Shown here piece after piece: positions 1 to 64,000 of a DNA stretch of 64,000 nt. The DNA comes from Cellulomonas chengniuliangii (lineage in GTDB: Bacteria > Actinomycetota > Actinomycetes > Actinomycetales > Cellulomonadaceae). Location of the stretch: contig NZ_CP101988.1 in assembly GCF_024508335.1 (NCBI RefSeq), forward strand, positions 248,001-312,000, written 5' to 3'. Made by a program: the position numbers and the translations under genes. Numbering within the stretch: position 1 is the first letter of the stretch; each line of letters begins with the position of its first letter. The notes below the pieces were generated by a model that had not been told where the DNA came from, did not search any database, and saw nothing but the letters and a program-made list of their open reading frames with translations.

Positions 1-948
1 GCGGGTGATGTGCCCCGGGTAGCCGCCGGAGTGCCCGATCAGGGGCCGGTCACCGATCTTCCGGACATCCATCCCCACCCCGTAGCGGCCGACCTCCTCC
101 CCATACGAGGAGACGACGGACTCGAGCCGCTGCATGAGCCGCTTGGAGTCGTCGCTGAGCAGGCGGGTGTCGCCGAACCAGTGCGCCGCCCCGTACTCGG
201 TGAGCTCGGCGGCAGTGGAGTAGAACCCGGTGGCGGCAGACATCACCCGGGTGTCCACGTGCTCGATGACCTGGCGCTCATGCGTGCCGAACAGCAGCGC
301 GGTGTGCCCGCTGGCGTACTCGTCGGCCCGGGCGGGGTCGTACTCGGCGCCTGTGCGGGTCAGGCCGAGCGGCTCGATGATGTGGGTGCGGGTGTACTCG
401 TCGAACGTCTGCCCGCTGGCGGCCTCGATGGCCAGGCCCAGCAGCGAGTACCCGACGTTCGAGTAGTGGAAGTGCTCGTTGCGGGCGTAGACGCGGCCGT
501 CGGCCACGATGTCCGCGATGAGGGTCTCGCGGTCTGGGAACGGGTACGCGAGCTGCCAGAAGTCGGCGTGCACGCCGTCCCGGATCACGCCGGACTGGTG
601 GCCCAGCAGCTCCCGGATGGTCGCCTCGGCGATCGGCGATCCAGCCTCCACGAGCTCGGGGACGTACTGGCCGATGGCGTCGTCGAGCCGGATCCTGCCC
701 GCCTCGACGAGCTGCATCACCGAGGTGGCCGCGAACGTCTTGGAGTGCGACGCGATGCGGAACAGGTGGTCGGTGCGCAACGGGGTCCCGGCGACGGCGT
801 CCGCGACGCCGACGGCCATGTCGAGCACGAGCTCGTCGTCCGAGCGGATCGCGACCTGCACGCCGGGCACCCGATGGTGCACGGCCTGCGTCTCGACGAA
901 CTGGGCGAGGTAGCCGGCAGCCGCACGGATCGTCTCGGTCTGGCTCAT
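1..948 (-). CDS. Serine hydrolase, beta-lactamase/class C family (C-terminus outside window)
   Basis: The protein is cut by the left edge after 316 residues. It has the beta-lactamase-family serine motif SHSK near residues 67-70, a Tyr motif YSN near 162-164 and HSGG close to the edge, the usual SxxK / YxN / HxG triad of class C lactamase-like esterases and D-aminopeptidases. No signal peptide is visible, so it is probably a cytoplasmic esterase or peptidase, not a resistance enzyme. I chose the ATG at 948 because GGAG lies about 10 bases upstream. An in-frame ATG at 1047 would add 33 residues. It is divergent from the amidohydrolase operon. The substrate cannot be told from sequence. Confidence 0.85.
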   Translation of the reverse strand, partial: MSQTETIRAAAGYLAQFVETQAVHHRVPGVQVAIRSDDELVLDMAVGVADAVAGTPLRTDHLFRIASHSKTFAATSVMQLVEAGRIRLDDAIGQYVPELVEAGSPIAEATIRELLGHQSGVIRDGVHADFWQLAYPFPDRETLIADIVADGRVYARNEHFHYSNVGYSLLGLAIEAASGQTFDEYTRTHIIEPLGLTRTGAEYDPARADEYASGHTALLFGTHERQVIEHVDTRVMSAATGFYSTAAELTEYGAAHWFGDTRLLSDDSKRLMQRLESVVSSYGEEVGRYGVGMDVRKIGDRPLIGHSGGYPGHITR

Positions 949-1114
949 GGGATGCACACTCCGGAGTCTGGGGATGGTCGCTGACCTGACTGGCCGGCGG
1001 CCCTTGGGGTCGCGGACGTCGCGCAGGATGTCGCCGAGGGTAGTCATCGCCAGCACGGTCACGGTGCGGACGATGCTGTTCGATGGGTCCGTGATCCACA
1101 CCACCGACGACGGG

Positions 1115-2632
1115 ATGGCCGCCTCGCCGGTCCCGGTGCTGCTCGCCCGCGCGCGGCCGCTCGACACGACCGGCGATCCCGGCCTCGTGGACGTGCTGCT
1201 GCGGGAAGGGCGCGTCGCGGCCATCGGCCCCGCTGGCTCGCTCGACGCCTCGCTCAGCAGCGGCACGCGGGTCGAGCGCGTGGACCTGGACGGGCGCACC
1301 CTGATGCCGGGCCTGTGGGACGCGCACACCCACCTCACGCAGTGGGCGCTGGCCCGCGATCGGCTCGACGTGTCCGCCGCGACCTCCGCGGCCCACGCCG
1401 TGCGCCTGGTCGTGGGGCGCCTGGCGGACCGCCCGCCCCGGCCCGGGACGGCCCTGGTCGGCTACGGGTTCCGCGACGGTCTGTGGCCCGACGTGCCGAC
1501 GGCCGCCCTGCTCGACGCGGCGGCCGGCGCCACGCCGGTCGTGCTGGTCTCCGGCGACCTGCACTGCGGCTGGCTGTCCACCGCGGGCCTCGCCTACCTG
1601 GGCGTGGGCGAGCACCCCACGGGAGTGCTCCGCGAGGACGAGTGGCTGCCCGTGATGGGCGAGGTCGACCGTGTGCCGGACGAGGTCGCCGACGCGCTCG
1701 TCGCCGAGGCCGTCAAGGACGCCGCGACGCTCGGGGTGGTCGGGGTCGTCGACCTGGAGATCGCCGACAACGTGGACGTGTGGCGTCGCCGGGCCGCCAC
1801 GGCCGCACCCGCGGCCCGGATCCGCGCCGGGGTCTGGGAGGCGCACCTCGACCGCGTGCTGCGCGAGGGCCTGGTCGCCGGGGACCCGCTCACCCCCGAC
1901 GGGCTCGTCACACAAGGACCGTTCAAGGTCATCACCGACGGCTCCCTCAACACCCGCACCGCCTTCTGCCACGACCCCTACCCGGGCGCGTCGGGCAGCC
2001 AGGCCCACGGCATCCTCGCCGCGCCGCCCGAGCGGCTCGTCCCGCTGCTCGAGCAGGTCACGCGTCACGGGCTGCGGGTCGCCGTGCACGCCATCGGCGA
2101 CGCCGCGAACACCCTCGCCCTCGACGCGTTCGCCGCCACGGGCGCGCGCGGCGCCATCGAGCACGCGCAACTGCTCACCCCCGCCGACGTGCTCCGCTTC
2201 GCCGAGCTCGACATCGTGGCCAGCGTGCAGCCCGAGCACGCGATGGACGACCGCGACGTCGCCGACCGGCACTGGGCTGGCCGCACCGGCCGCGCGTTCC
2301 CGTTCGCCGCGTTGCACCGCGCCGGGGTGCGGCTGGCGCTCGGATCGGACGCGCCGGTGGCGCCCCTGGACCCGTGGACCGCGATCGACGCGGCGGTGGT
2401 CAGGGCCCGCGACGCGCGCGAGCCCTGGCACCCCGAGCAGTCCATCGACCTCGACGTGGCCCTCGCAGCCTCGGTCGACGAGCAGGCCCTCGGCCTGGCG
2501 GTCGGCGCCCCGGCCGACCTCGCGGTGCTCGACGAGGACCCCCACGCGCGGCTGCTCCGTGCCGGCCACGTGCGCGGGCTCCCGGTCGCCGGGACGCTCG
2601 TCGCCGGGGGGTGGGCCCACCGCGATCTGTGA
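1115..2632 (+). CDS. Amidohydrolase family 3 (YtcJ-like) metal-dependent hydrolase, copy 1
   Basis: This is a 505-residue TIM-barrel amidohydrolase. It has the metal-binding DAHTHL motif near residues 69-74, a TDGS segment after a conserved Lys (FKVITDGS), the VHAIGDA motif near residue 330 and the late metal Asp in GSDAPVAPLDPW. These match the YtcJ-type amidohydrolases, which act on amides, N-acyl compounds or cyclic ureas. I chose the ATG at 1115 because it gives an N-terminus colinear with the next gene; in-frame ATGs at 1028 and 1073 are possible. It is followed 98 bases downstream by a paralogue, and the pair probably arose by tandem duplication. The substrate is unknown. Confidence 0.85.
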   Translation: MAASPVPVLLARARPLDTTGDPGLVDVLLREGRVAAIGPAGSLDASLSSGTRVERVDLDGRTLMPGLWDAHTHLTQWALARDRLDVSAATSAAHAVRLVVGRLADRPPRPGTALVGYGFRDGLWPDVPTAALLDAAAGATPVVLVSGDLHCGWLSTAGLAYLGVGEHPTGVLREDEWLPVMGEVDRVPDEVADALVAEAVKDAATLGVVGVVDLEIADNVDVWRRRAATAAPAARIRAGVWEAHLDRVLREGLVAGDPLTPDGLVTQGPFKVITDGSLNTRTAFCHDPYPGASGSQAHGILAAPPERLVPLLEQVTRHGLRVAVHAIGDAANTLALDAFAATGARGAIEHAQLLTPADVLRFAELDIVASVQPEHAMDDRDVADRHWAGRTGRAFPFAALHRAGVRLALGSDAPVAPLDPWTAIDAAVVRARDAREPWHPEQSIDLDVALAASVDEQALGLAVGAPADLAVLDEDPHARLLRAGHVRGLPVAGTLVAGGWAHRDL

Positions 2633-2730
2633 TCCGTGACCGGGCGACGGGCGTGCTGGAACGAGCCCGTGCCAGAGTGGGCTGAGCGACGAGCCGCCCA
2701 AGCGGCGGCTTCGCCCGGACGAGGGGGGTC

Positions 2731-4239
2731 ATGGACGAGCTGCTGCTGACCAGGGCGCGGGTCGCCGGCGCCTCAGCCGACGGCGCCCGGGTGACCCGGC
2801 CGCACGGCGAGCCGGTGGATGTGCACGTGCGCGACGGGCGCGTCGTGGCGGTGGGCGCGGGGCTCGGGGCCACCGTGCGGCCGGCGGTGGAACGCGTCGA
2901 CCTGGAGGGCCGGGTGGTGATCCCCGGGCTGTGGGACGCGCACGTCCACCTGGCCCAGTGGGCCCTGGCCCGTCGACGGCTGGACGTCTCCGACGCGGTC
3001 TCCGCGGCGAGCGCCGCCCAGCAGGTCACCACGCGCCTGTCGGCGGGCTTCGACGGCGAGGTGCTGGTGGGGTACGGGTTCCGGGACGGGCAGTGGCCCG
3101 ACACGCCCGACGCCCGCCAGCTCGACGCCGCCGCCGTTCGCGCGGGCCGGCCCGGCACGCCCGTGGTGATCCTCGCCTCCGACCTGCACAGCGCGTGGCT
3201 GAACACCGCGGCGCTGAGCAGGTTCGGCGTGGAGGGCCACACTGACGGCGTGGTCCGGGAGGCCGACTGGCTCGGCGCCGGCGAGATCGTCAACCTCACT
3301 CCGGAGCCGCTGCTCGACTCGCTGGTCGACGAGGCCACCGCGGCGGCCGCCGCTCGGGGCGTCGTGGGGATCGTCGACTTCGACACCGCCGACAACCTCA
3401 CCGCGTGGCGCCGCCGCATCGCCGCCGGGGCCACGGGGCTGCGGGTCGAGGCGTCGATGTGGCCCGGCCACCTGGACAGGGTCGTCAAGGAGGAGCTGCA
3501 CAGCGGCGACGTCATCCTCGGCTCCGAGGGCCTGCTCACCATGGGGTCGCTCAAAGTCATCGTCGACGGCTCGCTCACCAACCGCAGCGCCTACTGCTTC
3601 GACCCGTACCCCGGGCTCGACGGCGCGCACGCGCGCGGGGTGCTGTCCCTCGGCCTCGACGAGCTCACCGTGCTGATGGCCCACGCGCACCGCAAAGGGC
3701 TGCGTTGCGCGGTCCACGCCATCGGGGACGCGGCGATCGCGATCGCCCTCGACGCCTTCGAGGCGAGCGGCGCCCGTGGCAGCGTCGAGCACGCGGAGCT
3801 CGTGGACACCGACGACGTCCACCGCTTCGCGGCCCTGGGCATCGTCGCCAGCGTGCAGCCCGAGCAGGCGATGGACGACAGGGACATCGCCGAGGCGGCG
3901 TGGGCGGGGCGCACCGACCGCGCCTTCCCCCTGGGGTCGCTCGCGGCGGCCGGGGTGCGGCTCGCGTTCGGGTCGGACGCGCCCGTCACGCCGCTGGACC
4001 CGTGGGCCGCAGTGTCCGCGGCGGTCACCCGGTCCCGGGACGGTCGCGAGCCCTGGCATCCCGAGCAGCGGCTCGACCTCGAGACAGCCCTCGGCGCGTC
4101 CGTGCGCTCGCAGGTGGCTCCCGGGCACGTCGCCGACCTGGCGGTGCTCGACGCGGACCCGTGGGCGGCCGCGGACCTGCGTGGCATGCCCGTCGCCGGC
4201 GCCCTGCTGGGCGGCCGGTGGACCTGGCGGGCCTGGTGA
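2731..4239 (+). CDS. Amidohydrolase family 3 (YtcJ-like) metal-dependent hydrolase, copy 2
   Basis: This 502-residue paralogue of the preceding gene matches it along its whole length: DAHVHL near residue 70, LKVIVDGS, VHAIGDA and GSDAPVTPLDPW are all kept. All expected metal ligands are present, so both copies look active. A strong ribosome site (GAGGGGGGTC) lies directly before the ATG. The stop codon overlaps a GTG that is in frame with the following alcohol dehydrogenase, so the two are probably cotranscribed. Two paralogues kept side by side suggest two related substrates or a heteromer; this is inference. Confidence 0.87.
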   Translation: MDELLLTRARVAGASADGARVTRPHGEPVDVHVRDGRVVAVGAGLGATVRPAVERVDLEGRVVIPGLWDAHVHLAQWALARRRLDVSDAVSAASAAQQVTTRLSAGFDGEVLVGYGFRDGQWPDTPDARQLDAAAVRAGRPGTPVVILASDLHSAWLNTAALSRFGVEGHTDGVVREADWLGAGEIVNLTPEPLLDSLVDEATAAAAARGVVGIVDFDTADNLTAWRRRIAAGATGLRVEASMWPGHLDRVVKEELHSGDVILGSEGLLTMGSLKVIVDGSLTNRSAYCFDPYPGLDGAHARGVLSLGLDELTVLMAHAHRKGLRCAVHAIGDAAIAIALDAFEASGARGSVEHAELVDTDDVHRFAALGIVASVQPEQAMDDRDIAEAAWAGRTDRAFPLGSLAAAGVRLAFGSDAPVTPLDPWAAVSAAVTRSRDGREPWHPEQRLDLETALGASVRSQVAPGHVADLAVLDADPWAAADLRGMPVAGALLGGRWTWRAW

Positions 4240-4310
4240 GCCGCCACCCCGCGCCGGCCCGTCCCGTGCCCGTCGCCCAGCCCGATCCTCGTCCCGAACC
4301 GGAGGCCGCC

Positions 4311-5423
4311 GTGCTCGACCCCCTCGCCCCCCACGCCGAGCCCGTGCCCGACGTGCCGGACCTCGCCGCCGGCGAGCCGATGCGCGCCGTGGTCGTCACC
4401 GAGCACGGGGCCGCGCCCTCGGTGGTCGAGTCGCCCCGACCGGCCTGCCCGCCGCACGGAGTGGTGGTGCGCGTGGCGGCCACCGGCGTGTGCCGCAGCG
4501 ACTGGCACGGATGGCAGGGGCACGACCCCGACATCACCCTCCCGTACGTGCCCGGGCACGAGCTGGCGGGGACCGTGGTCGAGGCCGGGCCGGACGTGGT
4601 CGAGTGGACCGCGGGCGACGTGGTGACAGTCCCGTTCGTGTGCGCCTGCGGGGAGTGCGAGGCGTGCCTCGCCGGGGAGCAGCAGGTCTGCGAACGCCAG
4701 ACCCAGCCCGGGTTCACGCAGGACGGCTCGTTCGCGCAGTACGTCGCGCTGGACCACGCCGACGTCAACCTGGTCCGCCTGCCCGCCGGGCTCTCGCCCG
4801 TGACCGCCGCGGCGCTGGGCTGCCGGTTCGCCACCGCCTACCGCGCGCTGACCGTGCACGGCAGGGTGCAGCCCGGCCAGTGGGTGGCCGTGCACGGCTG
4901 CGGCGGCGTGGGCCTGTCCGCGGTGATGATCGCCGTGGCCGCCGGCGCGCGGGTCGTGGCCGTGGACGTGTCCGCCGCGGCCCGGGACGCCGCCGCGCGG
5001 CTCGGCGCGGAGGTGGCCGTGGGGCCCGACGGCGCTGATGACGCCGACGCCGTCGCGCGGGCCGTGCGAGCCGTCACCGGCGGTGGGGCGCACGTCTCCC
5101 TCGACGCCCTCGGCTCCTCCGAGACGGCTCGGGCCTCCCTGCTGGGCCTGCGCCGCCGCGGGCGCCACGTGCAGGTGGGGCTGCTGCTCGACGGGCCCAC
5201 GCCGCTGCCCATGGACCGCGTCGTGGCCTGGGAGCTCGAGCTTTACGGCAGCCACGGCATGGCCGCGCACGAGTACGCCGCGATGCTGGCCCGGGTGGTC
5301 GCCGGCGAGCTCGACCTCGACCGGCTGGTGGGCGCCGTCATCGGGCTGGACGAGGTCCCCGCCGCGCTCGCGGCGATGAGCGGGCCGCCCACGGGCGCGG
5401 GCATGACCGTCGCGGTGCCTTGA
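4311..5423 (+). CDS. Zinc-dependent alcohol dehydrogenase (MDR superfamily)
   Basis: This is a medium-chain dehydrogenase of about 347 core residues. It shows the catalytic-zinc region (GVCRSDWHGW, then PGHE), the four-cysteine structural zinc lobe of the form CxxCxxCx7C (starting CGECEAC) and a Rossmann glycine motif HGCGGVGLSAV. The GTG at 4311 follows GGAGG with five bases of spacing. The family N-terminus (MRAVVV) starts at the ATG 4380, and a GTG at 4236 overlaps the previous stop. The operon position after two amidohydrolases suggests it oxidises an alcohol or aldehyde released by them; this is inference. Confidence 0.85.
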   Translation: MLDPLAPHAEPVPDVPDLAAGEPMRAVVVTEHGAAPSVVESPRPACPPHGVVVRVAATGVCRSDWHGWQGHDPDITLPYVPGHELAGTVVEAGPDVVEWTAGDVVTVPFVCACGECEACLAGEQQVCERQTQPGFTQDGSFAQYVALDHADVNLVRLPAGLSPVTAAALGCRFATAYRALTVHGRVQPGQWVAVHGCGGVGLSAVMIAVAAGARVVAVDVSAAARDAAARLGAEVAVGPDGADDADAVARAVRAVTGGGAHVSLDALGSSETARASLLGLRRRGRHVQVGLLLDGPTPLPMDRVVAWELELYGSHGMAAHEYAAMLARVVAGELDLDRLVGAVIGLDEVPAALAAMSGPPTGAGMTVAVP

Positions 5424-5448
5424 GGTTGGAGAGGTAGCGTCGTCCGAC

Positions 5449-5898
5449 GTGACCGAGACGCGCGCCCTGGACGACCCGAGCCTGATCGCCAACCCGACAC
5501 TCATCGTCGCGGCCGTGTGCTTCCGGGACGCCGACGGCCGCATCCTCACCGTCCGCAAGCGCGGCACCACGCGGTTCATGCTGCCCGGCGGCAAGCTCGA
5601 GCCGGGCGAGGCCCCCGACGACGCCGCCCGCCGCGAGGTCCACGAGGAGCTCGGCATCCGCCTCGAGCACGAGGACCTCACCCTGCTGGGCGCCTGGCGC
5701 ACCGCTGCCGCGAACGAGGCGGACACCGACGTGGTGGGCACGGTGTACGTGGCCGAGCTGACCGGTGAGCCGGCCGCCGCGGCGGAGATCGCCGAGCTCC
5801 GCTGGGTGCGGATCGTGGACGGCGACGCCGACGACGGCAGCCTGCTGGCGCCGCTGCTGCGCGATCGGGTGGTCCCCGCCCTCGCAGCCCTGGCCTGA
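5449..5898 (+). CDS. NUDIX hydrolase
   Basis: The 149-residue protein carries a full Nudix box: a Gly-Gly-Lys stretch, five residues, Glu, seven residues, then REVHEELGI, matching Gx5Ex7REUxEExGU. Nudix enzymes hydrolyse nucleoside diphosphates linked to another group, often as house-cleaning enzymes. The GTG start lies 25 bases after the dehydrogenase stop, so it may belong to the same transcript. The substrate is not predictable from the box alone. Confidence 0.88.
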   Translation: MTETRALDDPSLIANPTLIVAAVCFRDADGRILTVRKRGTTRFMLPGGKLEPGEAPDDAARREVHEELGIRLEHEDLTLLGAWRTAAANEADTDVVGTVYVAELTGEPAAAAEIAELRWVRIVDGDADDGSLLAPLLRDRVVPALAALA

Positions 5899-5914
5899 CG
5901 CCACCGGCGCTGGG

Positions 5915-6472
5915 TCAGTGCCCGGGCGCCGTCACGCAGCCGCCGTCGGCGATGGTCCCGGTGGTGTCCATCTCGGATCCGCCGTCGGAGGCCGATCCGA
6001 CCAGGCAGCCGCCCGGCACGGTGATGATCACGGTGACAACGGTGAGGTCGTCGAGGTGGTTCGCGTCGGCGACGACCCGCTGCGCGTCGAACCCGGCGTC
6101 CTCGAGCGCGCCGGTCACGGCGGTGGCGCCCAGGTCGTCGTGGGAGACCGTGGCGAGGGCGTCCAGCGCGGCCTGCCGCTGCGGCTCGAGTATCGCCCGC
6201 TCGTCGTCCGTGAGAGTCCGGCGCTGCCGGTAGGCCTCGTTGCCCTGCATGAGGGCGTTCCCGTCGTACGCCACGCACCCGGTGGGCTCGGGCTGCCCCT
6301 CGATCACCGGACAGGCGCCCGTGGGCTGGGGGGCGGGCTCGTCCGCCTCCCGTCTGACGCCGTTCGCGGACCACAGGCCTCCCGCGCAGCCGCTGACGAG
6401 CAGCGCGCCGATGAGGCACTGCGCCACGAGGACGGCCCGGGTCCGGGCGCTGGTCCCCACCGAGCGGCTCAT
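5915..6472 (-). CDS. Putative lipoprotein of unknown function
   Basis: This 185-residue protein has a type II signal: a basic N-terminus, a hydrophobic stretch and the lipobox LVSGC, so it should be lipid-anchored on the outer face of the membrane. The mature part has a Pro/Glu-rich start and two further Cys that could form a disulfide (in the segments CPVIEG and GCVAYD). I do not recognise a domain. The ATG at 6472 gives the most compact signal peptide; one at 6484 is possible. It faces away from purS and converges with the Nudix gene. Confidence 0.75.
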   Translation of the reverse strand: MSRSVGTSARTRAVLVAQCLIGALLVSGCAGGLWSANGVRREADEPAPQPTGACPVIEGQPEPTGCVAYDGNALMQGNEAYRQRRTLTDDERAILEPQRQAALDALATVSHDDLGATAVTGALEDAGFDAQRVVADANHLDDLTVVTVIITVPGGCLVGSASDGGSEMDTTGTIADGGCVTAPGH

Positions 6473-6666
6473 GCCCACGATCATGCGCGGTGGCGCGCGT
6501 GGGGGCACCCGCTCGGCTCAGACCGAGACGCACTCGTGATGCGGAGGCGGCCTCAGGCCCACCCCGACCGCGCGGGCTGTTCGAGCCACGGACGGTTGAC
6601 GGCTCCTTGGAGATCACTCGCTACCCTGGGAACGCCCTCTCTGCTGCGAACACAGGAGCCACCACC

Positions 6667-6954
6667 GTGGGACGAGTCGTCGTCGATGTGATGCCGAAGC
6701 CCGAGATCCTCGACCCGCAGGGCAAGGCCGTCGCCGGCGCGCTGCCGCGCCTGGGGTTCGGCCAGTTCACGTCCGTGCGCCAGGGCAAGCGGTTCGAGCT
6801 CGAGGTCGACGGGCCGGTGACCCAGGAGGTCCTGGACGCCGCCGCGGAGGCCGCCGCCACCGTGCTGTCCAACCCGGTCATCGAGGACGTCGTGCGCGTC
6901 GCGGACAGCGAGGCCGACGCCGCCGGGACGATCGCCAGCCAGGGCCTCGCCTGA
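6667..6954 (+). CDS. purS: Phosphoribosylformylglycinamidine synthase subunit PurS
   Basis: This 95-residue protein starts [20 protein letters not shown] and keeps the PurS pattern, including the segment around FTSVRQGK and the terminal VIEDVV. PurS is the small linker subunit that brings PurQ and PurL together for the fourth step of purine synthesis (FGAR to FGAM). The GTG start follows AGGAG by eight bases. The stop overlaps the purQ start (TGATG), the usual translational coupling of the pair. TTGACG (6596-6601) and TACCCT (6622-6627) upstream may be a promoter, but the 20-base spacing is long. Confidence 0.95.
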
Positions 6955-7649
6955 TGGCACGCATCGGGGTCGTCACGTTCCCCGGCACGCTCGATGACCG
7001 GGACGCCTCGCGCGCGGTCCGGCTCGCGGGCGCCGAGCCTGTCGCGCTGTGGCACGCCGATCGCGACTTGCAGGGCGTCGACGCGGTGGTGCTGCCCGGC
7101 GGGTTCTCCTACGGGGACTACCTGCGCGCGGGCGCCATCAGCCGGTTCGCACCGGTGATGGACTCGATCATCGACGGAGCCAACCGCGGCCTGCCCGTGC
7201 TGGGCATCTGCAACGGCTTCCAGATCCTCACCGAGGCGCACCTGCTCCCCGGGTCGATGATCAAGAACGACCACCTGCACTTCATCTGCCGCGAGCAGGT
7301 GCTCAGCGTCGAGAACGCCGACACGGCGTGGACGCGTGAGTACACCGCGGGCGAGCGCATCACCATCCCGCTGAAGAACCAGGACGGCCAGTACGTCGCC
7401 GACGAGTCGACGCTGGACGAGCTCGAGGGCGAGGGCCGCGTCGTGTTCCGCTACGACGGCTGGAACCCGAACGGCTCACGCCGGGGGATCGCGGGCATCA
7501 CCAACGCCGCCGGCAACGTGGTGGGGCTCATGCCGCACCCGGAGCACGCCGTCGAGGCCGGTTTCGGGCCTGATGGCGCGAACGGCCCCCGCTCGGGCAC
7601 CGACGGGTTGAGGTTCTTCACGTCCGTGCTGCACGCGCTCGTCGGCTGA
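6954..7649 (+). CDS. purQ: Phosphoribosylformylglycinamidine synthase subunit PurQ (glutaminase)
   Basis: This 231-residue class I glutamine amidotransferase supplies ammonia to PurL. It has the nucleophile motif GICNGFQ, the oxyanion loop [14 protein letters not shown] and the catalytic His/Glu in MPHPEHAVE. Its length is normal for the family. It overlaps purS upstream and the GNAT gene downstream by TGATG junctions. Its partner purL is not next door but starts at 45620. Confidence 0.97.
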
Positions 7650-8695
7650 TGACCACAACGGACGACCGCTCCGACAGCACGTCCACCAACCCCGTGGCTG
7701 TGCTGCGCGCGGGCGACGCGCCCACCGTGCACGTCGTGCCGTGGGACGACCCGGCCGCCGCCGCGCTGCGCACCGCCCAGCAGGCCGAGCTGCGCGACCG
7801 TTACGGGGACGACGACCTCGGCCACGAGATGACCGGCGACACCATCACCGCGATGGTGCTGCTGCGCGTCGACGGCCAGCCGGTGGCGTGCGGAGCGATC
7901 CGCGACGTCGCGTCCGAGCACGGCCGCGGGGTCGGCGAGGTCAAGCGGATGTACGTGCTGCCCCAGCACCGCGGCCGCGGCTATGCGCGCGTCGTGCTGG
8001 ACGAGCTCGAGCGACTCGCCCGCGAGCTCGGCTGGCGCCGCCTCGTCCTCGAGACCGGTGTGCTGCAGCCCGAGGCGATCGGCCTGTACCTGCGCGCCGG
8101 GTACCAGTCGATGGAGAACTTCGGCGCGTACACGGGCGTCGAGGAGTCCCGCTGCTTCACCAAGAACCTGCGGGCGCCTGCGCGGGAGCGGTCGGAGCGC
8201 GCAGCCGGCGTCGTCACGGTCGAGCACGTCACGTGGGACGACCCCATGGCACGTGAGCTGCGCCGTGCGATGTGGGATGACAACCTCAGCCGCTACCCCG
8301 AGATCTTCCACGCCCCCGAGCACGCGGGCGGGTCGGAGGTCGACGACCAGCGCCAAGGGGTCGGCATCCTCGCGGTCGTCGTCGCCCGGCTCGACGGCCA
8401 GCCCGTCGGCTGCGCCACGCTCCGCGAGGGCCGCGGCGACTACCCGGCAGGCTCGGCCGAGGTCAAGAAGGTCTACGTCGCCCCCTCCGCCCGTGGCGCC
8501 GGGGTGGCCCGGGCGCTGCTCGCCGCCCTCGAGGAGGACGCGCGCCGGCTGGGCCTGACCCGCCTGGTGCTGCAGACCGGCATCCGCCAGCCGGAGGCCG
8601 TGGGCCTCTACGGGTCGATCGGCTACCGCCCTGTCGTGCCCTTCGGCGGCTACGGCCCGGACCTCTACTCGCTCTACTTCGGCAAGGCGCTCTGA
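7649..8695 (+). CDS. Tandem-domain GNAT N-acetyltransferase
   Basis: This 348-residue protein is made of two GNAT domains. Each has the acetyl-CoA-binding region: EVKRMYVLPQHRGRGYA in the first half and EVKKVYVAPSARGAGVA in the second. Each domain also has the late GLY or LY motif (EAIGLYLRAGY and EAVGLYGSIGY). The copies look like an internal duplication. The start overlaps the purQ stop, so it is translationally coupled to purQ, though no purine role is known for this family. Its 3' end overlaps the convergent MarR gene by 22 bases. The substrate is unknown. Confidence 0.85.
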   Translation: MTTTDDRSDSTSTNPVAVLRAGDAPTVHVVPWDDPAAAALRTAQQAELRDRYGDDDLGHEMTGDTITAMVLLRVDGQPVACGAIRDVASEHGRGVGEVKRMYVLPQHRGRGYARVVLDELERLARELGWRRLVLETGVLQPEAIGLYLRAGYQSMENFGAYTGVEESRCFTKNLRAPARERSERAAGVVTVEHVTWDDPMARELRRAMWDDNLSRYPEIFHAPEHAGGSEVDDQRQGVGILAVVVARLDGQPVGCATLREGRGDYPAGSAEVKKVYVAPSARGAGVARALLAALEEDARRLGLTRLVLQTGIRQPEAVGLYGSIGYRPVVPFGGYGPDLYSLYFGKAL

Positions 8696-9213
8696 TCGGA
8701 GTTGCTCCCTGGGATGGCCTCGATCCATCGCGCGAGCAACGACTCGATCTGGCTCAGCTCCGCATCGGTCAACCCGGCCGTCAGGGCGTCATCGACCGTG
8801 AGCACGTGGCGGGCGCCGCGCTCGACCAGGTCGTGTCCCGCGGGGGTCATGACGACCTCGACGCTGCGCCCGAGCGACGGTCGGCGCTCCACTAGGCCAT
8901 CGACCTCTGCTCGGGCGACGCGCTGTGAGATCGCACCAGCACTGACGAGGCAACGCTGCGCTAGCTGGCGAGTGGTCAAGACGTAGGGATCTCCGGCTCG
9001 TCGCAGCGTGCTGAGCAGGTCGAGGGTCGCGGCGTCGATCCCGATGTCTCGCAGTGCTGACTCCCGATGATGGCGAAGAGCACTAGCGAGTGTCTTGGCG
9101 TTCCAGACGGCTGCGATCGAACGGGTGGGGACCGCCGGTAGTTCCCGCGTCCATGCGGCGGCGACGGCATCGGGCGTCTCACTGTCGCCTCTTGGCACGA
9201 GGTAAGCCTCCAT
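8674..9213 (-). CDS. MarR family transcriptional regulator
   Basis: This 179-residue regulator has a winged helix-turn-helix in the middle: LTTRQLAQRCLVSAGAISQR, then the wing around VERRPSLGRSVEVVMTPAG. This is the MarR arrangement. It is transcribed away from a short-chain dehydrogenase with only 53 bases between the start codons, and that gap holds a palindrome (9230-9243). The regulator therefore probably represses itself and the dehydrogenase. The ligand is unknown. Confidence 0.85.
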   Translation of the reverse strand: MEAYLVPRGDSETPDAVAAAWTRELPAVPTRSIAAVWNAKTLASALRHHRESALRDIGIDAATLDLLSTLRRAGDPYVLTTRQLAQRCLVSAGAISQRVARAEVDGLVERRPSLGRSVEVVMTPAGHDLVERGARHVLTVDDALTAGLTDAELSQIESLLARWIEAIPGSNSDQSALPK

Positions 9214-9229
9214 GGTGGGATAAGCGGAC

Positions 9230-9243
9230 GTTTAGTTCTAAAC
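9230..9243. promoter_or_regulatory. Candidate MarR operator
   Basis: GTTTAG-TT-CTAAAC is a perfect inverted repeat of six bases per arm in an AT-rich patch. It is centred in the 53-base gap between the divergent MarR and dehydrogenase genes. The size and position fit a MarR dimer site that would block both promoters. Confidence 0.6.
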
Positions 9244-9266
9244 CTACAACCTGCTGGGAGCCCTGG

Positions 9267-9983
9267 ATGTTGAGGACGGTGCTGGTGACTGGTGGAAGCA
9301 GTGGCATCGGCCGAGCGATCGCGGAGCGGTTCGTCGCGGCTGGGGACGACGTCATCATCACGGGCCGCAGCGCGGACATCGACAAGACCGCGCGCGAGCT
9401 CGGCGCGAGGGGAATTCAGCTCGATCTGGAGTCGACGGCTTCGATCTCACGAGTGCCGGATGCCGTCGGGGCACCCGTCGATGTGCTGGTGAACAACGCA
9501 GGCGGGTTCGCGGTCCAGCGACCACCTGTCGGAGCGGAACTCGAGGATGTCGCAGAGCATTGGCGGCGCAACCTGACCGTCAACGTCATCGGCGCGGCCC
9601 TCGTCGTTGGCGCTGTCGAGGATCGGTTCCGTGCGGGAGGGGCCATCGTCAACATCGGCTCGATCGGCGCGGAACAGGCCGGCAACCCGTACTCGGCAGC
9701 GAAGGCGGCGCTCCAAGCCTGGAGCGCCGGCCTCGCCGAGCGCCTGGGCCCGCGTGACATCACGGTCAACACCATCGCGCCCGGGTACGTCGAAGAAACC
9801 GGCCTGTTTGGCGGGCCCGTGAGCGACGCCCGGCGTGCTGCCCTGATCGGCAAGACGCACGTCGGTCGCGCGGGCCGACCGGATGACATCGCCAGCCTCG
9901 TGAGCTTCTTGGCGTCGGGCGAGGCCCGTTATCTCACCGGGCAGACCATCCACGTCAACGGCGGCGCGCACACGACTCGGTGA
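9267..9983 (+). CDS. Short-chain dehydrogenase/reductase (SDR)
   Basis: This is a 238-residue classical SDR. It has the cofactor motif TGGSSGIGRA, NNAGG, a Ser in NIGSIG and the catalytic YSAAK. The C-terminal LTGQTIHVNGG is typical of FabG-like members. The ATG follows GGGAG by six bases. It is divergent from a MarR regulator and probably under its control. Such pairs often handle small lipophilic or quinone-like compounds, but the substrate cannot be named. Confidence 0.9.
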   Translation: MLRTVLVTGGSSGIGRAIAERFVAAGDDVIITGRSADIDKTARELGARGIQLDLESTASISRVPDAVGAPVDVLVNNAGGFAVQRPPVGAELEDVAEHWRRNLTVNVIGAALVVGAVEDRFRAGGAIVNIGSIGAEQAGNPYSAAKAALQAWSAGLAERLGPRDITVNTIAPGYVEETGLFGGPVSDARRAALIGKTHVGRAGRPDDIASLVSFLASGEARYLTGQTIHVNGGAHTTR

Positions 9984-10001
9984 CCCGACTCCGTCGAACA
10001 G

Positions 10002-11051
10002 CTAAGACGTCGCCCCATCCTCCCCGGACAAGGCCTCGCGGACCAGGGGCGCGACGACAGTGCCGTAGAGCTCGATGGCACGCAGGGTGTGCTCATGCGG
10101 CAGGGCGCCCTGGGAGACCTTGAGGTCGAAACGGTCGAGCCCGAGGGTCTGGGCGGCACGGGCGATCTTGGCCGCGACGGTGGTCGGCGAGCCGACGTAG
10201 AGCGCGCCGTCAGGCCCAGCGGACGCCTCGAACGCCTCGCGGGTGGGCGGCGGCCAGCCGCGCTCGCGCCCGATGCGGCCCACGTACACGCGGTAGTGCG
10301 GCCAGAGCTGCTCGAGGGCCTCCTCGTCCGTGTCGGCGATGTGGCCTGGGGAGTGCTGGCCCACTAGGCCGGGACCCGTGCCGAGCTGGGCGAGCGCCCG
10401 GTGGTAGAGGTCCACCAGTGGGCGGAACCGGGCGGGCTCGCCGCCGATGATGGCGAGCATCAGCGGCAGTCCGTATCGGGCCGCGCGGATCACCGACTCG
10501 GGGCTGCCGCCGACACCCACCCAGGTGCGCAGCCGCCCGTGTTCGATCGGCGGGTAGACCCGCTGGTTGGTGAGCGCCGAACGGGTGGTCCCGGACCAGG
10601 TCACCGGGCCACCGTCGAGCAGATGCGCGAACAGGTCGAGCTTCTCCTCGAACAGCTCTTCGTACTGCGACAGATCCAGGCCGAACAGCGGGAACGACTC
10701 CGTGAAGGAGCCTCGGCCCACTGTCACCTCGGCTCGCCCGCCTGAGACCGCGTCCAGGGTTGAGAAGCGCTCGAAGACGCGCACAGGATCATCGGAGGAC
10801 AGCACGGTGACCGCTGAGCCGAGCAGGATGCGCTCGGTGCGGCTGGCGATGGCGGCGAGGACGACCTCGGGCGCGGAGATGGCGAAATCGTCCCGGTGGT
10901 GCTCGCCCACCCCGATGGCGTCGAGCCCGACCTGCTCCGCCAGCACGCCCTGCTCCACCACGTTGCGCAGCACCTGCGCCTGGCTGAGCAGCGTGCCGTC
11001 AGGCCCCTGCGTCACATCGCCGAACGTGTCGATGCCGAGCTCGATGCCCAT
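10002..11051 (-). CDS. LLM class flavin-dependent oxidoreductase (luciferase-like monooxygenase)
   Basis: This 349-residue protein has the luciferase-like fold signature: an N-terminal LGIDTFGD strand, GVGEHHRDDF, then SAVTVLSSDDPVRVFERFSTLDAVSGGRAEVTVGRG split over the FMN-binding region, and GSPTTVAAKI near the C-terminus. It is related to LLM oxidoreductases that use reduced flavin. A strong AGGAGG ribosome site lies four bases before the ATG. It sits next to the sulfur unit but on the opposite strand, and no sulfur-specific signal was found in front of it. Confidence 0.85.
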   Translation of the reverse strand: MGIELGIDTFGDVTQGPDGTLLSQAQVLRNVVEQGVLAEQVGLDAIGVGEHHRDDFAISAPEVVLAAIASRTERILLGSAVTVLSSDDPVRVFERFSTLDAVSGGRAEVTVGRGSFTESFPLFGLDLSQYEELFEEKLDLFAHLLDGGPVTWSGTTRSALTNQRVYPPIEHGRLRTWVGVGGSPESVIRAARYGLPLMLAIIGGEPARFRPLVDLYHRALAQLGTGPGLVGQHSPGHIADTDEEALEQLWPHYRVYVGRIGRERGWPPPTREAFEASAGPDGALYVGSPTTVAAKIARAAQTLGLDRFDLKVSQGALPHEHTLRAIELYGTVVAPLVREALSGEDGATS

Positions 11052-11110
11052 GTCGCCTCCTGGTGGTCGTGCAGGGGGAACGCGCCGGGCCCGTCACCTG
11101 TTCCTGCCCG

Positions 11111-11169
11111 TGTCTCGCATCCCGGGTGCGCCCTTCCCCGCTGGATGGCCCGTCCGTTCGGTGGGTGTG
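11111..11169 (+). repeat. Upstream element, copy A (diverged copy of 11829-11888)
   Basis: This 59-base stretch repeats, in the same orientation, the segment directly before the SAM-I riboswitch at 11890. Of the first 30 bases 28 are identical; the rest is similar with a two-base gap. After copy A the sequence keeps only a fragment resembling the riboswitch (ctgggctcgccgaacgt near 11187) and lacks the core. It may be a decayed duplicate of a promoter and leader. Confidence 0.7.
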
Positions 11170-11305
11170 TCCTCCGCGTGGGCCGGCTGGGCTCGCCGAA
11201 CGTGGGCCCCGGCGGCACCCGCTAGCCGGTAGAAGACACCTGATTGCCCGCAGACGATGTGCCGTCGACCGGGACGCGGGGACGGAGGTCTGCCATCGTG
11301 GCCGC

Positions 11306-11810
11306 ATGACCCGCCCGAGACGTCAGGCCGTCGCGCTCGCGACCGTCCTGCTGCTGGTCAGCGGGTGCGACCCTGGTGGCGGACCGGCGGACCGGCGGAC
11401 ACGCAGACCACGCCGACGAGGCTCAAGCCGCTGGCCACGAGCGCGACGTCGCCGTGCAACTACCCGCCGGACACCGGAAGCGGCGACCGCGGCGGCGGCG
11501 ACGGCGGCCTGGGCGCCGGCTTCGGCTACGACTCCTCGCACCACGACTTCGGCGCCGCGGCGCCGCTCACGTTGTGCATGAACGTCGGGGAGGAGGGCAC
11601 GGTCGCCCTCACCTCGAGCTCGCCGCAGATCACGGTGGCCCCCCGATGCTCCCCGCGGAGGGCAGCGTGGTCACGTTCTCCATCACGGTGACGGGCGGGC
11701 CGGGGGGCGACCTGGACTTCGACCTCCTGAACGACCGCGGGAAGTCCGGGGCGCACTTCCACGGCCCCCAGATCGTGACCGACGCGACGGGGTGGTCGTT
11801 CGCGTCCTGA
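11306..11810 (+). pseudogene. Frameshifted lipoprotein gene
   Basis: The start encodes a clear lipoprotein signal (MTRPRRQAV through LLLVSGC), but the reading frame breaks twice. At about 11384-11399 the unit GGACCGGC occurs twice in tandem; removing one copy restores the frame into PADTQTTPTRLKPLA. At about 11640 a run of six C would need seven to pass from SPQITVAP into MLPAEGSVVTFSITVTG. With both repaired, one protein of about 165 residues results, ending at the TGA 11808-11810. I do not recognise a family. Either the gene is dead or the two repeats hold sequencing errors or slippage sites. Confidence 0.7.
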
Positions 11811-11828
11811 GCGCGAGGGCCACGCGGG

Positions 11829-11888
11829 TGTCTCGCATCCCGGATGTGCCCTTCCCCGGGGGTATGTCCCGTCCGTACCGTGTGCGTG
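11829..11888 (+). promoter_or_regulatory. Upstream element copy B with promoter for the SAM-I leader
   Basis: This is the partner of copy A. It contains CATCC-C-GGATG, a short perfect palindrome. Near its 3' end is TACCGT (11876-11881), a plausible -10 hexamer placing the transcription start at or just before the riboswitch P1 strand at 11890. No good -35 is seen, which would fit a promoter needing an activator. The element is otherwise unknown to me. Confidence 0.5.
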
Positions 11889-11889
11889 C

Positions 11890-11985
11890 CCATCCAGAGC
11901 GACTGAGAGACCTGGCTCGCCGACGTCGCAGCAACCCCCGGCCGCATCCCGCGGCAGGCGAGGGTGCTCCCGCCAGGACCGATGG
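11890..11985 (+). promoter_or_regulatory. SAM-I (S-box) riboswitch
   Basis: The leader shows the S-box layout. P1 is made by CCATC at 11890 and GATGG ending at 11985. Next come CAGAG, a GAGAG/CTGGCTC segment, the conserved GCAGCAACC, a P3 hairpin region, and GGTGCT with GCCAGGACC before the P1 3' strand. It is nearly identical in its conserved parts to the leader at 27785-27881. P1 runs straight into GGAGG, the ribosome site of the 15-residue Cys leader peptide at 11995, so SAM binding probably limits translation of that peptide and, through it, the operon. Confidence 0.87.
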
Positions 11986-11994
11986 AGGTCCACC

Positions 11995-12042
11995 GTGCGC
12001 CACCCGAGCAGCAGCCACCGCTGTCGTTGTTGTCGCGGCTGA
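11995..12042 (+). CDS. Cysteine-rich leader peptide
   Basis: A 15-codon reading frame starts with GTG six bases after GGAGG and encodes VRHPSSSHRCRCCRG. Three of its last six residues are Cys, with UGU codons clustered just before the UGA stop. Actinobacteria are known to use short Cys-rich uORFs as cysteine-responsive attenuators, in which ribosome stalling at Cys codons raises expression of sulfur genes. Here the peptide lies between a SAM-I riboswitch and a flavin monooxygenase gene that begins 247 bases downstream. Confidence 0.75.
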   Translation: MRHPSSSHRCRCCRG

Positions 12043-12119
12043 CGCCCGGCCGCCCGCCGCCCGCGGGCAGATGACCCTCCGCTGACCCTGCTGTCAGCCA
12101 CCCACCGGTGCCACTCGGC

Positions 12120-12228
12120 GGCGTGCGTGGGCGCCCGCTGCGTCGTCGGCCCCAGGAGCGCACCCCGTTCCGGGCCGACGCCGCCGCCCGCGGACGCCCG
12201 GCCCCCGGTGGCCGCCACCACGCACGCC
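12120..12228 (+). promoter_or_regulatory. Nested stem-loop between leader peptide and monooxygenase gene
   Basis: GGCGTGCGTGG (12120-12130) can pair perfectly with CCACGCACGCC (12218-12228). Inside it CGTCGGCCC (12144-12152) pairs with GGGCCGACG (12172-12180). The structure follows the Cys leader peptide and ends about 60 bases before the gene. It could be the attenuator part of the leader, but there is no U-tract, so Rho-dependent or translational control is as likely. Confidence 0.45.
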
Positions 12229-12289
12229 TCCTGATCGACCTCTCCACACCCGTGCCGGCTGCGGCCGCACCTCCCAGCAAGGGGTACCC

Positions 12290-13471
12290 ATGTCAGAGTC
12301 CCGTCCGTTCCACCTGGCCGTCGAGCTCTCGGGCGCCGGGCGGCACCCGGCCGCGTGGCGGCTGCCCGACGCCGATGCCGCTGGGCTGCTCACGGCCGCC
12401 CACTGGGCCGAGCTGGTCCGCACCGCCGAGCGCGCCGGAGCCGTCTTCGCGGCCTTCGCCGACTCGGTCCAGCCGCCCTCGGCTGCCACCGACGTGGTCC
12501 AGGCGCGTCTGGACGCGACGGGCCTCGCGGCGCTGCTCGGCCCGTTGACCGCGCGGATCGGCCTGGTGCCCGTGACGCCCGTGACCTACGCGGAGCCGTT
12601 CCACCTTGCGAAGGCGCTGGCCACCATCGACATCGTGAGCGGTGGCCGCGTCGGCTGGCAGGTGGACGTCGCGGCGCCCGCCGGATCTGGTCCCGGGGAC
12701 GTGCAGGCGGCGCAGTTCCACGGACGGTCCGCGGCGGGCGCGGCCGCCCAGTGGCGCGAGGCGCATGACGTCATCGAGGTGGTCCGCCGCCTGTGGGACT
12801 CGTGGGAGGACGACGCGATCGTGCTCGACGCCGCCACCGACCGCTACATCGACCGCTCGCGGGTCCACGACGTCGCGTTCACGGGGGAGACGTTCTCCGT
12901 GGCCGTGGCCTCGATCACGCCGCGGTCCCCGCAGGGGCAGCCGATCGTCGTGGCACGAGGGGACTCGCCGTACGCGCTCGCGGTCGCCGTGACGGGGGCC
13001 GACGTGATCCGCGTGGCGGCGCGCGACGTGCAGGGTGCCGCGGACCTGGTCGCACGGGTGCGGGCAGCCGTCGCGGGGTCGGGCCGCCCGGCAGGCTCGG
13101 TGCACGTGCTGCTCGACGTCGAGACCCTGCTCGGCGCTGACGAGGCCGCCGCGCGGGGCCGGCTCGCCGAGCTCGACTCCCTGGCGGCCCGGGCTTTCGA
13201 TCCCAGCGGGCTGCATGTCGTCGCGGGGGTGGATCGCGCGGCTGACGCGCTCGCCGACCTGGTGGAGCTCACGGGCGTCGACGGGATCGTGCTGCAGCCG
13301 CTCGCCCACGCCGGGGACCTCGCGCTGCTCGCTGACGAGGTCACGCCCCGGCTCCGCGCGCAAGGGCGGCTGGTGGACCGCCCGGCCCCGGGCGGCCCGG
13401 ACGCTCCGCGGACGTTGCGGGACGCGTTCGGGCTCGACCGGCCGATCAGCCGCTACACGGCAGCGCGCTGA
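12290..13471 (+). CDS. LLM class flavin-dependent monooxygenase (NtaA/SnaA/DszA-like), organosulfur type
   Basis: This 393-residue luciferase-fold protein has ATIDIVSGGRVGWQVDVAAP in the FMN region and the family's C-terminal half. It resembles NtaA/SnaA/DszA-like monooxygenases, reduced-flavin enzymes that attack C-S or C-N bonds. The SAM-I riboswitch and the Cys-codon leader upstream point strongly to a role in scavenging sulfur from sulfonates, thioethers or related compounds. The next gene encodes a related but distinct LLM enzyme. The partner flavin reductase is not encoded here. Its C-terminal half resembles the stand-alone protein at 25340-25837. Confidence 0.82.
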   Translation: MSESRPFHLAVELSGAGRHPAAWRLPDADAAGLLTAAHWAELVRTAERAGAVFAAFADSVQPPSAATDVVQARLDATGLAALLGPLTARIGLVPVTPVTYAEPFHLAKALATIDIVSGGRVGWQVDVAAPAGSGPGDVQAAQFHGRSAAGAAAQWREAHDVIEVVRRLWDSWEDDAIVLDAATDRYIDRSRVHDVAFTGETFSVAVASITPRSPQGQPIVVARGDSPYALAVAVTGADVIRVAARDVQGAADLVARVRAAVAGSGRPAGSVHVLLDVETLLGADEAAARGRLAELDSLAARAFDPSGLHVVAGVDRAADALADLVELTGVDGIVLQPLAHAGDLALLADEVTPRLRAQGRLVDRPAPGGPDAPRTLRDAFGLDRPISRYTAAR

Positions 13472-13541
13472 GCCGCGCCAGCCGCCTCGCTTCCGCGCCG
13501 TCCCGCCTTCCCCGTTGAGCCGTCGACCCGAAGGACTTCCG

Positions 13542-14936
13542 ATGCCCAAGCAGATCCACCTCGCCGCGCACTTCCCCGGCGTCAACCACCACACGGTGTG
13601 GACCGACCCGTCCCACCAGCCCGACACGCAGACCGCGTTCGCGTCGTTCGAGCACCTGGCGCGCACCGCCGAGCGCGGCAAGCTCGACTTCCTGTTCCTG
13701 GCCGAGGGGCTGCGGCTGCGCGAGCAGCGCGGGCAGCTCGTGGACCACGACGTGGTGGGCCGCCCCGACACCTACACCGTGCTGGCGGCGCTCGCGGGGG
13801 TGACGTCGCGCCTGGGGCTGGCCGGGACCATCAACGCGACGTTCAACGAGCCGTACGAGCTGGCCCGGCAGTTCGCCACCCTCGACCACCTCTCGGCCGG
13901 CCGGGCCGCCTGGAACGTGGTGACGTCCTCGGACGCCTTCCACGGGGCGAACTTCCGCCGCGGCGGCTACCTGGACCACGCCGACCGCTATGAGCGGGCG
14001 CGTGAGGTCGTCGAGGCGGCGCGCGCCCTGTGGGACGCGTGGGCGGCGGACGCGGTCGTCGCGGACGCGGCGACCGGGGTCTATGCGCGGGACCGGTCGA
14101 TCGGACTGGTCCGCACCGACGGCCGCCTGGTCGACATCGAGGCGCGGCCCACACTGCCCCGCCCGCCCCAGGGCCATCCGGTGATCATCCAGGCCGGGGA
14201 CTCCGACGCGGGCCGTGAGCTCGCCGCCCAGGTCGCCGACGCGGTGTTCTCCCGTCACGGCAGCCTCGAGGAGGGTCGGGCGTTCTACGCCGACGTCAAG
14301 GGCCGGCTGGCGCGATACGGCCGGAGCCCCGAGGACCTCAAGATCCTGCCCGGCGCGTCGTTCGTGCTGGGGGACACCCCCGCGGAGGCCGAGGAGCGCA
14401 TCCGGGAGATCCAGCGCCAGCAGGTCCGCCCGGCGGTGGCCCGCGCGTTCGTCGAGCAGCTGTGGAACCGCGACTTGTCCGACTACGACGTGGACGGGCC
14501 GCTGCCGGAGATCGACCCGCTGGTCGAGGCGCCGTCGATCACGCAGGGCCGGGCGGCGACGTTCAAGGACCCGTTCGCTGTCGCCGCCACCTGGCGCGCG
14601 CTCGCCGCCGAGAAGGGCTTGAGCATCCGGGAGCTGGTCATCGAGGTGATCGGGCGCCAGTCGTTCGTCGGGACCCCCGAGCACGTCGCGGACGAGATCG
14701 ACCGGTACGTGCAGTCCGACGCCTCGGACGGCTTCATCCTCGTCCCGCACCTGACCCCGCACGGCCTCGACGAGTTCGTGGACCGGGTGGTGCCGCTGCT
14801 GCAGGAGCGCGGCTCGTTCCGCACCGAGTACACGGGGACCACGCTCCGCGAGCACCTGGGGCTGCCCGCCGCCGGGCACTTCGGCCGGACGCTCGACGGA
14901 GTCGGCGCGGCAGACGAGGCGCTGCCCGTCGCCTGA
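13542..14936 (+). CDS. NtaA/SnaA/DszA family flavin-dependent monooxygenase
   Basis: This 464-residue protein is a typical long LLM monooxygenase. It starts KQIHLAAHFPGVNHHTVW, has the FMN-region block FATLDHLSAGRAAWNVVTS and the DAFHGANFRRGGYLDHADRY segment, and near the end GTPEHVADEID. The family includes DszA and related C-S or C-N cleaving enzymes that use FMNH2 from a separate reductase. It lies 70 bases after the preceding LLM gene, downstream of the SAM-I/Cys leader, and is probably in the same operon. AAGGA before the ATG supports the start. Confidence 0.88.
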   Translation: MPKQIHLAAHFPGVNHHTVWTDPSHQPDTQTAFASFEHLARTAERGKLDFLFLAEGLRLREQRGQLVDHDVVGRPDTYTVLAALAGVTSRLGLAGTINATFNEPYELARQFATLDHLSAGRAAWNVVTSSDAFHGANFRRGGYLDHADRYERAREVVEAARALWDAWAADAVVADAATGVYARDRSIGLVRTDGRLVDIEARPTLPRPPQGHPVIIQAGDSDAGRELAAQVADAVFSRHGSLEEGRAFYADVKGRLARYGRSPEDLKILPGASFVLGDTPAEAEERIREIQRQQVRPAVARAFVEQLWNRDLSDYDVDGPLPEIDPLVEAPSITQGRAATFKDPFAVAATWRALAAEKGLSIRELVIEVIGRQSFVGTPEHVADEIDRYVQSDASDGFILVPHLTPHGLDEFVDRVVPLLQERGSFRTEYTGTTLREHLGLPAAGHFGRTLDGVGAADEALPVA

Positions 14937-15014
14937 CGCTGCGCCCCCACCCGCTGCGGCGGCCAACCATTCCGCACACCCACGCTCACCCGTGCCACGA
15001 CAGAGAGGCTCGAC

Positions 15015-15887
15015 ATGACCGCCACGACCGACCACGCCACCGACACCGACCCCGCCGCCACCGACACCGACCCCGCCGCCACCGACACCGACCCCGCCGT
15101 GTTCGTCGCCGAGTGGGAGGCCTGGCACGCCGCCCGTGAGGCGAAGTGCCGGGACCCGCACGGCTGGGTCGCCATCACGGCCCTGCACTGGCTCGCCCAG
15201 GAGCCCGCGACGTTGGACGGTGTCCCCGGCCGCTGGTCGAGCGTCGACGGGACGGTGCGCATCGAGGCCGCCACAGCAGACGGCATCACGCTGCCCGACG
15301 GGTCGGCCGTGGACGGCGCCGCCGAGCTCACTCCCGTGGAGGGCGCCTCCGGGCTTTCGGTCCGGGCCGGCGACCTGCTGCTCGAGGTCGCGCGCCGCAC
15401 CGGCCACGACATCGTCCGGGTGCATGACCCGAAGGCCCCGCAGCTCGCGGCGTTCACCGGCATCCCCACCTTCGCCCCCGACCCGGCGTGGGTCGCCCAG
15501 GGTCGGATCGAGCGCTTCGACGCGCCGCAGACCGTGACGACCGGCGCCGTGGTGGACGGCCTCGAGCACCACCATCAGGCCATCGGCACCGTGTCGTTCA
15601 CGCTGGGGGGCATCGAGCAGGCGCTCGTGGTGTTCTCCGACGGCCCTGGCGCCAAGGTGTTGTTCCGGGACGCGACCAGCGGGGTGACCACCTACCCGGG
15701 CGCCCGCACCCTGGCCTTGGGCCCGATCGCGGAGGACGGAATCGTCAACCTCGACTTCAACCGGGCGGCGAACCTGCCGTGCGGCCTGACGCAGTTCGCG
15801 ACCTGCCCGGTGGCGCCTGCGGAGAACACCCTCACGGTGGCGGTCGAGGCGGGGGAGAAGTGGGGCCCGGCCCGCGCTGACGTGTGA
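15015..15887 (+). CDS. DUF1684 domain protein
   Basis: This 290-residue protein matches the DUF1684 pattern: FVAEWEAWHAAREA, then DPHGWVAITALHWL, the central SFTLGGIEQALVVF, and the C-terminal LDFNRAANLPCGLTQFATCP. Its biochemical function is not established. The first 30 residues contain three copies of ATDTDPA encoded by a 21-base DNA repeat, a low-complexity acidic tail before the domain. It ends the sulfur operon (78 bases after the monooxygenase), so a role in handling the oxidised product is possible. Confidence 0.85.
   Translation: MTATTDHATDTDPAATDTDPAATDTDPAVFVAEWEAWHAAREAKCRDPHGWVAITALHWLAQEPATLDGVPGRWSSVDGTVRIEAATADGITLPDGSAVDGAAELTPVEGASGLSVRAGDLLLEVARRTGHDIVRVHDPKAPQLAAFTGIPTFAPDPAWVAQGRIERFDAPQTVTTGAVVDGLEHHHQAIGTVSFTLGGIEQALVVFSDGPGAKVLFRDATSGVTTYPGARTLALGPIAEDGIVNLDFNRAANLPCGLTQFATCPVAPAENTLTVAVEAGEKWGPARADV
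15036..15098 (+). repeat. Three perfect 21-bp tandem repeats in coding sequence
   Basis: The unit (gccaccgacaccgaccccgc plus c) occurs three times without change inside the DUF1684 gene and encodes ATDTDPA three times. Repeat number can change in frame, so it may vary between strains. Confidence 0.9.
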
Positions 15888-15957
15888 CGTGGAGGGCGGC
15901 GGCCGGGTGCGGGCACGTCGGGGAGGGTGTGATGGAAGCCGCACGCCGCACAGGCTA

Positions 15958-15986
15958 TTGACGTTAGCCAAAAAGCTAATTACCTT
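15958..15986 (+). promoter_or_regulatory. Promoter with embedded inverted repeat before the metallo-hydrolase
   Basis: TTGACG (15958-15963), a 17-base spacer and TACCTT (15981-15986) form a good sigma-A type promoter in an unusually AT-rich patch. The spacer contains TTAGC-N6-GCTAA (15964-15979), a perfect inverted repeat, and TTAGCC recurs at 15985. A repressor bound here would cover both promoter elements. No regulator gene is adjacent. Confidence 0.65.
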
Positions 15987-16017
15987 AGCCAGGTCACCAC
16001 GTCTGAAGGAGAAGCTG

Positions 16018-16746
16018 ATGAAGCTCGGCCCGCATCTCCACCGCATCGGGAACGACATCGTGGCGGCCTACCTGGTCGTCACCGACGACGGCGTCACGGT
16101 CGTCGACGCCGCGCTCTCCGGGCACTGGCCGGAGCTGCTCGCGGAGCTCGCCGCGATGGGCCGCACCGTCGACGACGTGCGCGGAGTCGTCCTGACCCAC
16201 GGCGACACCGACCACCTCGGATTCGCCGAGCGGCTGCGCCGCGACCACGGCGTGCCCGTCTACGTGCACGTCGACGACGCCGATCGCGCCCGGGGCGGCG
16301 ACAAGCCCAAGGTGTCGATGGGGCGCACACGGCTCGGGCCCACCCTCCGGTTCATGGCCTACGCCGCGCGCAAGGGCGGCATGCGCACCACCTACCTCAC
16401 CGAGGTCGTCGAGGTGCGGGACGGCGACGTGCTCCCGCTGCCCGGGCAGCCCGTGGTCATCGGCATGCCGGGGCACTCGCCGGGCAGCATCGCCGTGCAC
16501 GTGCCCGTCGCCGACGCGGTCTTCGTCGGCGACGCGCTCACCACCCGCCACGTGCTGACGGGGCGCACCGGCATCCAGCCCGCGCCGTTCACCGATGACC
16601 CGGAGCGTGCCCTCGAGTCGCTCGGCCGGCTCGCGGGGGTCGACGCCACCTGGGTGCTCCCCGGCCATGGAGCCCCCTGGCGTGGAGACCTGGCCGCGGT
16701 GCAGGCTGACGCGCGCCGCGCCCGTGACACCGCCGACGGGCGATGA
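16018..16746 (+). CDS. MBL-fold metallo-hydrolase
   Basis: This 242-residue protein is a metallo-beta-lactamase-fold hydrolase. It has THGDTDHLGF near residue 60 (a variant of HxHxDH in which the second His is Asp), GHSPGSIAVH, VFVGDAL and LPGHGAPW, so most metal ligands are present. Members with this variant act as lactonases, glyoxalase-like hydrolases or thioesterases. It is translated from an ATG with GGAG six to seven bases upstream and is driven by its own promoter at 15958-15986, whose inverted repeat suggests inducible expression. The substrate is unknown. Confidence 0.88.
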   Translation: MKLGPHLHRIGNDIVAAYLVVTDDGVTVVDAALSGHWPELLAELAAMGRTVDDVRGVVLTHGDTDHLGFAERLRRDHGVPVYVHVDDADRARGGDKPKVSMGRTRLGPTLRFMAYAARKGGMRTTYLTEVVEVRDGDVLPLPGQPVVIGMPGHSPGSIAVHVPVADAVFVGDALTTRHVLTGRTGIQPAPFTDDPERALESLGRLAGVDATWVLPGHGAPWRGDLAAVQADARRARDTADGR

Positions 16747-16798
16747 CGGGCATCGACGGCGACTGACCGACACTCGCGACACCACCTGTGCAATTATC

Positions 16799-16818
16799 GG
16801 AACCCGATTCAACGTATC
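16799..16818 (-). promoter_or_regulatory. Candidate IclR operator before the aldolase
   Basis: Read on the minus strand this is GATACGTTGAATCGGGTTCC. It matches the site next to the IclR gene (GATAAGTTGAATCGCACTCC, 20365-20384) at 16 of 20 positions. It lies 23 bases before the aldolase start in an AT-richer patch, where a bound protein could block the promoter. Confidence 0.6.
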
Positions 16819-16840
16819 GGCACAGGCGGGAGTGGTGTTC

Positions 16841-17671
16841 GTGGCTATCGAGGGCAACCCGGTTCAGCGCAGCGGTGACCACCTCCGCGGGCTGTGGGCG
16901 CGCGGCGAGGCCGCCTACGGCCTGTGGAGCTCGATCCCCGACCTGAGCGTCGCCGAGCTCCTGGCCCGCTCCCCGTTCGACTACACCGTCGTCGACCTCC
17001 AGCACGGGGCCGCGACGTTCAGCGAGCTGCCCGGGATGATCCAGGCGATGCGCGGCGGCTCGCGCGTCCCCCTGGTGCGGGTGCCGTGGAACGAGCCGGC
17101 CGGGATCATGCGCGCCCTCGACTCGGGCGCCGTGGGCGTGGTGGTGCCGATGGTGGGCAGCGCGGACGAGGCGAGAGCGGCGGCCTCGGCGTGCCGGTTC
17201 CCGCCGGTGGGCGGCCGGAGCTGGGGCCCGATGTGGGGGTATGTGCGCCCGGACGGCGCGCTGCCGCCCGCGATGCAGGATGCCGCCGTGCTGTGCCTGG
17301 TGATGGTCGAGACCCTCGGCGGGCTCGAGGCGCTCGAGGAGATCGTCTCCGTCCCCGGCGTGGACGGGGTCTACATCGGCCCGAACGACCTGGCCCTCGC
17401 CTGCGGGTTCGGCCGCGGCACCTACCGGGACACGCCGGAGATCGCCGAGCTGCTGCAGCGGATCATCGACGCCTGCCGCGCGGCGGGCATCCCGGCCGGC
17501 CTGCACTGCACGGACGCGGAGATGGCCCGCGACTGGGCGGCTCGCGGCGCGACCATGCTCACGGTGGCGCACGACACCGGGCTGCTGCAGGAGGCCGCCG
17601 CGCAGGCGTGGGCGCACGTCCAGGGCGTGGAGGTCCCGCGTGCCCAGGGAGCGGCCCGGAAGCCCTACTGA
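16841..17671 (+). CDS. HpcH/HpaI family aldolase
   Basis: This 276-residue class II aldolase has the family features: YTVVDLQHG near the N-terminus, PLVRVPWNEPAGIMRALDSG, VVVPMV, RFPPVGGRSWGP, the metal-binding MVETLGG and YIGPNDLA. Members such as GarL and RhmA split 2-keto-3-deoxy sugar acids into pyruvate and an aldehyde. The neighbouring IlvD/Edd-type dehydratase makes such 2-keto-3-deoxy acids, and both genes carry the same IclR-type motif. I chose the GTG at 16841 because GGGAG lies eight bases upstream; GTGs at 16832 and 16835 are alternatives. Confidence 0.88.
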   Translation: MAIEGNPVQRSGDHLRGLWARGEAAYGLWSSIPDLSVAELLARSPFDYTVVDLQHGAATFSELPGMIQAMRGGSRVPLVRVPWNEPAGIMRALDSGAVGVVVPMVGSADEARAAASACRFPPVGGRSWGPMWGYVRPDGALPPAMQDAAVLCLVMVETLGGLEALEEIVSVPGVDGVYIGPNDLALACGFGRGTYRDTPEIAELLQRIIDACRAAGIPAGLHCTDAEMARDWAARGATMLTVAHDTGLLQEAAAQAWAHVQGVEVPRAQGAARKPY

Positions 17672-17724
17672 CCGCGGACGGTCTCACCCGCCAGGGCGGT
17701 CACCCGCCCGTGCCGGCGCCGAGG

Positions 17725-19437
17725 TCAGTGCGACTCCCGCGAGACCTGGTCGCCGCTGGACCCGACCAGGAAGTCGAGGTCCGCGCCGGTGTCCGCCTGC
17801 AGCACGTGGTCCACGTAGAGCTTCTCCCAGCCGCGGGAGGGCGCGGCGTAGGACGCCGCCGCCACGGCGCTGGGCTCCCGGGCCGCGAGCTCGTCGTCGG
17901 GGATGTCGATGCTGAGCCGGCGCCCCGGGACGTCGAGCTCGATCCAGTCGCCGTCGCGCACGAGGGCGAGTGGCCCACCGGCGGCGGCCTCCGGGGCGAC
18001 GTGCAGCACGACGGTCCCGTACGCCGTGCCGCTCATGCGGCCGTCGCACACCCGCACGACGTCCCGCACGCCCGCCTCGAGGAGCTTCTTCGGCAGGGGC
18101 ATGTTGGAGACCTCGGGCATGCCCGGGTACCCCTTGGGCCCGCAGCCGCGGAGCACCATGACGGAGTTGGCGTCGACGTCCAGGCCGGGGTCGTCGACGC
18201 GGGCGTGGAAGTCCTCGATGCTGTCGAACACGACGGCCCGCCCGCGGTGCCGCAGCAGGTGCGGTGAGGCGGCCGCCGGCTTGATGACCGCCCCTCGCGG
18301 GGCCAGGTTGCCGCGCAGCACCGCGATGCCGCCCTCGGGAAGCAGGGGCGCCTCGCGGGTGCGGATGACCTCGGGGTCCCAGATCTGGGCGCTGTCGAGG
18401 TACTCGACCAAGGGCTTGCCGGTCACCGTGATCGCGGTGGGGTCGAGCAGGTCGCGCACCTCGCGGAGCACGGCGAGGAGGCCGCCGGCGCGGTGCAGGT
18501 CGTCCATCAGGAATCTGCCTGCGGGCAGCAGGTCCACGAGCAGCGGCACCCGGGACCCGATCCTGTCGACGTCGTCCAGGGTGAGGTCGATGCCCAGCCG
18601 CCCGGCGATCGCGAGCAGGTGCACCACGGCGTTGGTCGAGCCGCCGATCGCCGCCAGCGCCACGATCGCGTTGTGGAACGACGCCCGGGTGAGGACGTCG
18701 CTGGGGCGCCGGCCCGCCGCGACCATCTCGACCGCGAGCCGCCCGGTGTCGTGCGCGGCCTCGAGCAGGCGGCTGTCGGGGGCCGGGGTCCCCGCGGTGC
18801 CGGGCAGCACCGTGCCGAGAGCCTCCGCGAGCAGGCCCATCGTGGACGCGGTGCCCATGGTGTTGCAGTGGCCCTTGCTGCGGATGGTCGCGGACTCCGA
18901 ACGGAGGAAGTCCTCCTGCGACAGGGTGCCGGCCCGGACCTCCTCGGACAGGCGCCACACGTCGGTGCCGCAGCCCAGCGGGGTCCCGCGGAAGGTGCCG
19001 GTGAGCATCGGCCCGCCGGGCACCACCACGGCGGGCAGGTCGACCGAGGCGGCTGCCATGAGCAGCGACGGGATGGTCTTGTCGCACCCGCCCAGGAGCA
19101 CCACGCCGTCGATCGGGTTGGCGCGGAGCATCTCCTCGGTGGACATCGCGGCCATGTTCCGCCAGAGCATGGCGGTGGGGCGCACCTGCGTCTCTCCGAG
19201 GGAGACCACCGGCAGCTCGAGGGGGATCCCGCCGGCCTCGTAGATGCCGTTGCGGACGGAGGCGGCGACCTCGGTCAGGTGCGAGTTGCAGGGGGTGAGG
19301 TCGGAGGCGGTGTTGGCGATGGCGATCTGTGGCCTGCCCTCGAATGCCGAGCCCGGCACGCCTCGCCGCATCCAGGCGCGGTGCATGTAGGCGTTGCGGT
19401 CGTCACCGGAGTACCACGCGTCGCTGCGCAAGCTCAT
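17725..19437 (-). CDS. IlvD/Edd family sugar-acid dehydratase
   Basis: This 570-residue enzyme belongs to the dihydroxy-acid dehydratase family. Three Cys expected to hold a [2Fe-2S] cluster are present in TPCNSHL, LGGCDKT and KGHCNTMGTAS, and the substrate-binding RMSGTAYGT motif is near the end. The start (SLRSDAWYSGDDRNAYMHRAW) resembles the sugar-acid branch (arabonate or xylonate dehydratases) more than IlvD for branched-chain amino acids. A keto-deoxy-acid aldolase and an IclR regulator next door support sugar-acid catabolism. GGAAAG precedes the ATG, and an IclR-like motif lies 9-28 bases before it. Confidence 0.87.
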   Translation of the reverse strand: MSLRSDAWYSGDDRNAYMHRAWMRRGVPGSAFEGRPQIAIANTASDLTPCNSHLTEVAASVRNGIYEAGGIPLELPVVSLGETQVRPTAMLWRNMAAMSTEEMLRANPIDGVVLLGGCDKTIPSLLMAAASVDLPAVVVPGGPMLTGTFRGTPLGCGTDVWRLSEEVRAGTLSQEDFLRSESATIRSKGHCNTMGTASTMGLLAEALGTVLPGTAGTPAPDSRLLEAAHDTGRLAVEMVAAGRRPSDVLTRASFHNAIVALAAIGGSTNAVVHLLAIAGRLGIDLTLDDVDRIGSRVPLLVDLLPAGRFLMDDLHRAGGLLAVLREVRDLLDPTAITVTGKPLVEYLDSAQIWDPEVIRTREAPLLPEGGIAVLRGNLAPRGAVIKPAAASPHLLRHRGRAVVFDSIEDFHARVDDPGLDVDANSVMVLRGCGPKGYPGMPEVSNMPLPKKLLEAGVRDVVRVCDGRMSGTAYGTVVLHVAPEAAAGGPLALVRDGDWIELDVPGRRLSIDIPDDELAAREPSAVAAASYAAPSRGWEKLYVDHVLQADTGADLDFLVGSSGDQVSRESH

Positions 19438-19445
19438 TGCTTTCC

Positions 19446-19465
19446 GATCATCTGAATGGCATACC
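19446..19465 (+). promoter_or_regulatory. Candidate IclR operator before the dehydratase
   Basis: GATCATCTGAATGGCATACC matches the motif at 20365-20384 (GATAAGTTGAATCGCACTCC) at 14 of 20 positions. It lies 9-28 bases upstream of the dehydratase start on the opposite strand, so bound protein would cover the leader or promoter. Confidence 0.5.
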
Positions 19466-19521
19466 AACCCATGGAATACGGCCAGCGTAGCTCAGGGGGC
19501 GTCGGGCCCCCAGGGGCCCTG

Positions 19522-20304
19522 TCAGCCGTCGATCGCCTCGGCCACCAGCGCCGTGATCTGGCCCGCCGCGTCCTCCAGGGCGTCCAGCGGCATCCGGTAG
19601 GCGAGGGCCGAGAGGCTGATCGCGCCCTCGGCCCCGCGGGCCGCCGGGATTCCCGCCGGGACAGCGAGGCAGTTGATGCCCATCTCGTTCTCCTGGTCGT
19701 CGACCGCGTAGCCGCGGCGCCGCACACGCGCCAGCTCGGCCGCGAAGGCGTCGGGGTCCGTGATGGTCCGGTCGGTGCGCCGCTCGAGCCCGTGCTCGCG
19801 GGCCCACGCGACAACGGCGGCGTCATCCGGGAGCCGGTCCGCGAGCAGCAGCTTGCCCACGGCCGTGCAGTGCGCCGGGTTGCGCCCGCCGATCGTCGAG
19901 GTGATGCGCACGGCGCCTGATGGCGGGTCGATCTTGGAGCGGTAGACGACCTCGGTCCCGTCCAGCACCGCATAGTGCGCCGTCTCGCCGAAGCGCTCCG
20001 CGAGGGCGACCAGGGCGGGCAGCACGCGCTGGTGGTCAGGGCGCGCCTCGTGGTGGGCGAAGGCCAGCCGCAGGAACTCGTCGCCCAGCACGTAGCGCCC
20101 CACGCCGGACTTCGCGGCGAGCCCGGCGCGAGTCAGCGACGCGAGGGCGCGGTGGACGGTCGACTTCGGGCTGGAGACCGCGCGGGCGAGGTCCTCCAGG
20201 CTGGCGCCCTGGGGGCGGCCTGCGAGCTCGATCAGCACGGCGAGCACGCGGTCGGATCCGACCAGGCGTTCGGCGGGGACGTCGGGCTCGGGCGTGTCGC
20301 TCAT
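19522..20304 (-). CDS. IclR family transcriptional regulator
   Basis: This 260-residue regulator has an N-terminal winged helix-turn-helix (ASLEDLARAVSSPKSTVHRA) and the IclR effector domain with YRSKIDPPSGAVR, GGRNPAHCTAVGK and a conserved ENEMGINCLAVP. The position between the dehydratase and the divergent beta-helix gene, with repeated motifs at three nearby promoters, makes it the likely local regulator of sugar-acid use. The ATG at 20304 is chosen because the domain starts about 15 residues later; longer in-frame starts run through the operator region. Confidence 0.9.
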   Translation of the reverse strand: MSDTPEPDVPAERLVGSDRVLAVLIELAGRPQGASLEDLARAVSSPKSTVHRALASLTRAGLAAKSGVGRYVLGDEFLRLAFAHHEARPDHQRVLPALVALAERFGETAHYAVLDGTEVVYRSKIDPPSGAVRITSTIGGRNPAHCTAVGKLLLADRLPDDAAVVAWAREHGLERRTDRTITDPDAFAAELARVRRRGYAVDDQENEMGINCLAVPAGIPAARGAEGAISLSALAYRMPLDALEDAAGQITALVAEAIDG

Positions 20305-20325
20305 ATCGCGACTGTAGGTCCTTCC

Positions 20326-20342
20326 GACAAGTGGAACGCCCC
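20326..20342 (+). promoter_or_regulatory. Candidate IclR operator, proximal to the regulator start
   Basis: GACAAGTGGAACGCCCC resembles the left part of the 20365-20384 motif (GATAAGTTGAATCGC, allowing one gap). It lies 22-38 bases before the regulator ATG, consistent with autoregulation. Between the two sites TGGAACGCC and GGCGTTC form another dyad. Confidence 0.45.
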
Positions 20343-20364
20343 GATCAACCTGGAATGGCGTTCT

Positions 20365-20384
20365 GATAAGTTGAATCGCACTCC
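20365..20384 (+). promoter_or_regulatory. Candidate IclR operator in the divergent promoter region
   Basis: GATAAGTTGAATCGCACTCC is the reference copy of a motif also found at 16799-16818 (minus strand) and 19446-19465. It lies 45-64 bases before the beta-helix gene and 61-80 bases before the regulator gene. Confidence 0.6.
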
Positions 20385-20428
20385 AGGTTCTCGCACCGGC
20401 GCGGGACACATGCGGAAGGCGACCACCG

Positions 20429-22402
20429 ATGGCACCCACGCTCCACGTCGCGACCACCGGCTCGGACGCCTCCGACGGGTCCGCCGCAGCGCCCCTGCGG
20501 ACCATCAACCGGGCTGCCGCCCTGGCGCTGCCCGGCGACCGGGTGGTCGTCCACGCGGGGGAGTACCGGGAGTGGGTGAGGCCGCAGCGCGGTGGGATCA
20601 GCGACCGCCGGCGCATCACCTACGAGGCCGCGGACGGCGAGCACGTGGTGATCAAGGGCTCGGAGCGGGTCACCGGCTGGGAGCACCAGGGCGGGGACGT
20701 GTGGCACGTGACGATCCCGCAGTCCCTGTTCGGCGAGTTCAACCCGTTCGCCGAGGAGGTCGACGGCGACTGGGTGGTGTATCCGGCGGGGGCGCCGCGC
20801 AAGCACCTGGGCGACGTCTACCTCAACGGCAAGAGCTTCTACGAGGTCCACGATCGCCGTGACCTGATCGACCCCCCGCTGCGCACCACGGCGGTCGACG
20901 AGTGGACGGGCGCGACCAGCCCGATCCACGACCCCGAGCAGACCCGGTACGTCTGGCACGCCGAGGTCGGGGAGGACCAGACCACCCTCTGGGCCAACTT
21001 CCAGGGGGCCGACCCCAACGTCGAGCTCGTGGAGGTCAACGTCCGCCGCTCGGTGTTCTCGCCCAGCGAGCACCACGTGGACTTCATCACCGTCCGCGGG
21101 TTCGAGCTGGCGCAGGCCGCGTGCCCGTGGACACCGCCCACCGCCGATCAGCCCGGCCTCATCGGACCGAACTGGGCGAAGGGCTGGATCATCGAGGACA
21201 ACGTCATCCACGACGCCAAGTGCTCGGGCATCAGCCTCGGCAAGGAGGGCTCCACCGGCCACAACTACTCGACGGAGCGGCAGGACAAGCCTGGGTACCA
21301 GTACCAGCTCGAGTCCGTGTTCGCGGCCCGCCAGATCGGCTGGGACCGCGAGCGCATCGGCTCGCACATCGTCCGCCGTAACACCATCTACGACTGCGGG
21401 CAGAACGGCATCGTGGGGCACCTGGGCGCGGTGTTCTCCACCATCGAGGACAACCACATCCACCACATCGCCGTGAAGCGGGAGTTCTACGGCCACGAGA
21501 TCGCCGGCATCAAGCTGCACGCCGCGATCGACGTCGAGATCCGGCACAACCGCATCCACGACTGCACCCTGGGGATCTGGCTCGACTGGCAGACGCAGGG
21601 CACCCGCGTGTCGCGCAACCTCCTGTACCGCAACAACCGCGACCTGTTCGTCGAGGTCTCCCACGGCCCTTACCTCGTCGAGCACAACGTCTTCGCCTCG
21701 CCCGCCTCGCTCGAGATCTTCAGCCAGGGCGGCGCCTTCGTGCACAACCTGGTGTGCGGCACGGTCTCGCTCGAGTCCGTGGTCGAGCGGCCCACCCCGT
21801 ACCACCTGCCGCACAGCACCCACGTCGCCGGGTACGCCGCGATCGTCGGCGGGGACGACCGCCACATCGGCAACCTCTTCTTGGGCGGGGACCCGCAGGA
21901 CGCCTACGGCCCCACCTCCCGGCCCGAGCAGGTCCCCCTGCACGGCACGGTCGGGTACACCGGGTTCCCCGGCTCCTTGGCCGAGTACCTGGACCTCGTC
22001 TCCGACCCAGCGCGCGGAGACCACGGCCGTTTCACCGGAGTGCGACAGCCCGTCTACCTGCGCGACAACGTCTTCGCCGCCGGCGCCGAGCCGGCCGCAG
22101 ACGAGCCCGGGGCGCTCGTGCTGACCGAGGGCGACATCCGAGTGGCCATCGTCGACGAGGGCGACGCCTGCTACCTGGAGACCGACCTCCCCGTCGCGTT
22201 CGACTCCACGCGCCTCGACCTGGTCACCGGGCACGACCTGGAGCGGGTCCGCTTCGTCGACGCCGAGTTCGAGGAGCGCGACGGCAGTGTGGCGATCATG
22301 GGCCTCGACCTTGTCGGAGCCGCCAAAGCCGCTGGCGGCTCCTACGCGGCGGGGCCGCTGGCCTCCCTCCCCTCAGGGCGGGCGCGCACGCGGGTGTGGT
22401 GA
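20429..22402 (+). CDS. Right-handed parallel beta-helix protein, putative carbohydrate-active enzyme
   Basis: This 657-residue protein begins with a DUF1565-like coil (LHVATTGSDASDGSAAAPLR, then INRAAALALPGDRVVVHAGEY). From about residue 240 it shows repeated beta-helix rungs such as WIIEDNVIHDAKCSGISLG, IVRRNTIYDCGQNGIVG and IEDNHIHHIAV. This fold occurs in polysaccharide lyases and some glycosidases (for example GH141-like proteins). No signal peptide is present, so it should act inside the cell on oligosaccharides. It is divergent from the IclR gene and shares its operator motif. The exact activity is not predictable. Confidence 0.8.
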   Translation: MAPTLHVATTGSDASDGSAAAPLRTINRAAALALPGDRVVVHAGEYREWVRPQRGGISDRRRITYEAADGEHVVIKGSERVTGWEHQGGDVWHVTIPQSLFGEFNPFAEEVDGDWVVYPAGAPRKHLGDVYLNGKSFYEVHDRRDLIDPPLRTTAVDEWTGATSPIHDPEQTRYVWHAEVGEDQTTLWANFQGADPNVELVEVNVRRSVFSPSEHHVDFITVRGFELAQAACPWTPPTADQPGLIGPNWAKGWIIEDNVIHDAKCSGISLGKEGSTGHNYSTERQDKPGYQYQLESVFAARQIGWDRERIGSHIVRRNTIYDCGQNGIVGHLGAVFSTIEDNHIHHIAVKREFYGHEIAGIKLHAAIDVEIRHNRIHDCTLGIWLDWQTQGTRVSRNLLYRNNRDLFVEVSHGPYLVEHNVFASPASLEIFSQGGAFVHNLVCGTVSLESVVERPTPYHLPHSTHVAGYAAIVGGDDRHIGNLFLGGDPQDAYGPTSRPEQVPLHGTVGYTGFPGSLAEYLDLVSDPARGDHGRFTGVRQPVYLRDNVFAAGAEPAADEPGALVLTEGDIRVAIVDEGDACYLETDLPVAFDSTRLDLVTGHDLERVRFVDAEFEERDGSVAIMGLDLVGAAKAAGGSYAAGPLASLPSGRARTRVW

Positions 22403-22421
22403 GGCACGCGGGTGTGGTGAG
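22386..22421 (+). repeat. 18-bp tandem duplication across the stop codon
   Basis: GCACGCGGGTGTGGTGAG occurs twice in tandem. The first copy holds the last codons and the TGA of the beta-helix gene; the second lies just outside it. It looks like a recent slippage duplication. Confidence 0.85.
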
Positions 22422-22568
22422 GGTCGTCGGTGACCCGCTGGCTGCGGTTCCTGGTGAGGCTTGGAGCACGACCTGCGGAAAAACCGCCGGATCGCCCCCG
22501 GGAGACTTCCCCCTGTGGCACCCTCATCAGCGCCGCTGACCAGCACGAGCTCGAGCAAGGGGCCCACC

Positions 22569-23351
22569 ATGGAGCACGTCGCCGTGCTGATCGACTGCGA
22601 CAACATCTCCCGTGACCATGCCAGGGCCATCCTCGCGGAGACGGCTCGCCATGGGACGCTCAGCGTCAAGCGGGGATACGGCGATTGGACCCGGCTCCAG
22701 CTTCAGGGGTGGAGGGGCGAGCTCACCCGGTACGCCGTCCAGCCGGTGCAGCAGTTCGCCTATGTCGCCGGCAAGAACGCGACCGACTCCGCGCTGATCA
22801 TCGACGCGATGGATCTGCTCTACGCGGACAACATCACGGTCTTCTGCATCGTCTCGAGCGACAGCGACTTCACCCGCCTGGCCGTCCGCCTGCGCGAGTC
22901 CGGTCGGCGCGTCTACGGGATCGGCGCCCGCCACACCCCCGACGCCTTCACCAACGCCTGTGACCGGTTCACCTACCTTGACTTGCTCCCCAACGACGCC
23001 GAGTTGCTGCCACAGGACTCGGCGGCCGCCCCTGTGCGCGCGGACCGCGCCACGCGTGAAGGCCCGCCTGCGTCGACGACGATCACTGAGCAACCTCGAC
23101 TTGACCCTGCCCGAGCACTCCCGCTGCTGCGGTCAGCCATCCTCGCCTCCGCAGACGACGACGGGTGGGCCTATCTCTCCACGGTGGGGAACTACATCGT
23201 CAATACGGATCCCACCTTCGACGCACGCGCCTACGGGCACGCGAAGCTCGGCTCGCTCGCACGTCATGTTCCCGGGCTCGAAGTGCGCGCCCTCAAAGAT
23301 GCCCCGCATGTCGGGCAGCTCAGAGTCCGAGTCACCAACTCTCGTACTTGA
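22569..23351 (+). CDS. NYN domain (PIN-like) RNase with C-terminal OST-HTH/LOTUS-like domain
   Basis: This 260-residue protein starts with an NYN domain (residues 1-140): AVLIDCDNI, NATDSALIIDAMDLLY and CIVSSDSDFTRL carry the acidic residues expected for a PIN-like metal-dependent nuclease. From about residue 180, LLRSAILASADDDGWAYLS and the following block to RVRV resemble an OST-HTH/LOTUS RNA-binding domain. This NYN-OST-HTH arrangement is known in bacteria and eukaryotes and is thought to act on RNA. A ribosome site AAGGGG precedes the ATG. It has no obvious operon partner. Confidence 0.85.
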   Translation: MEHVAVLIDCDNISRDHARAILAETARHGTLSVKRGYGDWTRLQLQGWRGELTRYAVQPVQQFAYVAGKNATDSALIIDAMDLLYADNITVFCIVSSDSDFTRLAVRLRESGRRVYGIGARHTPDAFTNACDRFTYLDLLPNDAELLPQDSAAAPVRADRATREGPPASTTITEQPRLDPARALPLLRSAILASADDDGWAYLSTVGNYIVNTDPTFDARAYGHAKLGSLARHVPGLEVRALKDAPHVGQLRVRVTNSRT

Positions 23352-23487
23352 GACTTCGGACCTCGTCTGGTGACGAGCGCCGCGTCGAGCGGTACGTTCA
23401 GACCTGCTCAATCCCTGCCCCGTTCTCGCTCGCGACCTGCGTGCGAGGTTCGAGTCCCTGGCGCCGCAGGCACGTGAGGAGCGATCC

Positions 23488-24270
23488 ATGGCGTGGAGCA
23501 CGCGTGAGCTCGCCGACCTGGCGGGGACGACGGTGAACACGATCCGGCATTACCACCGGCGCGGGCTCCTCGACGAGCCCGACCGCAGGTACAACGGGTA
23601 CAAGCAGTACGGCGTGCCGCACCTGGTGCGCCTGCTGAGGATCCGGCGCCTCGCCGACCTGGGGCTGCCACTCGCGCAGGTCGGCGAGGCGGGCGCGGGC
23701 GCGACGAGCACGCCAGAGGCGTTGCGGGAGCTGGACGCCGAGCTCGCGGCGAGGATCGAGCGCCTGGAGCAGGCCCGGGCCGACATCGGGGCGATCCTGC
23801 GCGACGACGCCCCGGCAGACGCGCCCGCGGGGTTCGCGCCCGTCGCGTCGCACCTGTCGGAGGCAGACCAGTCGATCGTCCACATCTACACCCAGCTCTG
23901 GGACGAGACGGCGTTGGTGGATCTGCGGCGCATGATCGAGGTCGACGTCGAGGGCGGCGACGTCGGGGGCGAGATTGCCACGCTCCCGGAGGACGCGGAT
24001 GAGGAGACACGGCAGCAGCTCGCCGAGCTGATCGCGCCCGGCATCGCGCGGCACCTCGTCGACTACCCGTGGCTGAACGACCCCGCACAGCACCTCTCGA
24101 AGGACGAGCACGTGACGCAGCAGACGTTCATCGCTGCACTGACGGAGCTGTACAACCCGGCTCAGCGCGACGTCCTGTCACGCGCCGGGATCCTCGCGCA
24201 TGAGCTCGCGCAGGCGGAGATCGCGGCGGGCGGAGACGCCGACGAGACACCGTCCCCCGGCTCCGCTTGA
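23488..24270 (+). CDS. MerR family transcriptional regulator
   Basis: This 260-residue regulator has an N-terminal MerR helix-turn-helix: WSTRELADLAGTTVNTIRHY then HRRGLLDEPDRRYNGYKQYG. A coiled region lies near residues 85-115, followed by a long unassigned C-terminal domain of about 140 residues that may bind an effector. Directly after its stop codon lies a promoter with the 19-base spacer typical of MerR control, driving a small membrane protein gene. The C-terminal domain lacks a Cys cluster, so a metal sensor is unlikely. Confidence 0.9.
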   Translation: MAWSTRELADLAGTTVNTIRHYHRRGLLDEPDRRYNGYKQYGVPHLVRLLRIRRLADLGLPLAQVGEAGAGATSTPEALRELDAELAARIERLEQARADIGAILRDDAPADAPAGFAPVASHLSEADQSIVHIYTQLWDETALVDLRRMIEVDVEGGDVGGEIATLPEDADEETRQQLAELIAPGIARHLVDYPWLNDPAQHLSKDEHVTQQTFIAALTELYNPAQRDVLSRAGILAHELAQAEIAAGGDADETPSPGSA

Positions 24271-24297
24271 CCCTGTTCTGAGAACACAGCTTCTACT
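24267..24297 (+). promoter_or_regulatory. MerR-type promoter with 19-bp spacer
   Basis: TTGACC (24267-24272) overlaps the merR stop codon. A 19-base spacer and TCTACT (24292-24297) follow. The spacer holds the perfect palindrome TGTTCTGAGAACA (24274-24286). A lengthened spacer with a dyad between -35 and -10 is the hallmark of promoters untwisted by MerR proteins. Confidence 0.65.
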
Positions 24298-24302
24298 CGG
24301 GC

Positions 24303-24327
24303 CGAGATCGAGAACCGCTCGATCTCG
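24303..24327 (+). promoter_or_regulatory. Perfect 10-bp hairpin in the 5' leader of the membrane gene
   Basis: CGAGATCGAG-AACCG-CTCGATCTCG can form a 10-base-pair stem with a five-base loop. It starts six bases after the -10 hexamer and ends 20 bases before the ATG, so it would be at the 5' end of the mRNA. It may stabilise the message or be a second operator. Confidence 0.5.
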
Positions 24328-24347
24328 TGACCCGACAGGAGCCAGAC

Positions 24348-24926
24348 ATGACCCCGTTGCAGGAGATCATCAGCAAGTTCCAGGAGCTCGTGGCCCAGGT
24401 GCCCGAGATCTTCCAGCCCTTCATCGTGATGCTCGCCGGAGCCGTTCCGTTCGTGGAGGGCGAGGTCGCGGCCTTGATCGGCCTCCTCGGCGGCCTCAAT
24501 CCCGTGGTCGCCGGTGTCGTCGCCGCAGCCGGCAACTTCATCAGCGTGCTGCTCGTGGTGCTCCTCACGTCCCGGGCCCGCACGGCCGTCGTGACCCGCA
24601 ACCGGGTCCGCGTCGGAGCGACAGTGGGCGCAGCAGCGCCCGCGGGACACCCAGAGGCGGAGTCAGCCTTCGAGGAGACGGCGCCGGCCAAGCCGCTGTC
24701 CAAGGGCCGTCAACGCCTCAACACCTGGATCGTCCGCTTCGGCGTCCCCGGAGCCAGCATCCTCGGGCCCTTCGCCATCCCGACGCAGCTCACCTCCGCG
24801 ATCCTGGTCGCCGGGGGGACGTCCCGCGCGTGGGTGCTGCTGTGGCAGGCGGTGGCGATCGTCCTGTGGACGACCATCTCCACCGTGTCGATCTGGGCCG
24901 CGCTCACCTACCTCGTCGGGGCCTGA
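24348..24926 (+). CDS. Small multi-pass membrane protein, putative small multidrug export family
   Basis: This 192-residue protein has hydrophobic stretches at about residues 18-40 and 45-78, a cytoplasmic charged stretch (residues 79-125) and a C-terminal hydrophobic half with GVPGASILGPFAIPTQLT. The repeated amphipathic hydrophobic blocks and the Pro-Phe-x-Glu-Gly-Glu motif resemble the family annotated as putative small multi-drug export proteins and, more distantly, DedA proteins. It is preceded by AGGAG and by a MerR-type promoter, so its expression is probably induced by whatever the MerR protein senses. Confidence 0.7.
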   Translation: MTPLQEIISKFQELVAQVPEIFQPFIVMLAGAVPFVEGEVAALIGLLGGLNPVVAGVVAAAGNFISVLLVVLLTSRARTAVVTRNRVRVGATVGAAAPAGHPEAESAFEETAPAKPLSKGRQRLNTWIVRFGVPGASILGPFAIPTQLTSAILVAGGTSRAWVLLWQAVAIVLWTTISTVSIWAALTYLVGA

Positions 24927-24994
24927 GCGGATGGCAGGAGGACCGGGGGCGTCCGAGTACGGCGGCGGTCCCCCACATGCGGCTCCTTGTACAC

Positions 24995-25032
24995 AGACGA
25001 AGGCCCGGACCAGTAGGTCCGGGCCTTCGTCT
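24995..25032. terminator. Bidirectional terminator downstream of tRNA-fMet
   Basis: A perfect 17-base-pair stem with the loop AGTA lies between the membrane protein gene and the tRNA gene, which converge. It follows the tRNA 3' end by six bases on the minus strand. The plus-strand exit is T-rich (CTTCGTCTTCT). Confidence 0.85.
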
Positions 25033-25038
25033 TCTGAG

Positions 25039-25112
25039 TAGCGGGGGCAGGATTTGAACCTGCGACCTCTGGGTTATGAGCCCAGCGAGCTACCGAGCTG
25101 CTCCACCCCGCG
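25039..25112 (-). tRNA. Initiator tRNA-fMet (anticodon CAT)
   Basis: The minus strand reads CGCGGGGTGGAGCAGCTCGG and folds into a full cloverleaf with anticodon CAT and a T-arm around GGTTCAAATCC. Position 1 is C and position 72 is U, a mismatch that marks initiator tRNA, and three G-C pairs close the anticodon stem (GGG/CCC). The CCA end is not encoded. TAGATT at 25124-25129 (minus strand) is a likely -10 box. Confidence 0.97.
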
Positions 25113-25224
25113 TCGGTGGGATCAATCTACGTCATGTTCGGGGCGGCGCGGTCCACGACCCCGCTCTGAAGGGCGCCGCTGCGCCGTCCGGGGGAGGGGG
25201 TGCCGCAACGTCGTCACCTCTGGG

Positions 25225-25230
25225 TAGGAT
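25225..25230 (+). promoter_or_regulatory. -10 box for a leaderless polycysteine leader
   Basis: TAGGAT is followed by six bases and then the GTG of the leader peptide at 25237. That spacing puts the transcription start on or next to the GTG, making a leaderless message. Confidence 0.6.
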
Positions 25231-25236
25231 CGCCGG

Positions 25237-25263
25237 GTGTCCTTGCGGAAGTGTTGTCGCTGA
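25237..25263 (+). CDS. Leaderless polycysteine leader peptide
   Basis: GTG TCC TTG CGG AAG TGT TGT CGC TGA encodes VSLRKCCR. The adjacent Cys codons just before the stop and the -10 box six bases upstream match the leaderless polycysteine uORFs described in mycobacteria, where cysteine shortage stalls ribosomes and relieves attenuation of a downstream sulfur gene. The next gene starts 76 bases further on and is related to the C-terminal half of an LLM monooxygenase. Confidence 0.7.
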   Translation: MSLRKCCR

Positions 25264-25339
25264 GCTGACGACCTCGCGCGCCTGAGCGGCCTCTCGGCCC
25301 CGGCAGCGCACCCGCACGACGCCCACTGAGGACAAGCTC

Positions 25340-25837
25340 GTGACGACAGCCACGCTCGCCCGCCCCCTGCACGCCACCCCCGCCATGGCTCCGGACGGGC
25401 GTGCGCCCGTGGTGTTCCGCGGCGACACCGGCTCGGACGCCGTCACGCTGCTCGCCGCCGCCCGCGCGGACGTGGTGCGGGTGGGCTTCTCCGCCGACGC
25501 CCCCGATCGGGCCGCGGTGGCCGCCCTCGTCGCCGAGGTCGAGGACGAGGTCGCCGCCGTGGGCCGGAGCCGCGGGGACGTCGCGGTGCTGCTGGACGTC
25601 GAGGTGGTGGTCGTCGCCGACGACGCCGCCGCCCGGGCCAAGTCGGCCCAGCTCGCGTGCCTCGACGCGATGGCGGGCGTCGTGTGGCCGGCCGCGGCCA
25701 CCCGGGTGGTGACGACGGCCGACCAGGTGCACGCGGCGGCGGCGCGGCTCGCGCAGGAGGTCGGCGCGGACGGCGCCTACGTCATCCCGCTGGCGGGCTC
25801 GGCGGGTCTGCTGGCGGCCGTCAGCCGAGCTGGCTGA
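25340..25837 (+). CDS. Stand-alone C-terminal half of an LLM-type flavin monooxygenase
   Basis: This 165-residue protein lacks the N-terminal barrel of luciferase-like monooxygenases. From the segment VVFRGDTGSDAVTLLAAARA through DVAVLLDVEVVVV to GADGAYVIPLAG it is colinear with the C-terminal half of the monooxygenase at 12290-13471 (VVARGDSPYALAVAVTGADV, VHVLLDVETLL, GVDGIVLQPLAH). A GAGGA ribosome site precedes the GTG. A leaderless Cys-codon leader upstream indicates cysteine-responsive expression. It may be a remnant kept as a regulator or partner, or a family of its own. It overlaps the convergent metZ gene by 17 bases. Confidence 0.65.
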   Translation: MTTATLARPLHATPAMAPDGRAPVVFRGDTGSDAVTLLAAARADVVRVGFSADAPDRAAVAALVAEVEDEVAAVGRSRGDVAVLLDVEVVVVADDAAARAKSAQLACLDAMAGVVWPAAATRVVTTADQVHAAAARLAQEVGADGAYVIPLAGSAGLLAAVSRAG

Positions 25838-27122
25838 GGGCCTGCGCCAGGTCGTCGATGAGGTCCAGCGGGTCCTCGAGCCCGATGGACAGCCGCACCG
25901 TGGACTCCGCGATGCCGACCTTGGCGCGGCCTGCGGGGCCGAGCTTGCGGTGCGTGGTCGTGGCGGGGTGCGTGACCAGGGACTTCGCGTCGCCGAGGTT
26001 GTTGGAGATGTCGACGATGCGCAGCGAGTCGAGCACCCCGAAGGTGAGCTTCTTGGCGACGTCGGGCGTGGCGCCCTCCGGCACGGCGAGGTTCAGGGTG
26101 ACGACGGTGCCGCCGCCGGTCTGCTGCTGGAGCGCGAGCGCGTGCTGCGGGTGGGACGGCAGGAACGGGTAGCGGACCTGCGCAATGCCGGGCTGCTGCT
26201 CGAGCCAGGTGGCGACCTGCAGCGCGGAGGCGGCCTGGTGGCGCACCCGCAGCGACATCGTCTCCAGGCCCTTGAGCAGCACCCACGCGTTGAACGGGCT
26301 CAGCGACGGCCCGGTGTTGCGGATCAGGGTCTGCACCGGCCCGTGGATGTACTCGTCCGAGCCGAGGATCGCGCCGCCCAGCACACGGCCCTGCCCGTCG
26401 ATGTGCTTGGTCGCGGAATACACGACGACATCGGCGCCCAGGTCGAGCGGGCGGGAGAACACCGGCGTCGCGAACACGTTGTCCACCACGACGGTGGCCC
26501 CGGCGGCGTGGGCCAGCCGCGTGACGGCGGCGATGTCGACGAGGTCCTGCATGGGGTTGGACGGCGTCTCGAAGAACACCACGTCCGCGGGGGTCGACAG
26601 CGCCTCCTCCCACTGCGACAGCACGTGGCCGTCCACGTAGTCGGTGCGCACGCCCCAGCGGGCGAACAGCTCATCGAAGATCGTCACGGTGTTGCCGAAC
26701 AGGGCGCGCGCGGCCACGATCCGCGATCCGGATCCGACCAGTGCGGCGAGCGAGGTGAACACCGCGGACATGCCGGACGCCGTGGCGTAGGCGGCCTCGG
26801 CGCCGTCGATCAGGCGCAGCCGCTCCTCGAACGTGGAGACGGTGGGGTTGCCGTACCGGGAGTACAGGAACCGGTCGGACTCTCCGGCGAAGGCGGCCTC
26901 GGCGTCGGCGGCGCGCTCGTACACGTACCCCTGGGTGAGGTACAGCGCCTCGGACGTCTCGTTGAACTGCGAGCGCACGAGCCCGCCGCGCACCGCGAGC
27001 GTGTCGGGGCGCAGGGTGTCGCGGGAGACGGTGCGGGCGTCCCAGTCGCCCGGGCCGGGGACGCGCCGGCGGCCGGCGCCCGGTTCGTCGCGCGGCTCGT
27101 CGCCCGGAGCGGAGGCGCTCAT
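25821..27122 (-). CDS. metZ: O-succinylhomoserine sulfhydrylase (MetZ)
   Basis: This 433-residue PLP enzyme of the Cys/Met metabolism family has the Schiff-base lysine in YSATKHIDGQ, the PLP-phosphate region RYGNPTVSTFEERLRLIDGA and the C-terminal VRLSIGLEDPLDLIDDL. Order and neighbours match actinobacterial metZ: in Mycobacterium tuberculosis a rhodanese gene precedes metZ too. It makes homocysteine from O-succinylhomoserine (or the acetyl ester) and sulfide. The ATG overlaps the rhodanese stop (ATGA). The operon starts with a SAM-I riboswitch. Cystathionine gamma-synthase is the main alternative. Confidence 0.88.
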   Translation of the reverse strand: MSASAPGDEPRDEPGAGRRRVPGPGDWDARTVSRDTLRPDTLAVRGGLVRSQFNETSEALYLTQGYVYERAADAEAAFAGESDRFLYSRYGNPTVSTFEERLRLIDGAEAAYATASGMSAVFTSLAALVGSGSRIVAARALFGNTVTIFDELFARWGVRTDYVDGHVLSQWEEALSTPADVVFFETPSNPMQDLVDIAAVTRLAHAAGATVVVDNVFATPVFSRPLDLGADVVVYSATKHIDGQGRVLGGAILGSDEYIHGPVQTLIRNTGPSLSPFNAWVLLKGLETMSLRVRHQAASALQVATWLEQQPGIAQVRYPFLPSHPQHALALQQQTGGGTVVTLNLAVPEGATPDVAKKLTFGVLDSLRIVDISNNLGDAKSLVTHPATTTHRKLGPAGRAKVGIAESTVRLSIGLEDPLDLIDDLAQALSQLG

Positions 27123-27547
27123 GGCTGCCGCCACGGCAGGCCGGCGGCGCGCCAGCCCTCGATGCCGCGGTGCCCGTGCTCGTCGAGCCCGCCCTCGAAG
27201 CCCTCGAGCACGTTGTACGCGGGGCCGTACCCGGCCGCGGTGGCGGCTGTCGCGGCGCCGATGGACCGGGCGCCCGAGCGGCACAGGAACAGCACCGGCC
27301 GGCCGTCGCCGGGGGTCAGCCCGGTGCGGGCCAGCTCGTCCAGGAAGTCGGGGTTGACCTGCCCGCTGGGGTAGCGGGACCACTCGATGAAGGCGACGCC
27401 CTGGCCGAGCGGGCTGACGTCGGGGACGCCCACGAATCGCCACTCGGCGTCGGTGCGCACGTCCACCAGCACGGCGTGCTCGTCGGCGGCTAGCAGGTCC
27501 CACGCCTCGCGAGGGGTCAGGTCTCCGGCGTACTCGTGGGCGCTCAT
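27119..27547 (-). CDS. Rhodanese-like domain protein
   Basis: This 142-residue single rhodanese domain has the active-site Cys loop LFLCRSGARS and the upstream motif LVDVRTDAEW. Rhodaneses carry sulfane sulfur as a persulfide on this Cys. It sits in an operon with metZ, overlapping it by ATGA at the 3' end and overlapping the DUF1737 gene by four bases at its start. It probably supplies or channels sulfide for homocysteine synthesis; this is inference from the conserved neighbourhood. Confidence 0.9.
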   Translation of the reverse strand: MSAHEYAGDLTPREAWDLLAADEHAVLVDVRTDAEWRFVGVPDVSPLGQGVAFIEWSRYPSGQVNPDFLDELARTGLTPGDGRPVLFLCRSGARSIGAATAATAAGYGPAYNVLEGFEGGLDEHGHRGIEGWRAAGLPWRQP

Positions 27548-27777
27548 ACGAGCCTCGTCTCGGGCTGCTGGGGCGTGGGGAGCACAACGGCCTGCGCGAC
27601 GATGACACGCTCGCCGTCGAACGTGGCGGCGGGGGAGCCGTGCAGCACGTACCCCTCGGCCAGCGCCGCGCTCACCCGCTCGCAGAAGGTGCTGTCGTCC
27701 GGCCCGGTGAGCAGCCGGTAGCGGTGGCGTGCGGGCTTGTCACCGGTCGTGCCGGGGACGGTTTCGGGTGTGGTCAT
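27544..27777 (-). CDS. DUF1737 domain protein
   Basis: This 77-residue protein carries the DUF1737 pattern (YRLLTGPDDSTFCERVSAAL, then EGYVLHGSPAATFDG) in its C-terminal part. The function is unknown. It is the first gene of the metZ operon, so the SAM-I riboswitch acts on it directly: GGAGG lies four bases before the ATG and shares two bases with the P1 3' strand (GATGG). The longer in-frame start at 27819 would lie inside the riboswitch and is rejected. Confidence 0.85.
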   Translation of the reverse strand: MTTPETVPGTTGDKPARHRYRLLTGPDDSTFCERVSAALAEGYVLHGSPAATFDGERVIVAQAVVLPTPQQPETRLV

Positions 27778-27784
27778 GTCGCCT

Positions 27785-27881
27785 CCATCGGTCCTGGCGG
27801 TAGCACCCTCGACCGGCACCGGGGGGTGCGCGCGGGTTGCTGCGGCGTCATCGAGCCAGATCTCTCGGCCGCTCTGGATGG
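27785..27881 (-). promoter_or_regulatory. SAM-I (S-box) riboswitch of the metZ operon
   Basis: On the minus strand the leader begins CCATCCAGAG and contains GAGAGATCTGGCTCGATGAC, GCAGCAACCC, a GC-rich P3 region and GGTGCTACCGCCAGG, and ends with GATGG, which pairs with the first CCATC as P1. These are the conserved S-box parts in order. The P1 3' strand runs into the ribosome site (GGAGG) of the DUF1737 gene, so SAM should switch off translation initiation. TACTCT at 27889-27894 (minus strand) is a likely -10 box just upstream. Confidence 0.93.
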
Positions 27882-27988
27882 TCCTGCGAGAGTACGCCGT
27901 AGCCGGGTTTCATTCCAGGTGCCGGACAAGCGGCTCACGATCCGAGACGATCGTCGCGCCTGATGGCACCGGTGCGGGACCGCGTGCT

Positions 27989-27994
27989 TATCTT
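27989..27994 (+). promoter_or_regulatory. -10 box for the SAM-IV leader
   Basis: TATCTT lies eight bases before the first paired strand of the SAM-IV riboswitch, in the right place to start its transcript. No clear -35 box is seen. Confidence 0.5.
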
Positions 27995-28002
27995 GGAGAT
28001 CA

Positions 28003-28082
28003 GGTCATGAGTGCCAGCGCACAGCCCCGGCTTGCTGGCCGGCAACCCTCCTCCGCGGTGGGGTGCCCCGGGTGACGACCAG
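28003..28082 (+). promoter_or_regulatory. SAM-IV riboswitch
   Basis: The leader follows the SAM-IV consensus: GGTCATGAGTGCCAGC, GCCCCGGCTTGCTGGCCGGC, AACCCTCC, GCGGTGGGGTGCCCCGGGTG and the closing GACGACC that pairs with the first GGTC. SAM-IV is a SAM-binding class found mainly in Actinobacteria. It lies 75 bases before a cysteine-desulfurase-like gene. The 3' strand of P1 (ACGACC) could instead pair with the following GGTCGT, which would give a simple switch. Confidence 0.93.
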
Positions 28083-28087
28083 GTCGT

Positions 28088-28111
28088 GCGCTTGTCGTGC
28101 ACGACAAGCGC
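28088..28111 (+). promoter_or_regulatory. 24-bp perfect palindrome, likely riboswitch expression platform
   Basis: A perfect 24-base palindrome (core CTTGTCGTGCACGACAAG) starts six bases after the SAM-IV aptamer. Because the aptamer's closing strand can pair with bases just before it, this hairpin may form in one of two exclusive states. There is no T-tract, so it is not a standard terminator. It could also bind a protein dimer as DNA. Confidence 0.6.
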
Positions 28112-28157
28112 GGGGGTTGGCTCGACAGCTCCCCCCCACAGTTGTCGGAGGAGTGTC

Positions 28158-29567
28158 ATGAAGTCTCTCGCCACCGAGTCCATCTCGTGCCTGGACGAGG
28201 CCGCCTCGACCGAGCACCTGCCGCTGCTCGCGGTCGCGGGGGCCGCCACCCAGGTGCCGCTCGTCGACGGCACCTCCCGCACCTACGCCAACCTCGACTA
28301 CGCCGCGAGCGCCCCCGCGCTGGAGCGCGTCGCCACGCGGGTGGCCGAGGTGCTGCCGCTCTACGCGTCGGTGCACCGCGGGGCCGGGTATCTCTCGCAG
28401 GTGTCCACGGCGCTGTACGAGGCGTCGCGCCAGGCAGTGGCCCGGTTCGTGGGCGCCCGTGAGGACGACGTCACGATCATCACGCGCAACACCACCGACT
28501 CGCTGAACCTCCTGGCCGGGGTGGTGCCCGCGGCGCCGGACGGGACGCCCGGCCGGGTGCTCGTCCTGGACGTGGAGCACCACGCCAACCTGCTGCCCTG
28601 GACGCACGGGCTGGGCCTGGACGCGACGGTGCTGGCCATCGCCGACACCGTCGCCGGCACCCTGGACGCCATCGCCGTCGAGCTCGCCGCCCGCCCGTAC
28701 GCCCTGGTCACGGTGACCGGCGCGTCCAACGTCACGGGCGAGGCGCTGCCGATCGGCGACGTCGTGCGGATCGCCCACGCAGCGGGCGCCCGGGTGGCCG
28801 TGGATGGCGCCCAGCTCATCCCGCACCGCCGGTTCTCCCTGGAGGACAGCGGCGTCGACTACCTGGCGTTCTCGGGCCACAAGGCGTACGCGCCGTTCGG
28901 CGCCGGTGTGCTGGTCGGGCGGCGCGACTGGCTGGACGTCGGCACGCCGTACCTCGCAGGGGGAGGCGCGGTGCGCGACGTCCGGACCGATCGCACGCTC
29001 TGGCAGCCGGCGCCCGCCCGCCATGAGGCCGGGTCGCCCAACGTCATCGGCGCGGTCGCCCTCGCCGAGGCGTGCGACGCGCTCGCGGCCCTGCCCGATG
29101 GCGCCCTCGCCGCCCACGAGGAGGTGCTGCGCGCCCGGCTCGTCGAAGGGCTCGAGACGCTCGACGGCGTTGAGGTCGTGCGGATCTGGCCGGACTCCCA
29201 CGACCCGGTGGGCGTCGTGACGTTCACGGTGGCGGGGCACGACCCCGGGCTTGTCGCCGCGTTCCTGGCGGCCGAGTACGGCATCGGGGTGCGGGACGGG
29301 CGGTTCTGCGCCCACCCGCTGCTCTCGCGCCTAGGCGCCAGCAGCGGGGCCATCCGCGCCTCGGTGGGCGTCGGGACGCCCGGGGAGGCTGTGGACCGGT
29401 TGATCGCTGGGCTGGCGGCCTACCTGAAGGCTGGGCCGCGGGCCCGCTACGAGGTGGTCGACGGGTGCTGGACGGTGGTCGACGACACCCGTCCGCTGCT
29501 GGCCGTGCAGGGCCTGGACTCGCTCACCGCCACGGCCGCGCAGGCCTGCGGTCCCGCGGTCGACTGA
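28158..29567 (+). CDS. Aminotransferase class V / cysteine desulfurase-like PLP enzyme
   Basis: This 469-residue PLP enzyme resembles the SufS/CsdA group of class V aminotransferases: YLSQVSTALYEASRQAVARF, DDVTIITRNTTDSLNLL, VLDVEHHANLLPW, the PLP Lys in AFSGHKAYAPFGAG, and a late Cys in GRFCAHPL. It has an extended N-terminus and a C-terminal tail beyond the usual 400-residue core. It is alone behind a SAM-IV riboswitch, with GGAGGAG before the ATG, so it should be made when SAM is low. It probably mobilises sulfur from cysteine or a related compound rather than serving Fe-S assembly (no suf genes nearby). Confidence 0.82.
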   Translation: MKSLATESISCLDEAASTEHLPLLAVAGAATQVPLVDGTSRTYANLDYAASAPALERVATRVAEVLPLYASVHRGAGYLSQVSTALYEASRQAVARFVGAREDDVTIITRNTTDSLNLLAGVVPAAPDGTPGRVLVLDVEHHANLLPWTHGLGLDATVLAIADTVAGTLDAIAVELAARPYALVTVTGASNVTGEALPIGDVVRIAHAAGARVAVDGAQLIPHRRFSLEDSGVDYLAFSGHKAYAPFGAGVLVGRRDWLDVGTPYLAGGGAVRDVRTDRTLWQPAPARHEAGSPNVIGAVALAEACDALAALPDGALAAHEEVLRARLVEGLETLDGVEVVRIWPDSHDPVGVVTFTVAGHDPGLVAAFLAAEYGIGVRDGRFCAHPLLSRLGASSGAIRASVGVGTPGEAVDRLIAGLAAYLKAGPRARYEVVDGCWTVVDDTRPLLAVQGLDSLTATAAQACGPAVD

Positions 29568-29603
29568 TGTCTGGGGTGGCCGGGGGTCGCGTGACGATCC
29601 CCG

Positions 29604-29909
29604 CTAGAGCATCCCGCCCTTGAGGGTGATCGACGCGATGAGGCCGACGGCGCCTAGCACCAGGCCCCCGATCGCCTGCTTGCGCCCAACCGGCGCGTAC
29701 CCGAACTGGGTCATCTGGCCGGCCCGCTGCAGCCCGAGCCCGGACACGACGATCGCGGCGATCGAGCACAGCAGCACCGGGTTCACCAGGATGCTGACGG
29801 CGCCGAGGATGAGCCCAGCGCGGGCGCGGGGGTTGCGCAGCACCGGTGGGGCGTACAGCGGTGAGGCGGGGGGCTCGGGCTGGCTTGACGCGCCGGCGGA
29901 CTGGGCCAT
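29604..29909 (-). CDS. DUF4190-like small membrane protein
   Basis: This 101-residue protein has a Pro-rich cytoplasmic start and two hydrophobic segments (about residues 31-58 and 78-97) separated by GLGLQRAGQMTQFGYAPVGR, the arrangement of DUF4190 proteins. The function is unknown. It is convergent with the desulfurase-like gene. Confidence 0.75.
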   Translation of the reverse strand: MAQSAGASSQPEPPASPLYAPPVLRNPRARAGLILGAVSILVNPVLLCSIAAIVVSGLGLQRAGQMTQFGYAPVGRKQAIGGLVLGAVGLIASITLKGGML

Positions 29910-30023
29910 GGTGGTGCTCCCTGCGTTGATCTGGAGGGCCGAGAGTACCCGTCGGAACTAGGCGCCTGACCACGTCCGCAGCGCTCTACCGTCGCCCGTG
30001 GGTGAGGGGATAGTGTCCCGGGA

Positions 30024-30425
30024 ATGGGGGACAAAACGGACAATGATGTCGGTGTCCAGGTGGCGCTACGAGTCGTCGACCTGCAGCGGGCGGTGCGGTT
30101 CTACCAGCGCCTCCTGGGCCAGCGGGCGGACGCGGTCTTCGGCCCGTCCGGGCTTGCACTGTTCGTGGTGGATCAGGCGCGCACCCGCCTGCTCCTGGAC
30201 CGGGAGGCGGTGAGCGGCCTCGTCTGCCTGCCTGTCGACGACGTCCGCAGGCGCGTCGAGGAGCTTCGTGCGGAGGGAATCGTCGTCGAGGCGGAGCCCA
30301 CCGTCGTCTGCGAGGTCGCCGATCCGGCCCACGGGAAGGGCGGCGGCCACGAGTGGCGGGCCTTCGTCCGTGACACCGAGGGCAACGCGCTCGGGCTGGT
30401 CAGCGCCGCGGCGGTGGGCGGCTGA
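30024..30425 (+). CDS. VOC family protein (glyoxalase/bleomycin-resistance fold)
   Basis: This 133-residue protein has two beta-alpha-beta-beta-beta units: VALRVVDLQRAVRFYQRLLG at the start and VRDTEGNALGLVS at the end, as in VOC superfamily members. Metal ligands are not obvious, so it may be a binding protein or a dioxygenase-like enzyme. It is a single gene with no operon context. Confidence 0.85.
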   Translation: MGDKTDNDVGVQVALRVVDLQRAVRFYQRLLGQRADAVFGPSGLALFVVDQARTRLLLDREAVSGLVCLPVDDVRRRVEELRAEGIVVEAEPTVVCEVADPAHGKGGGHEWRAFVRDTEGNALGLVSAAAVGG

Positions 30426-30437
30426 CGCGCGGGCCGC

Positions 30438-31088
30438 TCACGCGACGACGATCCGGAGGTGGGCCGCCATCGCCGGCGCCAGGTCGACGAGCTGCTCCTC
30501 GCTGATGGTCGCGCCAGCGAGCCCTTCGATTCCGTGCAGCCCGGACAGGTCCGCGCCGCGCAGGTCCACGCTCGACAGCGTCGAGCGGGTCAGGTCGATG
30601 CGCCCGACGCGGCACGAGTCGAACGCCATCCGCGTGACCTTCGCGCCGCCGAGGTCGAGCTCGCCGATCACGCAGCCGTCGAACCGCACGTCCGTCAGCG
30701 CCGCGTCCCGCAGGTTCACGTAGTCGATCTTCCCGCCGCGCACCAGCACCCGCGTGAACGTCGAGGCGTACGCGGTGACCGCGCCGAGCCGGCAGTCCCG
30801 GAGCTCGACGTCACGCCAGATGGACGTCGCCGCGTCGAGGCTGCCCGCGTGCACGTCGGTCAGCGTGCTCTCCGCGACCTGCCCGTGCCCCAGGTTGGCG
30901 CCGTCCAGCCGGCACCCGGTCCACGCGCAGTCCATGAACCGGGCGTGCCGCAGGTCCTGGCCGGTGAGGTCCAGCCCGTCGAACGCGAGCGCCTCGTAAT
31001 CGCCCTCGTCCTCGAGGCGCCCCTCGAACGGGGCCAGCGCGGGCAGGGACAGGCGGGGTGCGGCGAGGGTCTGGGGACGGCGGCTCAT
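30438..31088 (-). CDS. Pentapeptide repeat protein
   Basis: This 216-residue protein consists mostly of A(D/N)LxX repeats, for example LTGQDLRHARFMDCAWTGCR, LDGANLGHGQVAESTLTDVH, CRLGAVTAYASTFTRVLVRG and VDLRGADLSGL, which fold as a right-handed quadrilateral beta-helix. Some members mimic DNA and protect gyrase (Qnr, MfpA), but most have no known role. It converges with the VOC gene (12 bases apart). Confidence 0.88.
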   Translation of the reverse strand: MSRRPQTLAAPRLSLPALAPFEGRLEDEGDYEALAFDGLDLTGQDLRHARFMDCAWTGCRLDGANLGHGQVAESTLTDVHAGSLDAATSIWRDVELRDCRLGAVTAYASTFTRVLVRGGKIDYVNLRDAALTDVRFDGCVIGELDLGGAKVTRMAFDSCRVGRIDLTRSTLSSVDLRGADLSGLHGIEGLAGATISEEQLVDLAPAMAAHLRIVVA

Positions 31089-31217
31089 CCCCAGAGCCTG
31101 CCACCACGCCGTCCGCGGTCACGGCGCGCTCGCAGCGCCCCATCCGGTTGTGCGCTGGTGTGTCGCGGTGGAACCTGGGCCGTGGTGGGCCCGTACGCGG
31201 TCGTGGGAGGGCGAGTG

Positions 31218-31961
31218 ATGGGACCGGTCGTCTCCTACGTCGTCACCGGCGCCGGCAGCGGCATCGGGCGCGAAATCGCCGCGCGGCTCGCGCGCACCGC
31301 CCACGTGGTGGTCCTCGACCCGGCACGCGGCCCGGCGTGGGACCTCGAGCGGGTGCACGTCGTCGAGGGGGACGCCGGGGACCCCGCCACGGCGCTCGCG
31401 GCGGCGCAGCAGGCCGAGTCCCACGCCCCGCTGACTGGCTGGGTCAACAACGCTGCCGTCTTCCATGACACGACCCTCGCGGGCGCCGGGGCCGCCGACG
31501 TGCTGGGCATGATCACCGCGAACCTGCGCCTGGCGGTGGTGGGCTGCCACGTCGCGGTGAACCACCTGCTGCGCCACCGGCGGCCCGGCGCCATCGTGAA
31601 CGTGTCCTCCCACCAAGCGCAGCGGGCGGTGCGCGGCGCGCTGCCGTACGCGACGGCGAAGGCCGCCCTCGAAGGCCTGACCCGCGCAGTGGCGGTCGAC
31701 CACGGGCCTGACGGGATCCGCGCGAACGCCGTGGCGCTGGGCTCGATCATCACGGCCCGATACGAGCAGTACCGGGCGGCCCACCCGGACGTGGACGCGC
31801 ACATGGCGGCCCTCCACCCGCTGGGCGGGATCGGGCAGCCGGGCGACGTCGCGGACGCCGTCGAGTTCCTGCTGTCCGAGCACGCCCGGCACATCACCGG
31901 CGCCGTGCTGCCGGTGGACGGCGGCCGATCCGTGCTCGGGCTCGACCCTGAGGCGGGCTAG
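31218..31961 (+). CDS. Short-chain dehydrogenase/reductase (SDR)
   Basis: This 247-residue SDR has TGAGSGIGRE at the N-terminus, WVNNAA, VNVSSHQAQ with the catalytic Ser, and YATAK. The C-terminal ITGAVLPVDGGRS is typical. GGGAGGGCGAG precedes the ATG. Its stop overlaps the stop of the convergent LLM gene by four bases. The substrate is unknown. Confidence 0.88.
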   Translation: MGPVVSYVVTGAGSGIGREIAARLARTAHVVVLDPARGPAWDLERVHVVEGDAGDPATALAAAQQAESHAPLTGWVNNAAVFHDTTLAGAGAADVLGMITANLRLAVVGCHVAVNHLLRHRRPGAIVNVSSHQAQRAVRGALPYATAKAALEGLTRAVAVDHGPDGIRANAVALGSIITARYEQYRAAHPDVDAHMAALHPLGGIGQPGDVADAVEFLLSEHARHITGAVLPVDGGRSVLGLDPEAG

Positions 31962-32731
31962 GCGCGGGAGTCGCGCCAGGCCACCCACTGCTCGACGAGC
32001 GACAAGTCGTAGTCCGGTCCGCTGGCCGACACCGTGAACAGGGTCACCCCGGCGTCGACCAGGGCGTCGGCCACCTCGGCCGGGGGTGCGCTGACCGCGA
32101 CCGAGCGCTCGATCTGGCTGGCGTCCCGCCCGACGTCCGCGCCGTGCTGGTCGAGGATCGCGCTCTTGCGCCGCAGCGTCTCCACGTCGCCGAAGCTGTG
32201 CCACACGTCGGCGTGCTCGGCGACGATCCGCAGCGTCTTCCGCTCCCCGCCCCCGCCGATGAGGATCGGGATGTCCCGGGTGGGCAGCGGGTTGGACGCC
32301 GCCCACCGGGCCTTGATCCGCGGCAGCGCCTCCCCGAGCGCCGCGATGCGCGAGCCGGCTGTGCCGAACTCGTACCCGAACTCGTCGTAGTCCCGCTCGA
32401 ACCACCCGGCGCCGATGCCCAGGATCAGGCGGCCGCCGGAGATGTGGTCGACGGTCCGCGCCATGTCGGCCAGCAGGTCGGGGTTCCGGTAGGAGTTGCA
32501 GGTGACCAGCGCGCCGATCTGCACCCGGCTGGTCTGCTCCGCCCACGCCCCGAGCATCGTCCAGCACTCGAAGTGCTTGCCGTCCGGGTCGCCGTACAGC
32601 GGGAAGAAGTGGTCCCAGTTGAAGATGACGTCGACGCCGATGTCCTCGGCGCGGCGGACCGCGTCGCGGATCTGAGGGTAGTCGGCATGCTGCGGCTGGA
32701 GCTGGACTCCGATGCGCACGGGCTTGGTCAT
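31958..32731 (-). CDS. LLM class F420-dependent oxidoreductase
   Basis: This 257-residue protein starts VRIGVQLQPQHADYPQIRDA and has NWDHFFP, TMLGAWAEQTSRVQIGALVT, TVDHISGGRLILGIGAGWFE and ILIGGGGERKTLRIVAEHAD. This is the pattern of short F420-dependent members of the luciferase-like family in Actinobacteria. The reaction is unknown. GAGGA precedes the ATG. It is followed (on its own strand) by no close partner and converges with the SDR gene. Confidence 0.87.
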   Translation of the reverse strand: MTKPVRIGVQLQPQHADYPQIRDAVRRAEDIGVDVIFNWDHFFPLYGDPDGKHFECWTMLGAWAEQTSRVQIGALVTCNSYRNPDLLADMARTVDHISGGRLILGIGAGWFERDYDEFGYEFGTAGSRIAALGEALPRIKARWAASNPLPTRDIPILIGGGGERKTLRIVAEHADVWHSFGDVETLRRKSAILDQHGADVGRDASQIERSVAVSAPPAEVADALVDAGVTLFTVSASGPDYDLSLVEQWVAWRDSRA

Positions 32732-32754
32732 GGGCAGATCCTCGCAGTCGTCGG

Positions 32755-33546
32755 TCACATCCGCGCGTAGCGGGACCGCACGAATGAGTAGGCGCCGTAG
32801 CAGGCGAGGCCGAGGCCGACCGCGATGAGGGCGGCGACGCCGGCTGGCTGGTCCCGCAGCTCGTGCAGCGCCCCGTCGAGGCCCTGCGCCTGCGCCGGGT
32901 CGGACGTGATGCCGGCCATCACGAAGGCGAAGCCGATCAGGGCCAGCGCGACACCCTTGGCCACGTACCCGGCGGTGCCCGCCTTCGTGACCGCGTTGCC
33001 GGCCTGACCCCGCGGGACGCCCCGCAGGTCGTGGAGGAACTTCCGCTTGATGCCCTTGATGACGTGGTAGACCGCCACGGCGATGACGCCCAGCCCGACC
33101 ACCACGACGAGCGCCCGCCCGCCCGGGGCCTCCATCAGCCCGGCGGTCGCGTCCTGCGTCTGGCCTTCGCTCGAGCTGCCCGAGCCCGTCGCGAAACCGG
33201 CCGCGCTCACGGCCAGGGCCAGGTAGACGACGGCCTTGGCGGCCGCCTTCGCCCGGTCGCTCTTCTCGCCCTGCCCGCGGATCGCCTCGGCGGCCTGCCA
33301 GGCGGCGAGGGCGAGGAGGGCGACGGCGCCCACCCACAGCATCGCGCCGCCGAACGGCGTGCCGGCTATCTGGGCGAGCGCCCCGGACTGGTCGGCGCTC
33401 TCACCGCCGCCGCCGAGGGCCACCTGGACAGCGAGCACGCCGATCAGCACGTGCAGCACACCGCTCACCGCGTAGCCACCGCGTGCGGCGAGCTCCCATG
33501 GGCGCTGGCGGGCTGCGCTCCTCGCGGTGGACGTCGTGGTGCTCAT
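32755..33546 (-). CDS. DUF1206 domain membrane protein
   Basis: This 263-residue protein has six predicted membrane segments in three pairs, each pair starting with an (A/G)xxGYxxxGxxH-like motif (ELAARGGYAVSGVLHVLIGV is the first), as in DUF1206 proteins. Its function is unknown. AGGAGG lies five bases before the ATG. It is 23 bases upstream of the F420-dependent oxidoreductase on the same strand, so the two may be cotranscribed. Confidence 0.85.
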   Translation of the reverse strand: MSTTTSTARSAARQRPWELAARGGYAVSGVLHVLIGVLAVQVALGGGGESADQSGALAQIAGTPFGGAMLWVGAVALLALAAWQAAEAIRGQGEKSDRAKAAAKAVVYLALAVSAAGFATGSGSSSEGQTQDATAGLMEAPGGRALVVVVGLGVIAVAVYHVIKGIKRKFLHDLRGVPRGQAGNAVTKAGTAGYVAKGVALALIGFAFVMAGITSDPAQAQGLDGALHELRDQPAGVAALIAVGLGLACYGAYSFVRSRYARM

Positions 33547-33642
33547 CAGTGCCTCCTCGTCGGGGGCGCGCCTCTCGCGCCGCCGGCCGATCGTGGCATC
33601 GACCGGCCAAGTCCGCGACCGGAAGGAATGGATTTGCGGTGG

Positions 33643-34074
33643 TCAGCCCGCCGTGCCCATCCGCACGGCGCCGTCGGCGTCGACCACGAGCCCGGGGTTG
33701 TGGGCGACCTCCCAGCGCACGCCGCACGGATCCTCGACGTATCCGCTGTAGCCGCCCCATTCGGCACGCTGCGGCTCCTTGAGCAACGTCGCCCCTGCGG
33801 CGACGGCTCGGGCGACGACCACGTCGACCTCGCCCTCGGAGTCGACGTTGTGCGCCAGGGTGACACCCTGCGCCGTCGGCGCGTCACGCACGCCGATGTC
33901 CTCGGCGAGCGCGGTGGCCCCGAAGAAGCTGAGCACCATGCCGGGAGCCACCTGGAGGAAGAGCACGTCCGGCAGGTCGAGGGTCGGCGTCCAGCCGAGC
34001 CCGTCGAGGTAGAAGCGGCGGGCGGCGTCGACGTCGCGCACACCGAGGGTCAGGAGCGTCAGTCGTTGGTCCAT
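33643..34074 (-). CDS. VOC family protein
   Basis: This 143-residue glyoxalase-fold protein begins LLTLGVRDVDAARRFYLDGL and ends with VEDPCGVRWEVAHNPG. The conserved RFY and DPxGxxWE motifs are those of VOC proteins. Its role is unknown. It stands alone between the DUF1206 gene and the MaoC operon terminator. Confidence 0.87.
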   Translation of the reverse strand: MDQRLTLLTLGVRDVDAARRFYLDGLGWTPTLDLPDVLFLQVAPGMVLSFFGATALAEDIGVRDAPTAQGVTLAHNVDSEGEVDVVVARAVAAGATLLKEPQRAEWGGYSGYVEDPCGVRWEVAHNPGLVVDADGAVRMGTAG

Positions 34075-34107
34075 CGACCGAGCGTGCCACGTGGCGCCGA
34101 CAGCACG

Positions 34108-34136
34108 ACAGCCCCCGCCTGGCGGGCGGGGGCTGT
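34108..34136 (-). terminator. Terminator of the maoC-fabG4-fadA2 operon
   Basis: ACAGCCCCCGCC and GGCGGGGGCTGT form a perfect 12-base-pair stem with a five-base loop. It starts 12 bases after the maoC-like stop on the minus strand. There is no T-run, as is common in high-GC Actinobacteria. Confidence 0.8.
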
Positions 34137-34147
34137 GCGGGGACGGG

Positions 34148-35158
34148 TCAGAGGGGGGTGACGGCGCCGGTCAAGTGCGGCTTGCCGGACCGGCCGTTCC
34201 ATCCGGCGTAGGCGAACCCGCCCACGCCGTCGGGCGCCACGCGGACGTCGACCGTGCCGGGCAGCAGCACCGGCTTGGCGAACTCGACGGTCCAGGTGAA
34301 CGCGTCACCGCGCCCGGCGCCGACGTCAGCCAGCGCGCGCGACGCCGTGTACATCCCGTGCGCGATAGCCCGCGGGAAGCCGAGCGCCTTGGCGCTGAGC
34401 TTCGACAGGTGGATGGGGTTCCGGTCGCCCGAGACCGCGGCGTACCTGCGGCCGGCGTCGGAGGCGAGGCGCCAGCGGCCGGTAGGGACCGGCGGCACGA
34501 ACGGCTCACGCCGCCCGTCGTCCGTCGCGGTGTCCTCCGAGGCGCCATCGGCGGCGGGACCGCCCAGCCGGGCGCCCTTCGCCAGGTACGTCGAGGTCCC
34601 GCGCCAGGCGAGCTCGCCGCCCAGCACGTCGTCGCCGGCCCCTGCGATCCGGACCTCCGTCACGAGCTCGATCTGCGTGCCCGAGCGGTGCGAGGCCAGG
34701 CCCTGCGCCCAGGCGCGGATGTCGAGGCGGTCGCCCAGCAGGATCGGGCGGAGCTGCTCGACCCGGTTGGCCAGGTGAACCATGCCCAGCAGCGGCAGCG
34801 GGAAGTCGTGCCGCACCATGACGGCCGTGGCCACCGGGAACGCCAGGACGTGCGTGAACCCGGCAGGCAGCACGTCGGACGCGCTCTCGCCGAGCAGGTG
34901 CTGGTAGGCGGTCAGGTGCTCGGGGTCGGCCTGCGCTCCGGCGACGACGTAGGCGACGTCGGGCAGCGTGCGGGGAGCGCGCCCCAGGCGCCGGCCGAGG
35001 GCCAGCCGCCCCGAGGCGGTCACGCCCCGCCCGTACAGCCCGCCGAGCCCGGGGACGGCAGGCAGGACCACCGACGCCTGCGGGCCCGGACCCCGCAGGC
35101 CAAGGGCGGCGCCGTCCGCGTCGGTCTCGTCCAGCTCCGTGACCTCACGCGCTGTCAC
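34148..35158 (-). CDS. MaoC-family 3-hydroxyacyl dehydratase (HtdX-like)
   Basis: This 336-residue protein has a degenerate N-terminal hot-dog half and a C-terminal MaoC half with the hydratase motif SGDRNPIHLS, followed by LGFPRAIAHGMYTASR. It matches the double hot-dog (R)-hydratases such as mycobacterial HtdX. It would dehydrate 3-hydroxyacyl thioesters. Its GTG start overlaps the fabG4 stop (GTGA), and it is the last gene of a three-gene operon ending in a terminator. Confidence 0.88.
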   Translation of the reverse strand: MTAREVTELDETDADGAALGLRGPGPQASVVLPAVPGLGGLYGRGVTASGRLALGRRLGRAPRTLPDVAYVVAGAQADPEHLTAYQHLLGESASDVLPAGFTHVLAFPVATAVMVRHDFPLPLLGMVHLANRVEQLRPILLGDRLDIRAWAQGLASHRSGTQIELVTEVRIAGAGDDVLGGELAWRGTSTYLAKGARLGGPAADGASEDTATDDGRREPFVPPVPTGRWRLASDAGRRYAAVSGDRNPIHLSKLSAKALGFPRAIAHGMYTASRALADVGAGRGDAFTWTVEFAKPVLLPGTVDVRVAPDGVGGFAYAGWNGRSGKPHLTGAVTPL

Positions 35159-36531
35159 TGGCCCACCATGTTCTGCCCGCACACCCGCAGCGTCTGGCCG
35201 AGGATGCCACCCGCCTGCGGCGACGCGAGGAAGGCGACGGTCTCGGCGACGTCCACCGGCTGCCCGCCCTGCTGCAGTGAGTTGAGCCGCCGGGCGACCT
35301 GCCGGGTGAGGGCCGGGATGCGGGCGGTCATCTCCGTCTCGATGAAGCCGGGGGCGACGGCGTTCGCGGTGCCGCCGAACGCGGTGAGCAGCGGCGCGGT
35401 GGCCCGCACCATGCCGATCACCCCGCCCTTGGACGCCGCGTAGTTCGTCTGCCCACGGTTGCCCGCGATGCCCGACGTCGAGGCGAGCCCGATGATGCGG
35501 GGCGCGTCGATGAAGTCGCCGGACTCGAGCAGCGCCTCGTTGATGCGCAACGGCGCGGCGACGTTGACCGCCAGCACCGGCGCCCACTTCTCCGGGGTCA
35601 TGTTCGCGAGCAGCTTGTCCCGGGTGATGCCGGCGTTGTGCACCACGATGTCGAGCCGCCCGTGCCGTGTGGTGGCGTGCTCGAGGATCTTCTGCCCGGC
35701 GTCCTCGGCGGTCACGTCGAGCTGCAGGGCGGTGCCGCGCACGGCGTTGGCCACCGCGGCGAGCTGCTCGCCGGCGGCGGGCACGTCCACGGCCACCACC
35801 GTGGCGCCGTCCCGGGCCAGCGTCTTGGCGATCGACGCGCCGATGCCGCGGGCGGCGCCGGTGACGACCGCGACCCGGCCGGCGAGCGGCCGCTCCCAGT
35901 CGGCGGGGAGCGCCCCGGCCTCCGAGTCGACGTGCAGCAGCTGGCCGTCGACGAACGCGGAGCGGGTGGACAGGAAGAACCGCAGCGCGCCCAGGGCGCT
36001 CGGCGCGGTCACGGTGACGCCGTCGGCCACCACCACGCCGTTGGCGGTGGCACCGCCGCGCAGCTCCTTGGCCAGCGACCGCAGCACCCCGTCGATGCCC
36101 TGGCGGGCTGCGGCCTGGGCGGGGCCGTCCTCGGCGCCTGCCGGGCGGGAGATCGTCACGATGCGGGCGCCCGGGGCGAGGCCCTTGAGCACGCTGGCCG
36201 CCGCGAGCATCGGTTCGGCGAGCTGGTCGGGGTGGGTCACCTCGGTGAGGACGAGCACGATGGCGGCGTGCCGCTCGCCCGGTGCGGCGGTGCGGCGCAC
36301 GTCCAGGTCCCAGCCGCGCTCGAGCCCGGTGTCGTCGAGCGACGTGCCCGAGAGCAGGCGCGCAACCGCATCCGCGTCCGCACCTGTGCCGAGCACCAGC
36401 ACCGGCCCCGCGAGCAGCGGCTGCCCCGCCCGGTACCGCCGCAGCGGCGCGGGCCGGGGCAGCCCGAGCTGCGTCGCGATCTTCTTGGTGACCCCGGAGT
36501 TGACCAGGTTCAGGTAGGTGTCGGTGCTCAC
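35155..36531 (-). CDS. fabG4: High-molecular-weight 3-oxoacyl-ACP/CoA reductase (FabG4-like)
   Basis: This 458-residue SDR has an extra N-terminal flavodoxin-like domain (residues 1-215) and a C-terminal reductase domain with VTGAARGIGAS near 223-232, HNAGI, ASTSGIAGNRGQTNY and YAASK. The long form with this N-terminal domain is the mycobacterial FabG4 type, which prefers NADH and long acyl-CoA substrates. It overlaps the thiolase stop (GTG start over TGA) and the MaoC start. Together the three genes give reduction, dehydration and thiolysis or condensation of acyl chains. Confidence 0.9.
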   Translation of the reverse strand: MSTDTYLNLVNSGVTKKIATQLGLPRPAPLRRYRAGQPLLAGPVLVLGTGADADAVARLLSGTSLDDTGLERGWDLDVRRTAAPGERHAAIVLVLTEVTHPDQLAEPMLAAASVLKGLAPGARIVTISRPAGAEDGPAQAAARQGIDGVLRSLAKELRGGATANGVVVADGVTVTAPSALGALRFFLSTRSAFVDGQLLHVDSEAGALPADWERPLAGRVAVVTGAARGIGASIAKTLARDGATVVAVDVPAAGEQLAAVANAVRGTALQLDVTAEDAGQKILEHATTRHGRLDIVVHNAGITRDKLLANMTPEKWAPVLAVNVAAPLRINEALLESGDFIDAPRIIGLASTSGIAGNRGQTNYAASKGGVIGMVRATAPLLTAFGGTANAVAPGFIETEMTARIPALTRQVARRLNSLQQGGQPVDVAETVAFLASPQAGGILGQTLRVCGQNMVGQ

Positions 36532-37898
36532 GCCGCCTCCAGGATCGCGGTCAGTCCGAGGCCACCTGCGGCGCAGATGGAGATGAGGGCGCGCACGGGC
36601 TCGTCAGTGCCCTGCTCGGCCTTGCGGCGGGCGAGCTCCTTGGAGATCGTCGCGACGATGCGCCCACCGGTGGCCGCGAACGGGTGGCCGGCGGCGAGCG
36701 ACGAGCCGTGCACGTTGAGACGCGAGCGCTCGACCTTGCCGAACGCGCTGTCGAGCCCGAGCCGGGTGCGGCAGAACTCCTCGTCCTCCCAGGCGGCGAG
36801 CGTGGTCAGCACGGTGGCGGCGAACGCCTCGTGGATCTCGACGTAGTCGAAGTCGGCGAGGGTCAGCCCGTTCCGGGCGAGCAGGCGCGGAACCGCGAAC
36901 ACGGGCGCCATGAGCAGCCCGTCCACGCCGTGCACGAAGTCCACGGCGCCGGTCTCGGCGTCGACGATCGAGGCCAGCGGGGTGAGGTCGTGCGCGGCGG
37001 CCCACTCGTCCGATCCGAGCAGCACGGTCGAGGCGCCGTCGGACAGGGGCGTGGAGTTGCCGGCCGTCATCGTCGCCTCGGCGTCCAGGCCCAGCCCGAA
37101 CGTGGGCCGCAGCTTGGCGAGCTTCTCGAGCGTGGTGTCGGGGCGCAGGTTCGCGTCCCGCGTGAGGCCGCGGAAGGGCGTGACCAGGTCGTCGAAGAAC
37201 CCGGCGTCGTAGGCGGCGGCCAGGTTGATGTGGCTGGCGTGGGCGATCTCGTCCTGCGCCTCGCGCGTGATGCCCCACTCGGCGGTGGTGATGGCCTGGT
37301 GCTCGCCCATCGACAGCCCGGTGCGCGGCTCATTGGTGCGCGGCGCGTCGGGCGCGAGGTCCTTGGGTCGGATGGACGCGGCGGCGGCGAGCTTCTGCGG
37401 CAGCGTCTTGGCCCGCGACAGGTCGAGCAGCGCGCGGCGCAGGCGGTCGCTCACGGCGATCGGCGCGTCGGAGGTGGTGTCGACGCCCCCGGCGATCGCC
37501 GAGTCGAGCTGGCCGAGACGGATCTTGTTGCTCAGGCTGACGATGGTCTCGAGGCCTGTGGCGCAGGCCTGCTGCATGTCGTAGGCGGGCGTCTCGTCGC
37601 TGAGCGCCGAGCCGAGGACGGCCTCGCGGGTGAGGTTGAAGTCGCGGCTGTGCTTCAGCACGGCGCCCGCAGCGACGGCGCCGATGCGCTCGCCCTGCAG
37701 TCCGTACCGGGCGACGAGCCCGTCCAGGGCAGCGGTCAGCATGTCCTGGTTGCTGGCGTGGGCGTAGGGGCCGCCGGCCCGCGCGAACGGGATCCGGTTG
37801 CCGCCGAGGACGAGGGCGCGCCGGGGGATCTGGGCCCCGCCCTCGGGCGTGCTGGTGTGCTCCGTGCCTGCCGAGGCTCCGGTGCGTGTGCTGGCCAT
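36528..37898 (-). CDS. fadA2: Acetyl-CoA acetyltransferase / 3-ketoacyl-CoA thiolase (FadA2-like)
   Basis: This 456-residue thiolase has the nucleophile Cys in QQACATGLE, the NVHGSSLAAGHPFAATG block, HEAFAATV with the active His and the second Cys in SICAAGGLG. It is the first gene of the operon with fabG4 and the MaoC gene. GAGAGGAACG before the ATG is a good ribosome site. It is divergent from a TetR regulator, with about 160 bases between them holding an inverted repeat. In Mycobacterium tuberculosis fadA2 has the same neighbours. Confidence 0.92.
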   Translation of the reverse strand: MASTRTGASAGTEHTSTPEGGAQIPRRALVLGGNRIPFARAGGPYAHASNQDMLTAALDGLVARYGLQGERIGAVAAGAVLKHSRDFNLTREAVLGSALSDETPAYDMQQACATGLETIVSLSNKIRLGQLDSAIAGGVDTTSDAPIAVSDRLRRALLDLSRAKTLPQKLAAAASIRPKDLAPDAPRTNEPRTGLSMGEHQAITTAEWGITREAQDEIAHASHINLAAAYDAGFFDDLVTPFRGLTRDANLRPDTTLEKLAKLRPTFGLGLDAEATMTAGNSTPLSDGASTVLLGSDEWAAAHDLTPLASIVDAETGAVDFVHGVDGLLMAPVFAVPRLLARNGLTLADFDYVEIHEAFAATVLTTLAAWEDEEFCRTRLGLDSAFGKVERSRLNVHGSSLAAGHPFAATGGRIVATISKELARRKAEQGTDEPVRALISICAAGGLGLTAILEAA

Positions 37899-38026
37899 GG
37901 GGCGTTCCTCTCGCGTCGTCGCTGAGTCTGAGATGCCGTTGAGCCGTGCCGGGACGTGGTGTGTCCAGCGTGCCGTGTTCTGGGACCTGCGGCCTAGGAG
38001 GGGAATCCCAAGCGGTGATATGTGTC

Positions 38027-38059
38027 CGAAACCCACAGTACCTGATACCTTCGGTTTCG
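38027..38059 (+). promoter_or_regulatory. Promoter and inverted repeat between fadA2 and the TetR gene
   Basis: CGAAACC (38027-38033) and GGTTTCG (38053-38059) form an inverted repeat with a 19-base gap. TACCTT (38046-38051) lies seven bases before the GTG at 38059, so the TetR message is probably leaderless. The right arm overlaps the GTG. A repressor bound here could control both the TetR-fadE operon and the divergent fadA2 operon. Confidence 0.5.
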
Positions 38060-38949
38060 TGAGTCACATCACACCTGCCCCGTCGATGGCGACGGGCGCC
38101 ACACCAGCCGTACTGCGGCAGGCGACAGGCGCCGTCGCCCCTTCTGCGCGCCCGGGAGAGCAACCGGCCCCCGGGCCGATGGGCGCCGACGCCGCCGTCG
38201 ACGGGCGCTCCACCCGCTGGGTGGACCACCGCGAGGCCCGACGCGCCGAATTCGTCCGGGTGGCCCGCAAGACCGTCCACCACCAAGGCCCCGATGTCTC
38301 CATGGAGGAGATCGCGGCCGCCGCGGGCACCTCCAAGTCGATCGTCTACCGCTACTTCGCGGACAAGACCGGCCTGCAGATCGCGGTGGCGGAGGCCGTC
38401 GTGCTGCAGATCCAAGGGGCGCTCGAAGGGGTCCTGCGCGTCGCGCCGACCCCCCGCGAAGGGCTCCGCGCGATGGTCGCGGTCTACCTGGAGATGATCG
38501 AGTCCTCCCCGCACGTCTACGCGTTCGTCACGCGCGACGGCTCGGTCGAGTCCGGCGGGCCGCTCGGCCACTTCCTGGACTCGGTGACGCACCTCGTCGC
38601 CGCGCCGTTCCTCCGTGGCCTCACCGACGAGTCCGGCTCCGCGGTGCGACCCGACGAGCCCGGTCTCGCCGACGAGGACGACGCCGAGGCCGCCCGGCGC
38701 GCGCTCACCGAGGCCTGGGCCGCGGGCGCCGTCGGATTCGTGCGCGGCGCCGGCGAACGCTGGCTCGCGCACCGCGGGCAGCCCGGCAACCCCGACCGCG
38801 AGACCCTCACCGCCCAGATCGCCGCCTGGCTCTGGGCAGGCCCTGTCGGCCTCCTGGCCCGTGAGCTCGGGCGCCCAGCCCAGACCGCCCCCCCGAAGAC
38901 CCCGCAGCACGCCGATCCCGACCTGCTTTCGACCGAGGAGTCCTCATGA
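38059..38949 (+). CDS. TetR/AcrR family transcriptional regulator
   Basis: This regulator of up to 296 residues has a TetR helix-turn-helix at about residues 75-120: VSMEEIAAAAGTSKSIVYRY followed by FADKTGLQIAV. The first 55 residues are low-complexity. I chose the GTG at 38059 because of the leaderless -10 box; later ATGs (for example 38086 and 38179) are possible. Its stop overlaps the next start (ATGA), so it is coupled to the acyl-CoA oxidase-like gene. It is divergent from fadA2 and probably senses acyl-CoA. Confidence 0.87.
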   Translation: MSHITPAPSMATGATPAVLRQATGAVAPSARPGEQPAPGPMGADAAVDGRSTRWVDHREARRAEFVRVARKTVHHQGPDVSMEEIAAAAGTSKSIVYRYFADKTGLQIAVAEAVVLQIQGALEGVLRVAPTPREGLRAMVAVYLEMIESSPHVYAFVTRDGSVESGGPLGHFLDSVTHLVAAPFLRGLTDESGSAVRPDEPGLADEDDAEAARRALTEAWAAGAVGFVRGAGERWLAHRGQPGNPDRETLTAQIAAWLWAGPVGLLARELGRPAQTAPPKTPQHADPDLLSTEESS

Positions 38950-41093
38950 CCGCCAGCTCCGCCCGCCCGGCCCGTGCGATCCCTGCCGACGACCCCGCGG
39001 TCGACGTCGAGGGACTCGCAGCCGTGCTGCTCGGCCCGTACGCCGAGCTCCGCCGCCAGGCCCGCGCCGTCGCGGGCGAGGAGCGGTACCAGCGCACTGA
39101 GGGGTTGAGCGTCCCCGAGCACCGCGAGCGCGTCCTCGAGCAGCTGAAGACCCTGGCTCGCGAGGCCGACGTGCTCCGCGCGTTCCCCACCGCCCTGGGC
39201 GGCCGCGACGACCACGGCGGCAGCGTCTCCCGTTTCGAGGAGCTGGTGGTGGCCGACCCGTCGCTGCAGATCAAGGCGGGCGTGCAGTGGGGGCTGTTCG
39301 CCTCCGCGATCATGCACCTCGGCACCGCTGAGCACCACGCTCAGCTCCTCCCCGCGGCGATGAGCGTGGACGTCCCCGGCGCCTTCGCGATGACCGAGAC
39401 CGGGCACGGCTCGGACGTGGCGAGCATCGGCACCACCGCCACCTACGACCCGGACACGCAGGAGTTCGTCATCCACACCCCGTTCCGGGCGGCGTGGAAG
39501 GACTACCTGGGCAACGCGGCGGTGCACGGCACGGCCGCGGTCGTGTTCGCGCAGCTCATCACCGCCCCGCCCGGCGGCCGGGCCGTCAACCACGGCGTGC
39601 ACGCCCTGTACGTGCCGCTGCGGGACCCCGAGACCGGGGAGTTCCTGCCGGGCATCGGCGGGGAGGACGACGGGCTCAAGGGCGGGCTCAACGGCATCGA
39701 CAACGGCCGGCTGCACTTCGACCACGTCCGGGTGCCGCGCACCAACCTGCTCAACCGCTACGGCGACGTGGCGCCGGACGGCACGTACTCCTCGCCGATC
39801 GCCAGCCCCGGCCGCCGCTTCTTCACGATGCTCGGCACGCTGGTCCAGGGCCGTGTCTCGCTCGACGGCGCGGCGGTGAACGCGGCCAAGGTGGCGCTGA
39901 TCATCGCGGTCACCTACGGCAACCAGCGTCGGCAGTTCACGGGCGCCTCGGACACCGAGGAGATGGTGCTGCTCGACTATGCCGAGCACCAGCGCCGACT
40001 GCTGCCGCTGCTGGCCGACACGTACGCGTCCTCGTTCGCGCACGAGGTGCTGCTCGAGAAGTTCGACGCGGTCTTCTCCGGCCGGGAGGACAACGACGCG
40101 TCCCGTCAAGACCTCGAGACGCTCGCCGCCTCGCTCAAGCCGGCGTCCACCTGGCTCGCCCTCGACACGCTCCAGGCGGCCCGCGAGGCCTGCGGCGGCG
40201 CCGGGTTCCTCACCGAGAACCGGCTCACGTCGCTGCGCGCCGACTTGGACATCTTCGTGACCTTCGAGGGCGACAACACCGTGCTGCTGCAGCTCGTGGC
40301 CAAGCGGCTGCTGGCGGACTACGGCCGTGAGTTCGCCAAGTTCGACGCGGGCGGCGTGGCCAGGTTCGTCGCCGGGCAGGCCGCGTCGGCCGCGCTGCAC
40401 CGCACCCCGCTGCTGCGCGCCGTGCAGACCCTCAGCGACGTGGGTGACGCCCGCCGCTCCGCTGGGCAGCTGCGCGACGCCGACACCCAGCGCGCGCTGC
40501 TCGCCGACCGCGTCGACACCATGGTCGCGGACGTCGCCCAGGCCCTGCGGCCCGCGACGAAGGCGCCGCGCGGGCAGGCCGCCGAGCTGTTCAACGAGCA
40601 CCAGCACGAGCTCATCGAGATGGCCCGCGCGCACGTCGAGCTGGTGCAGTGGGAGGCGTTCACCGCCGGCATCGAGCAGGTCGACGACCCCGGCACCCGG
40701 CAGGTCCTGGTCTGGCTGCGGGACCTGTTCGGGCTCTCGGTGATCGAGCGGAACCTCGCCTGGTACCTGATCCACGGGCGCCTGTCTGCGGGTCGGGCGC
40801 GCACGGTGACCTCGTACATCGACCGGCTGCTGCGGCGGCTGCGCCCGCACGCCCAGGACCTCGTCGACGCGTTCGGGTACGGCCCCGAGCACGTGCGCGC
40901 GCACATCGCCTCCGGCGCCGAGCGGGAGCGCCAGGACGAGGCGCGGGCGTACTACCGGGCCCAGCGCGCCTCGGCCGATGCGCCCGTCCCGGAGAAGCAG
41001 GCGCCCGCGGCCGTGATCGCCAAGACGCCGCCGGTGACCGAGACCGCGAACCCCGTGGGCGACCAGATCTCGGCGGAGGCGACGCCTGCCTGA
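38946..41093 (+). CDS. Acyl-CoA oxidase/dehydrogenase-like flavoprotein (FadE5-like)
   Basis: This 715-residue flavoprotein has the acyl-CoA dehydrogenase middle domain (AFAMTETGHGSDVASIGTTA, split motif) and an oxidase-type C-terminal half with REACGGAGFLTENRL and the catalytic Glu in TFEGDNTVLLQL. The length and the FEGDNTV motif match acyl-CoA oxidases better than short FadE proteins. In Mycobacterium the locus partner is fadE5. It introduces the 2,3-double bond in acyl-CoA. It is translationally coupled to the TetR gene and opposite the fadA2-fabG4-maoC operon, giving an almost complete beta-oxidation set in one locus. Confidence 0.88.
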   Translation: MTASSARPARAIPADDPAVDVEGLAAVLLGPYAELRRQARAVAGEERYQRTEGLSVPEHRERVLEQLKTLAREADVLRAFPTALGGRDDHGGSVSRFEELVVADPSLQIKAGVQWGLFASAIMHLGTAEHHAQLLPAAMSVDVPGAFAMTETGHGSDVASIGTTATYDPDTQEFVIHTPFRAAWKDYLGNAAVHGTAAVVFAQLITAPPGGRAVNHGVHALYVPLRDPETGEFLPGIGGEDDGLKGGLNGIDNGRLHFDHVRVPRTNLLNRYGDVAPDGTYSSPIASPGRRFFTMLGTLVQGRVSLDGAAVNAAKVALIIAVTYGNQRRQFTGASDTEEMVLLDYAEHQRRLLPLLADTYASSFAHEVLLEKFDAVFSGREDNDASRQDLETLAASLKPASTWLALDTLQAAREACGGAGFLTENRLTSLRADLDIFVTFEGDNTVLLQLVAKRLLADYGREFAKFDAGGVARFVAGQAASAALHRTPLLRAVQTLSDVGDARRSAGQLRDADTQRALLADRVDTMVADVAQALRPATKAPRGQAAELFNEHQHELIEMARAHVELVQWEAFTAGIEQVDDPGTRQVLVWLRDLFGLSVIERNLAWYLIHGRLSAGRARTVTSYIDRLLRRLRPHAQDLVDAFGYGPEHVRAHIASGAERERQDEARAYYRAQRASADAPVPEKQAPAAVIAKTPPVTETANPVGDQISAEATPA

Positions 41094-41112
41094 TCCGGCG
41101 GAGAGCAGACCT

Positions 41113-41146
41113 CGACGGCCCCGTGGCGATCCCCACGGGGCCGTCG
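41113..41146 (+). terminator. Terminator after the acyl-CoA oxidase-like gene
   Basis: CGACGGCCCCGTGG and CCACGGGGCCGTCG form a 14-base-pair stem with a six-base loop, 19 bases after the stop codon. Confidence 0.85.
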
Positions 41147-41272
41147 GCGTCTGCCGCCACGAGCGGCCCGGAGGCGGAGCCTGCCTGCGGGGTGCCCGCC
41201 TGGGCCGGTCCGCCTAGGGTCGGGGGAGCGCGAGCGCAGTCATGCCACACCCCACGCAGGAGGGCAGACAAG

Positions 41273-41626
41273 ATGAGCGAGCCAGCGATCCCCGGGATCG
41301 ACCCCGACGTCCCGCCCAGCGGGCCCGGTTGCGTCGAGTGCCTGCAGACCGGCGCCTGGTGGTTCCATCTGCGCCGCTGCGCCGCGTGCGGGCACGTGGG
41401 CTGTTGCGACCAGTCGCCCGGGCAGCACGCCACCGGCCACAGCCACTTGAGCGGGCACCCGATCATCCAGTCTTATGAGCCGGGGGAGGACTGGTTCTGG
41501 GACTACCCACAGCAGGGCTACTTCGATGGGCCGCCGCTGGCCGCGCCGACGCACCATCCGGTGGGCCAGCCGGTGCCCGGCCCCGCTGGACGCGTCCCGG
41601 CGAACTGGGTGGACCTGCTGCACTGA
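41273..41626 (+). CDS. UBP-type zinc finger domain protein
   Basis: This 117-residue protein has a zinc-binding UBP finger: CVECLQTGAWWFHLRRCAAC, GHVGCCDQSPGQHATGHSHL and SGHPIIQSYEPGE carry the Cys and His ligands in the expected order. Stand-alone UBP fingers are common in Actinobacteria and have no fixed function. The C-terminus is short and Pro-rich. AGGAGG lies about 11 bases before the ATG. Confidence 0.88.
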   Translation: MSEPAIPGIDPDVPPSGPGCVECLQTGAWWFHLRRCAACGHVGCCDQSPGQHATGHSHLSGHPIIQSYEPGEDWFWDYPQQGYFDGPPLAAPTHHPVGQPVPGPAGRVPANWVDLLH

Positions 41627-41633
41627 GCCTGGG

Positions 41634-42398
41634 TCAGGCGACGTCGAGCGCTGCCCTGAGCACCGCGGCCTGCGCCTCGATCCACTCGGCGTCGCCGCGC
41701 CAGACGTCCCCGTGGCCCTCGTCCCACAGGCGGGACCAGGGTTGGGCGCCCGTGCGGTGGCCATGCTCGAGCAGGGTGAACATGCTCCACGCCCGGGGCG
41801 CCAGCAGGTCGGCCAGGCGCGCCCGCCCAGCCTCGTCGAGCCGGTACCCGTCAGCGAGGGCGCGCAAGGCCTGCCCGGCTGCGAGCGGCGACGGTCCGCC
41901 GGGGGACAGCGGGATGAACCCGTGGGCCGCGTAGGCCAGGTCCCAGCCGCGGGTGCCGGGCCCGCAGCCGTCCCAGTCGATGAGCACGAGCCGATCCTCG
42001 GCCAGGACCAGGTTCCATGGCGCCAGGTCGTGGTGGATCACCAGGTCCGCGCCGTCCGGCGGGATCGCGGTGTGCCATCGGGCGTCGGACGGCGGCTCCC
42101 AGCCATCCAGGGCGTCGTGCAGGTCGCGGGCCATCCGACCCACCTCGCGCAGGTCCGGCGGGACGGCGCCGGGGAGCGACGGGTGCGCCATCGGGCCGGG
42201 GATGTACTCGACGACGTGACGGCCCTGGTCGTCCAAGCCGTGGGATCGGGGCGCGTGCGTGAAGCCGACGTCGTGCAGCCGCGTCAGCACGGCGTGGACA
42301 GCGGGCGTCCAGTGGCCCGCCGGGCGGCGCACGGTGTCGCCGACGCGCACCACCCCGGCTGTCGTGTTGCCGCCGGTCAGGGGCGTCTCGTCATCCAC
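41634..42398 (-). CDS. Aminoglycoside phosphotransferase family kinase
   Basis: This 254-residue protein has the APH/choline-kinase catalytic motif VIHHDLAPWNLV and the metal-binding LIDWDGCGPG. It begins LTGGNTTAGVVRVGDTVRRP, a common form in actinobacterial APH-like kinases of unknown substrate. It need not confer resistance. I used the GTG at 42398; upstream in-frame sequence is not family-like. A 212-base stretch (42399-42610) behind it holds no gene that I can see. Confidence 0.85.
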   Translation of the reverse strand: MDDETPLTGGNTTAGVVRVGDTVRRPAGHWTPAVHAVLTRLHDVGFTHAPRSHGLDDQGRHVVEYIPGPMAHPSLPGAVPPDLREVGRMARDLHDALDGWEPPSDARWHTAIPPDGADLVIHHDLAPWNLVLAEDRLVLIDWDGCGPGTRGWDLAYAAHGFIPLSPGGPSPLAAGQALRALADGYRLDEAGRARLADLLAPRAWSMFTLLEHGHRTGAQPWSRLWDEGHGDVWRGDAEWIEAQAAVLRAALDVA

Positions 42399-42610
42399 CC
42401 GCGCAGTCTCGGCGCAGGGGTCCCTCGTGTCAACGGGAAACCCGCTGGGCGCCTGGTCAGGGCGGGCGGGGCACTGTCCAGGGCACTGACGGGCTCGTCG
42501 CCCACTAGCACCGACGGGGACGGCGCCTGGGCGCGCGCGAGTCCGGCCGGCGTGGTGCGTGCCGACCGGGCTCGCGGGGTGTGACCGGTGTGGGGCGCTA
42601 GGCGTTGGTC

Positions 42611-43099
42611 CTAGGCGTCGGCGAGGATCGCGTCGATCTGGCCCATGGCCGCTCCCAGGCCCTCGGCCATGCCCATGTCCACCATCTGCTGCATCTCCGC
42701 GACGCCGGGGAACCGGGTGGTGATCGTCATACGGGCGCCCTCGGGCGTCTCCCGGAGGTCGGCGCGGAGCATGATGGCCGGCATGGACGGGTCGACCTCG
42801 CCTGCGTCGTCCGCGAAGAAGTTCTCGAACTCGAGGGAGCGCGGCTCGTCGATGGCCACGAACCGCCACAGGCCGGGGGCCTTCTCGCCCTCGGGGCCTG
42901 TCATGAAGTAGCTCGCGCCGCCGCCGACCACAAAGTCGTGCTCCACGAACGTGGCCGGCCAGGTGGGCGGCCCCCACCAGCGCTCGAGCTGGCGCGGGTC
43001 GGACCACACCTGCCAGACGCGCTCGGGCGACGCGCTGAAGTCGGCGTCGATGGTCATGGTCAGTGCATCGGTGTCCTTGCTCGTGCTGAGGACCGTCAT
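42611..43099 (-). CDS. SRPBCC (AHSA1-like) domain protein
   Basis: This 162-residue protein has the START-like AHSA1 pattern: FSASPERVWQVWSDPRQLER, WWGPPTWPATF and the C-terminal helix MVDMGMAEGLGAAMGQIDAI. It binds a small hydrophobic ligand or acts as a chaperone-like protein. Its ATG overlaps the stop of the ArsR regulator (ATGA), the very common ArsR-SRPBCC pairing. Confidence 0.9.
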   Translation of the reverse strand: MTVLSTSKDTDALTMTIDADFSASPERVWQVWSDPRQLERWWGPPTWPATFVEHDFVVGGGASYFMTGPEGEKAPGLWRFVAIDEPRSLEFENFFADDAGEVDPSMPAIMLRADLRETPEGARMTITTRFPGVAEMQQMVDMGMAEGLGAAMGQIDAILADA

Positions 43100-43443
43100 G
43101 GTGGGTCTCCGAGCGGTTCGGCGAGGAGCGCCTCGATGCGGCCGATGCGGCCACGCCAGACCTCCTCGTACTCGCCGAGCAGCCGGGCGGCGGCTCGGAT
43201 CGTGCCGACGTCGCCGCGGACCAGCTGTTCGCGGCCGCGACGCTCCTTGGTGACGAGCCGTGCCCGTTCGAGCACGGCGACGTGCTTCTGGACTGCCGCG
43301 AAGCTCATGTCGTAGCCCTGTGCGAGGGTCGAGACCGAGGCTTCTTGACGCATCACCCGCGCGACGATGTCCCGCCGGGTCGCGTCGGCGAGGGCCGCGA
43401 AGACGCGGTCGACGCACTCCTGGTCCAGTTCTTGTACAACCAT
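43096..43443 (-). CDS. ArsR/SmtB-like winged-helix regulator
   Basis: This 115-residue regulator has FAALADATRRDIVARVMRQE and the recognition helix MSFAAVQKHVAVLERARLV. It lacks the Cys residues of metal sensors, as is typical of members paired with SRPBCC genes. The start codon lies inside a 20-base palindrome (43434-43453), so autorepression is likely. Confidence 0.92.
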   Translation of the reverse strand: MVVQELDQECVDRVFAALADATRRDIVARVMRQEASVSTLAQGYDMSFAAVQKHVAVLERARLVTKERRGREQLVRGDVGTIRAAARLLGEYEEVWRGRIGRIEALLAEPLGDPP

Positions 43444-43453
43444 GTGGTTGTAC
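43434..43453. promoter_or_regulatory. ArsR operator overlapping the start codon
   Basis: GTACAACCATGTGGTTGTAC is an inverted repeat with nine-base arms that contains the start codon of the ArsR gene. A dimer bound here would block transcription of the ArsR-SRPBCC pair. Confidence 0.8.
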
Positions 43454-43549
43454 GTTACGCATCGGCCACGGGGTGCGCAAGGGGTGGCCCCGAGAGATCA
43501 CGCGACCTCGCGCGGACCGTCGTGCGCCGGGAGGAGCCCGGGGAACCGG

Positions 43550-44572
43550 TCACCATCGGTTGCGCGCCTCCTCGGCCCAGCCCTCCACTCCGTCGACGCG
43601 CACCCGGTCACCGGCGTCAGTGGTCATCCACCCGGTCCACGTGCCGAAGCACTGGTGCGTCTCGCCCGCCACGATCCCCAGGTTCATCCGGGAGGCCCGC
43701 TCGTGGAACGGGGTGAACGTCAGGTCGACGCGCTCGCGGGCCGCGTCGTGCACCCGCCACGGCGCGAGCCAGTCCGCGCGGTCGTACTCCCACACCAGCT
43801 CGTCGCTGTTCTTGTGCACACGTTCGTCGAGCATCAGCGCGTTCTCCGTGGAACCGGTGCCGTCAGTCCATCGGCCGCCCACCTGCACCCCCACCACGTG
43901 CCCGTCCACAACACCGCTGCCGGCGCCCCAGTTCCAGCGCATCGAGTACGGCCACCGCCCGCGCCCGTGGTCGAGCACCGCCCACGAGCCGTCCTCCGGC
44001 ACGTCGTGCGCCGTCCCGTCCACCACAATCGTGCCCGTCACCGGCCGGGCGACGTCCTTGACGGTGTACTGGAACTGCCGATCGCTCCACGGCACCACGA
44101 CGCCCAGGCTCTCGTGGTTCTCGCCGACCACCGACAGCAGGTCCACCTGCACCCGGTCGGTGCGGGCCCGCAGCCGGGTGCGGCAGTCGCCCTCGGTGAT
44201 CGTGGCCTCCATTCCGCGGGCCCGCGCGCTCGCCGGGCCGCCGCCCAGGCTCGCCGGCAGCACGGCGCCCCGGGCGAACGGGACCACGGCCACGCGGTCG
44301 ACCTCCTCGCCGGTGGCCCGATCGAGCACCCACAGCTGGTGCTGGGCCGCGTAATCGAGGCTCGCCACGGTCAACCCGATCACATGGGTCGGGGTCATCA
44401 CGCCCCAGTACTCCCACCGCTTGGCACGTCCCCAGCCGCGCAGCGCGGTGCGGTGCAGAGGACGACGGGACCAGCCGACCGCAGCGGGGTTGAGCCGGCC
44501 CGAGGGCAGGCACAGGTCGACCGGCTCGGTGATCTCGCGCTCGCTGGCGGTCACGTCACGCTCCGTGGGCAC
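43550..44572 (-). CDS. DUF2804 family protein
   Basis: This 340-residue protein follows the DUF2804 pattern: DLCLPSGRLNPAAVGWSRRP, WEYWGVMTPTHVIGLTVASL, SWAVLDHGRGRWPYSMRWNW and FGTWTGWM. No catalytic role is known. The GTG start follows AAGGAG by five bases. The neighbours give no hint about its job. Confidence 0.85.
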   Translation of the reverse strand: MPTERDVTASEREITEPVDLCLPSGRLNPAAVGWSRRPLHRTALRGWGRAKRWEYWGVMTPTHVIGLTVASLDYAAQHQLWVLDRATGEEVDRVAVVPFARGAVLPASLGGGPASARARGMEATITEGDCRTRLRARTDRVQVDLLSVVGENHESLGVVVPWSDRQFQYTVKDVARPVTGTIVVDGTAHDVPEDGSWAVLDHGRGRWPYSMRWNWGAGSGVVDGHVVGVQVGGRWTDGTGSTENALMLDERVHKNSDELVWEYDRADWLAPWRVHDAARERVDLTFTPFHERASRMNLGIVAGETHQCFGTWTGWMTTDAGDRVRVDGVEGWAEEARNRW

Positions 44573-44616
44573 CGGGACTCCTTCGTCGGGTGGCCACGAC
44601 CGTAGCCGTCATCCGG

Positions 44617-45489
44617 TCAGGTCGGGTTGCAGCGAGCGGCCAGCATCTCGAACGAGCCGACGTCCGGGCGCCACGGCTCCAAGTTCCACGCCTCCTTCTC
44701 CGGGGCGCCCAGCGCGTGGCACAGCATCTGGTCGCGCATGCCGTTCGTGTCGGCCTCTGGCTCCTGCGCGACCACGGCCGCCCAGATGCCCTCCTGCGCG
44801 GCCAGGCCGCCGGCCCGTGCCCACGCGGTCGGATCGACGGCGAGCGACCGGCCGCCCTCCCGATCGCCCCAGTCGGCCGGGCGGTCGAGCATCCGGGACG
44901 CGAACCACACCGTGACGGCGCCGGCGGGCAGGTCCGCGCCGCCATCGAGGCGGCTGACGTCCAGGACGAGCAGGTCCGCGCCGTCGGCGGTGAGCCGGGC
45001 CTTGAGCAGTTCGCCGGACGTGGTGGTGGCAGGCGTGGCGAGCCCGCCTGCGAACGACCCGTCGGCGGCGCGCAGCACCACGCTGCCGTCGCCCAGCACG
45101 TCGAACGTGCTGCCCACTGGCGCGGCGAGGGCGGCGACGCGAGCAGGCGCCGCCGCGCCCTCCGGGACCGCGACCGTGAGCCGCACCGACCCGTCATCGA
45201 GGGTGTCGGTCTGCGGGTCCGGCCCGGGAGCCTCGACGGTGAGGGTCACGTCGCCCGCGGTGAGCGGGTCGCCGTCCGCGCGGACGTCGTCGGCGGTGCG
45301 AGACGAGGGCGCCTGGGCCGCTGGCGCCGTCGGCGCCGGGGCGTCGTCCGTTGCGGGAGGATCGACGAAGGGCAGGCTCGTGCATCCCGCCAGCAGAACG
45401 GCGCCGAGCGCGGCCGAGCCGAGGGCGGCAGACCCGCGGGGGCCCCGTCCCGTCGCCGCGTGCCGCCGGGTCCCCGCCTGTCTCCGCAC
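44617..45489 (-). CDS. Putative lipoprotein
   Basis: This 290-residue protein begins RRQAGTRRHAATGRGPRG followed by a hydrophobic stretch and the lipobox LLAGC, so it is lipid-anchored. An Ala/Pro-rich linker follows, then a domain I do not recognise, with conserved-looking WFASRML and CHALGAPEKEAWNLEPWRPD near the end. I chose the GTG at 45489; the frame stays open to 45603. It is divergent from purL. Confidence 0.75.
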   Translation of the reverse strand: MRRQAGTRRHAATGRGPRGSAALGSAALGAVLLAGCTSLPFVDPPATDDAPAPTAPAAQAPSSRTADDVRADGDPLTAGDVTLTVEAPGPDPQTDTLDDGSVRLTVAVPEGAAAPARVAALAAPVGSTFDVLGDGSVVLRAADGSFAGGLATPATTTSGELLKARLTADGADLLVLDVSRLDGGADLPAGAVTVWFASRMLDRPADWGDREGGRSLAVDPTAWARAGGLAAQEGIWAAVVAQEPEADTNGMRDQMLCHALGAPEKEAWNLEPWRPDVGSFEMLAARCNPT

Positions 45490-45619
45490 CGGGGCACCGT
45501 AACCCGCGACCGGTCCCTGGTCACTGAGCCCGGGCACCAGGGGGACGCCGGTAGCCTGGCCTGGTCTTCCGACGGACCCCGCGGACCCTGCCGTCCGGGC
45601 CACCCACTCGAGGGAATCG

Positions 45620-48028
45620 ATGACCAGCGCGCCTCAGCCCACCGCCCCGCACGCGACCGACGCCCGACGTCACTCGGACACGGTCGAGCACGCCGCCGCG
45701 ACCCCGGAGCAGGAGCAGCCCTTCGCCGAGCTGGGCCTCAAGCCCGACGAGTACCAGCGGATCCGCGACATCCTGGGACGGCGCCCCACGGCCGCCGAGC
45801 TCGCGATGTACTCGGTGATGTGGTCCGAGCACTGCTCGTACAAGTCGTCCAAGGTGCACCTGGGCCAGTTCGGTGAGAAGACCACGCCGGAGATGAAGAA
45901 GCACCTGCTCGTCGGCATCGGCGAGAACGCGGGCGTCGTGGACATCGGCGACGGCTGGGCCGTGACGTTCAAGGTCGAGTCGCACAACCACCCGTCCTAC
46001 GTCGAGCCGTACCAGGGCGCCGCCACGGGCGTCGGCGGCATCGTGCGCGACATCATCTCGATGGGCGCGCGCCCGGTGGCGGTCATGGACCAGCTGCGGT
46101 TCGGCGCCATCGACCACCCCGACACGGCGCGCGTGGTGCACGGCGTGGTGGCCGGCGTGGGGGGCTACGGCAACTCCCTCGGCCTGCCGAACATCGGCGG
46201 CGAGCTCGTGTTCGACGCCTGCTACCAGGGCAACCCGCTGGTCAACGCCCTGTGCGTCGGCGTGCTGCGCCATGAGGACATCCACCTCGCGAACGCGTCG
46301 GGCACCGGCAACAAGGTCGTCCTGTTCGGGGCCCGCACGGGCGGCGACGGCATCGGCGGCGCGTCGATCCTCGCGTCGGAGACCTTCGACGACGAGAAGC
46401 CCTCAAAGCGCCCGTCGGTGCAGGTGGGCGACCCGTTCATGGAGAAGGTGCTCATCGAGTGCTGCCTCGAGCTGTATGCCGCGCGCGTCGTCGAGGGCAT
46501 CCAGGACCTGGGCGCCGCGGGGATCTCGTGCGCGACGAGCGAGCTGGCGTCCAACGGTGACGGCGGCATGCACGTGGACCTGGAGAACGTGCTGCTGCGC
46601 GACCCGACCCTGACGGCCGGCGAGATCCTCATGTCGGAGTCGCAGGAGCGCATGATGGCGGTCGTCACGCCGGAGAAGCTCGACGACTTCCTGGCCATCA
46701 CGCGCAAGTGGGACGTCGAGACGGCCATCATCGGCGAGGTCACCGGCACGGGCCGCCTGACCATCGACCACGACGGCGAGCGCATCGTGGACGTGGACCC
46801 CAAGACCGTGGCGCACGACGGCCCGGTCTACCACCGCCCGTTCGCCCGGCCCTCCTGGCAGGACGCCCTCAACGCGGACTCGATCAGCGGGGACGCCGCC
46901 GGCCGTGCCACCCGCCCGAGCACCCCCGAGGAGCTCCGCGCCACGCTGCTGAGCCTGCTCGGCTCCCCGAACCTTGCCTCGGCCGCATGGGTCACGGACC
47001 AGTACGACAGGTTCGTGCAGGGCAACACGGCGTTGGCCCAGCCCGACGACGCGGGCGTCATCCGGGTCGACGAGGAGACAGGGCTGGGCGTGGCGCTCGC
47101 CACCGACGCGAACGGCCGCCACACCAAGCTCGACCCGTACACCGGCGCGCAGCTCGCGCTCGCGGAGGCGTACCGCAACGTCGCCACGACGGGGGCCCGC
47201 CCGCTCGCGGTGACCGACTGCCTCAACTTCGGCAGCCCCGAGGACCCGGACGCCATGTGGCAGCTCGTCGAGGCCATCCGCGGTCTCGCCGACGGCTGCC
47301 AGGTGCTGGGCGTGCCCGTCACGGGCGGCAACGTCAGCCTGTACAACGGCACGGGGGAGCCCGGGAAGATCGACTCGTCGATCCACCCGACGCCCGTGGT
47401 CGGCGTGCTCGGCGTGCTGGACGACGTGGCCGACGCGACCCCGTCCGGCTGGACCGTGGGCGGCCAGGCCATCTACCTGCTCGGGACCACGCGCGACGAG
47501 CTGGACGGCTCCGCGTGGGCCGAGGTCGCGCACCAGCACCTGGGCGGCCTGCCGCCGAAGGTGGACCTGGAGGCGGAGCGCCGTCTGGCCGAGGTGCTGG
47601 CGCACGCGAGCCGGGACGACCTGGTCGACGCCGCGCACGACCTCTCCGAGGGCGGCCTCGCGCTGGCGCTGGTCGAGTCCAGCCTGCGGTTCGGTGTGGG
47701 CGCTCAGGTGAGCCTCGCGGGGCTGTGCGAGCGGGACGGGGTGACGCCGTTCGCCGCGCTGTTCTCCGAGTCCGGCGCTCGTGCCCTCGTGGCGGTGCCG
47801 CGCAGCGAGGAGGTGCGGTTCACGGACCTGTGCACCGCTCGCGGGGTGCCCGCGCTGCGCATCGGGCTCACCGCCGATACGTGCGCCACCGGCGCCGGGG
47901 TGGTGGGCGGATCGCACCCGGACGAGCACGCGCACGCGCCCGCCGTCGAGGTCGAGGGCCTCTTCACGCTGCCCCTGGACGAGGCGAGGTCGGTGTCGTC
48001 CCAGACTCTGCCCGCATACTTCGGGTGA
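45620..48028 (+). CDS. purL: Phosphoribosylformylglycinamidine synthase subunit PurL
   Basis: This 802-residue small-type PurL has [32 protein letters not shown], the repeated AIRS-like halves ([20 protein letters not shown] and [20 protein letters not shown]) and is the ATP-binding subunit that works with PurS and PurQ. The length is slightly above the usual 740-780 because of a variable N-terminus of about 30 residues. It lies 38 kb from purQ, which is unusual in Actinobacteria, where purS, purQ and purL are close together. Confidence 0.97.
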
Positions 48029-48116
48029 GTGGCGCGGGCACGAGAGGCCCGCGGACGCCGGGGGTGCGACGCTCAGAGGGCGGACGTCCCGGGCATGTGC
48101 ACGTCCTGAGACCTAA

Positions 48117-49508
<1,392 letters not shown>

Positions 49509-49544
49509 GCCTCTGACGGCCGGCGACGCCGGCCAGCGGGCCTG

Positions 49545-49582
49545 GAGCCCCCGTCACGACCTCGGGTCGGGCGGGGGCTCCG
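49545..49582 (+). terminator. Terminator after gdhA
   Basis: GGAGCCCCCG and CGGGGGCTCC can form a 10-base-pair stem with an 18-base loop, 37 bases after the gdhA stop. Confidence 0.7.
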
Positions 49583-49655
49583 TCGTGCCCGGTGGGAGGC
49601 GTGGCCGGATGGGGGCCCGCGGGCTTCCGGGGCGCGAATCGTTTAGGACGTCGAA

Positions 49656-49667
49656 GTGAGCGCTCAC
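49656..49667. promoter_or_regulatory. CelR-like operator before the GH6 endoglucanase
   Basis: GTGAGCGCTCAC is a perfect 12-base palindrome. CelR (LacI family) sites in actinobacterial cellulase promoters have the core GAGCGCTC. It lies about 105 bases before the start of the endoglucanase gene, so cellobiose-dependent control is likely. Confidence 0.75.
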
Positions 49668-49771
49668 AACCTGGCGCCGACGCCGAGGAGCGGGTTGTGT
49701 CGACCCGACACCTGCGGCCGTCGCGCACATCGTCGTCGCGTCGGTCGCGTCCTCGAGCGATGGAGAGACGC

Positions 49772-51103
49772 ATGTCCCACCGCAAGAAGGCGGCCGCGCT
49801 GCTCAGCGCGAGCCTGCTCACCGTGACCGGCATCGGCCTCGTCACGGCCACCACGGCGCAGGCTGCCCCCGGCTGTCGCGTCGACTACGCGGTCACCAAC
49901 CAGTGGCCCGCCGGGTTCGGCGGCGAGGTGACGATCACCAACCTCGGCGACCCGCTCTCGTCGTGGAAGGTCGACTGGTCGTACTCCGCCGGCCAGCAGA
50001 TCAGCCAGCTCTGGAACGGCTCCGTGAGCCAGACCGGCGGCAACGTGACCGTCACGAGCCTGCCGTGGAACGGCTCGCTCGCCACCGGCGCCCGCGCCAG
50101 CTTCGGCTTCAACGCCTCGTGGAGCGGATCCAACCCCGCACCCACGAGCTTCCGGGTCAACGGGACCACCTGCACGGGCGCCGTGCCGACCACGAGCCCC
50201 ACGACCACCCCACCCCCGACCACCCCGCCGCCCACCACCCCACCGCCGACCACGCCGCCCCCGCAGACGGGCGACTTCTTCCTCAGCACGGACACCCAGG
50301 CCTTCGAGGCCGCGGCAGCCGCGTCGGGCGAGACCAAGACCCTGCTCAACAAGATCGCCCAGACGCCGCAGGCCTACTGGGTGGGCGACTGGGAGACCCC
50401 CGCCGTGGCGCAGCAGGGCGTGCGCGACTACACCGCGGCGGCAGCGGCCGCGGGCAAGACCGGGGTGCTCGTCGTCTACGCGATCCCGGGCCGTGACTGC
50501 GGCAACCACTCCGGCGGAGGCGTCGGGGAGAGCGAGTACGCGCGCTGGATCGACACCGTCGCCGCGGGCATCCAGGGCAACCCGTGGGTCGTGCTGGAGC
50601 CGGACGCCCTCGCCCAGCTGGGCGACTGCAACGGCCAGGGCGACCGCGTCGGGTACCTCAAGTACGCGGCGAAGGCGCTGACCCTCAAGGGCGCCCGCGT
50701 GTACATCGACATCGGCCACTCGGGATGGCTCGGCACCGCCGAGGCGGCGCGCCGCCTGCAGCTGGTGGGCTTCGAGCACGCGGTGGGCTTCGCGCTCAAC
50801 ACGTCGAACTACCAGACCACGGAGGCCTCCCGGGCGTACGGCCAGACGATCTCCAACCTGACGGGCGGCAAGACGTTCGTCATCGACACCTCCCGCAACG
50901 GCAACGGCTCCAACGGCGAGTGGTGCAACCCGCGGGGTCGGGCGCTCGGCGAGCGGCCGACGCGTGTGGGCAACGGCGGGCTCGACGCTCTGCTGTGGGT
51001 CAAGCTGCCCGGCGAGAGCGACGGGGCCTGCAACGGCGGCCCCGCCGCGGGCCAGTGGTGGCAGGAGATCGCCATCGAGATGGCGCGCAACGCCCGCTGG
51101 TGA
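49772..51103 (+). CDS. cenA: Secreted GH6 endoglucanase with N-terminal CBM2 (CenA-like)
   Basis: This 443-residue protein has a signal peptide (residues 1-31, TTAQA|AP), a CBM2 cellulose-binding module (about 34-135, CRVDYAVTNQWPAGFGGEVT at its start and a paired Cys at its end), a PPPTT-repeat linker and a GH6 domain (about 166-443). The GH6 acid is in VVLEPDALAQ and the base region is LPGESDG. Its order and sequence are very close to Cellulomonas fimi CenA, which cuts beta-1,4-glucan. The ATG at 49772 gives the shortest signal peptide. Under a CelR-like palindrome. Confidence 0.95.
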   Translation: MSHRKKAAALLSASLLTVTGIGLVTATTAQAAPGCRVDYAVTNQWPAGFGGEVTITNLGDPLSSWKVDWSYSAGQQISQLWNGSVSQTGGNVTVTSLPWNGSLATGARASFGFNASWSGSNPAPTSFRVNGTTCTGAVPTTSPTTTPPPTTPPPTTPPPTTPPPQTGDFFLSTDTQAFEAAAAASGETKTLLNKIAQTPQAYWVGDWETPAVAQQGVRDYTAAAAAAGKTGVLVVYAIPGRDCGNHSGGGVGESEYARWIDTVAAGIQGNPWVVLEPDALAQLGDCNGQGDRVGYLKYAAKALTLKGARVYIDIGHSGWLGTAEAARRLQLVGFEHAVGFALNTSNYQTTEASRAYGQTISNLTGGKTFVIDTSRNGNGSNGEWCNPRGRALGERPTRVGNGGLDALLWVKLPGESDGACNGGPAAGQWWQEIAIEMARNARW

Positions 51104-51160
51104 CCGCTAGCGGCGCCGCTGGCGGCCAGTGACCCCCCACTGAGCACCAGCGGCGTCCAG

Positions 51161-51206
51161 CAGCGCCGGCCTCCCCAGCCCTTGTGGGCAGGGGAGGCCG
51201 GCGCTG
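51161..51206 (+). terminator. Terminator after the endoglucanase gene
   Basis: A perfect 16-base-pair stem (CAGCGCCGGCCTCCCC with its complement) closes a 14-base loop that itself can pair (GCCC/GGGC). TTCGTCGT follows. It lies 57 bases after the stop. Confidence 0.88.
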
Positions 51207-51397
51207 TTCGTCGTGCGGCGGCGTGGGCGCGGGCGCGACGGTGGTCCGGGACCTGCGCCGCCTCGATCGGGGTGATGAAGTCCGGATGAGAGTTCGCCGA
51301 AACCCTGGCACCACGCTCCCGCCTCGTGTTTCCTCGTCACCGACGATGGCCGCGGACCCGCGGTCGCCGGGTGCGGGGCACGATGGGCAGGAGCGGG

Positions 51398-52483
51398 ATG
51401 AGGCGCAAGACCAAGATCGTGGCAGGCGCGGCGGCTGGAGCGCTGGTCATGACCGTGGCCGTGGCGCTGGTCGCGCGCTCGGCCGCTGGCGCGGGCGCCC
51501 CCACGCCGGCGATCTCGGCGGTCACCATGTCCCCGTCCCCGGGTCCGACCACGGCGCCAGCCCTCCACCCGGAGGAGGCCCCGGCCCTTGTGGAACCCGC
51601 GCCCGTGAAACCGGCCCCCGCCGCGGGGAACCCGTTGGCGGGCGTGGTGTTCTACGTCAACCCGGACACCCAGGCGGTCCGCGCGGCTGCCACGGCGCAC
51701 GGAGAGGCCAAGCAGCTGCTCGACAAGATCGCCGGGACGCCGCAGGCGTTCTGGGTCGACGACTGGAACGGGCTGGACTCGGCCCGTGAGGAGGTGCGCG
51801 GCTACACCACGCGGGCCGTCGCCGCGGGCGCCAAGCCCGTCGTGGTCGTGTACGCGATCCCGGGTCGCGACTGCGGCTGGTACTCGCAGGGCGGCATCGA
51901 GCACAGCGGCTACGCGGCCTGGGTGGATGCGATCGCCGACAGCATGGTGGGCAACCCGTGGGTGATCCTGGAGCCCGACGCGCTGGCCCAGCTGGGCGAC
52001 TGCGACGGACAGGGCGACCGGCTGGGCTACCTGCGGTACGCCGCGAAGTCGCTCACCGAGCGCGCCGGCGCCCGGGTGTACATCGAGATCGGGAACCCGG
52101 CCTGGCTCACCCCCGGCCAAGCCGCCGCGAAGCTGGGCCTGGTGGGCTTCGAGCACGCGGCGGGCTTCGCGTTCAACACGTCGAACTTCCAGCCCACGGA
52201 CGTCTCGCGCGCCTGGGGCGAGGCGGTGTCCGCGGAAGTCGGCGGCAAGCCTTACGTCATCGACGTGTCACGCAACGGGAACGGCGGCGACGGCGCCGAC
52301 TGGTGCAACCCGTCCGGCCGGGCGCTCGGCGAGCGGCCCCGTGTGGTCGGCGAGGGCGGGCTCGACGCCCTGCTGTGGGTCAAGCTGCCGGGCGAGAGCG
52401 ACGGCCCCTGCAACGGAGGCCCCGCGGCCGGGATGTGGTGGCAGGAGGGCGCCCTCGAGCTGGCCCGCAACGCCCACTGGTGA
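51398..52483 (+). CDS. GH6 family glycoside hydrolase without CBM
   Basis: This 361-residue protein has a basic start and hydrophobic segment (RRKTKIVAGAAAGALVMTVA), an Ala/Pro-rich linker and a GH6 domain from about residue 80. The catalytic parts VVYAIPGRDCGWYSQGG, ILEPDALAQLGDC and KLPGESDGPCNGG are present. It is a paralogue of the preceding gene without the cellulose-binding module. The membrane segment lacks a clear cleavage site, so it may stay anchored. I chose the ATG at 51398 (AGGAG four bases before) over 51383. No CelR-like palindrome is seen in front of it. Confidence 0.9.
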   Translation: MRRKTKIVAGAAAGALVMTVAVALVARSAAGAGAPTPAISAVTMSPSPGPTTAPALHPEEAPALVEPAPVKPAPAAGNPLAGVVFYVNPDTQAVRAAATAHGEAKQLLDKIAGTPQAFWVDDWNGLDSAREEVRGYTTRAVAAGAKPVVVVYAIPGRDCGWYSQGGIEHSGYAAWVDAIADSMVGNPWVILEPDALAQLGDCDGQGDRLGYLRYAAKSLTERAGARVYIEIGNPAWLTPGQAAAKLGLVGFEHAAGFAFNTSNFQPTDVSRAWGEAVSAEVGGKPYVIDVSRNGNGGDGADWCNPSGRALGERPRVVGEGGLDALLWVKLPGESDGPCNGGPAAGMWWQEGALELARNAHW

Positions 52484-52571
52484 GCGCCCTGACGGGCGCC
52501 GCTCGGCGTCAGTCCCTCGGGACCGGCCGATGACGACGCCCGCTGGGCCCGCGCTCGCCACGCTCAGTGCC

Positions 52572-53156
52572 TCAGCGCAGCCAGGGCAGGCGTCGCACCA
52601 TCGGCAGGGAGCCCCACCGGCGGCCCAGGCCCCAGGTGTCGCCCGCGTACAGCACAGCGCTGAGGATCAGCACGAGCGCGTAGATGATGTGGTAGTCGAC
52701 GATCGGGTTGGTGGAGCCCTCCAGGAGGGGCCATTCGGCGGCCCACATCGCCAGCATCAGCACCGTCCCCGCCACTGCGGCGAGCCGCAACGCGATCCCC
52801 GCCATGACGGCGACGCCGATCCCCAGCAAGGCGGCCATGAACAGCCAGTCCGTGACCGTGCCGGCGATCGACGCGTAGAAGTCCTTCAGAGGGCCGACGG
52901 TGGCGAACTTCATGAACCCCTGACTGGGGGTCCCGCCGTCGATCCATGCCAGGGAGGGCTCGCCCTCGGCGACCGGGGCTCCCGTGCTGTAGTGCAGCCC
53001 GAAGGTCTTGTCGAGGAACGCCCACAGGAAGATGAACCCGGTCGCTAGCCGGGTGACGGCGAGCCACTGCCGGCCCGACCGTGAGGTGACCACGTGATCC
53101 TGCACCGCGGTCGTGGTGGTGGTCGCGGCGCCTGCCGCGGCTCGTGTGCTCGCCAT
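52572..53156 (-). CDS. DoxX family membrane protein
   Basis: This 194-residue protein has four predicted membrane helices and the DoxX-like start ATRLATGFIFLWAFLDKTFG, then DWLFMAALLGIGVAVMAGIA. The function of such DoxX members is not established; some take part in thiol or quinone redox. It is convergent with the second GH6 gene and divergent from the sterol-carrier-like gene. Confidence 0.85.
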   Translation of the reverse strand: MASTRAAAGAATTTTTAVQDHVVTSRSGRQWLAVTRLATGFIFLWAFLDKTFGLHYSTGAPVAEGEPSLAWIDGGTPSQGFMKFATVGPLKDFYASIAGTVTDWLFMAALLGIGVAVMAGIALRLAAVAGTVLMLAMWAAEWPLLEGSTNPIVDYHIIYALVLILSAVLYAGDTWGLGRRWGSLPMVRRLPWLR

Positions 53157-53374
53157 GATGTGCCCCCTGAGTTGATCCGGAACATCCGATTGCTCCGGTT
53201 TCATCTTCACCCTCGCCCCGTGATCTCGCGGCCCCTAGGGGCCAAGGTCCCGGACGGCGGCGCGTGCGGCCGGGGGAGCGCGGCGCCGAGGTGGCAGTCG
53301 GGACGTCGGTCCCAGGCCCGGGTGGGACACGCGCCGGGGATCGGCCCGTCCGCGACCTCAGGCATGATCGGGGC

Positions 53375-53755
53375 ATGGGTGTGCGACGACGGACCGATCC
53401 GGCCGAGGGGCGTGTGGCCGTCGGGCAGTGGAGGGACGCCGCGGGCGCCGTGCCGGTGGCCGTGCGGCGCACGGCGGTGCGGTTCACGCTCGAGGAGCTG
53501 GCGGACGTCGCCCCTGGGCGCTCGGTTGAGGTCCGGGTGCCGCCCGACGGCGCCGTGCAAGCCGTGGAGGGGCCGCGGCACACGCGCGGCACCCCGCCCA
53601 ACGTGGTCGAGACCGACCCGGAGACCTGGCTCGGCTTGGCGACGGGGATGGTCGCCTGGGACGAGGCCGTCCGGGCGGGCAAGGTGTCGGCCTCGGGGGA
53701 ACGGGCCGATCTCACGGCCTGGCTGCCGCTCCAGGCCACCCGCCGGCGAGCGTGA
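53375..53755 (+). CDS. Sterol carrier-like protein (bacterial SCP family)
   Basis: This 126-residue protein has the bacterial SCP-ortholog pattern: [35 protein letters not shown] and the late [13 protein letters not shown]. In Actinobacteria this gene is often found near purF, and here purF begins 4.8 kb downstream with the large nuclease gene inserted between. It may bind lipids; the function is unproven. Confidence 0.85.
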
Positions 53756-53922
53756 CCGATCTCCGTCCTGTGTCGGCACGGTGACGGGAGGATGGCCGTC
53801 GGCCAAAACGTGACCGACCGGTACGTTCTGGGGTAGCGGCGGGTGATTCGTCGGGTTTAGCGTGCGACCACGCCAGGTGCCACCGCACCGACGGCATGGC
53901 TCGGCCAAGGAGGACCGTCCCG

Positions 53923-56900
53923 ATGCACACCCCACGGCGCCACACCCGGCGCCTCCTGCTCCCCGTCTCCACCCTGAGCGCCCTGGCCCTCGTGGTCGGG
54001 GCGCTTCCCGCGTCCGCCGAGCCTCGATCGGCCGAGCGGCCCACCGCCGCGGAGGGCACGGCGGCCGCGGCAACGCACGCCATCGCGGAGGTGCAGGGCA
54101 CGGGCGCCGCCTCACCGCTGGTCGGTCAGGAGGTCACCGTCGACGGCGTCGTGACGGCCGACCACCGCGCGTCGGGCTACCGCGGCGTGTACGTGCAGAC
54201 CGCCGGATCGGGCGGCGACGAGGACGCGACCCCCGGCGCCTCGGACGGGGTCTTCGTCTTCCTGCGCGACGAGACCACCGACGCGGTCGTGGGCGACGCC
54301 GTGAGCGTCACGGGGACGGTCTCCGAGTACTTCGGGCTCACCCAGATCGGCACGTCCGCCGTCGGCGCCGCCGTCGCCGTCGTCGAGGGCGACACCACGC
54401 CGCCGCTGCCCACCGCGCTGCCCGCCACGCTGCTGGGGGCCGACCGCGAGCAGCTCGAGGGCATGCTCGTGGCCCCCGCGGGTGACTACCGGGTGACGTC
54501 CACCCACCAGCTGCTGAACTTCGGGACGGTGTGGCTCGCCGCCGGTGACACGCTGCCCGTCAAGGCCACCGACGTGCTGCGTCCCGGGCCCGAGGCGCAG
54601 GCGCTCACCGCCCAGAACCTCGCCCGCCGCATCCTGCTCGACGACGGGCGCAATGTCACCCTCAGCGACCCCGCCGCGCAGCCGTACGCCACGCCCGACG
54701 CCCCCGTGCGCAACGGCGCGGCGGTCGTGTGGCCCGACGCCCCCTACGTGCTGGGGTACGGCTTCGACGACTGGCGGCTGCACCCGACGCTGCCGATCGA
54801 CGCCAGCACCCCGGCCGCCGAGAAGCCGGCGTTCACCGGCGTCGAGCGCCCCGCCGCGCCCGACGCGGTGGGCGGGGACCTCCAGGTGGGCGCGTTCAAC
54901 GTGCTCAACTACTTCACCACGCTGACCTCCGACGACCCGGACGCGCGCGGCGCCGCCACCGCCGCGCAGCTCGCGGTGCAGCGCTCCAAGATCGTCGCCG
55001 CGATCACCGGGCTGGGCGCCGATGTGGTCGCGCTGCAGGAGATCGAGAACTCCACGCAGTTTGGCGACGGCGCACCGGACGTGGCGCTCGCGGACCTCGT
55101 GGCCGGGCTGAACGACGCCGCGGGCGCCGAGGAGTGGGCCTTCGTGCCGACGCCCAAGGAGCTTGTGGGGCCGGACGCCCCGGCCACCGACGTCATCCAG
55201 AGCGCGATCATCTACCGGCCGGCCGCCGCGACCCCGGTGGGCGACAGCGCCACGCAGGTCGACGAGACGGTGTGGGACAACGCGCGCGAGCCCATCGCGC
55301 AGACCTTCGTCCCCACGGCGGGGGGCGTCCCGTTCACGGTGATCGCCAACCACTTCAAGTCCAAGAGCGGCTCCGGGACCCAGCCGGCCGACGGGCAGGG
55401 CTTCTTCAACGCGGACCGCATCGCCCAGGCGCAGGCCGTCGTCGCGTTCGCCGACGAGCTGCGCGCGACCAGCGGCTCCGACGACGTGGTGGTGCTCGGA
55501 GACCTGAACTCCTACGGGCAGGAGGACCCGGTGCAGGTCTTCGCCGACGCCGGGTGGGTCGACCTGGTCGCGACGCTGGCGCCGGGCGAGTCGACGTACA
55601 CGTTCGACGGCGAGGTCGGGTCCCTCGACCATGCGCTCGCCACGCCGTCCTTCGCCGAGCGCGTCACCGGCGCGGACGTGTGGGCCATCAACGCTCCCGA
55701 GTGGCTGGCGCTGGAGTACACCCGGCCGTGGGCGGACCCGTCCTCGGTGTTCCGCTCCTCCGACCACGACCCGGTGCTGCTCGGCCTCGACGCCGGGGAC
55801 GGGCCGGCCACCGGCACGGCGACCATCGACCTGCTGACCTTCAACGACTTCCACGGCCGGCTCGAGCCCGGCGGTGGGACGAGCCCGGTCGCGGGGGCCG
55901 CGGTCCTCGCGGGCGCCGTCGCCGCGTTCCGGGCGCAGAACCCGGGCACGCTGGTGGCCTCCGCCGGCGACTCGATCGGCGCGTCGACCTTCACCTCGTT
56001 CGTGCAGCAGGACACGCCCACGCTCGACCTCCTGGACCTGATCGGCGTGGACGCCTCGGCGATCGGCAACCACGAGCTCGACCAGGGCCGTGCCGACCTC
56101 GACGACAGGGTCATCCCCACCACGGACTTCCCGTGGCTGGCCGCGAACCTGTACGACCGGGCCACCGGACTCCCGGCCTTCGACGAGTACGCGTTGAGCG
56201 AGGTCGACGGTGTGACCATCGGGTTCATCGGCGCCATGACCGAGGACCTGCCCACGCTGGTCACCCCGGCCGGCATCGCCTCGCTCGAGGTGCGGCCGGT
56301 CGTCGCCGAGGTGAACCGCGTCGCCGCCGGACTCTCGGACGGCGACCCGGCGAACGGCGAGGCGGACGTCATCGTGCTGCTCGTCCACGAGGGCGCCGCC
56401 GGGACCGACCTGGCAGACGTCACCGACGACTCGGCGTTCGGCCGGATCGCCTCGCAGGTCAGCGCAGAGGTGGACGCCATCGTGGGCGGCCACACGCACC
56501 AGCGCTACCTGCACCGGCTCCCGGTGGAGGGCTGGGCGGAGGGTCTGACCCGACCGGTGATCCAGTCCAGCCAGTACGGCGAGGTGCTGGGCCACCTGAC
56601 GTTCACCGTGGACCGCGCCACCGGCGAGGTCACGGGGATCGAGGCGGAGAACGTCGACCTGGCGCCCGCAGGGGTCGCGGCCTTCCCGGCCGACCCGGAG
56701 GCCGCCGCCCTCGTCGCGGAGGCCGTCGCCGCGGCGAACGAGCTGGGCTCGCGGTCGCTCGGCACCATCGCGGGGGACTTCAACCGGGCCCGGGACACCC
56801 CGACCGCCGCGAACGCGGACGGCCCGGAGAACCGTGGCGGGGAGTCGACGCTCGGCAACCTGGTCGCGGACGTGCAGCTCTGGTCCACCCGTGAGCTGGG

Positions 56901-58032
56901 GGCGCAGATCGCCTTCATGAACCCGGGCGGTCTGCGGGCCGACCTACGCTACGCGTCGAGCGGCGCCGGGGACCCGGACGGCAATGTGACGTACCGGGAG
57001 GCCGCGACGGTGCAGCCGTTCGCGAACACCTTGGTCACCACGCAGCTCACCGGGGCCCAGGTGCGCCAGGTGCTCGAGGAGCAGTGGCAGCCCGCCGGGT
57101 CCAGCCGGCCGTTCCTCAAGTTGGGCGTGTCCGCAGGGCTGCGGTACGTGTACGACCCGACGGCGCCCGCAGGGCAGCACGTCACGCAGGTCACGCTCGA
57201 CGGCGCCCCGCTCGACCCGGCGGGCGCCTACACCGTGGTGGTCAACTCGTTCCTCGCCTCGGGCGGCGACAACTTCGCCACCCTCGCGCAGGGCACGGGC
57301 GCCCGCGACTCCGGGCGGGTCGACCTGCAAGCGTTCGTGGACTACCTCGCGGCGTCCTCGCCCATCGGGCCGGACCTCGCCCAGCGCGCTGTGGGCGCAC
57401 GGGTGACGAGCGCCGCCTCCGGGGGCGCCTACGCGCCGGGCGACACTGTCACGGCCGAGCTGTCCTCGCTGCTGTTCAGCGGCGGGGAGACGCAGGCGCA
57501 GACGGTCGAGGTGGCCGTCGGCGGCGAGCCGGCGGGCACGTTCGCGATCGACCCGACACGGGTGGACGGCACTGACGAGGTCGGCCGCGCGTCGATCTCC
57601 GTGGTGGTGCCGGCCGCGGCGGCGACCGGGCCGCTCGACATCACCGCCACCGTTCCCGGGACGGGCACCAGCGTGACCCTCACCGTGCAGGTCGAGGCCG
57701 CGCCGGCGCCGCGCTGCACGGTGGACTACTGGAAGGCGGGGGTGTGGCCCGGCGGCTTCATCGCGCTGGTCACCCTGACGAACGACTCGGACGTCACGCT
57801 CGACGGGTGGGAGCTCGGCTGGGCGTTCACGAGGGGCGAGCGCGTCTACGACGCCTGGAACGGCAGGCTCACCCAGAACGGCGCCACGGTGACCGTGCGC
57901 AACGAGCACTGGAACGGCGCCGTCCGCCCGGGCCGTTCGGTGAGCTTCGGCTTCCTCGCGTCGGCGCCGCGCACCGGGCCGGGGACGCCGTCCGGGTTCA
58001 CGCTGGGAGGGGTTCCCTGCACGGTGTCGTGA
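53923..58032 (+). CDS. Secreted ExeM/NucH-type nuclease fused to a 5'-nucleotidase and a C-terminal CBM2
   Basis: This 1369-residue protein has a signal peptide (about 1-32, ending ASA), an ExeM-type N-terminal OB-like region (55-150), an endonuclease/exonuclease/phosphatase domain (about 320-620: VGAFNVLNYF, VALQEIENS, DLNSY, SDHDPVLLGL), a calcineurin-like 5'-nucleotidase (about 640-1150: TFNDFHGRLEPGG, GNHELDQG, GGHTHQRYLH, SGGDNFATL) and a C-terminal CBM2 (about 1264-1369). It would cut extracellular nucleic acid and remove phosphate from the nucleotides. The cellulose-binding tail would hold it on plant material. AAGGAGG precedes the ATG. Confidence 0.93.
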   Translation: MHTPRRHTRRLLLPVSTLSALALVVGALPASAEPRSAERPTAAEGTAAAATHAIAEVQGTGAASPLVGQEVTVDGVVTADHRASGYRGVYVQTAGSGGDEDATPGASDGVFVFLRDETTDAVVGDAVSVTGTVSEYFGLTQIGTSAVGAAVAVVEGDTTPPLPTALPATLLGADREQLEGMLVAPAGDYRVTSTHQLLNFGTVWLAAGDTLPVKATDVLRPGPEAQALTAQNLARRILLDDGRNVTLSDPAAQPYATPDAPVRNGAAVVWPDAPYVLGYGFDDWRLHPTLPIDASTPAAEKPAFTGVERPAAPDAVGGDLQVGAFNVLNYFTTLTSDDPDARGAATAAQLAVQRSKIVAAITGLGADVVALQEIENSTQFGDGAPDVALADLVAGLNDAAGAEEWAFVPTPKELVGPDAPATDVIQSAIIYRPAAATPVGDSATQVDETVWDNAREPIAQTFVPTAGGVPFTVIANHFKSKSGSGTQPADGQGFFNADRIAQAQAVVAFADELRATSGSDDVVVLGDLNSYGQEDPVQVFADAGWVDLVATLAPGESTYTFDGEVGSLDHALATPSFAERVTGADVWAINAPEWLALEYTRPWADPSSVFRSSDHDPVLLGLDAGDGPATGTATIDLLTFNDFHGRLEPGGGTSPVAGAAVLAGAVAAFRAQNPGTLVASAGDSIGASTFTSFVQQDTPTLDLLDLIGVDASAIGNHELDQGRADLDDRVIPTTDFPWLAANLYDRATGLPAFDEYALSEVDGVTIGFIGAMTEDLPTLVTPAGIASLEVRPVVAEVNRVAAGLSDGDPANGEADVIVLLVHEGAAGTDLADVTDDSAFGRIASQVSAEVDAIVGGHTHQRYLHRLPVEGWAEGLTRPVIQSSQYGEVLGHLTFTVDRATGEVTGIEAENVDLAPAGVAAFPADPEAAALVAEAVAAANELGSRSLGTIAGDFNRARDTPTAANADGPENRGGESTLGNLVADVQLWSTRELGAQIAFMNPGGLRADLRYASSGAGDPDGNVTYREAATVQPFANTLVTTQLTGAQVRQVLEEQWQPAGSSRPFLKLGVSAGLRYVYDPTAPAGQHVTQVTLDGAPLDPAGAYTVVVNSFLASGGDNFATLAQGTGARDSGRVDLQAFVDYLAASSPIGPDLAQRAVGARVTSAASGGAYAPGDTVTAELSSLLFSGGETQAQTVEVAVGGEPAGTFAIDPTRVDGTDEVGRASISVVVPAAAATGPLDITATVPGTGTSVTLTVQVEAAPAPRCTVDYWKAGVWPGGFIALVTLTNDSDVTLDGWELGWAFTRGERVYDAWNGRLTQNGATVTVRNEHWNGAVRPGRSVSFGFLASAPRTGPGTPSGFTLGGVPCTVS

Positions 58033-58062
58033 CGGCGGCGCCAGCCTGAGACGGACCGCACA

Positions 58063-58094
58063 CGGCGGCCCCGGACCACCGTCCGGGGCCGCCG
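58063..58094 (+). terminator. Terminator after the nuclease gene
   Basis: CGGCGGCCCCGGAC and GTCCGGGGCCGCCG form a 14-base-pair stem with a CACC loop, about 30 bases after the stop. Confidence 0.88.
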
Positions 58095-58105
58095 CCCGGC
58101 TGACC

Positions 58106-58111
58106 TACGAT
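58106..58111 (+). promoter_or_regulatory. -10 box of a leaderless transcript
   Basis: TACGAT lies six bases before the GTG at 58118. With no ribosome site in between, the membrane protein message is probably leaderless. Confidence 0.5.
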
Positions 58112-58117
58112 CGATGG

Positions 58118-58486
58118 GTGTCGGACCAGAAGCCCCAGCAGGACCAGCCGCAGACCCCCACGCCGGCCGAGCCCGAGCACGCGGACGCCGTGCCCACCGA
58201 GGCCGAGCTCCAGCGGGTCGCGACCCCGGCGACCGTGCGCCGTGCGCCCAAGGTGAGCGTCTTCATGACGCTCGGCGCCCTGCTCGGGATCCTGATCGCG
58301 CTGGTGCTGGTGCAGGTCACAGCCTCCGGCGGCGCCCGCGGCTCGGACGGGGCCGGGTTCATCTCCCTCTTCGACGGGCTGGGCTCGGTGCGGTTCCTGG
58401 TGGGCTTGGCGCTCGGCGTGTTCGGCGCCTTCGCGGGCGGCGCGGTCGCGGTGGTGCTCGATCGGCGTAGTGCCCGCAAGCGCTGA
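58118..58486 (+). CDS. Small membrane protein next to purF
   Basis: This 122-residue protein has a Pro/Gln/Glu-rich cytoplasmic start, two hydrophobic segments (about 49-68 and 90-113) and a basic C-terminus (DRRSARKR). I do not recognise a named family. It is probably translated from a leaderless message and precedes purF by 57 bases. Confidence 0.75.
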   Translation: MSDQKPQQDQPQTPTPAEPEHADAVPTEAELQRVATPATVRRAPKVSVFMTLGALLGILIALVLVQVTASGGARGSDGAGFISLFDGLGSVRFLVGLALGVFGAFAGGAVAVVLDRRSARKR

Positions 58487-58543
58487 CATCCGCACCCCGG
58501 ATCGTCGTGTCGGGCAGGTGGGGACCTGTGCAACCATGGTGCC

Positions 58544-60091
58544 GTGGCCCCTCGCGGAGACGGACTTCTGACCCACGACCTGCTACCGGATGAGAAGGGC
58601 CCCCAGGACGCTTGCGGCGTCTTCGGGGTCTGGGCTCCGGGTGAAGAGGTCGCCAAGCTCACCTACTTCGGGCTGTACGCCTTGCAGCACCGCGGCCAGG
58701 AGTCGGCGGGCATCGCCACCTCCAACGGCGAGCAGCTGCTGGTCTACAAGGACATGGGCCTCGTCTCGCAGGTCTTCGACGAGACCGCGCTGAACGCCCT
58801 GACCGGGCACCTGGCCATCGGCCACGCCCGATACTCGACCACCGGCGGCAGCACGTGGGAGAACGCCCAGCCCACGCTCGGCGCCACGGCGGCCGGCACC
58901 ATCGCCCTGGGCCACAACGGGAACCTCACGAACAGCGCTGAGCTGGTCGACCTGGTCGCCGAGCGGTACGGCGCGCAGCGGCGCGGCGAGCTGGCTCGCG
59001 GCAACACCACGGACACCGCGCTCATCACCGCGCTGCTCGCCGGGGACCCGGACCACACCCTCGAGGCCACGGCGCTCGAGGTGCTGCCGCGCCTGCGGGG
59101 CGCGTTCAGCCTGGTGTTCATGGACGAGCACACCCTGTACGCCGCCCGCGACCCGCAGGGCGTCCGGCCCCTCGTGCTGGGCCGCCTCGAACGGGGTTGG
59201 GTGGTCGCCAGCGAGACGTCCGCCCTGGACATCGTGGGCGCCTCCTTCGTGCGGGAGGTCGAGCCCGGCGAGTTCGTCGCGATCGACGCCGACGGGCTGC
59301 GCACCCAGCGCTTCGCCCCGGTGGACCGCGCCGGGTGCGTCTTCGAGTACGTGTACCTGGCCCGGCCCGACACGACCATCGCGGGTCGCTCGGTGCACGC
59401 CGCCCGCGTCGAGATGGGCCGTCGGCTCGCCCAGGAGCACCCGGCCGAGGCTGACCTGGTCATCCCCGTGCCGGAGTCCGGCACCCCGGCAGCCGTGGGC
59501 TACGCGGCCGCCTCGGGCATCCCGTTCGGCCAAGGCCTGACCAAGAACGCGTACGTGGGCCGCACGTTCATCCAGCCGTCGCAGACGCTGCGCCAGCTCG
59601 GCATCCGCCTCAAGCTCAACCCGCTGCGCGAGGTGATCCGCGGCAAGCGGCTCGTGGTGGTGGACGACTCGATCGTCCGCGGCAACACACAGCGCGCGCT
59701 GATCCGCATGCTCCGCGAGGCCGGGGCCGCCGAGGTGCACGTCCGGATCAGCTCGCCGCCGGTCAAGTGGCCGTGCTTCTACGGCATCGACTTCGCGTCG
59801 CGGGCAGAGCTGATCGCCAACGGCCTCAGCGCCGACGAGATCGGCGCGTCGCTGGGCGCGGACTCCCTCGGGTACATCTCCCAGGAGGGGATGATCGAGG
59901 CGACCGAGCAGCCCGCGTCCCAGCTCTGCACCGCGTGCTTCAGCGGTCAGTACCCCATCGAGCTGCCGCCCGAGTCTCGGCTCGGCAAGCACCTGCTCGA
60001 GCAGAACGAGCTCCCCCTGGGAGCCCCAGAGGACGGACTGTCGACGTTGTTGAGCACCTCGGGCGGCGCGACCGCTCTGGAACAGCCGTGA
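58544..60091 (+). CDS. purF: Amidophosphoribosyltransferase
   Basis: This 515-residue enzyme carries out the first step of purine synthesis (PRPP plus glutamine to phosphoribosylamine). The catalytic Cys is in KGPQDACGVFG after a short propeptide. The PRPP loop is VVDDSIVRGNT. Cys residues in PVKWPCFYGIDF and LCTACFSGQYP suggest the Fe-S cluster form. The GTG start is inferred. The stop overlaps the purM start (GTGA). Confidence 0.97.
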   Translation: MAPRGDGLLTHDLLPDEKGPQDACGVFGVWAPGEEVAKLTYFGLYALQHRGQESAGIATSNGEQLLVYKDMGLVSQVFDETALNALTGHLAIGHARYSTTGGSTWENAQPTLGATAAGTIALGHNGNLTNSAELVDLVAERYGAQRRGELARGNTTDTALITALLAGDPDHTLEATALEVLPRLRGAFSLVFMDEHTLYAARDPQGVRPLVLGRLERGWVVASETSALDIVGASFVREVEPGEFVAIDADGLRTQRFAPVDRAGCVFEYVYLARPDTTIAGRSVHAARVEMGRRLAQEHPAEADLVIPVPESGTPAAVGYAAASGIPFGQGLTKNAYVGRTFIQPSQTLRQLGIRLKLNPLREVIRGKRLVVVDDSIVRGNTQRALIRMLREAGAAEVHVRISSPPVKWPCFYGIDFASRAELIANGLSADEIGASLGADSLGYISQEGMIEATEQPASQLCTACFSGQYPIELPPESRLGKHLLEQNELPLGAPEDGLSTLLSTSGGATALEQP

Positions 60092-61212
60092 GCGCCGCGC
60101 AGGGCCCCGGCGTCACGTACGCCGAGGCCGGGGTGGACACGCACGCCGGCGACAAGGCCGTCGAGCTCATGAAGGACGCGGTGCGCGCGACGCACGGACC
60201 GCAGGTGCTGGGCGGCTTCGGCGGGTTCGCCGGCCTGTACGACGCCTCGGCGCTGGTCGGCTACCGCCGCCCGCTGCTGGCGACGTCCACCGACGGGGTC
60301 GGCACCAAGGTCGCGATCGCCCAGGCGATGGACATCCACGACACGATCGGGTTCGACCTGGTGGGCATGGTCGTGGACGACATCGTCGTGGTGGGCGCCA
60401 AGCCGCTGTTCATGACGGACTACATCGCCTGCGGCCGCGTGGTCCCCGAGCGGATCGCGGACATCGTGCGCGGGATCGCCGCGGCCTGCGAGGTCGCGGG
60501 CACGGCGTTGGTGGGCGGCGAGACCGCCGAGCACCCCGGGCTGCTGGGCCCGGAGGAGTACGACGTGGCGGGCGCCGCGACGGGCGTGGTCGAGGCCGAT
60601 GAGGTGCTCGGGCCCGACCGGGTGCGCGCTGGCGACGTGCTGGTGGCGCTGGGCTCTAGCGGCCTGCACTCCAACGGCTACTCGCTGGTCCGCAAGGTGA
60701 TCGAGGTCGCCGGGTGGGGGCTCGAGCGGCACGTGCCGGAACTGGGCCGCACCCTCGGCGAGGAGCTGCTGGTGCCGACGCGCGTCTACGCGTCCGACTG
60801 CCTGGCGCTGGTCGAGCGCGCCGCGGGTGGTGTGCACGCGTTCTCGCATGTCACGGGTGGTGGCTTGGCGGCCAACGTGGCCCGGGTCCTGCCCGCCGGC
60901 CTCGTGGCGGAGGTGGCGCGTGGCAGCTGGCTGCTGCCGCCGGTCTTCGACCTGGTCCGGACCCTCGGCGGGGTGCCGTGGGGCGACCTGGAGAACACCC
61001 TTAACCTGGGCGTGGGGATGGTCGCGATCGTGGCGCCCGAGTCGGTCGACGGCGTCGTGGCCCACGCCGCCGAGCTCGGCCTGCCCGCGTGGGAGCTGGG
61101 CGTGGTGGGCGACCTGAGCGGGCTGGACGCGCCGGGCGCCGAGCTGGTCTCCGGCACCAAGGGCGTGCAGGCGGGAGCCGTGCGGATGACGGGGGAGTAC
61201 CGGACGTCCTGA
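60088..61212 (+). CDS. purM: Phosphoribosylformylglycinamidine cyclo-ligase
   Basis: This 374-residue AIR synthase begins VTYAEAGVDTHAGDKAVELM and has GGFAGLYDAS, STDGVGTKV, DIVVVGAKPLFMTDYIACG, GGETAEHPG and HVTGGGLAANV. It closes the imidazole ring of AIR. The GTG start overlaps the purF stop by four bases, so the two are translationally coupled. Confidence 0.97.
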   Translation: MSAAQGPGVTYAEAGVDTHAGDKAVELMKDAVRATHGPQVLGGFGGFAGLYDASALVGYRRPLLATSTDGVGTKVAIAQAMDIHDTIGFDLVGMVVDDIVVVGAKPLFMTDYIACGRVVPERIADIVRGIAAACEVAGTALVGGETAEHPGLLGPEEYDVAGAATGVVEADEVLGPDRVRAGDVLVALGSSGLHSNGYSLVRKVIEVAGWGLERHVPELGRTLGEELLVPTRVYASDCLALVERAAGGVHAFSHVTGGGLAANVARVLPAGLVAEVARGSWLLPPVFDLVRTLGGVPWGDLENTLNLGVGMVAIVAPESVDGVVAHAAELGLPAWELGVVGDLSGLDAPGAELVSGTKGVQAGAVRMTGEYRTS

Positions 61213-61363
61213 GCGGGGTCCGCCGCGGCAGGCCCGAGGAGCAGGCGCAGGTCCGCCCTCGGGTTGCTTGTGCGACCCGGGGCCCGTGGCTGGGCTATGC
61301 CGGGGCGTGAGAACGACCCGCTCGTCCTGGCGTCGGTGGAATCTCCTCAGAGGGGGCGGCGGG

Positions 61364-61404
61364 GCCGCGATCCCGCCAGCACGGTGTGCTCGAGGGATCG
61401 CGGC
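61364..61404 (+). terminator. Nested hairpin after purM
   Basis: GCCGCGATCCC (61364-61374) pairs with GGGATCGCGGC (61394-61404) around an inner hairpin AGCAC-GGT-GTGCT. It lies about 150 bases after purM and can end its transcript. Confidence 0.65.
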
Positions 61405-61412
61405 GTGCCCAC

Positions 61413-61438
61413 GCGCTGACGCTGGGAGGCGTCAGCGC
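61413..61438. terminator. Hairpin overlapping the DUF3073 stop codon
   Basis: GCGCTGACGC and GCGTCAGCGC form a 10-base-pair stem with a six-base loop. The right arm includes the stop codon of the DUF3073 gene on the minus strand. Together with the preceding hairpin it separates the convergent purM and DUF3073 genes. Confidence 0.7.
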
Positions 61439-61638
61439 TCGTCTGCCCACGGGCGGTAGTCGCCCGCCCCGTCCGCATCGTCGTCTGTGTCCACAGCACG
61501 ACGGCTGTCGGTCACGACATCGTTATGGCCTCGCGACGTGAGCTCTTGCTCGAGTGCTCGGTAGTTGGTCTCCGGGCTGAAGTACTTCAGCTCCCGGGCA
61601 ACCTTCGTCTGCTTAGCCTTCTGACGGCCGCGCCCCAT
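61432..61638 (-). CDS. DUF3073 protein
   Basis: This 68-residue basic-then-acidic protein starts GRGRQKAKQTKVARELKYFS and continues PETNYRALEQEL, the DUF3073 pattern found throughout Actinobacteria. Its function is unknown. It is located between purM and bldC, as in Streptomyces. GAGGGGG precedes the ATG. Confidence 0.93.
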   Translation of the reverse strand: MGRGRQKAKQTKVARELKYFSPETNYRALEQELTSRGHNDVVTDSRRAVDTDDDADGAGDYRPWADER

Positions 61639-62091
61639 GGCATCGACCCCCTCTTACGTGGATGCGGGGCGGCACCGTGCTTGCACGTGCGGCCCCGGGG
61701 TGCTGAATCGTCTCTTCGTGGGGCAACGGTACATGCTCCGCTGCTATTCCGACCACTTGCGTCAGGTGGGCCGGTTGCGTCTCTTGTCACAACGTCTCAC
61801 GGATGGGCCCTCGGGCTGCACCGACCGGACGGTAGGGATTACTCTAGTTGGGACCGATACGCACCGTCTGGATGAGACGTTCGTGAGAAAGCGTCCCACA
61901 GACATCGAACGTTATGCGGCTTTCGACCGGGTACGCCATGCTAGGACGAGCGCTGCAGGGGGCAGGCAACACCGGAGGTCCGCATGTGGGCCAGTCGGTG
62001 GCGCCTCGGTTGGAACCACAACACTGAGACTGCGCGGCTGGGGCCAAAGGGCAACCTCGTCCACAGACCGTGCGCCACCTGGAGGCAGTCG
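61639..62091. other. 453-bp divergent intergenic region between DUF3073 and bldC
   Basis: No gene is visible. The stretch is less GC-rich than its surroundings, and both flanking genes are transcribed away from it. Candidate -10-like strings include GCTAGGAC near 61941 for bldC. No long inverted repeat was found. The size suggests a long bldC leader or several promoters. Confidence 0.5.
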
Positions 62092-62301
62092 ATGTCCGCA
62101 CACCCCGCAGAGTCTGAGGCCCTGCTCACCCCGTCCGAGGTCGCGACCCTGTTCCGGGTCGACCCGAAGACCGTGACCCGGTGGGCGAAGGCGGGCAAGC
62201 TCTCCTCGATCCGCACGCTGGGCGGGCACCGCCGGTACCGGGAGTCCGAGGTCCGCGAGCTCCTCAACGGCGTCCCGCAGCCGCGCGAGGGCAAGGCCTG
62301 A
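62092..62301 (+). CDS. bldC: BldC family MerR-like transcriptional regulator
   Basis: This 69-residue protein is a single MerR-type winged helix: LLTPSEVATLFRVDPKTVTR, WAKAGKLSSIRTLGGHRRYR and the terminal ESEVRELL. It matches BldC, which in Streptomyces controls the timing of development by cooperative binding. Cellulomonas-like organisms do not sporulate, so its targets here are likely different. GGAGG lies six bases before the ATG. Confidence 0.95.
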   Translation: MSAHPAESEALLTPSEVATLFRVDPKTVTRWAKAGKLSSIRTLGGHRRYRESEVRELLNGVPQPREGKA

Positions 62302-62314
62302 GCCTGACGCCGAC

Positions 62315-62340
62315 GGCGGCCCTGGATTCCCTGGGCCGCC
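62315..62340 (+). terminator. Terminator after bldC
   Basis: GGCGGCCC and GGGCCGCC form an eight-base-pair stem with a ten-base loop, 14 bases after the bldC stop. Confidence 0.65.
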
Positions 62341-62563
62341 TGATGACTGGGCCCACAACTGGTCCACCAACACCGCCGACTCTCGTCCGCCGGATGGGAT
62401 GGGCGTGAACACCATGTGGACCGTCCCGCGTCGATCGATCGCCCGTCTCGACCGACGCTCTCCGCGATTCCTGCTCTGACCGGCACCGATGCTGCTCGGA
62501 CGCCGCTGAGGAGTCGCCAGCCCTTCGACGCGGCGTCCTGGTACCGGCACGTGAGACGCCGCC

Positions 62564-62783
62564 GTGCCGAGCGGGCTTCCCACGGCGGACCACGCAGACG
62601 CCATGCAGCGGCTGCGCCGGTGGCTCGACCTCGACACCGACCCGGCTGCCCTCTCTGAGGCCTTCGACCCTGGCCCGTCCATGGTCGTGCCCGGCCGGGC
62701 CCGCGCGACGCTGGAGCCCGTGGCGGGCGTACGCGGCGCAGCACCTCTGGTCGGCGTGGTCCGGCCGAGCGGGCGGGCGTTAG
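62564..62783 (+). pseudogene. Remnant of an AlkA-type DNA-3-methyladenine glycosylase
   Basis: One frame reads AMQRLRRWLDLDTDPAALSE, the start of the AlkA glycosylase domain. A second frame, about 90 bases later, reads WRAYAAQHLWSAWSGRAGGR and then stops, which is the AlkA C-terminus. The middle of the enzyme (helix-hairpin-helix and catalytic Asp) is absent. Apparently a large internal deletion and a frameshift left only the two ends. The gap 62341-62563 before it holds nothing I recognise. Confidence 0.55.
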
Positions 62784-63046
62784 TGGCGGCGGATGGCCCC
62801 GGCGACGATCAGGCCCACCACGGCGCCTGCCGCGCCCAGGATGATCCGGGCCCGCTTGCGCGCCTCGGGGTCCGCCTGCGGGTCGCTGCCGACCGCGTCC
62901 CGGACCAGGCGGCGGCCGTTGTCGACGGCCTCGGACGCCTGACGCCGTGGGTCCAGCCGCGTGCTGAGCTCGTCGACCGTCGCGGCCAGCTGCGCGCGGG
63001 TCGCGACGAGCTCCGACTCCAGCGCCGCGATCTTGGGGTCGGTCAT
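62780..63046 (-). CDS. DUF3618 protein
   Basis: This 88-residue protein begins TDPKIAALESELVATRAQLA and has VDELSTRLDPRRQASEAVDN followed by a C-terminal membrane segment, the DUF3618 pattern. It overlaps the holin-like gene upstream by ATGA. Such genes travel with holin-III-type membrane proteins in Actinobacteria. The function is unknown. Confidence 0.88.
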   Translation of the reverse strand: MTDPKIAALESELVATRAQLAATVDELSTRLDPRRQASEAVDNGRRLVRDAVGSDPQADPEARKRARIILGAAGAVVGLIVAGAIRRH

Positions 63047-63456
63047 GACCGGATTCCTCCCTTGACTGCCTCGACGTCGAGCTTCACGTTCTCCTTGGCC
63101 GCCTCGGGTGTGGGCGGCATCCCCGACTGCAACCGGTTCTTGCCCAGCAGCCCGAGGATCGCCGTGATGATGAGCAGCACCACGGCGACGATGAGCGCGG
63201 CGAGCCATGCGTCCACCGCGTTGGACAGGCCGAGCACCGCCGTGGCGATCAGCGTGGCGAAGGCGAAGAACCCGAAGAGCCCGGCCCCGACGAGCAGGCC
63301 GATCCCGATGCCCGCCTGCTTGGCGCGGGCGGCCATCTCCGCCTTGGCGAGATCGATCTCTGCGCGCACCAGTCGCGCTCCCTGCTCGCTCAGCTGACTC
63401 ACCAGCCGTCCGAGCGAGTGGCGTTCGTCCGTCCCGCGATCCGGTCCCGTCACCAT
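63043..63456 (-). CDS. Holin-superfamily-III-like (phage_holin_3_6) membrane protein
   Basis: This 137-residue protein has LGRLVSQLSEQGARLVRAEI as an amphipathic start and two long hydrophobic segments (about 45-70 and 77-105), as in the Actinobacterial holin-X family. These chromosomal proteins are usually not phage holins and may act in envelope stress. GGAGGG lies before the ATG. It is coupled to the DUF3618 gene. Confidence 0.85.
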   Translation of the reverse strand: MVTGPDRGTDERHSLGRLVSQLSEQGARLVRAEIDLAKAEMAARAKQAGIGIGLLVGAGLFGFFAFATLIATAVLGLSNAVDAWLAALIVAVVLLIITAILGLLGKNRLQSGMPPTPEAAKENVKLDVEAVKGGIRS

Positions 63457-63546
63457 GACCTCACCCTCCATTCGCACCGAGCGTGCGTGCCATGCCCCAG
63501 TCTGCTGGTCACAGGCCCGACGTGCGCGTTCAGCGCGCCGCTCAGG

Positions 63547-63984
63547 TCAGTCGGCCCACGGGTGCACGTGCTCATCGACCCCCGGCTCGGGCGCCAGCGG
63601 CGTGACGCGCACCGGCTGGGGCAGGTTGTGGCGGCCCCACGCGGCGAGGCCGGCGGCGAGCAGGATGACCGCCGCGCCGACCAGGAGGAACGACAACCAC
63701 CACCACACCACGTGCGCGAGGCCCACGACGGCGCCACCGAGGAGCAGGGCGACGCCGAGCACCGTGAGGAGTGCGGCGGCGGCGAACGCGAGGGCGCTGG
63801 GCCGGACCTCGACGGCCTTGGCCCTGACGGCACGGGACACGGTGTCGATCTCCGCCTGCACCGAGGCGCGCACCTTGTCCTCGACCTGCCCGATCTTGTC
63901 GCGGGCCATTTCGGCGATCGGATCGGTGAATCGGTCGAAGAATCGGCCTGAGCGGGTGCGCTCCGGGCCGGGGAACTCGCTCAC
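63547..63984 (-). CDS. Putative membrane protein of the same stress/holin-like cluster
   Basis: This 145-residue protein has a charged N-terminal half (residues 1-60, with a short coiled-coil-like MARDKIGQVEDKVRASVQAE) followed by two hydrophobic segments (about 63-90 and 95-112) and an acidic tail. The layout resembles holin-X-like proteins. It lies 90 bases upstream of the preceding two genes on the same strand and is probably in their operon. The start is 16 bases from the right edge of the window. Confidence 0.75.
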   Translation of the reverse strand: MSEFPGPERTRSGRFFDRFTDPIAEMARDKIGQVEDKVRASVQAEIDTVSRAVRAKAVEVRPSALAFAAAALLTVLGVALLLGGAVVGLAHVVWWWLSFLLVGAAVILLAAGLAAWGRHNLPQPVRVTPLAPEPGVDEHVHPWAD

Positions 63985-64000
63985 GGGGGCCTCCGCCGTC

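Follow-up and report, generated by a model that had tools for sequence, protein, structure and literature searches.

Does the leader of a probable sulfur-scavenging operon consult two sulfur signals, one after the other, before the operon is expressed? The question is raised by one locus of the window, by which we mean the whole stretch of 64,000 nucleotides analysed, where a SAM-I (S-box) aptamer is followed by a short ORF with clustered Cys codons and then by the operon (Table 1). Because the closing stem of the aptamer overlaps the ribosome site of this leader ORF, the two signals are probably sensed in succession; and we assign a probability of roughly 0.6, judged from sequence comparison, to the reading that the locus would constitute a serial two-input leader, combining low SAM AND low charged Cys-tRNA in one gate.

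Table 1. Positions of the leader features and operon genes within the window.
Feature	Position	Strand	Basis
SAM-I (S-box) aptamer	11887..11988	+	RF00162 match, core segments, orthologs in G104 and G108
P1 helix, 5' strand, CCAUC	11890..11894	+	pairs with 11981-11985 (RF00162 alignment, sequence)
P1 helix, 3' strand, GAUGG (11981-11985), overlapping the leader Shine-Dalgarno GGAGG (11984-11988)	11981..11988	+	sequence
Leader peptide ORF, GTG 11995 to TGA 12042, MRHPSSSHRCRCCRG	11995..12042	+	sequence; conserved in G104 and G108
Putative regulatory block UGU CGU UGU UGU (Cys-Arg-Cys-Cys)	12022..12033	+	invariant in three genomes; UGU usage
Post-leader block, largely conserved, C-rich and G-poor; possible Rho loading site	12043..12099	+	three-genome alignment, C/G ratio
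Nested stem-loop, diverged in sequence and probably without function	12120..12228	+	folding, three-genome alignment
First monooxygenase, Bac_luciferase; matches NCBIfam NtaA/DmoA below cut-off	12290..13471	+	profile matches
Second monooxygenase, Bac_luciferase; above NCBIfam NtaA/DmoA cut-off	13542..14936	+	profile matches
DUF1684 gene, third of the operon	15015..15887	+	profile match

The aptamer and the ribosome site of the leader

The original prediction had placed a SAM-I aptamer at 11890-11985, and the RF00162 covariance model does match there over its entire length (model positions 1-108; E 2.4e-7), though with 43.1 bits, a value slightly below the gathering score of 44.4 that serves as the curated threshold; the orthologous aptamers score 45.7 bits in genome G108, above that threshold, and 43.8 in G104, below it. 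The window sequence has both core segments, GCAACC and GGUGC, with which SAM-I riboswitches contact SAM. That the aptamer ends in the ribosome site of a 15-codon Cys ORF, as had been claimed, proved correct as well, the 3' strand of P1 taking in two of the five Shine-Dalgarno bases of the leader; and GATGG forms the aptamer end at 91 of 101 family sites and at 125 of 127 sites of the order sample. This overlap and these aptamer ends, together with the comparison of genomes, support the predicted control by SAM, and we consider it very likely that SAM-I would gate translation of the leader in the window. An ATG at 11982, from which a frame of 30 codons free of Cys is open in the orthologs too, was rejected as the leader start, its position falling inside P1.

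A sigma-70 scan of 11700-12400, with a consensus that may fit actinobacterial promoters poorly, found no promoter anywhere in that interval; one may nevertheless exist between leader and gene. An internal promoter, or else the Cys attenuator by itself, would be all that drives the operon at present if the aptamer were a relic of an ancestral direct switch, for which reading one may cite the subthreshold score of the window aptamer and the direct arrangement in G027 and G082, where SAM-I is found immediately on the monooxygenase gene. Yet the aptamers of the window, G104, and G108 show 98-100% identity, calculated over the shorter length, whereas the stretch 12100-12240 has diverged; the leader Shine-Dalgarno is still overlapped by P1, and the combination of SAM-I with a leader occurs in other families too, so that we regard a relic as quite improbable.

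The Cys codons of the leader

The leader has 15 codons, a Shine-Dalgarno, and Cys codons clustered near the stop, ahead of a probable sulfur gene; its counterparts in G104 and G108 are MRNPSSVHSCRCCPA and MRNPSSVHRCRCCPA, respectively. The conservation expected of the ORF and its Cys codons was found: a close operon exists in three of seven genomes of the genus, and all three keep the aptamer, the place and frame of the leader, and the Cys-Arg-Cys-Cys block. With only three close orthologs the substitutions are few, and the residues varying outside the Cys block are H/N, S/V, R/S, R/P, and G/A.

All nine Cys codons of these three leaders are UGU, whereas the 26 Cys codons in 11 ORFs of the window are invariably UGC (p 2.7e-4 for the window leader alone against the window ORFs). 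In the 25 Cys leaders obtained from 30 homolog loci, UGU outnumbers UGC by 80 to 15, and 84 of the 641 non-Cys codons end in A or T; the leader of G068, where three of the four Cys codons are UGC, is a counterexample. Of 50 tRNA matches, 30 loci were scanned, and the sole Cys anticodon observed in them was GCA, for which reason UGU would be wobble-read. The bias towards UGU points to the codons rather than the peptide as the probable signal, and the conserved block and its UGU codons agree with the sensing through Cys codons that had been predicted; in our judgment the leader likely senses the supply of cysteine in that manner.

Occurrence of the two modules together and apart

The two modules also occur apart before homologous genes: besides the direct arrangement mentioned above, a Cys leader stands without any SAM-I motif at 22 of the 30 homolog loci. 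A separate Cys-leader filter, which demands a Shine-Dalgarno and misses leaderless ORFs, gave at least 8 of 80, a count on which nothing here is based. The predicted order, SAM-I and then Cys leader, is supported by comparison. Short ORFs with at least three clustered Cys codons after SAM-I, a search for short Cys ORFs behind S-boxes having been suggested at the outset, numbered 10 in 228 sites versus 1.1 (maximum 3) in shuffles; and, under a rule that we defined after viewing the sequences, a leader of another type, which we call HVDL and which resembles the cysteine attenuators of actinobacteria, is started by SAM-I at 33 of 240 inspected sites, the shuffles of 228 sites yielding a mean of 0.02. 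From these shuffles a chance origin is unlikely, though the aptamers and leaders share descent and the p-values thus overstate independence. Of the NCBIfam models for cysteine-responsive leader peptides (NF042933, NF042934, NF042936), NF042934, a putative leader peptide, is matched at E 0.01 by 21 of the 31 HVDL leaders scanned, and of five of these leaders shown singly, four match it, two of them above the curated cut-off.

The 31 aligned HVDL-type leaders have the motif R-R-x-H/V-V-D-L in common, and their D and C columns do not vary, a constancy that might be expected if the leader were a nascent-chain arrest peptide instead of a codon sensor. The window leader, however, lacks that motif, several of its residues outside the Cys block change, and the bias for UGU, found also in the final Cys codon of 27 of the 31 HVDL leaders, favours codon sensing; arrest by the peptide itself accordingly strikes us as very improbable.

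A further question is whether the Cys codons need signal anything. Of 41 metF sites, with metF recognized by a signature in its sequence, 19 have a SAM-I-started uORF overlapping the start of metF by NTGA, and Cys is missing from several of these uORFs. Such uORFs, the known riboswitch with an overlap-coupled uORF (PMC11260477, in its available part), and a SAM-II switch whose Shine-Dalgarno serves a start 74 nt downstream (PMC9373788, likewise) would all be compatible with a plain coupling or placeholder uORF, in which SAM-I-controlled translation alone would protect the message or feed ribosomes to the operon. In the window, however, 247 nt separate the leader from the first monooxygenase gene (247-252 nt across the three genomes), a distance that rules out overlap coupling, and this alternative leaves unexplained the invariant Cys block, the use of UGU, and the Cys leaders that stand without a SAM-I motif before homologous genes; we therefore hold it to be unlikely.

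SAM-I is paired with a Cys leader in five further families of the order as well, and another genome combines SAM-I with a poly-Cys leader; the tandem, which had been thought unprecedented, is not unique to the window. The window case would be one instance of a pattern more widely spread among actinobacteria, with SAM-I gating leaders that resemble cysteine attenuators. Since the recurring pairs precede genes for a sulfhydrylase, a rhodanese, a flavin reductase, a monooxygenase, and a transporter, the pattern may order sulfur scavenging across many genera. We somewhat favour the view that a widespread and hitherto undescribed regulatory class would exist across several families of a single actinobacterial order, many SAM-I riboswitches being, instead of direct switches of genes, putative ribosome-entry gates for cysteine-attenuator leaders that would impose a NOT-SAM AND low-Cys-tRNA gate on sulfur operons, with wobble-read UGU selected as the sensor. 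In a class sample beyond the order, where 140 of 196 genomes had a match, none of the best 30 loci had a leader, SAM-I in all 30 leading straight into an ORF of at least 143 codons, a result that may limit the reach of the pattern.

The proposed gate, its precedents, and the operon

In the 60 nt past the leader the ratio of C to G is 1.73 in the three genomes and about 1.8 after other leaders, versus 1.17 and 1.29 in controls, G068 being barely C-rich (27 C, 20 G); this C-richness is a weak sign of Rho-dependent attenuation. Two short hairpins may form in the post-leader block, one at 12052-12068 and the other at 12081-12098. The nested stem-loop to which a role had been ascribed folds in the window genome, but its sequence has diverged in G104 and G108, and that part of the original prediction was not upheld. 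The whole leader had no excess of structure over shuffles (z -0.80); the scan of 11700-12400 found no intrinsic terminator (a G+C hairpin with a U run) between leader and gene, the sole terminator-like site being at 12008-12024, inside the leader; and folding of the RNA from leader to gene in the three genomes, with a ribosome footprint placed on each Cys codon in turn and on the stop, did not consistently expose the ribosome site of the operon. A pairing by eye of GGCUGAC at the leader end with a following GUCAGCC, which gives seven pairs in the window and only five in G104 and G108, was discarded.

Transcription would start just ahead of the aptamer. With SAM plentiful, the aptamer would close P1 together with the two shared Shine-Dalgarno bases, and no ribosome would enter; with SAM low, a ribosome would translate the leader and, if Cys-tRNA sufficed, reach the stop and depart, whereas with Cys-tRNA scarce it would come to a halt on the three UGU codons. 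It would take such a halted ribosome to keep Rho off the C-rich post-leader RNA, or break a repressing fold, and the operon would be on only when SAM AND charged Cys-tRNA were both low; such AND logic is what the usual mechanisms of attenuation would lead one to expect, and Rho is a tentative choice for the final step. In tnaC-type Rho-dependent attenuation, a stalled leader ribosome keeps Rho off C-rich RNA; the window would differ in that a shortage of Cys-tRNA is the trigger and SAM controls the entry of the ribosome, with Rho putative.

Actinobacterial leader peptides that respond to cysteine (Ms5788A, Ms4527A) were reportedly described by Canestrari in 2020, as cited in PMC13236596, under a title said to call the mycobacterial examples leaderless ORFs. 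The window resembles them in its short ORF, its Cys codons near the stop, and the sulfur genes behind, and departs from the leaderless mycobacterial leaders in the overlap of its ribosome site with a riboswitch helix and in the missing HVDL motif. For the mycobacterial cys leaders, the accessible portion of one paper (PMC1262725) notes no conserved terminator hairpin and proposes Rho-dependent attenuation.

Other systems combine similar parts, as far as the available portions of the respective papers go. The B12 riboswitch of Mycobacterium tuberculosis precedes a translated uORF that overlaps ppe2 and re-feeds ribosomes (PMC11260477), and has in common with the window a riboswitch and a short upstream ORF whose translation would set downstream expression; cysteine is absent from the text of that paper, whereas the window uORF is proposed to sense it. 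A SAM-I with a T box for Met tRNA behind it constitutes a NOT A AND B gate (PMC9481103) with the same logic as that proposed here, low SAM plus low charged tRNA leading to expression; there, however, two folded RNAs stand in series, whereas in the window a translating ribosome would serve as the second element, with cysteine as the amino acid, and the review, in its available text, mentions neither leader peptide nor uORF. The Xanthomonas SAM-I riboswitch, which senses uncharged initiator tRNA (PMC7270179), likewise joins SAM-I acting on translation to a tRNA signal, but the tRNA binds the expression platform itself, and the abstract has no leader peptide. The Sinorhizobium metA SAM-II riboswitch controls translation at a distance (PMC9373788), its Shine-Dalgarno lying inside the SAM switch and a distant start codon being affected; unlike the SAM-I of the window, it is a SAM-II with a single input, and its abstract has no cysteine leader. 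Among the matches listed from the open-licence literature, by titles and the beginnings of abstracts, we found none that dealt with SAM-I upstream of a cysteine leader; as to novelty, then, the gate logic is already known from other parts, and the construction from SAM-I and a Cys leader was not found in the literature searched.

Were the proposal true, a metabolite-sensing RNA would decide whether a second sensor, the translating ribosome, is loaded, in a natural and compact gate that reads the need for sulfur through two inputs and joins the methionine-side (SAM) and cysteine-side (Cys-tRNA) signals, and neither input alone should open the operon. The UGU bias, in turn, provides a simple sequence mark for locating cysteine attenuators in G+C-rich genomes.

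The downstream genes agree with the two flavin monooxygenases and the DUF1684 gene that had been anticipated, and ORFs in the same order, with protein starts similar to those of the operon, follow in G104, G108, G027, and G082. The operon is probably one of sulfur scavenging, and both monooxygenases are free of Cys and of internal Met, a composition that would suit sulfur starvation.

Aptamer, leader and operon in the window

The original prediction placed a SAM-I aptamer in series with a cysteine-codon leader before the monooxygenase operon, which operon might be expressed only when SAM and charged Cys-tRNA are both low. A scan with Rfam RF00162 matched the aptamer over the whole model, at a score slightly below the gathering score of 44.4 bits; and the 3' strand of P1 does, as had been proposed, run into the ribosome site of the leader. 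The first two genes of the operon encode luciferase-type monooxygenases—the second above and the first below the NtaA/DmoA cut-off of NCBIfam—and the third a DUF1684 protein.

Features of the window (window positions)
Feature	Position	Strand	Basis or remark
SAM-I aptamer	11887-11988	+	RF00162, whole model, 43.1 bits, E 2.4e-7
P1 3' strand GAUGG	11981-11985	+	sequence
Leader Shine-Dalgarno GGAGG	11984-11988	+	two bases common to P1 3' strand
Leader ORF MRHPSSSHRCRCCRG	GTG 11995 to TGA 12042	+	sequence
Leader UGU Cys codons	12022, 12028, 12031	+	sequence
Start of first operon gene	12290		
Two monooxygenase genes	12290-14936		393 + 464 residues
Second SAM-I aptamer	27782-27884	-	50.1 bits; straight on ribosome site of DUF1737 gene
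DUF1737 gene	27544-27777		downstream of second SAM-I

A close operon occurs in three of the seven genus genomes (G000, G104 and G108), with first proteins 83-84% identical; two of the other four contain distant matches only and two no match. All three close operons possess the SAM-I aptamer (43.1, 43.8 and 45.7 bits, the last alone exceeding the RF00162 cut-off), a near-equal spacing and a 15-codon leader, the other two leaders being MRNPSSVHSCRCCPA and MRNPSSVHRCRCCPA. The three-genome alignment shows the aptamer, the reading frame and the Cys block conserved, together with most positions in the 57 nt 3' of the leader, so that the leader is indeed conserved in relatives; the stretch 12100-12240 is diverged, and the nested stem-loop that had been described within it is accordingly not a conserved part.

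The two monooxygenases (857 residues in total) contain no Cys and no Met past the start; seven other proteins of the window hold about 63 Cys and internal Met in 2711 residues, two of the seven having one each. Of the 10,955 residues encoded by the first 366 codons of 30 homologs of the first enzyme, none is Cys and 9 are Met. Both compositions fit expression under sulfur starvation.

Homologous loci and Cys codon choice

A homolog search of the family gave a match in 97 of 221 genomes, from which 30 loci were taken. A Cys leader, defined by 14-45 codons, a Shine-Dalgarno sequence and a Cys cluster, is present in 25, namely the three close operons and 22 others, in which latter a motif search over 900 nt upstream found no SAM-I. 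Two loci (G027 and G082; 42.5 and 47.3 bits) have SAM-I straight on the monooxygenase ribosome site, their downstream ORFs having similar protein starts in the same order as in the operon, and three have neither module by the rules used. One monooxygenase gene family therefore occurs under SAM-I alone, under the Cys leader alone, and under both.

The leaders of the three close operons use UGU in 9/9 Cys codons and 11 window ORFs use UGC in 26/26, which gives p 2.7e-4 for the three UGU of the window leader. The 25 homolog-locus leaders contain 80 UGU versus 15 UGC, with 84 of their 641 other codons ending in A or T; the p-value of this excess (5e-45) is overstated because the leaders share descent, the direction being plain. 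Since GCA was the only Cys anticodon observed (ARAGORN, 30 loci out of 50 tRNA matches in the genome), UGU would be wobble-read. This genome has two copies of a Val-Cys-Gly tRNA cluster, at about 1646000 and 1651300.

The last regulatory step

Seliverstov and colleagues (PMC1262725) observed that the base stem of actinobacterial riboswitches extends into the ribosome site, and that in this group the cysteine leaders have no terminators and might use Rho; the window leader region agrees with both points, and no terminator-like site was found 3' of the leader. The 60 nt after the leader are C-rich and G-poor in the three close operons (C/G 1.73), the ratios being 1.79 after Cys-only leaders (n=22) and 1.82 (n=30) after the HVDL leaders—short ORFs with an HVDL motif and Cys near the end, resembling actinobacterial cysteine attenuators—while controls gave 1.17 (n=346) and 1.29 (n=334). 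Folding favored neither Rho nor ribosome-site masking as the last step. Under either one, the operon would be off with the leader untranslated, and off likewise with the leader translated freely, and only a ribosome stalled on the leader would turn it on; the requirement for low SAM together with low charged Cys-tRNA would therefore be independent of that last step.

SAM-I with candidate cysteine leaders across the order

We inspected 240 SAM-I sites: 101 of the family and 127 of an order sample (119 genomes), these being sites among the matches listed, and 12 added; one stretch, whose contig ended just past the aptamer, was left out. The aptamer ends in GATGG in 91/101 family and 125/127 order-sample sites. 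Pairs of an S-box and a short Cys ORF, for which a search had been suggested, do recur elsewhere in the order: an HVDL leader lies just 3' of P1 at 33 of the 240 sites (31/228 in 18 genomes, and 2/12 of those added, one in a further genome), in counts that take genomes repeatedly, G262 and G289 five times each. These leaders are spread over five families, the window's being absent among them, and start 3-12 nt after P1 in the 31 measured. When the 228 sites were shuffled (60 repeats), such leaders numbered 0.02 on average and never more than 1, under a rule set after viewing the sequences. At E 0.01, NF042934 matched 21 of the 31, NF042936 8 and NF042933 6; of five scanned singly, four matched NF042934, two above its 27-bit cut-off. 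The last Cys is UGU in 27/31, and the remaining Cys are UGC in 25/28.

Pfam matched seven of ten downstream ORFs scanned (from 31), the other three having no match: an ABC transporter ATPase, a rhodanese, a flavin reductase, a luciferase-type monooxygenase, a Cys/Met PLP enzyme (O-acetylhomoserine sulfhydrylase by a partial NCBIfam match), and a solute-binding and an FAD-NAD binding protein, which last two names are not those of sulfur genes. At one locus (L330) a hairpin of 14 pairs, GGCUGUCAGCGCUG with CAGCGCUGACAGCC, includes the leader Cys codon and stop in one of its arms, which suggests a good site for a stalled ribosome to act; at two others (L268, L271), inspection by eye shows that 13 and 9 bases of the leader's coding sequence are complementary to RNA preceding the following gene, a long-range pairing like that of an attenuator.

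A looser rule, of three or more clustered Cys in a short ORF, picked out 10/228 sites (shuffles 1.1, maximum 3). Eight lack HVDL, the clear cases being the three close operons and G068; the other four comprise one metF-overlapping uORF, one HVDL-like by eye, and two uncertain. The G068 leader, MRDVLNPCCRCLRQDLHVCTAAALVLV, lies 5' of an OsmC-like gene of which no homolog was found at E 1e-20 among the other 220 family genomes; contrary to the UGU rule it has UGC in 3/4 Cys codons, and 27 C and 20 G follow in the next 60 nt.

A riboswitch combined with a uORF (PMC11260477), a SAM-I that additionally binds initiator tRNA (PMC7270179) and cysteine leaders (PMC1262725, PMC8632094) have been described, and SAM-I with a T box for Met tRNA (PMC9481103) has the same logic as that proposed here. 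The original prediction knew of no described tandem of this kind, with which the literature searches agree for the arrangement and not for the logic: among the titles and abstract beginnings listed there was no riboswitch that controls ribosome entry to a cysteine attenuator. The class, whose function we infer from sequence, is therefore new, as far as can be seen, only as a combination of known parts. The methionine leader printed in PMC8079986 before metNIQ of Streptomyces lividans TK24, MSTTSDRTPATEATTTPGARCMCRRMCAF, has three clustered Cys and might, judged by that peptide, be a cysteine leader.

In a class sample, SAM-I lies straight on a long ORF in the 30 best-scoring loci. Among 41 sites that we take, from a sequence signature, to be metF-like, 19 (L001, L156, L171, L181, L236 and others) have a uORF of 11-21 codons that begins at the aptamer's ribosome site and shares exactly NTGA with the start of metF, which is the layout of termination-reinitiation gated by SAM. 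The second SAM-I of the window converges on the operon, as do its counterparts in G104, G108, G027 and G082; the ORF after the DUF1737 gene is rhodanese-like by eye.
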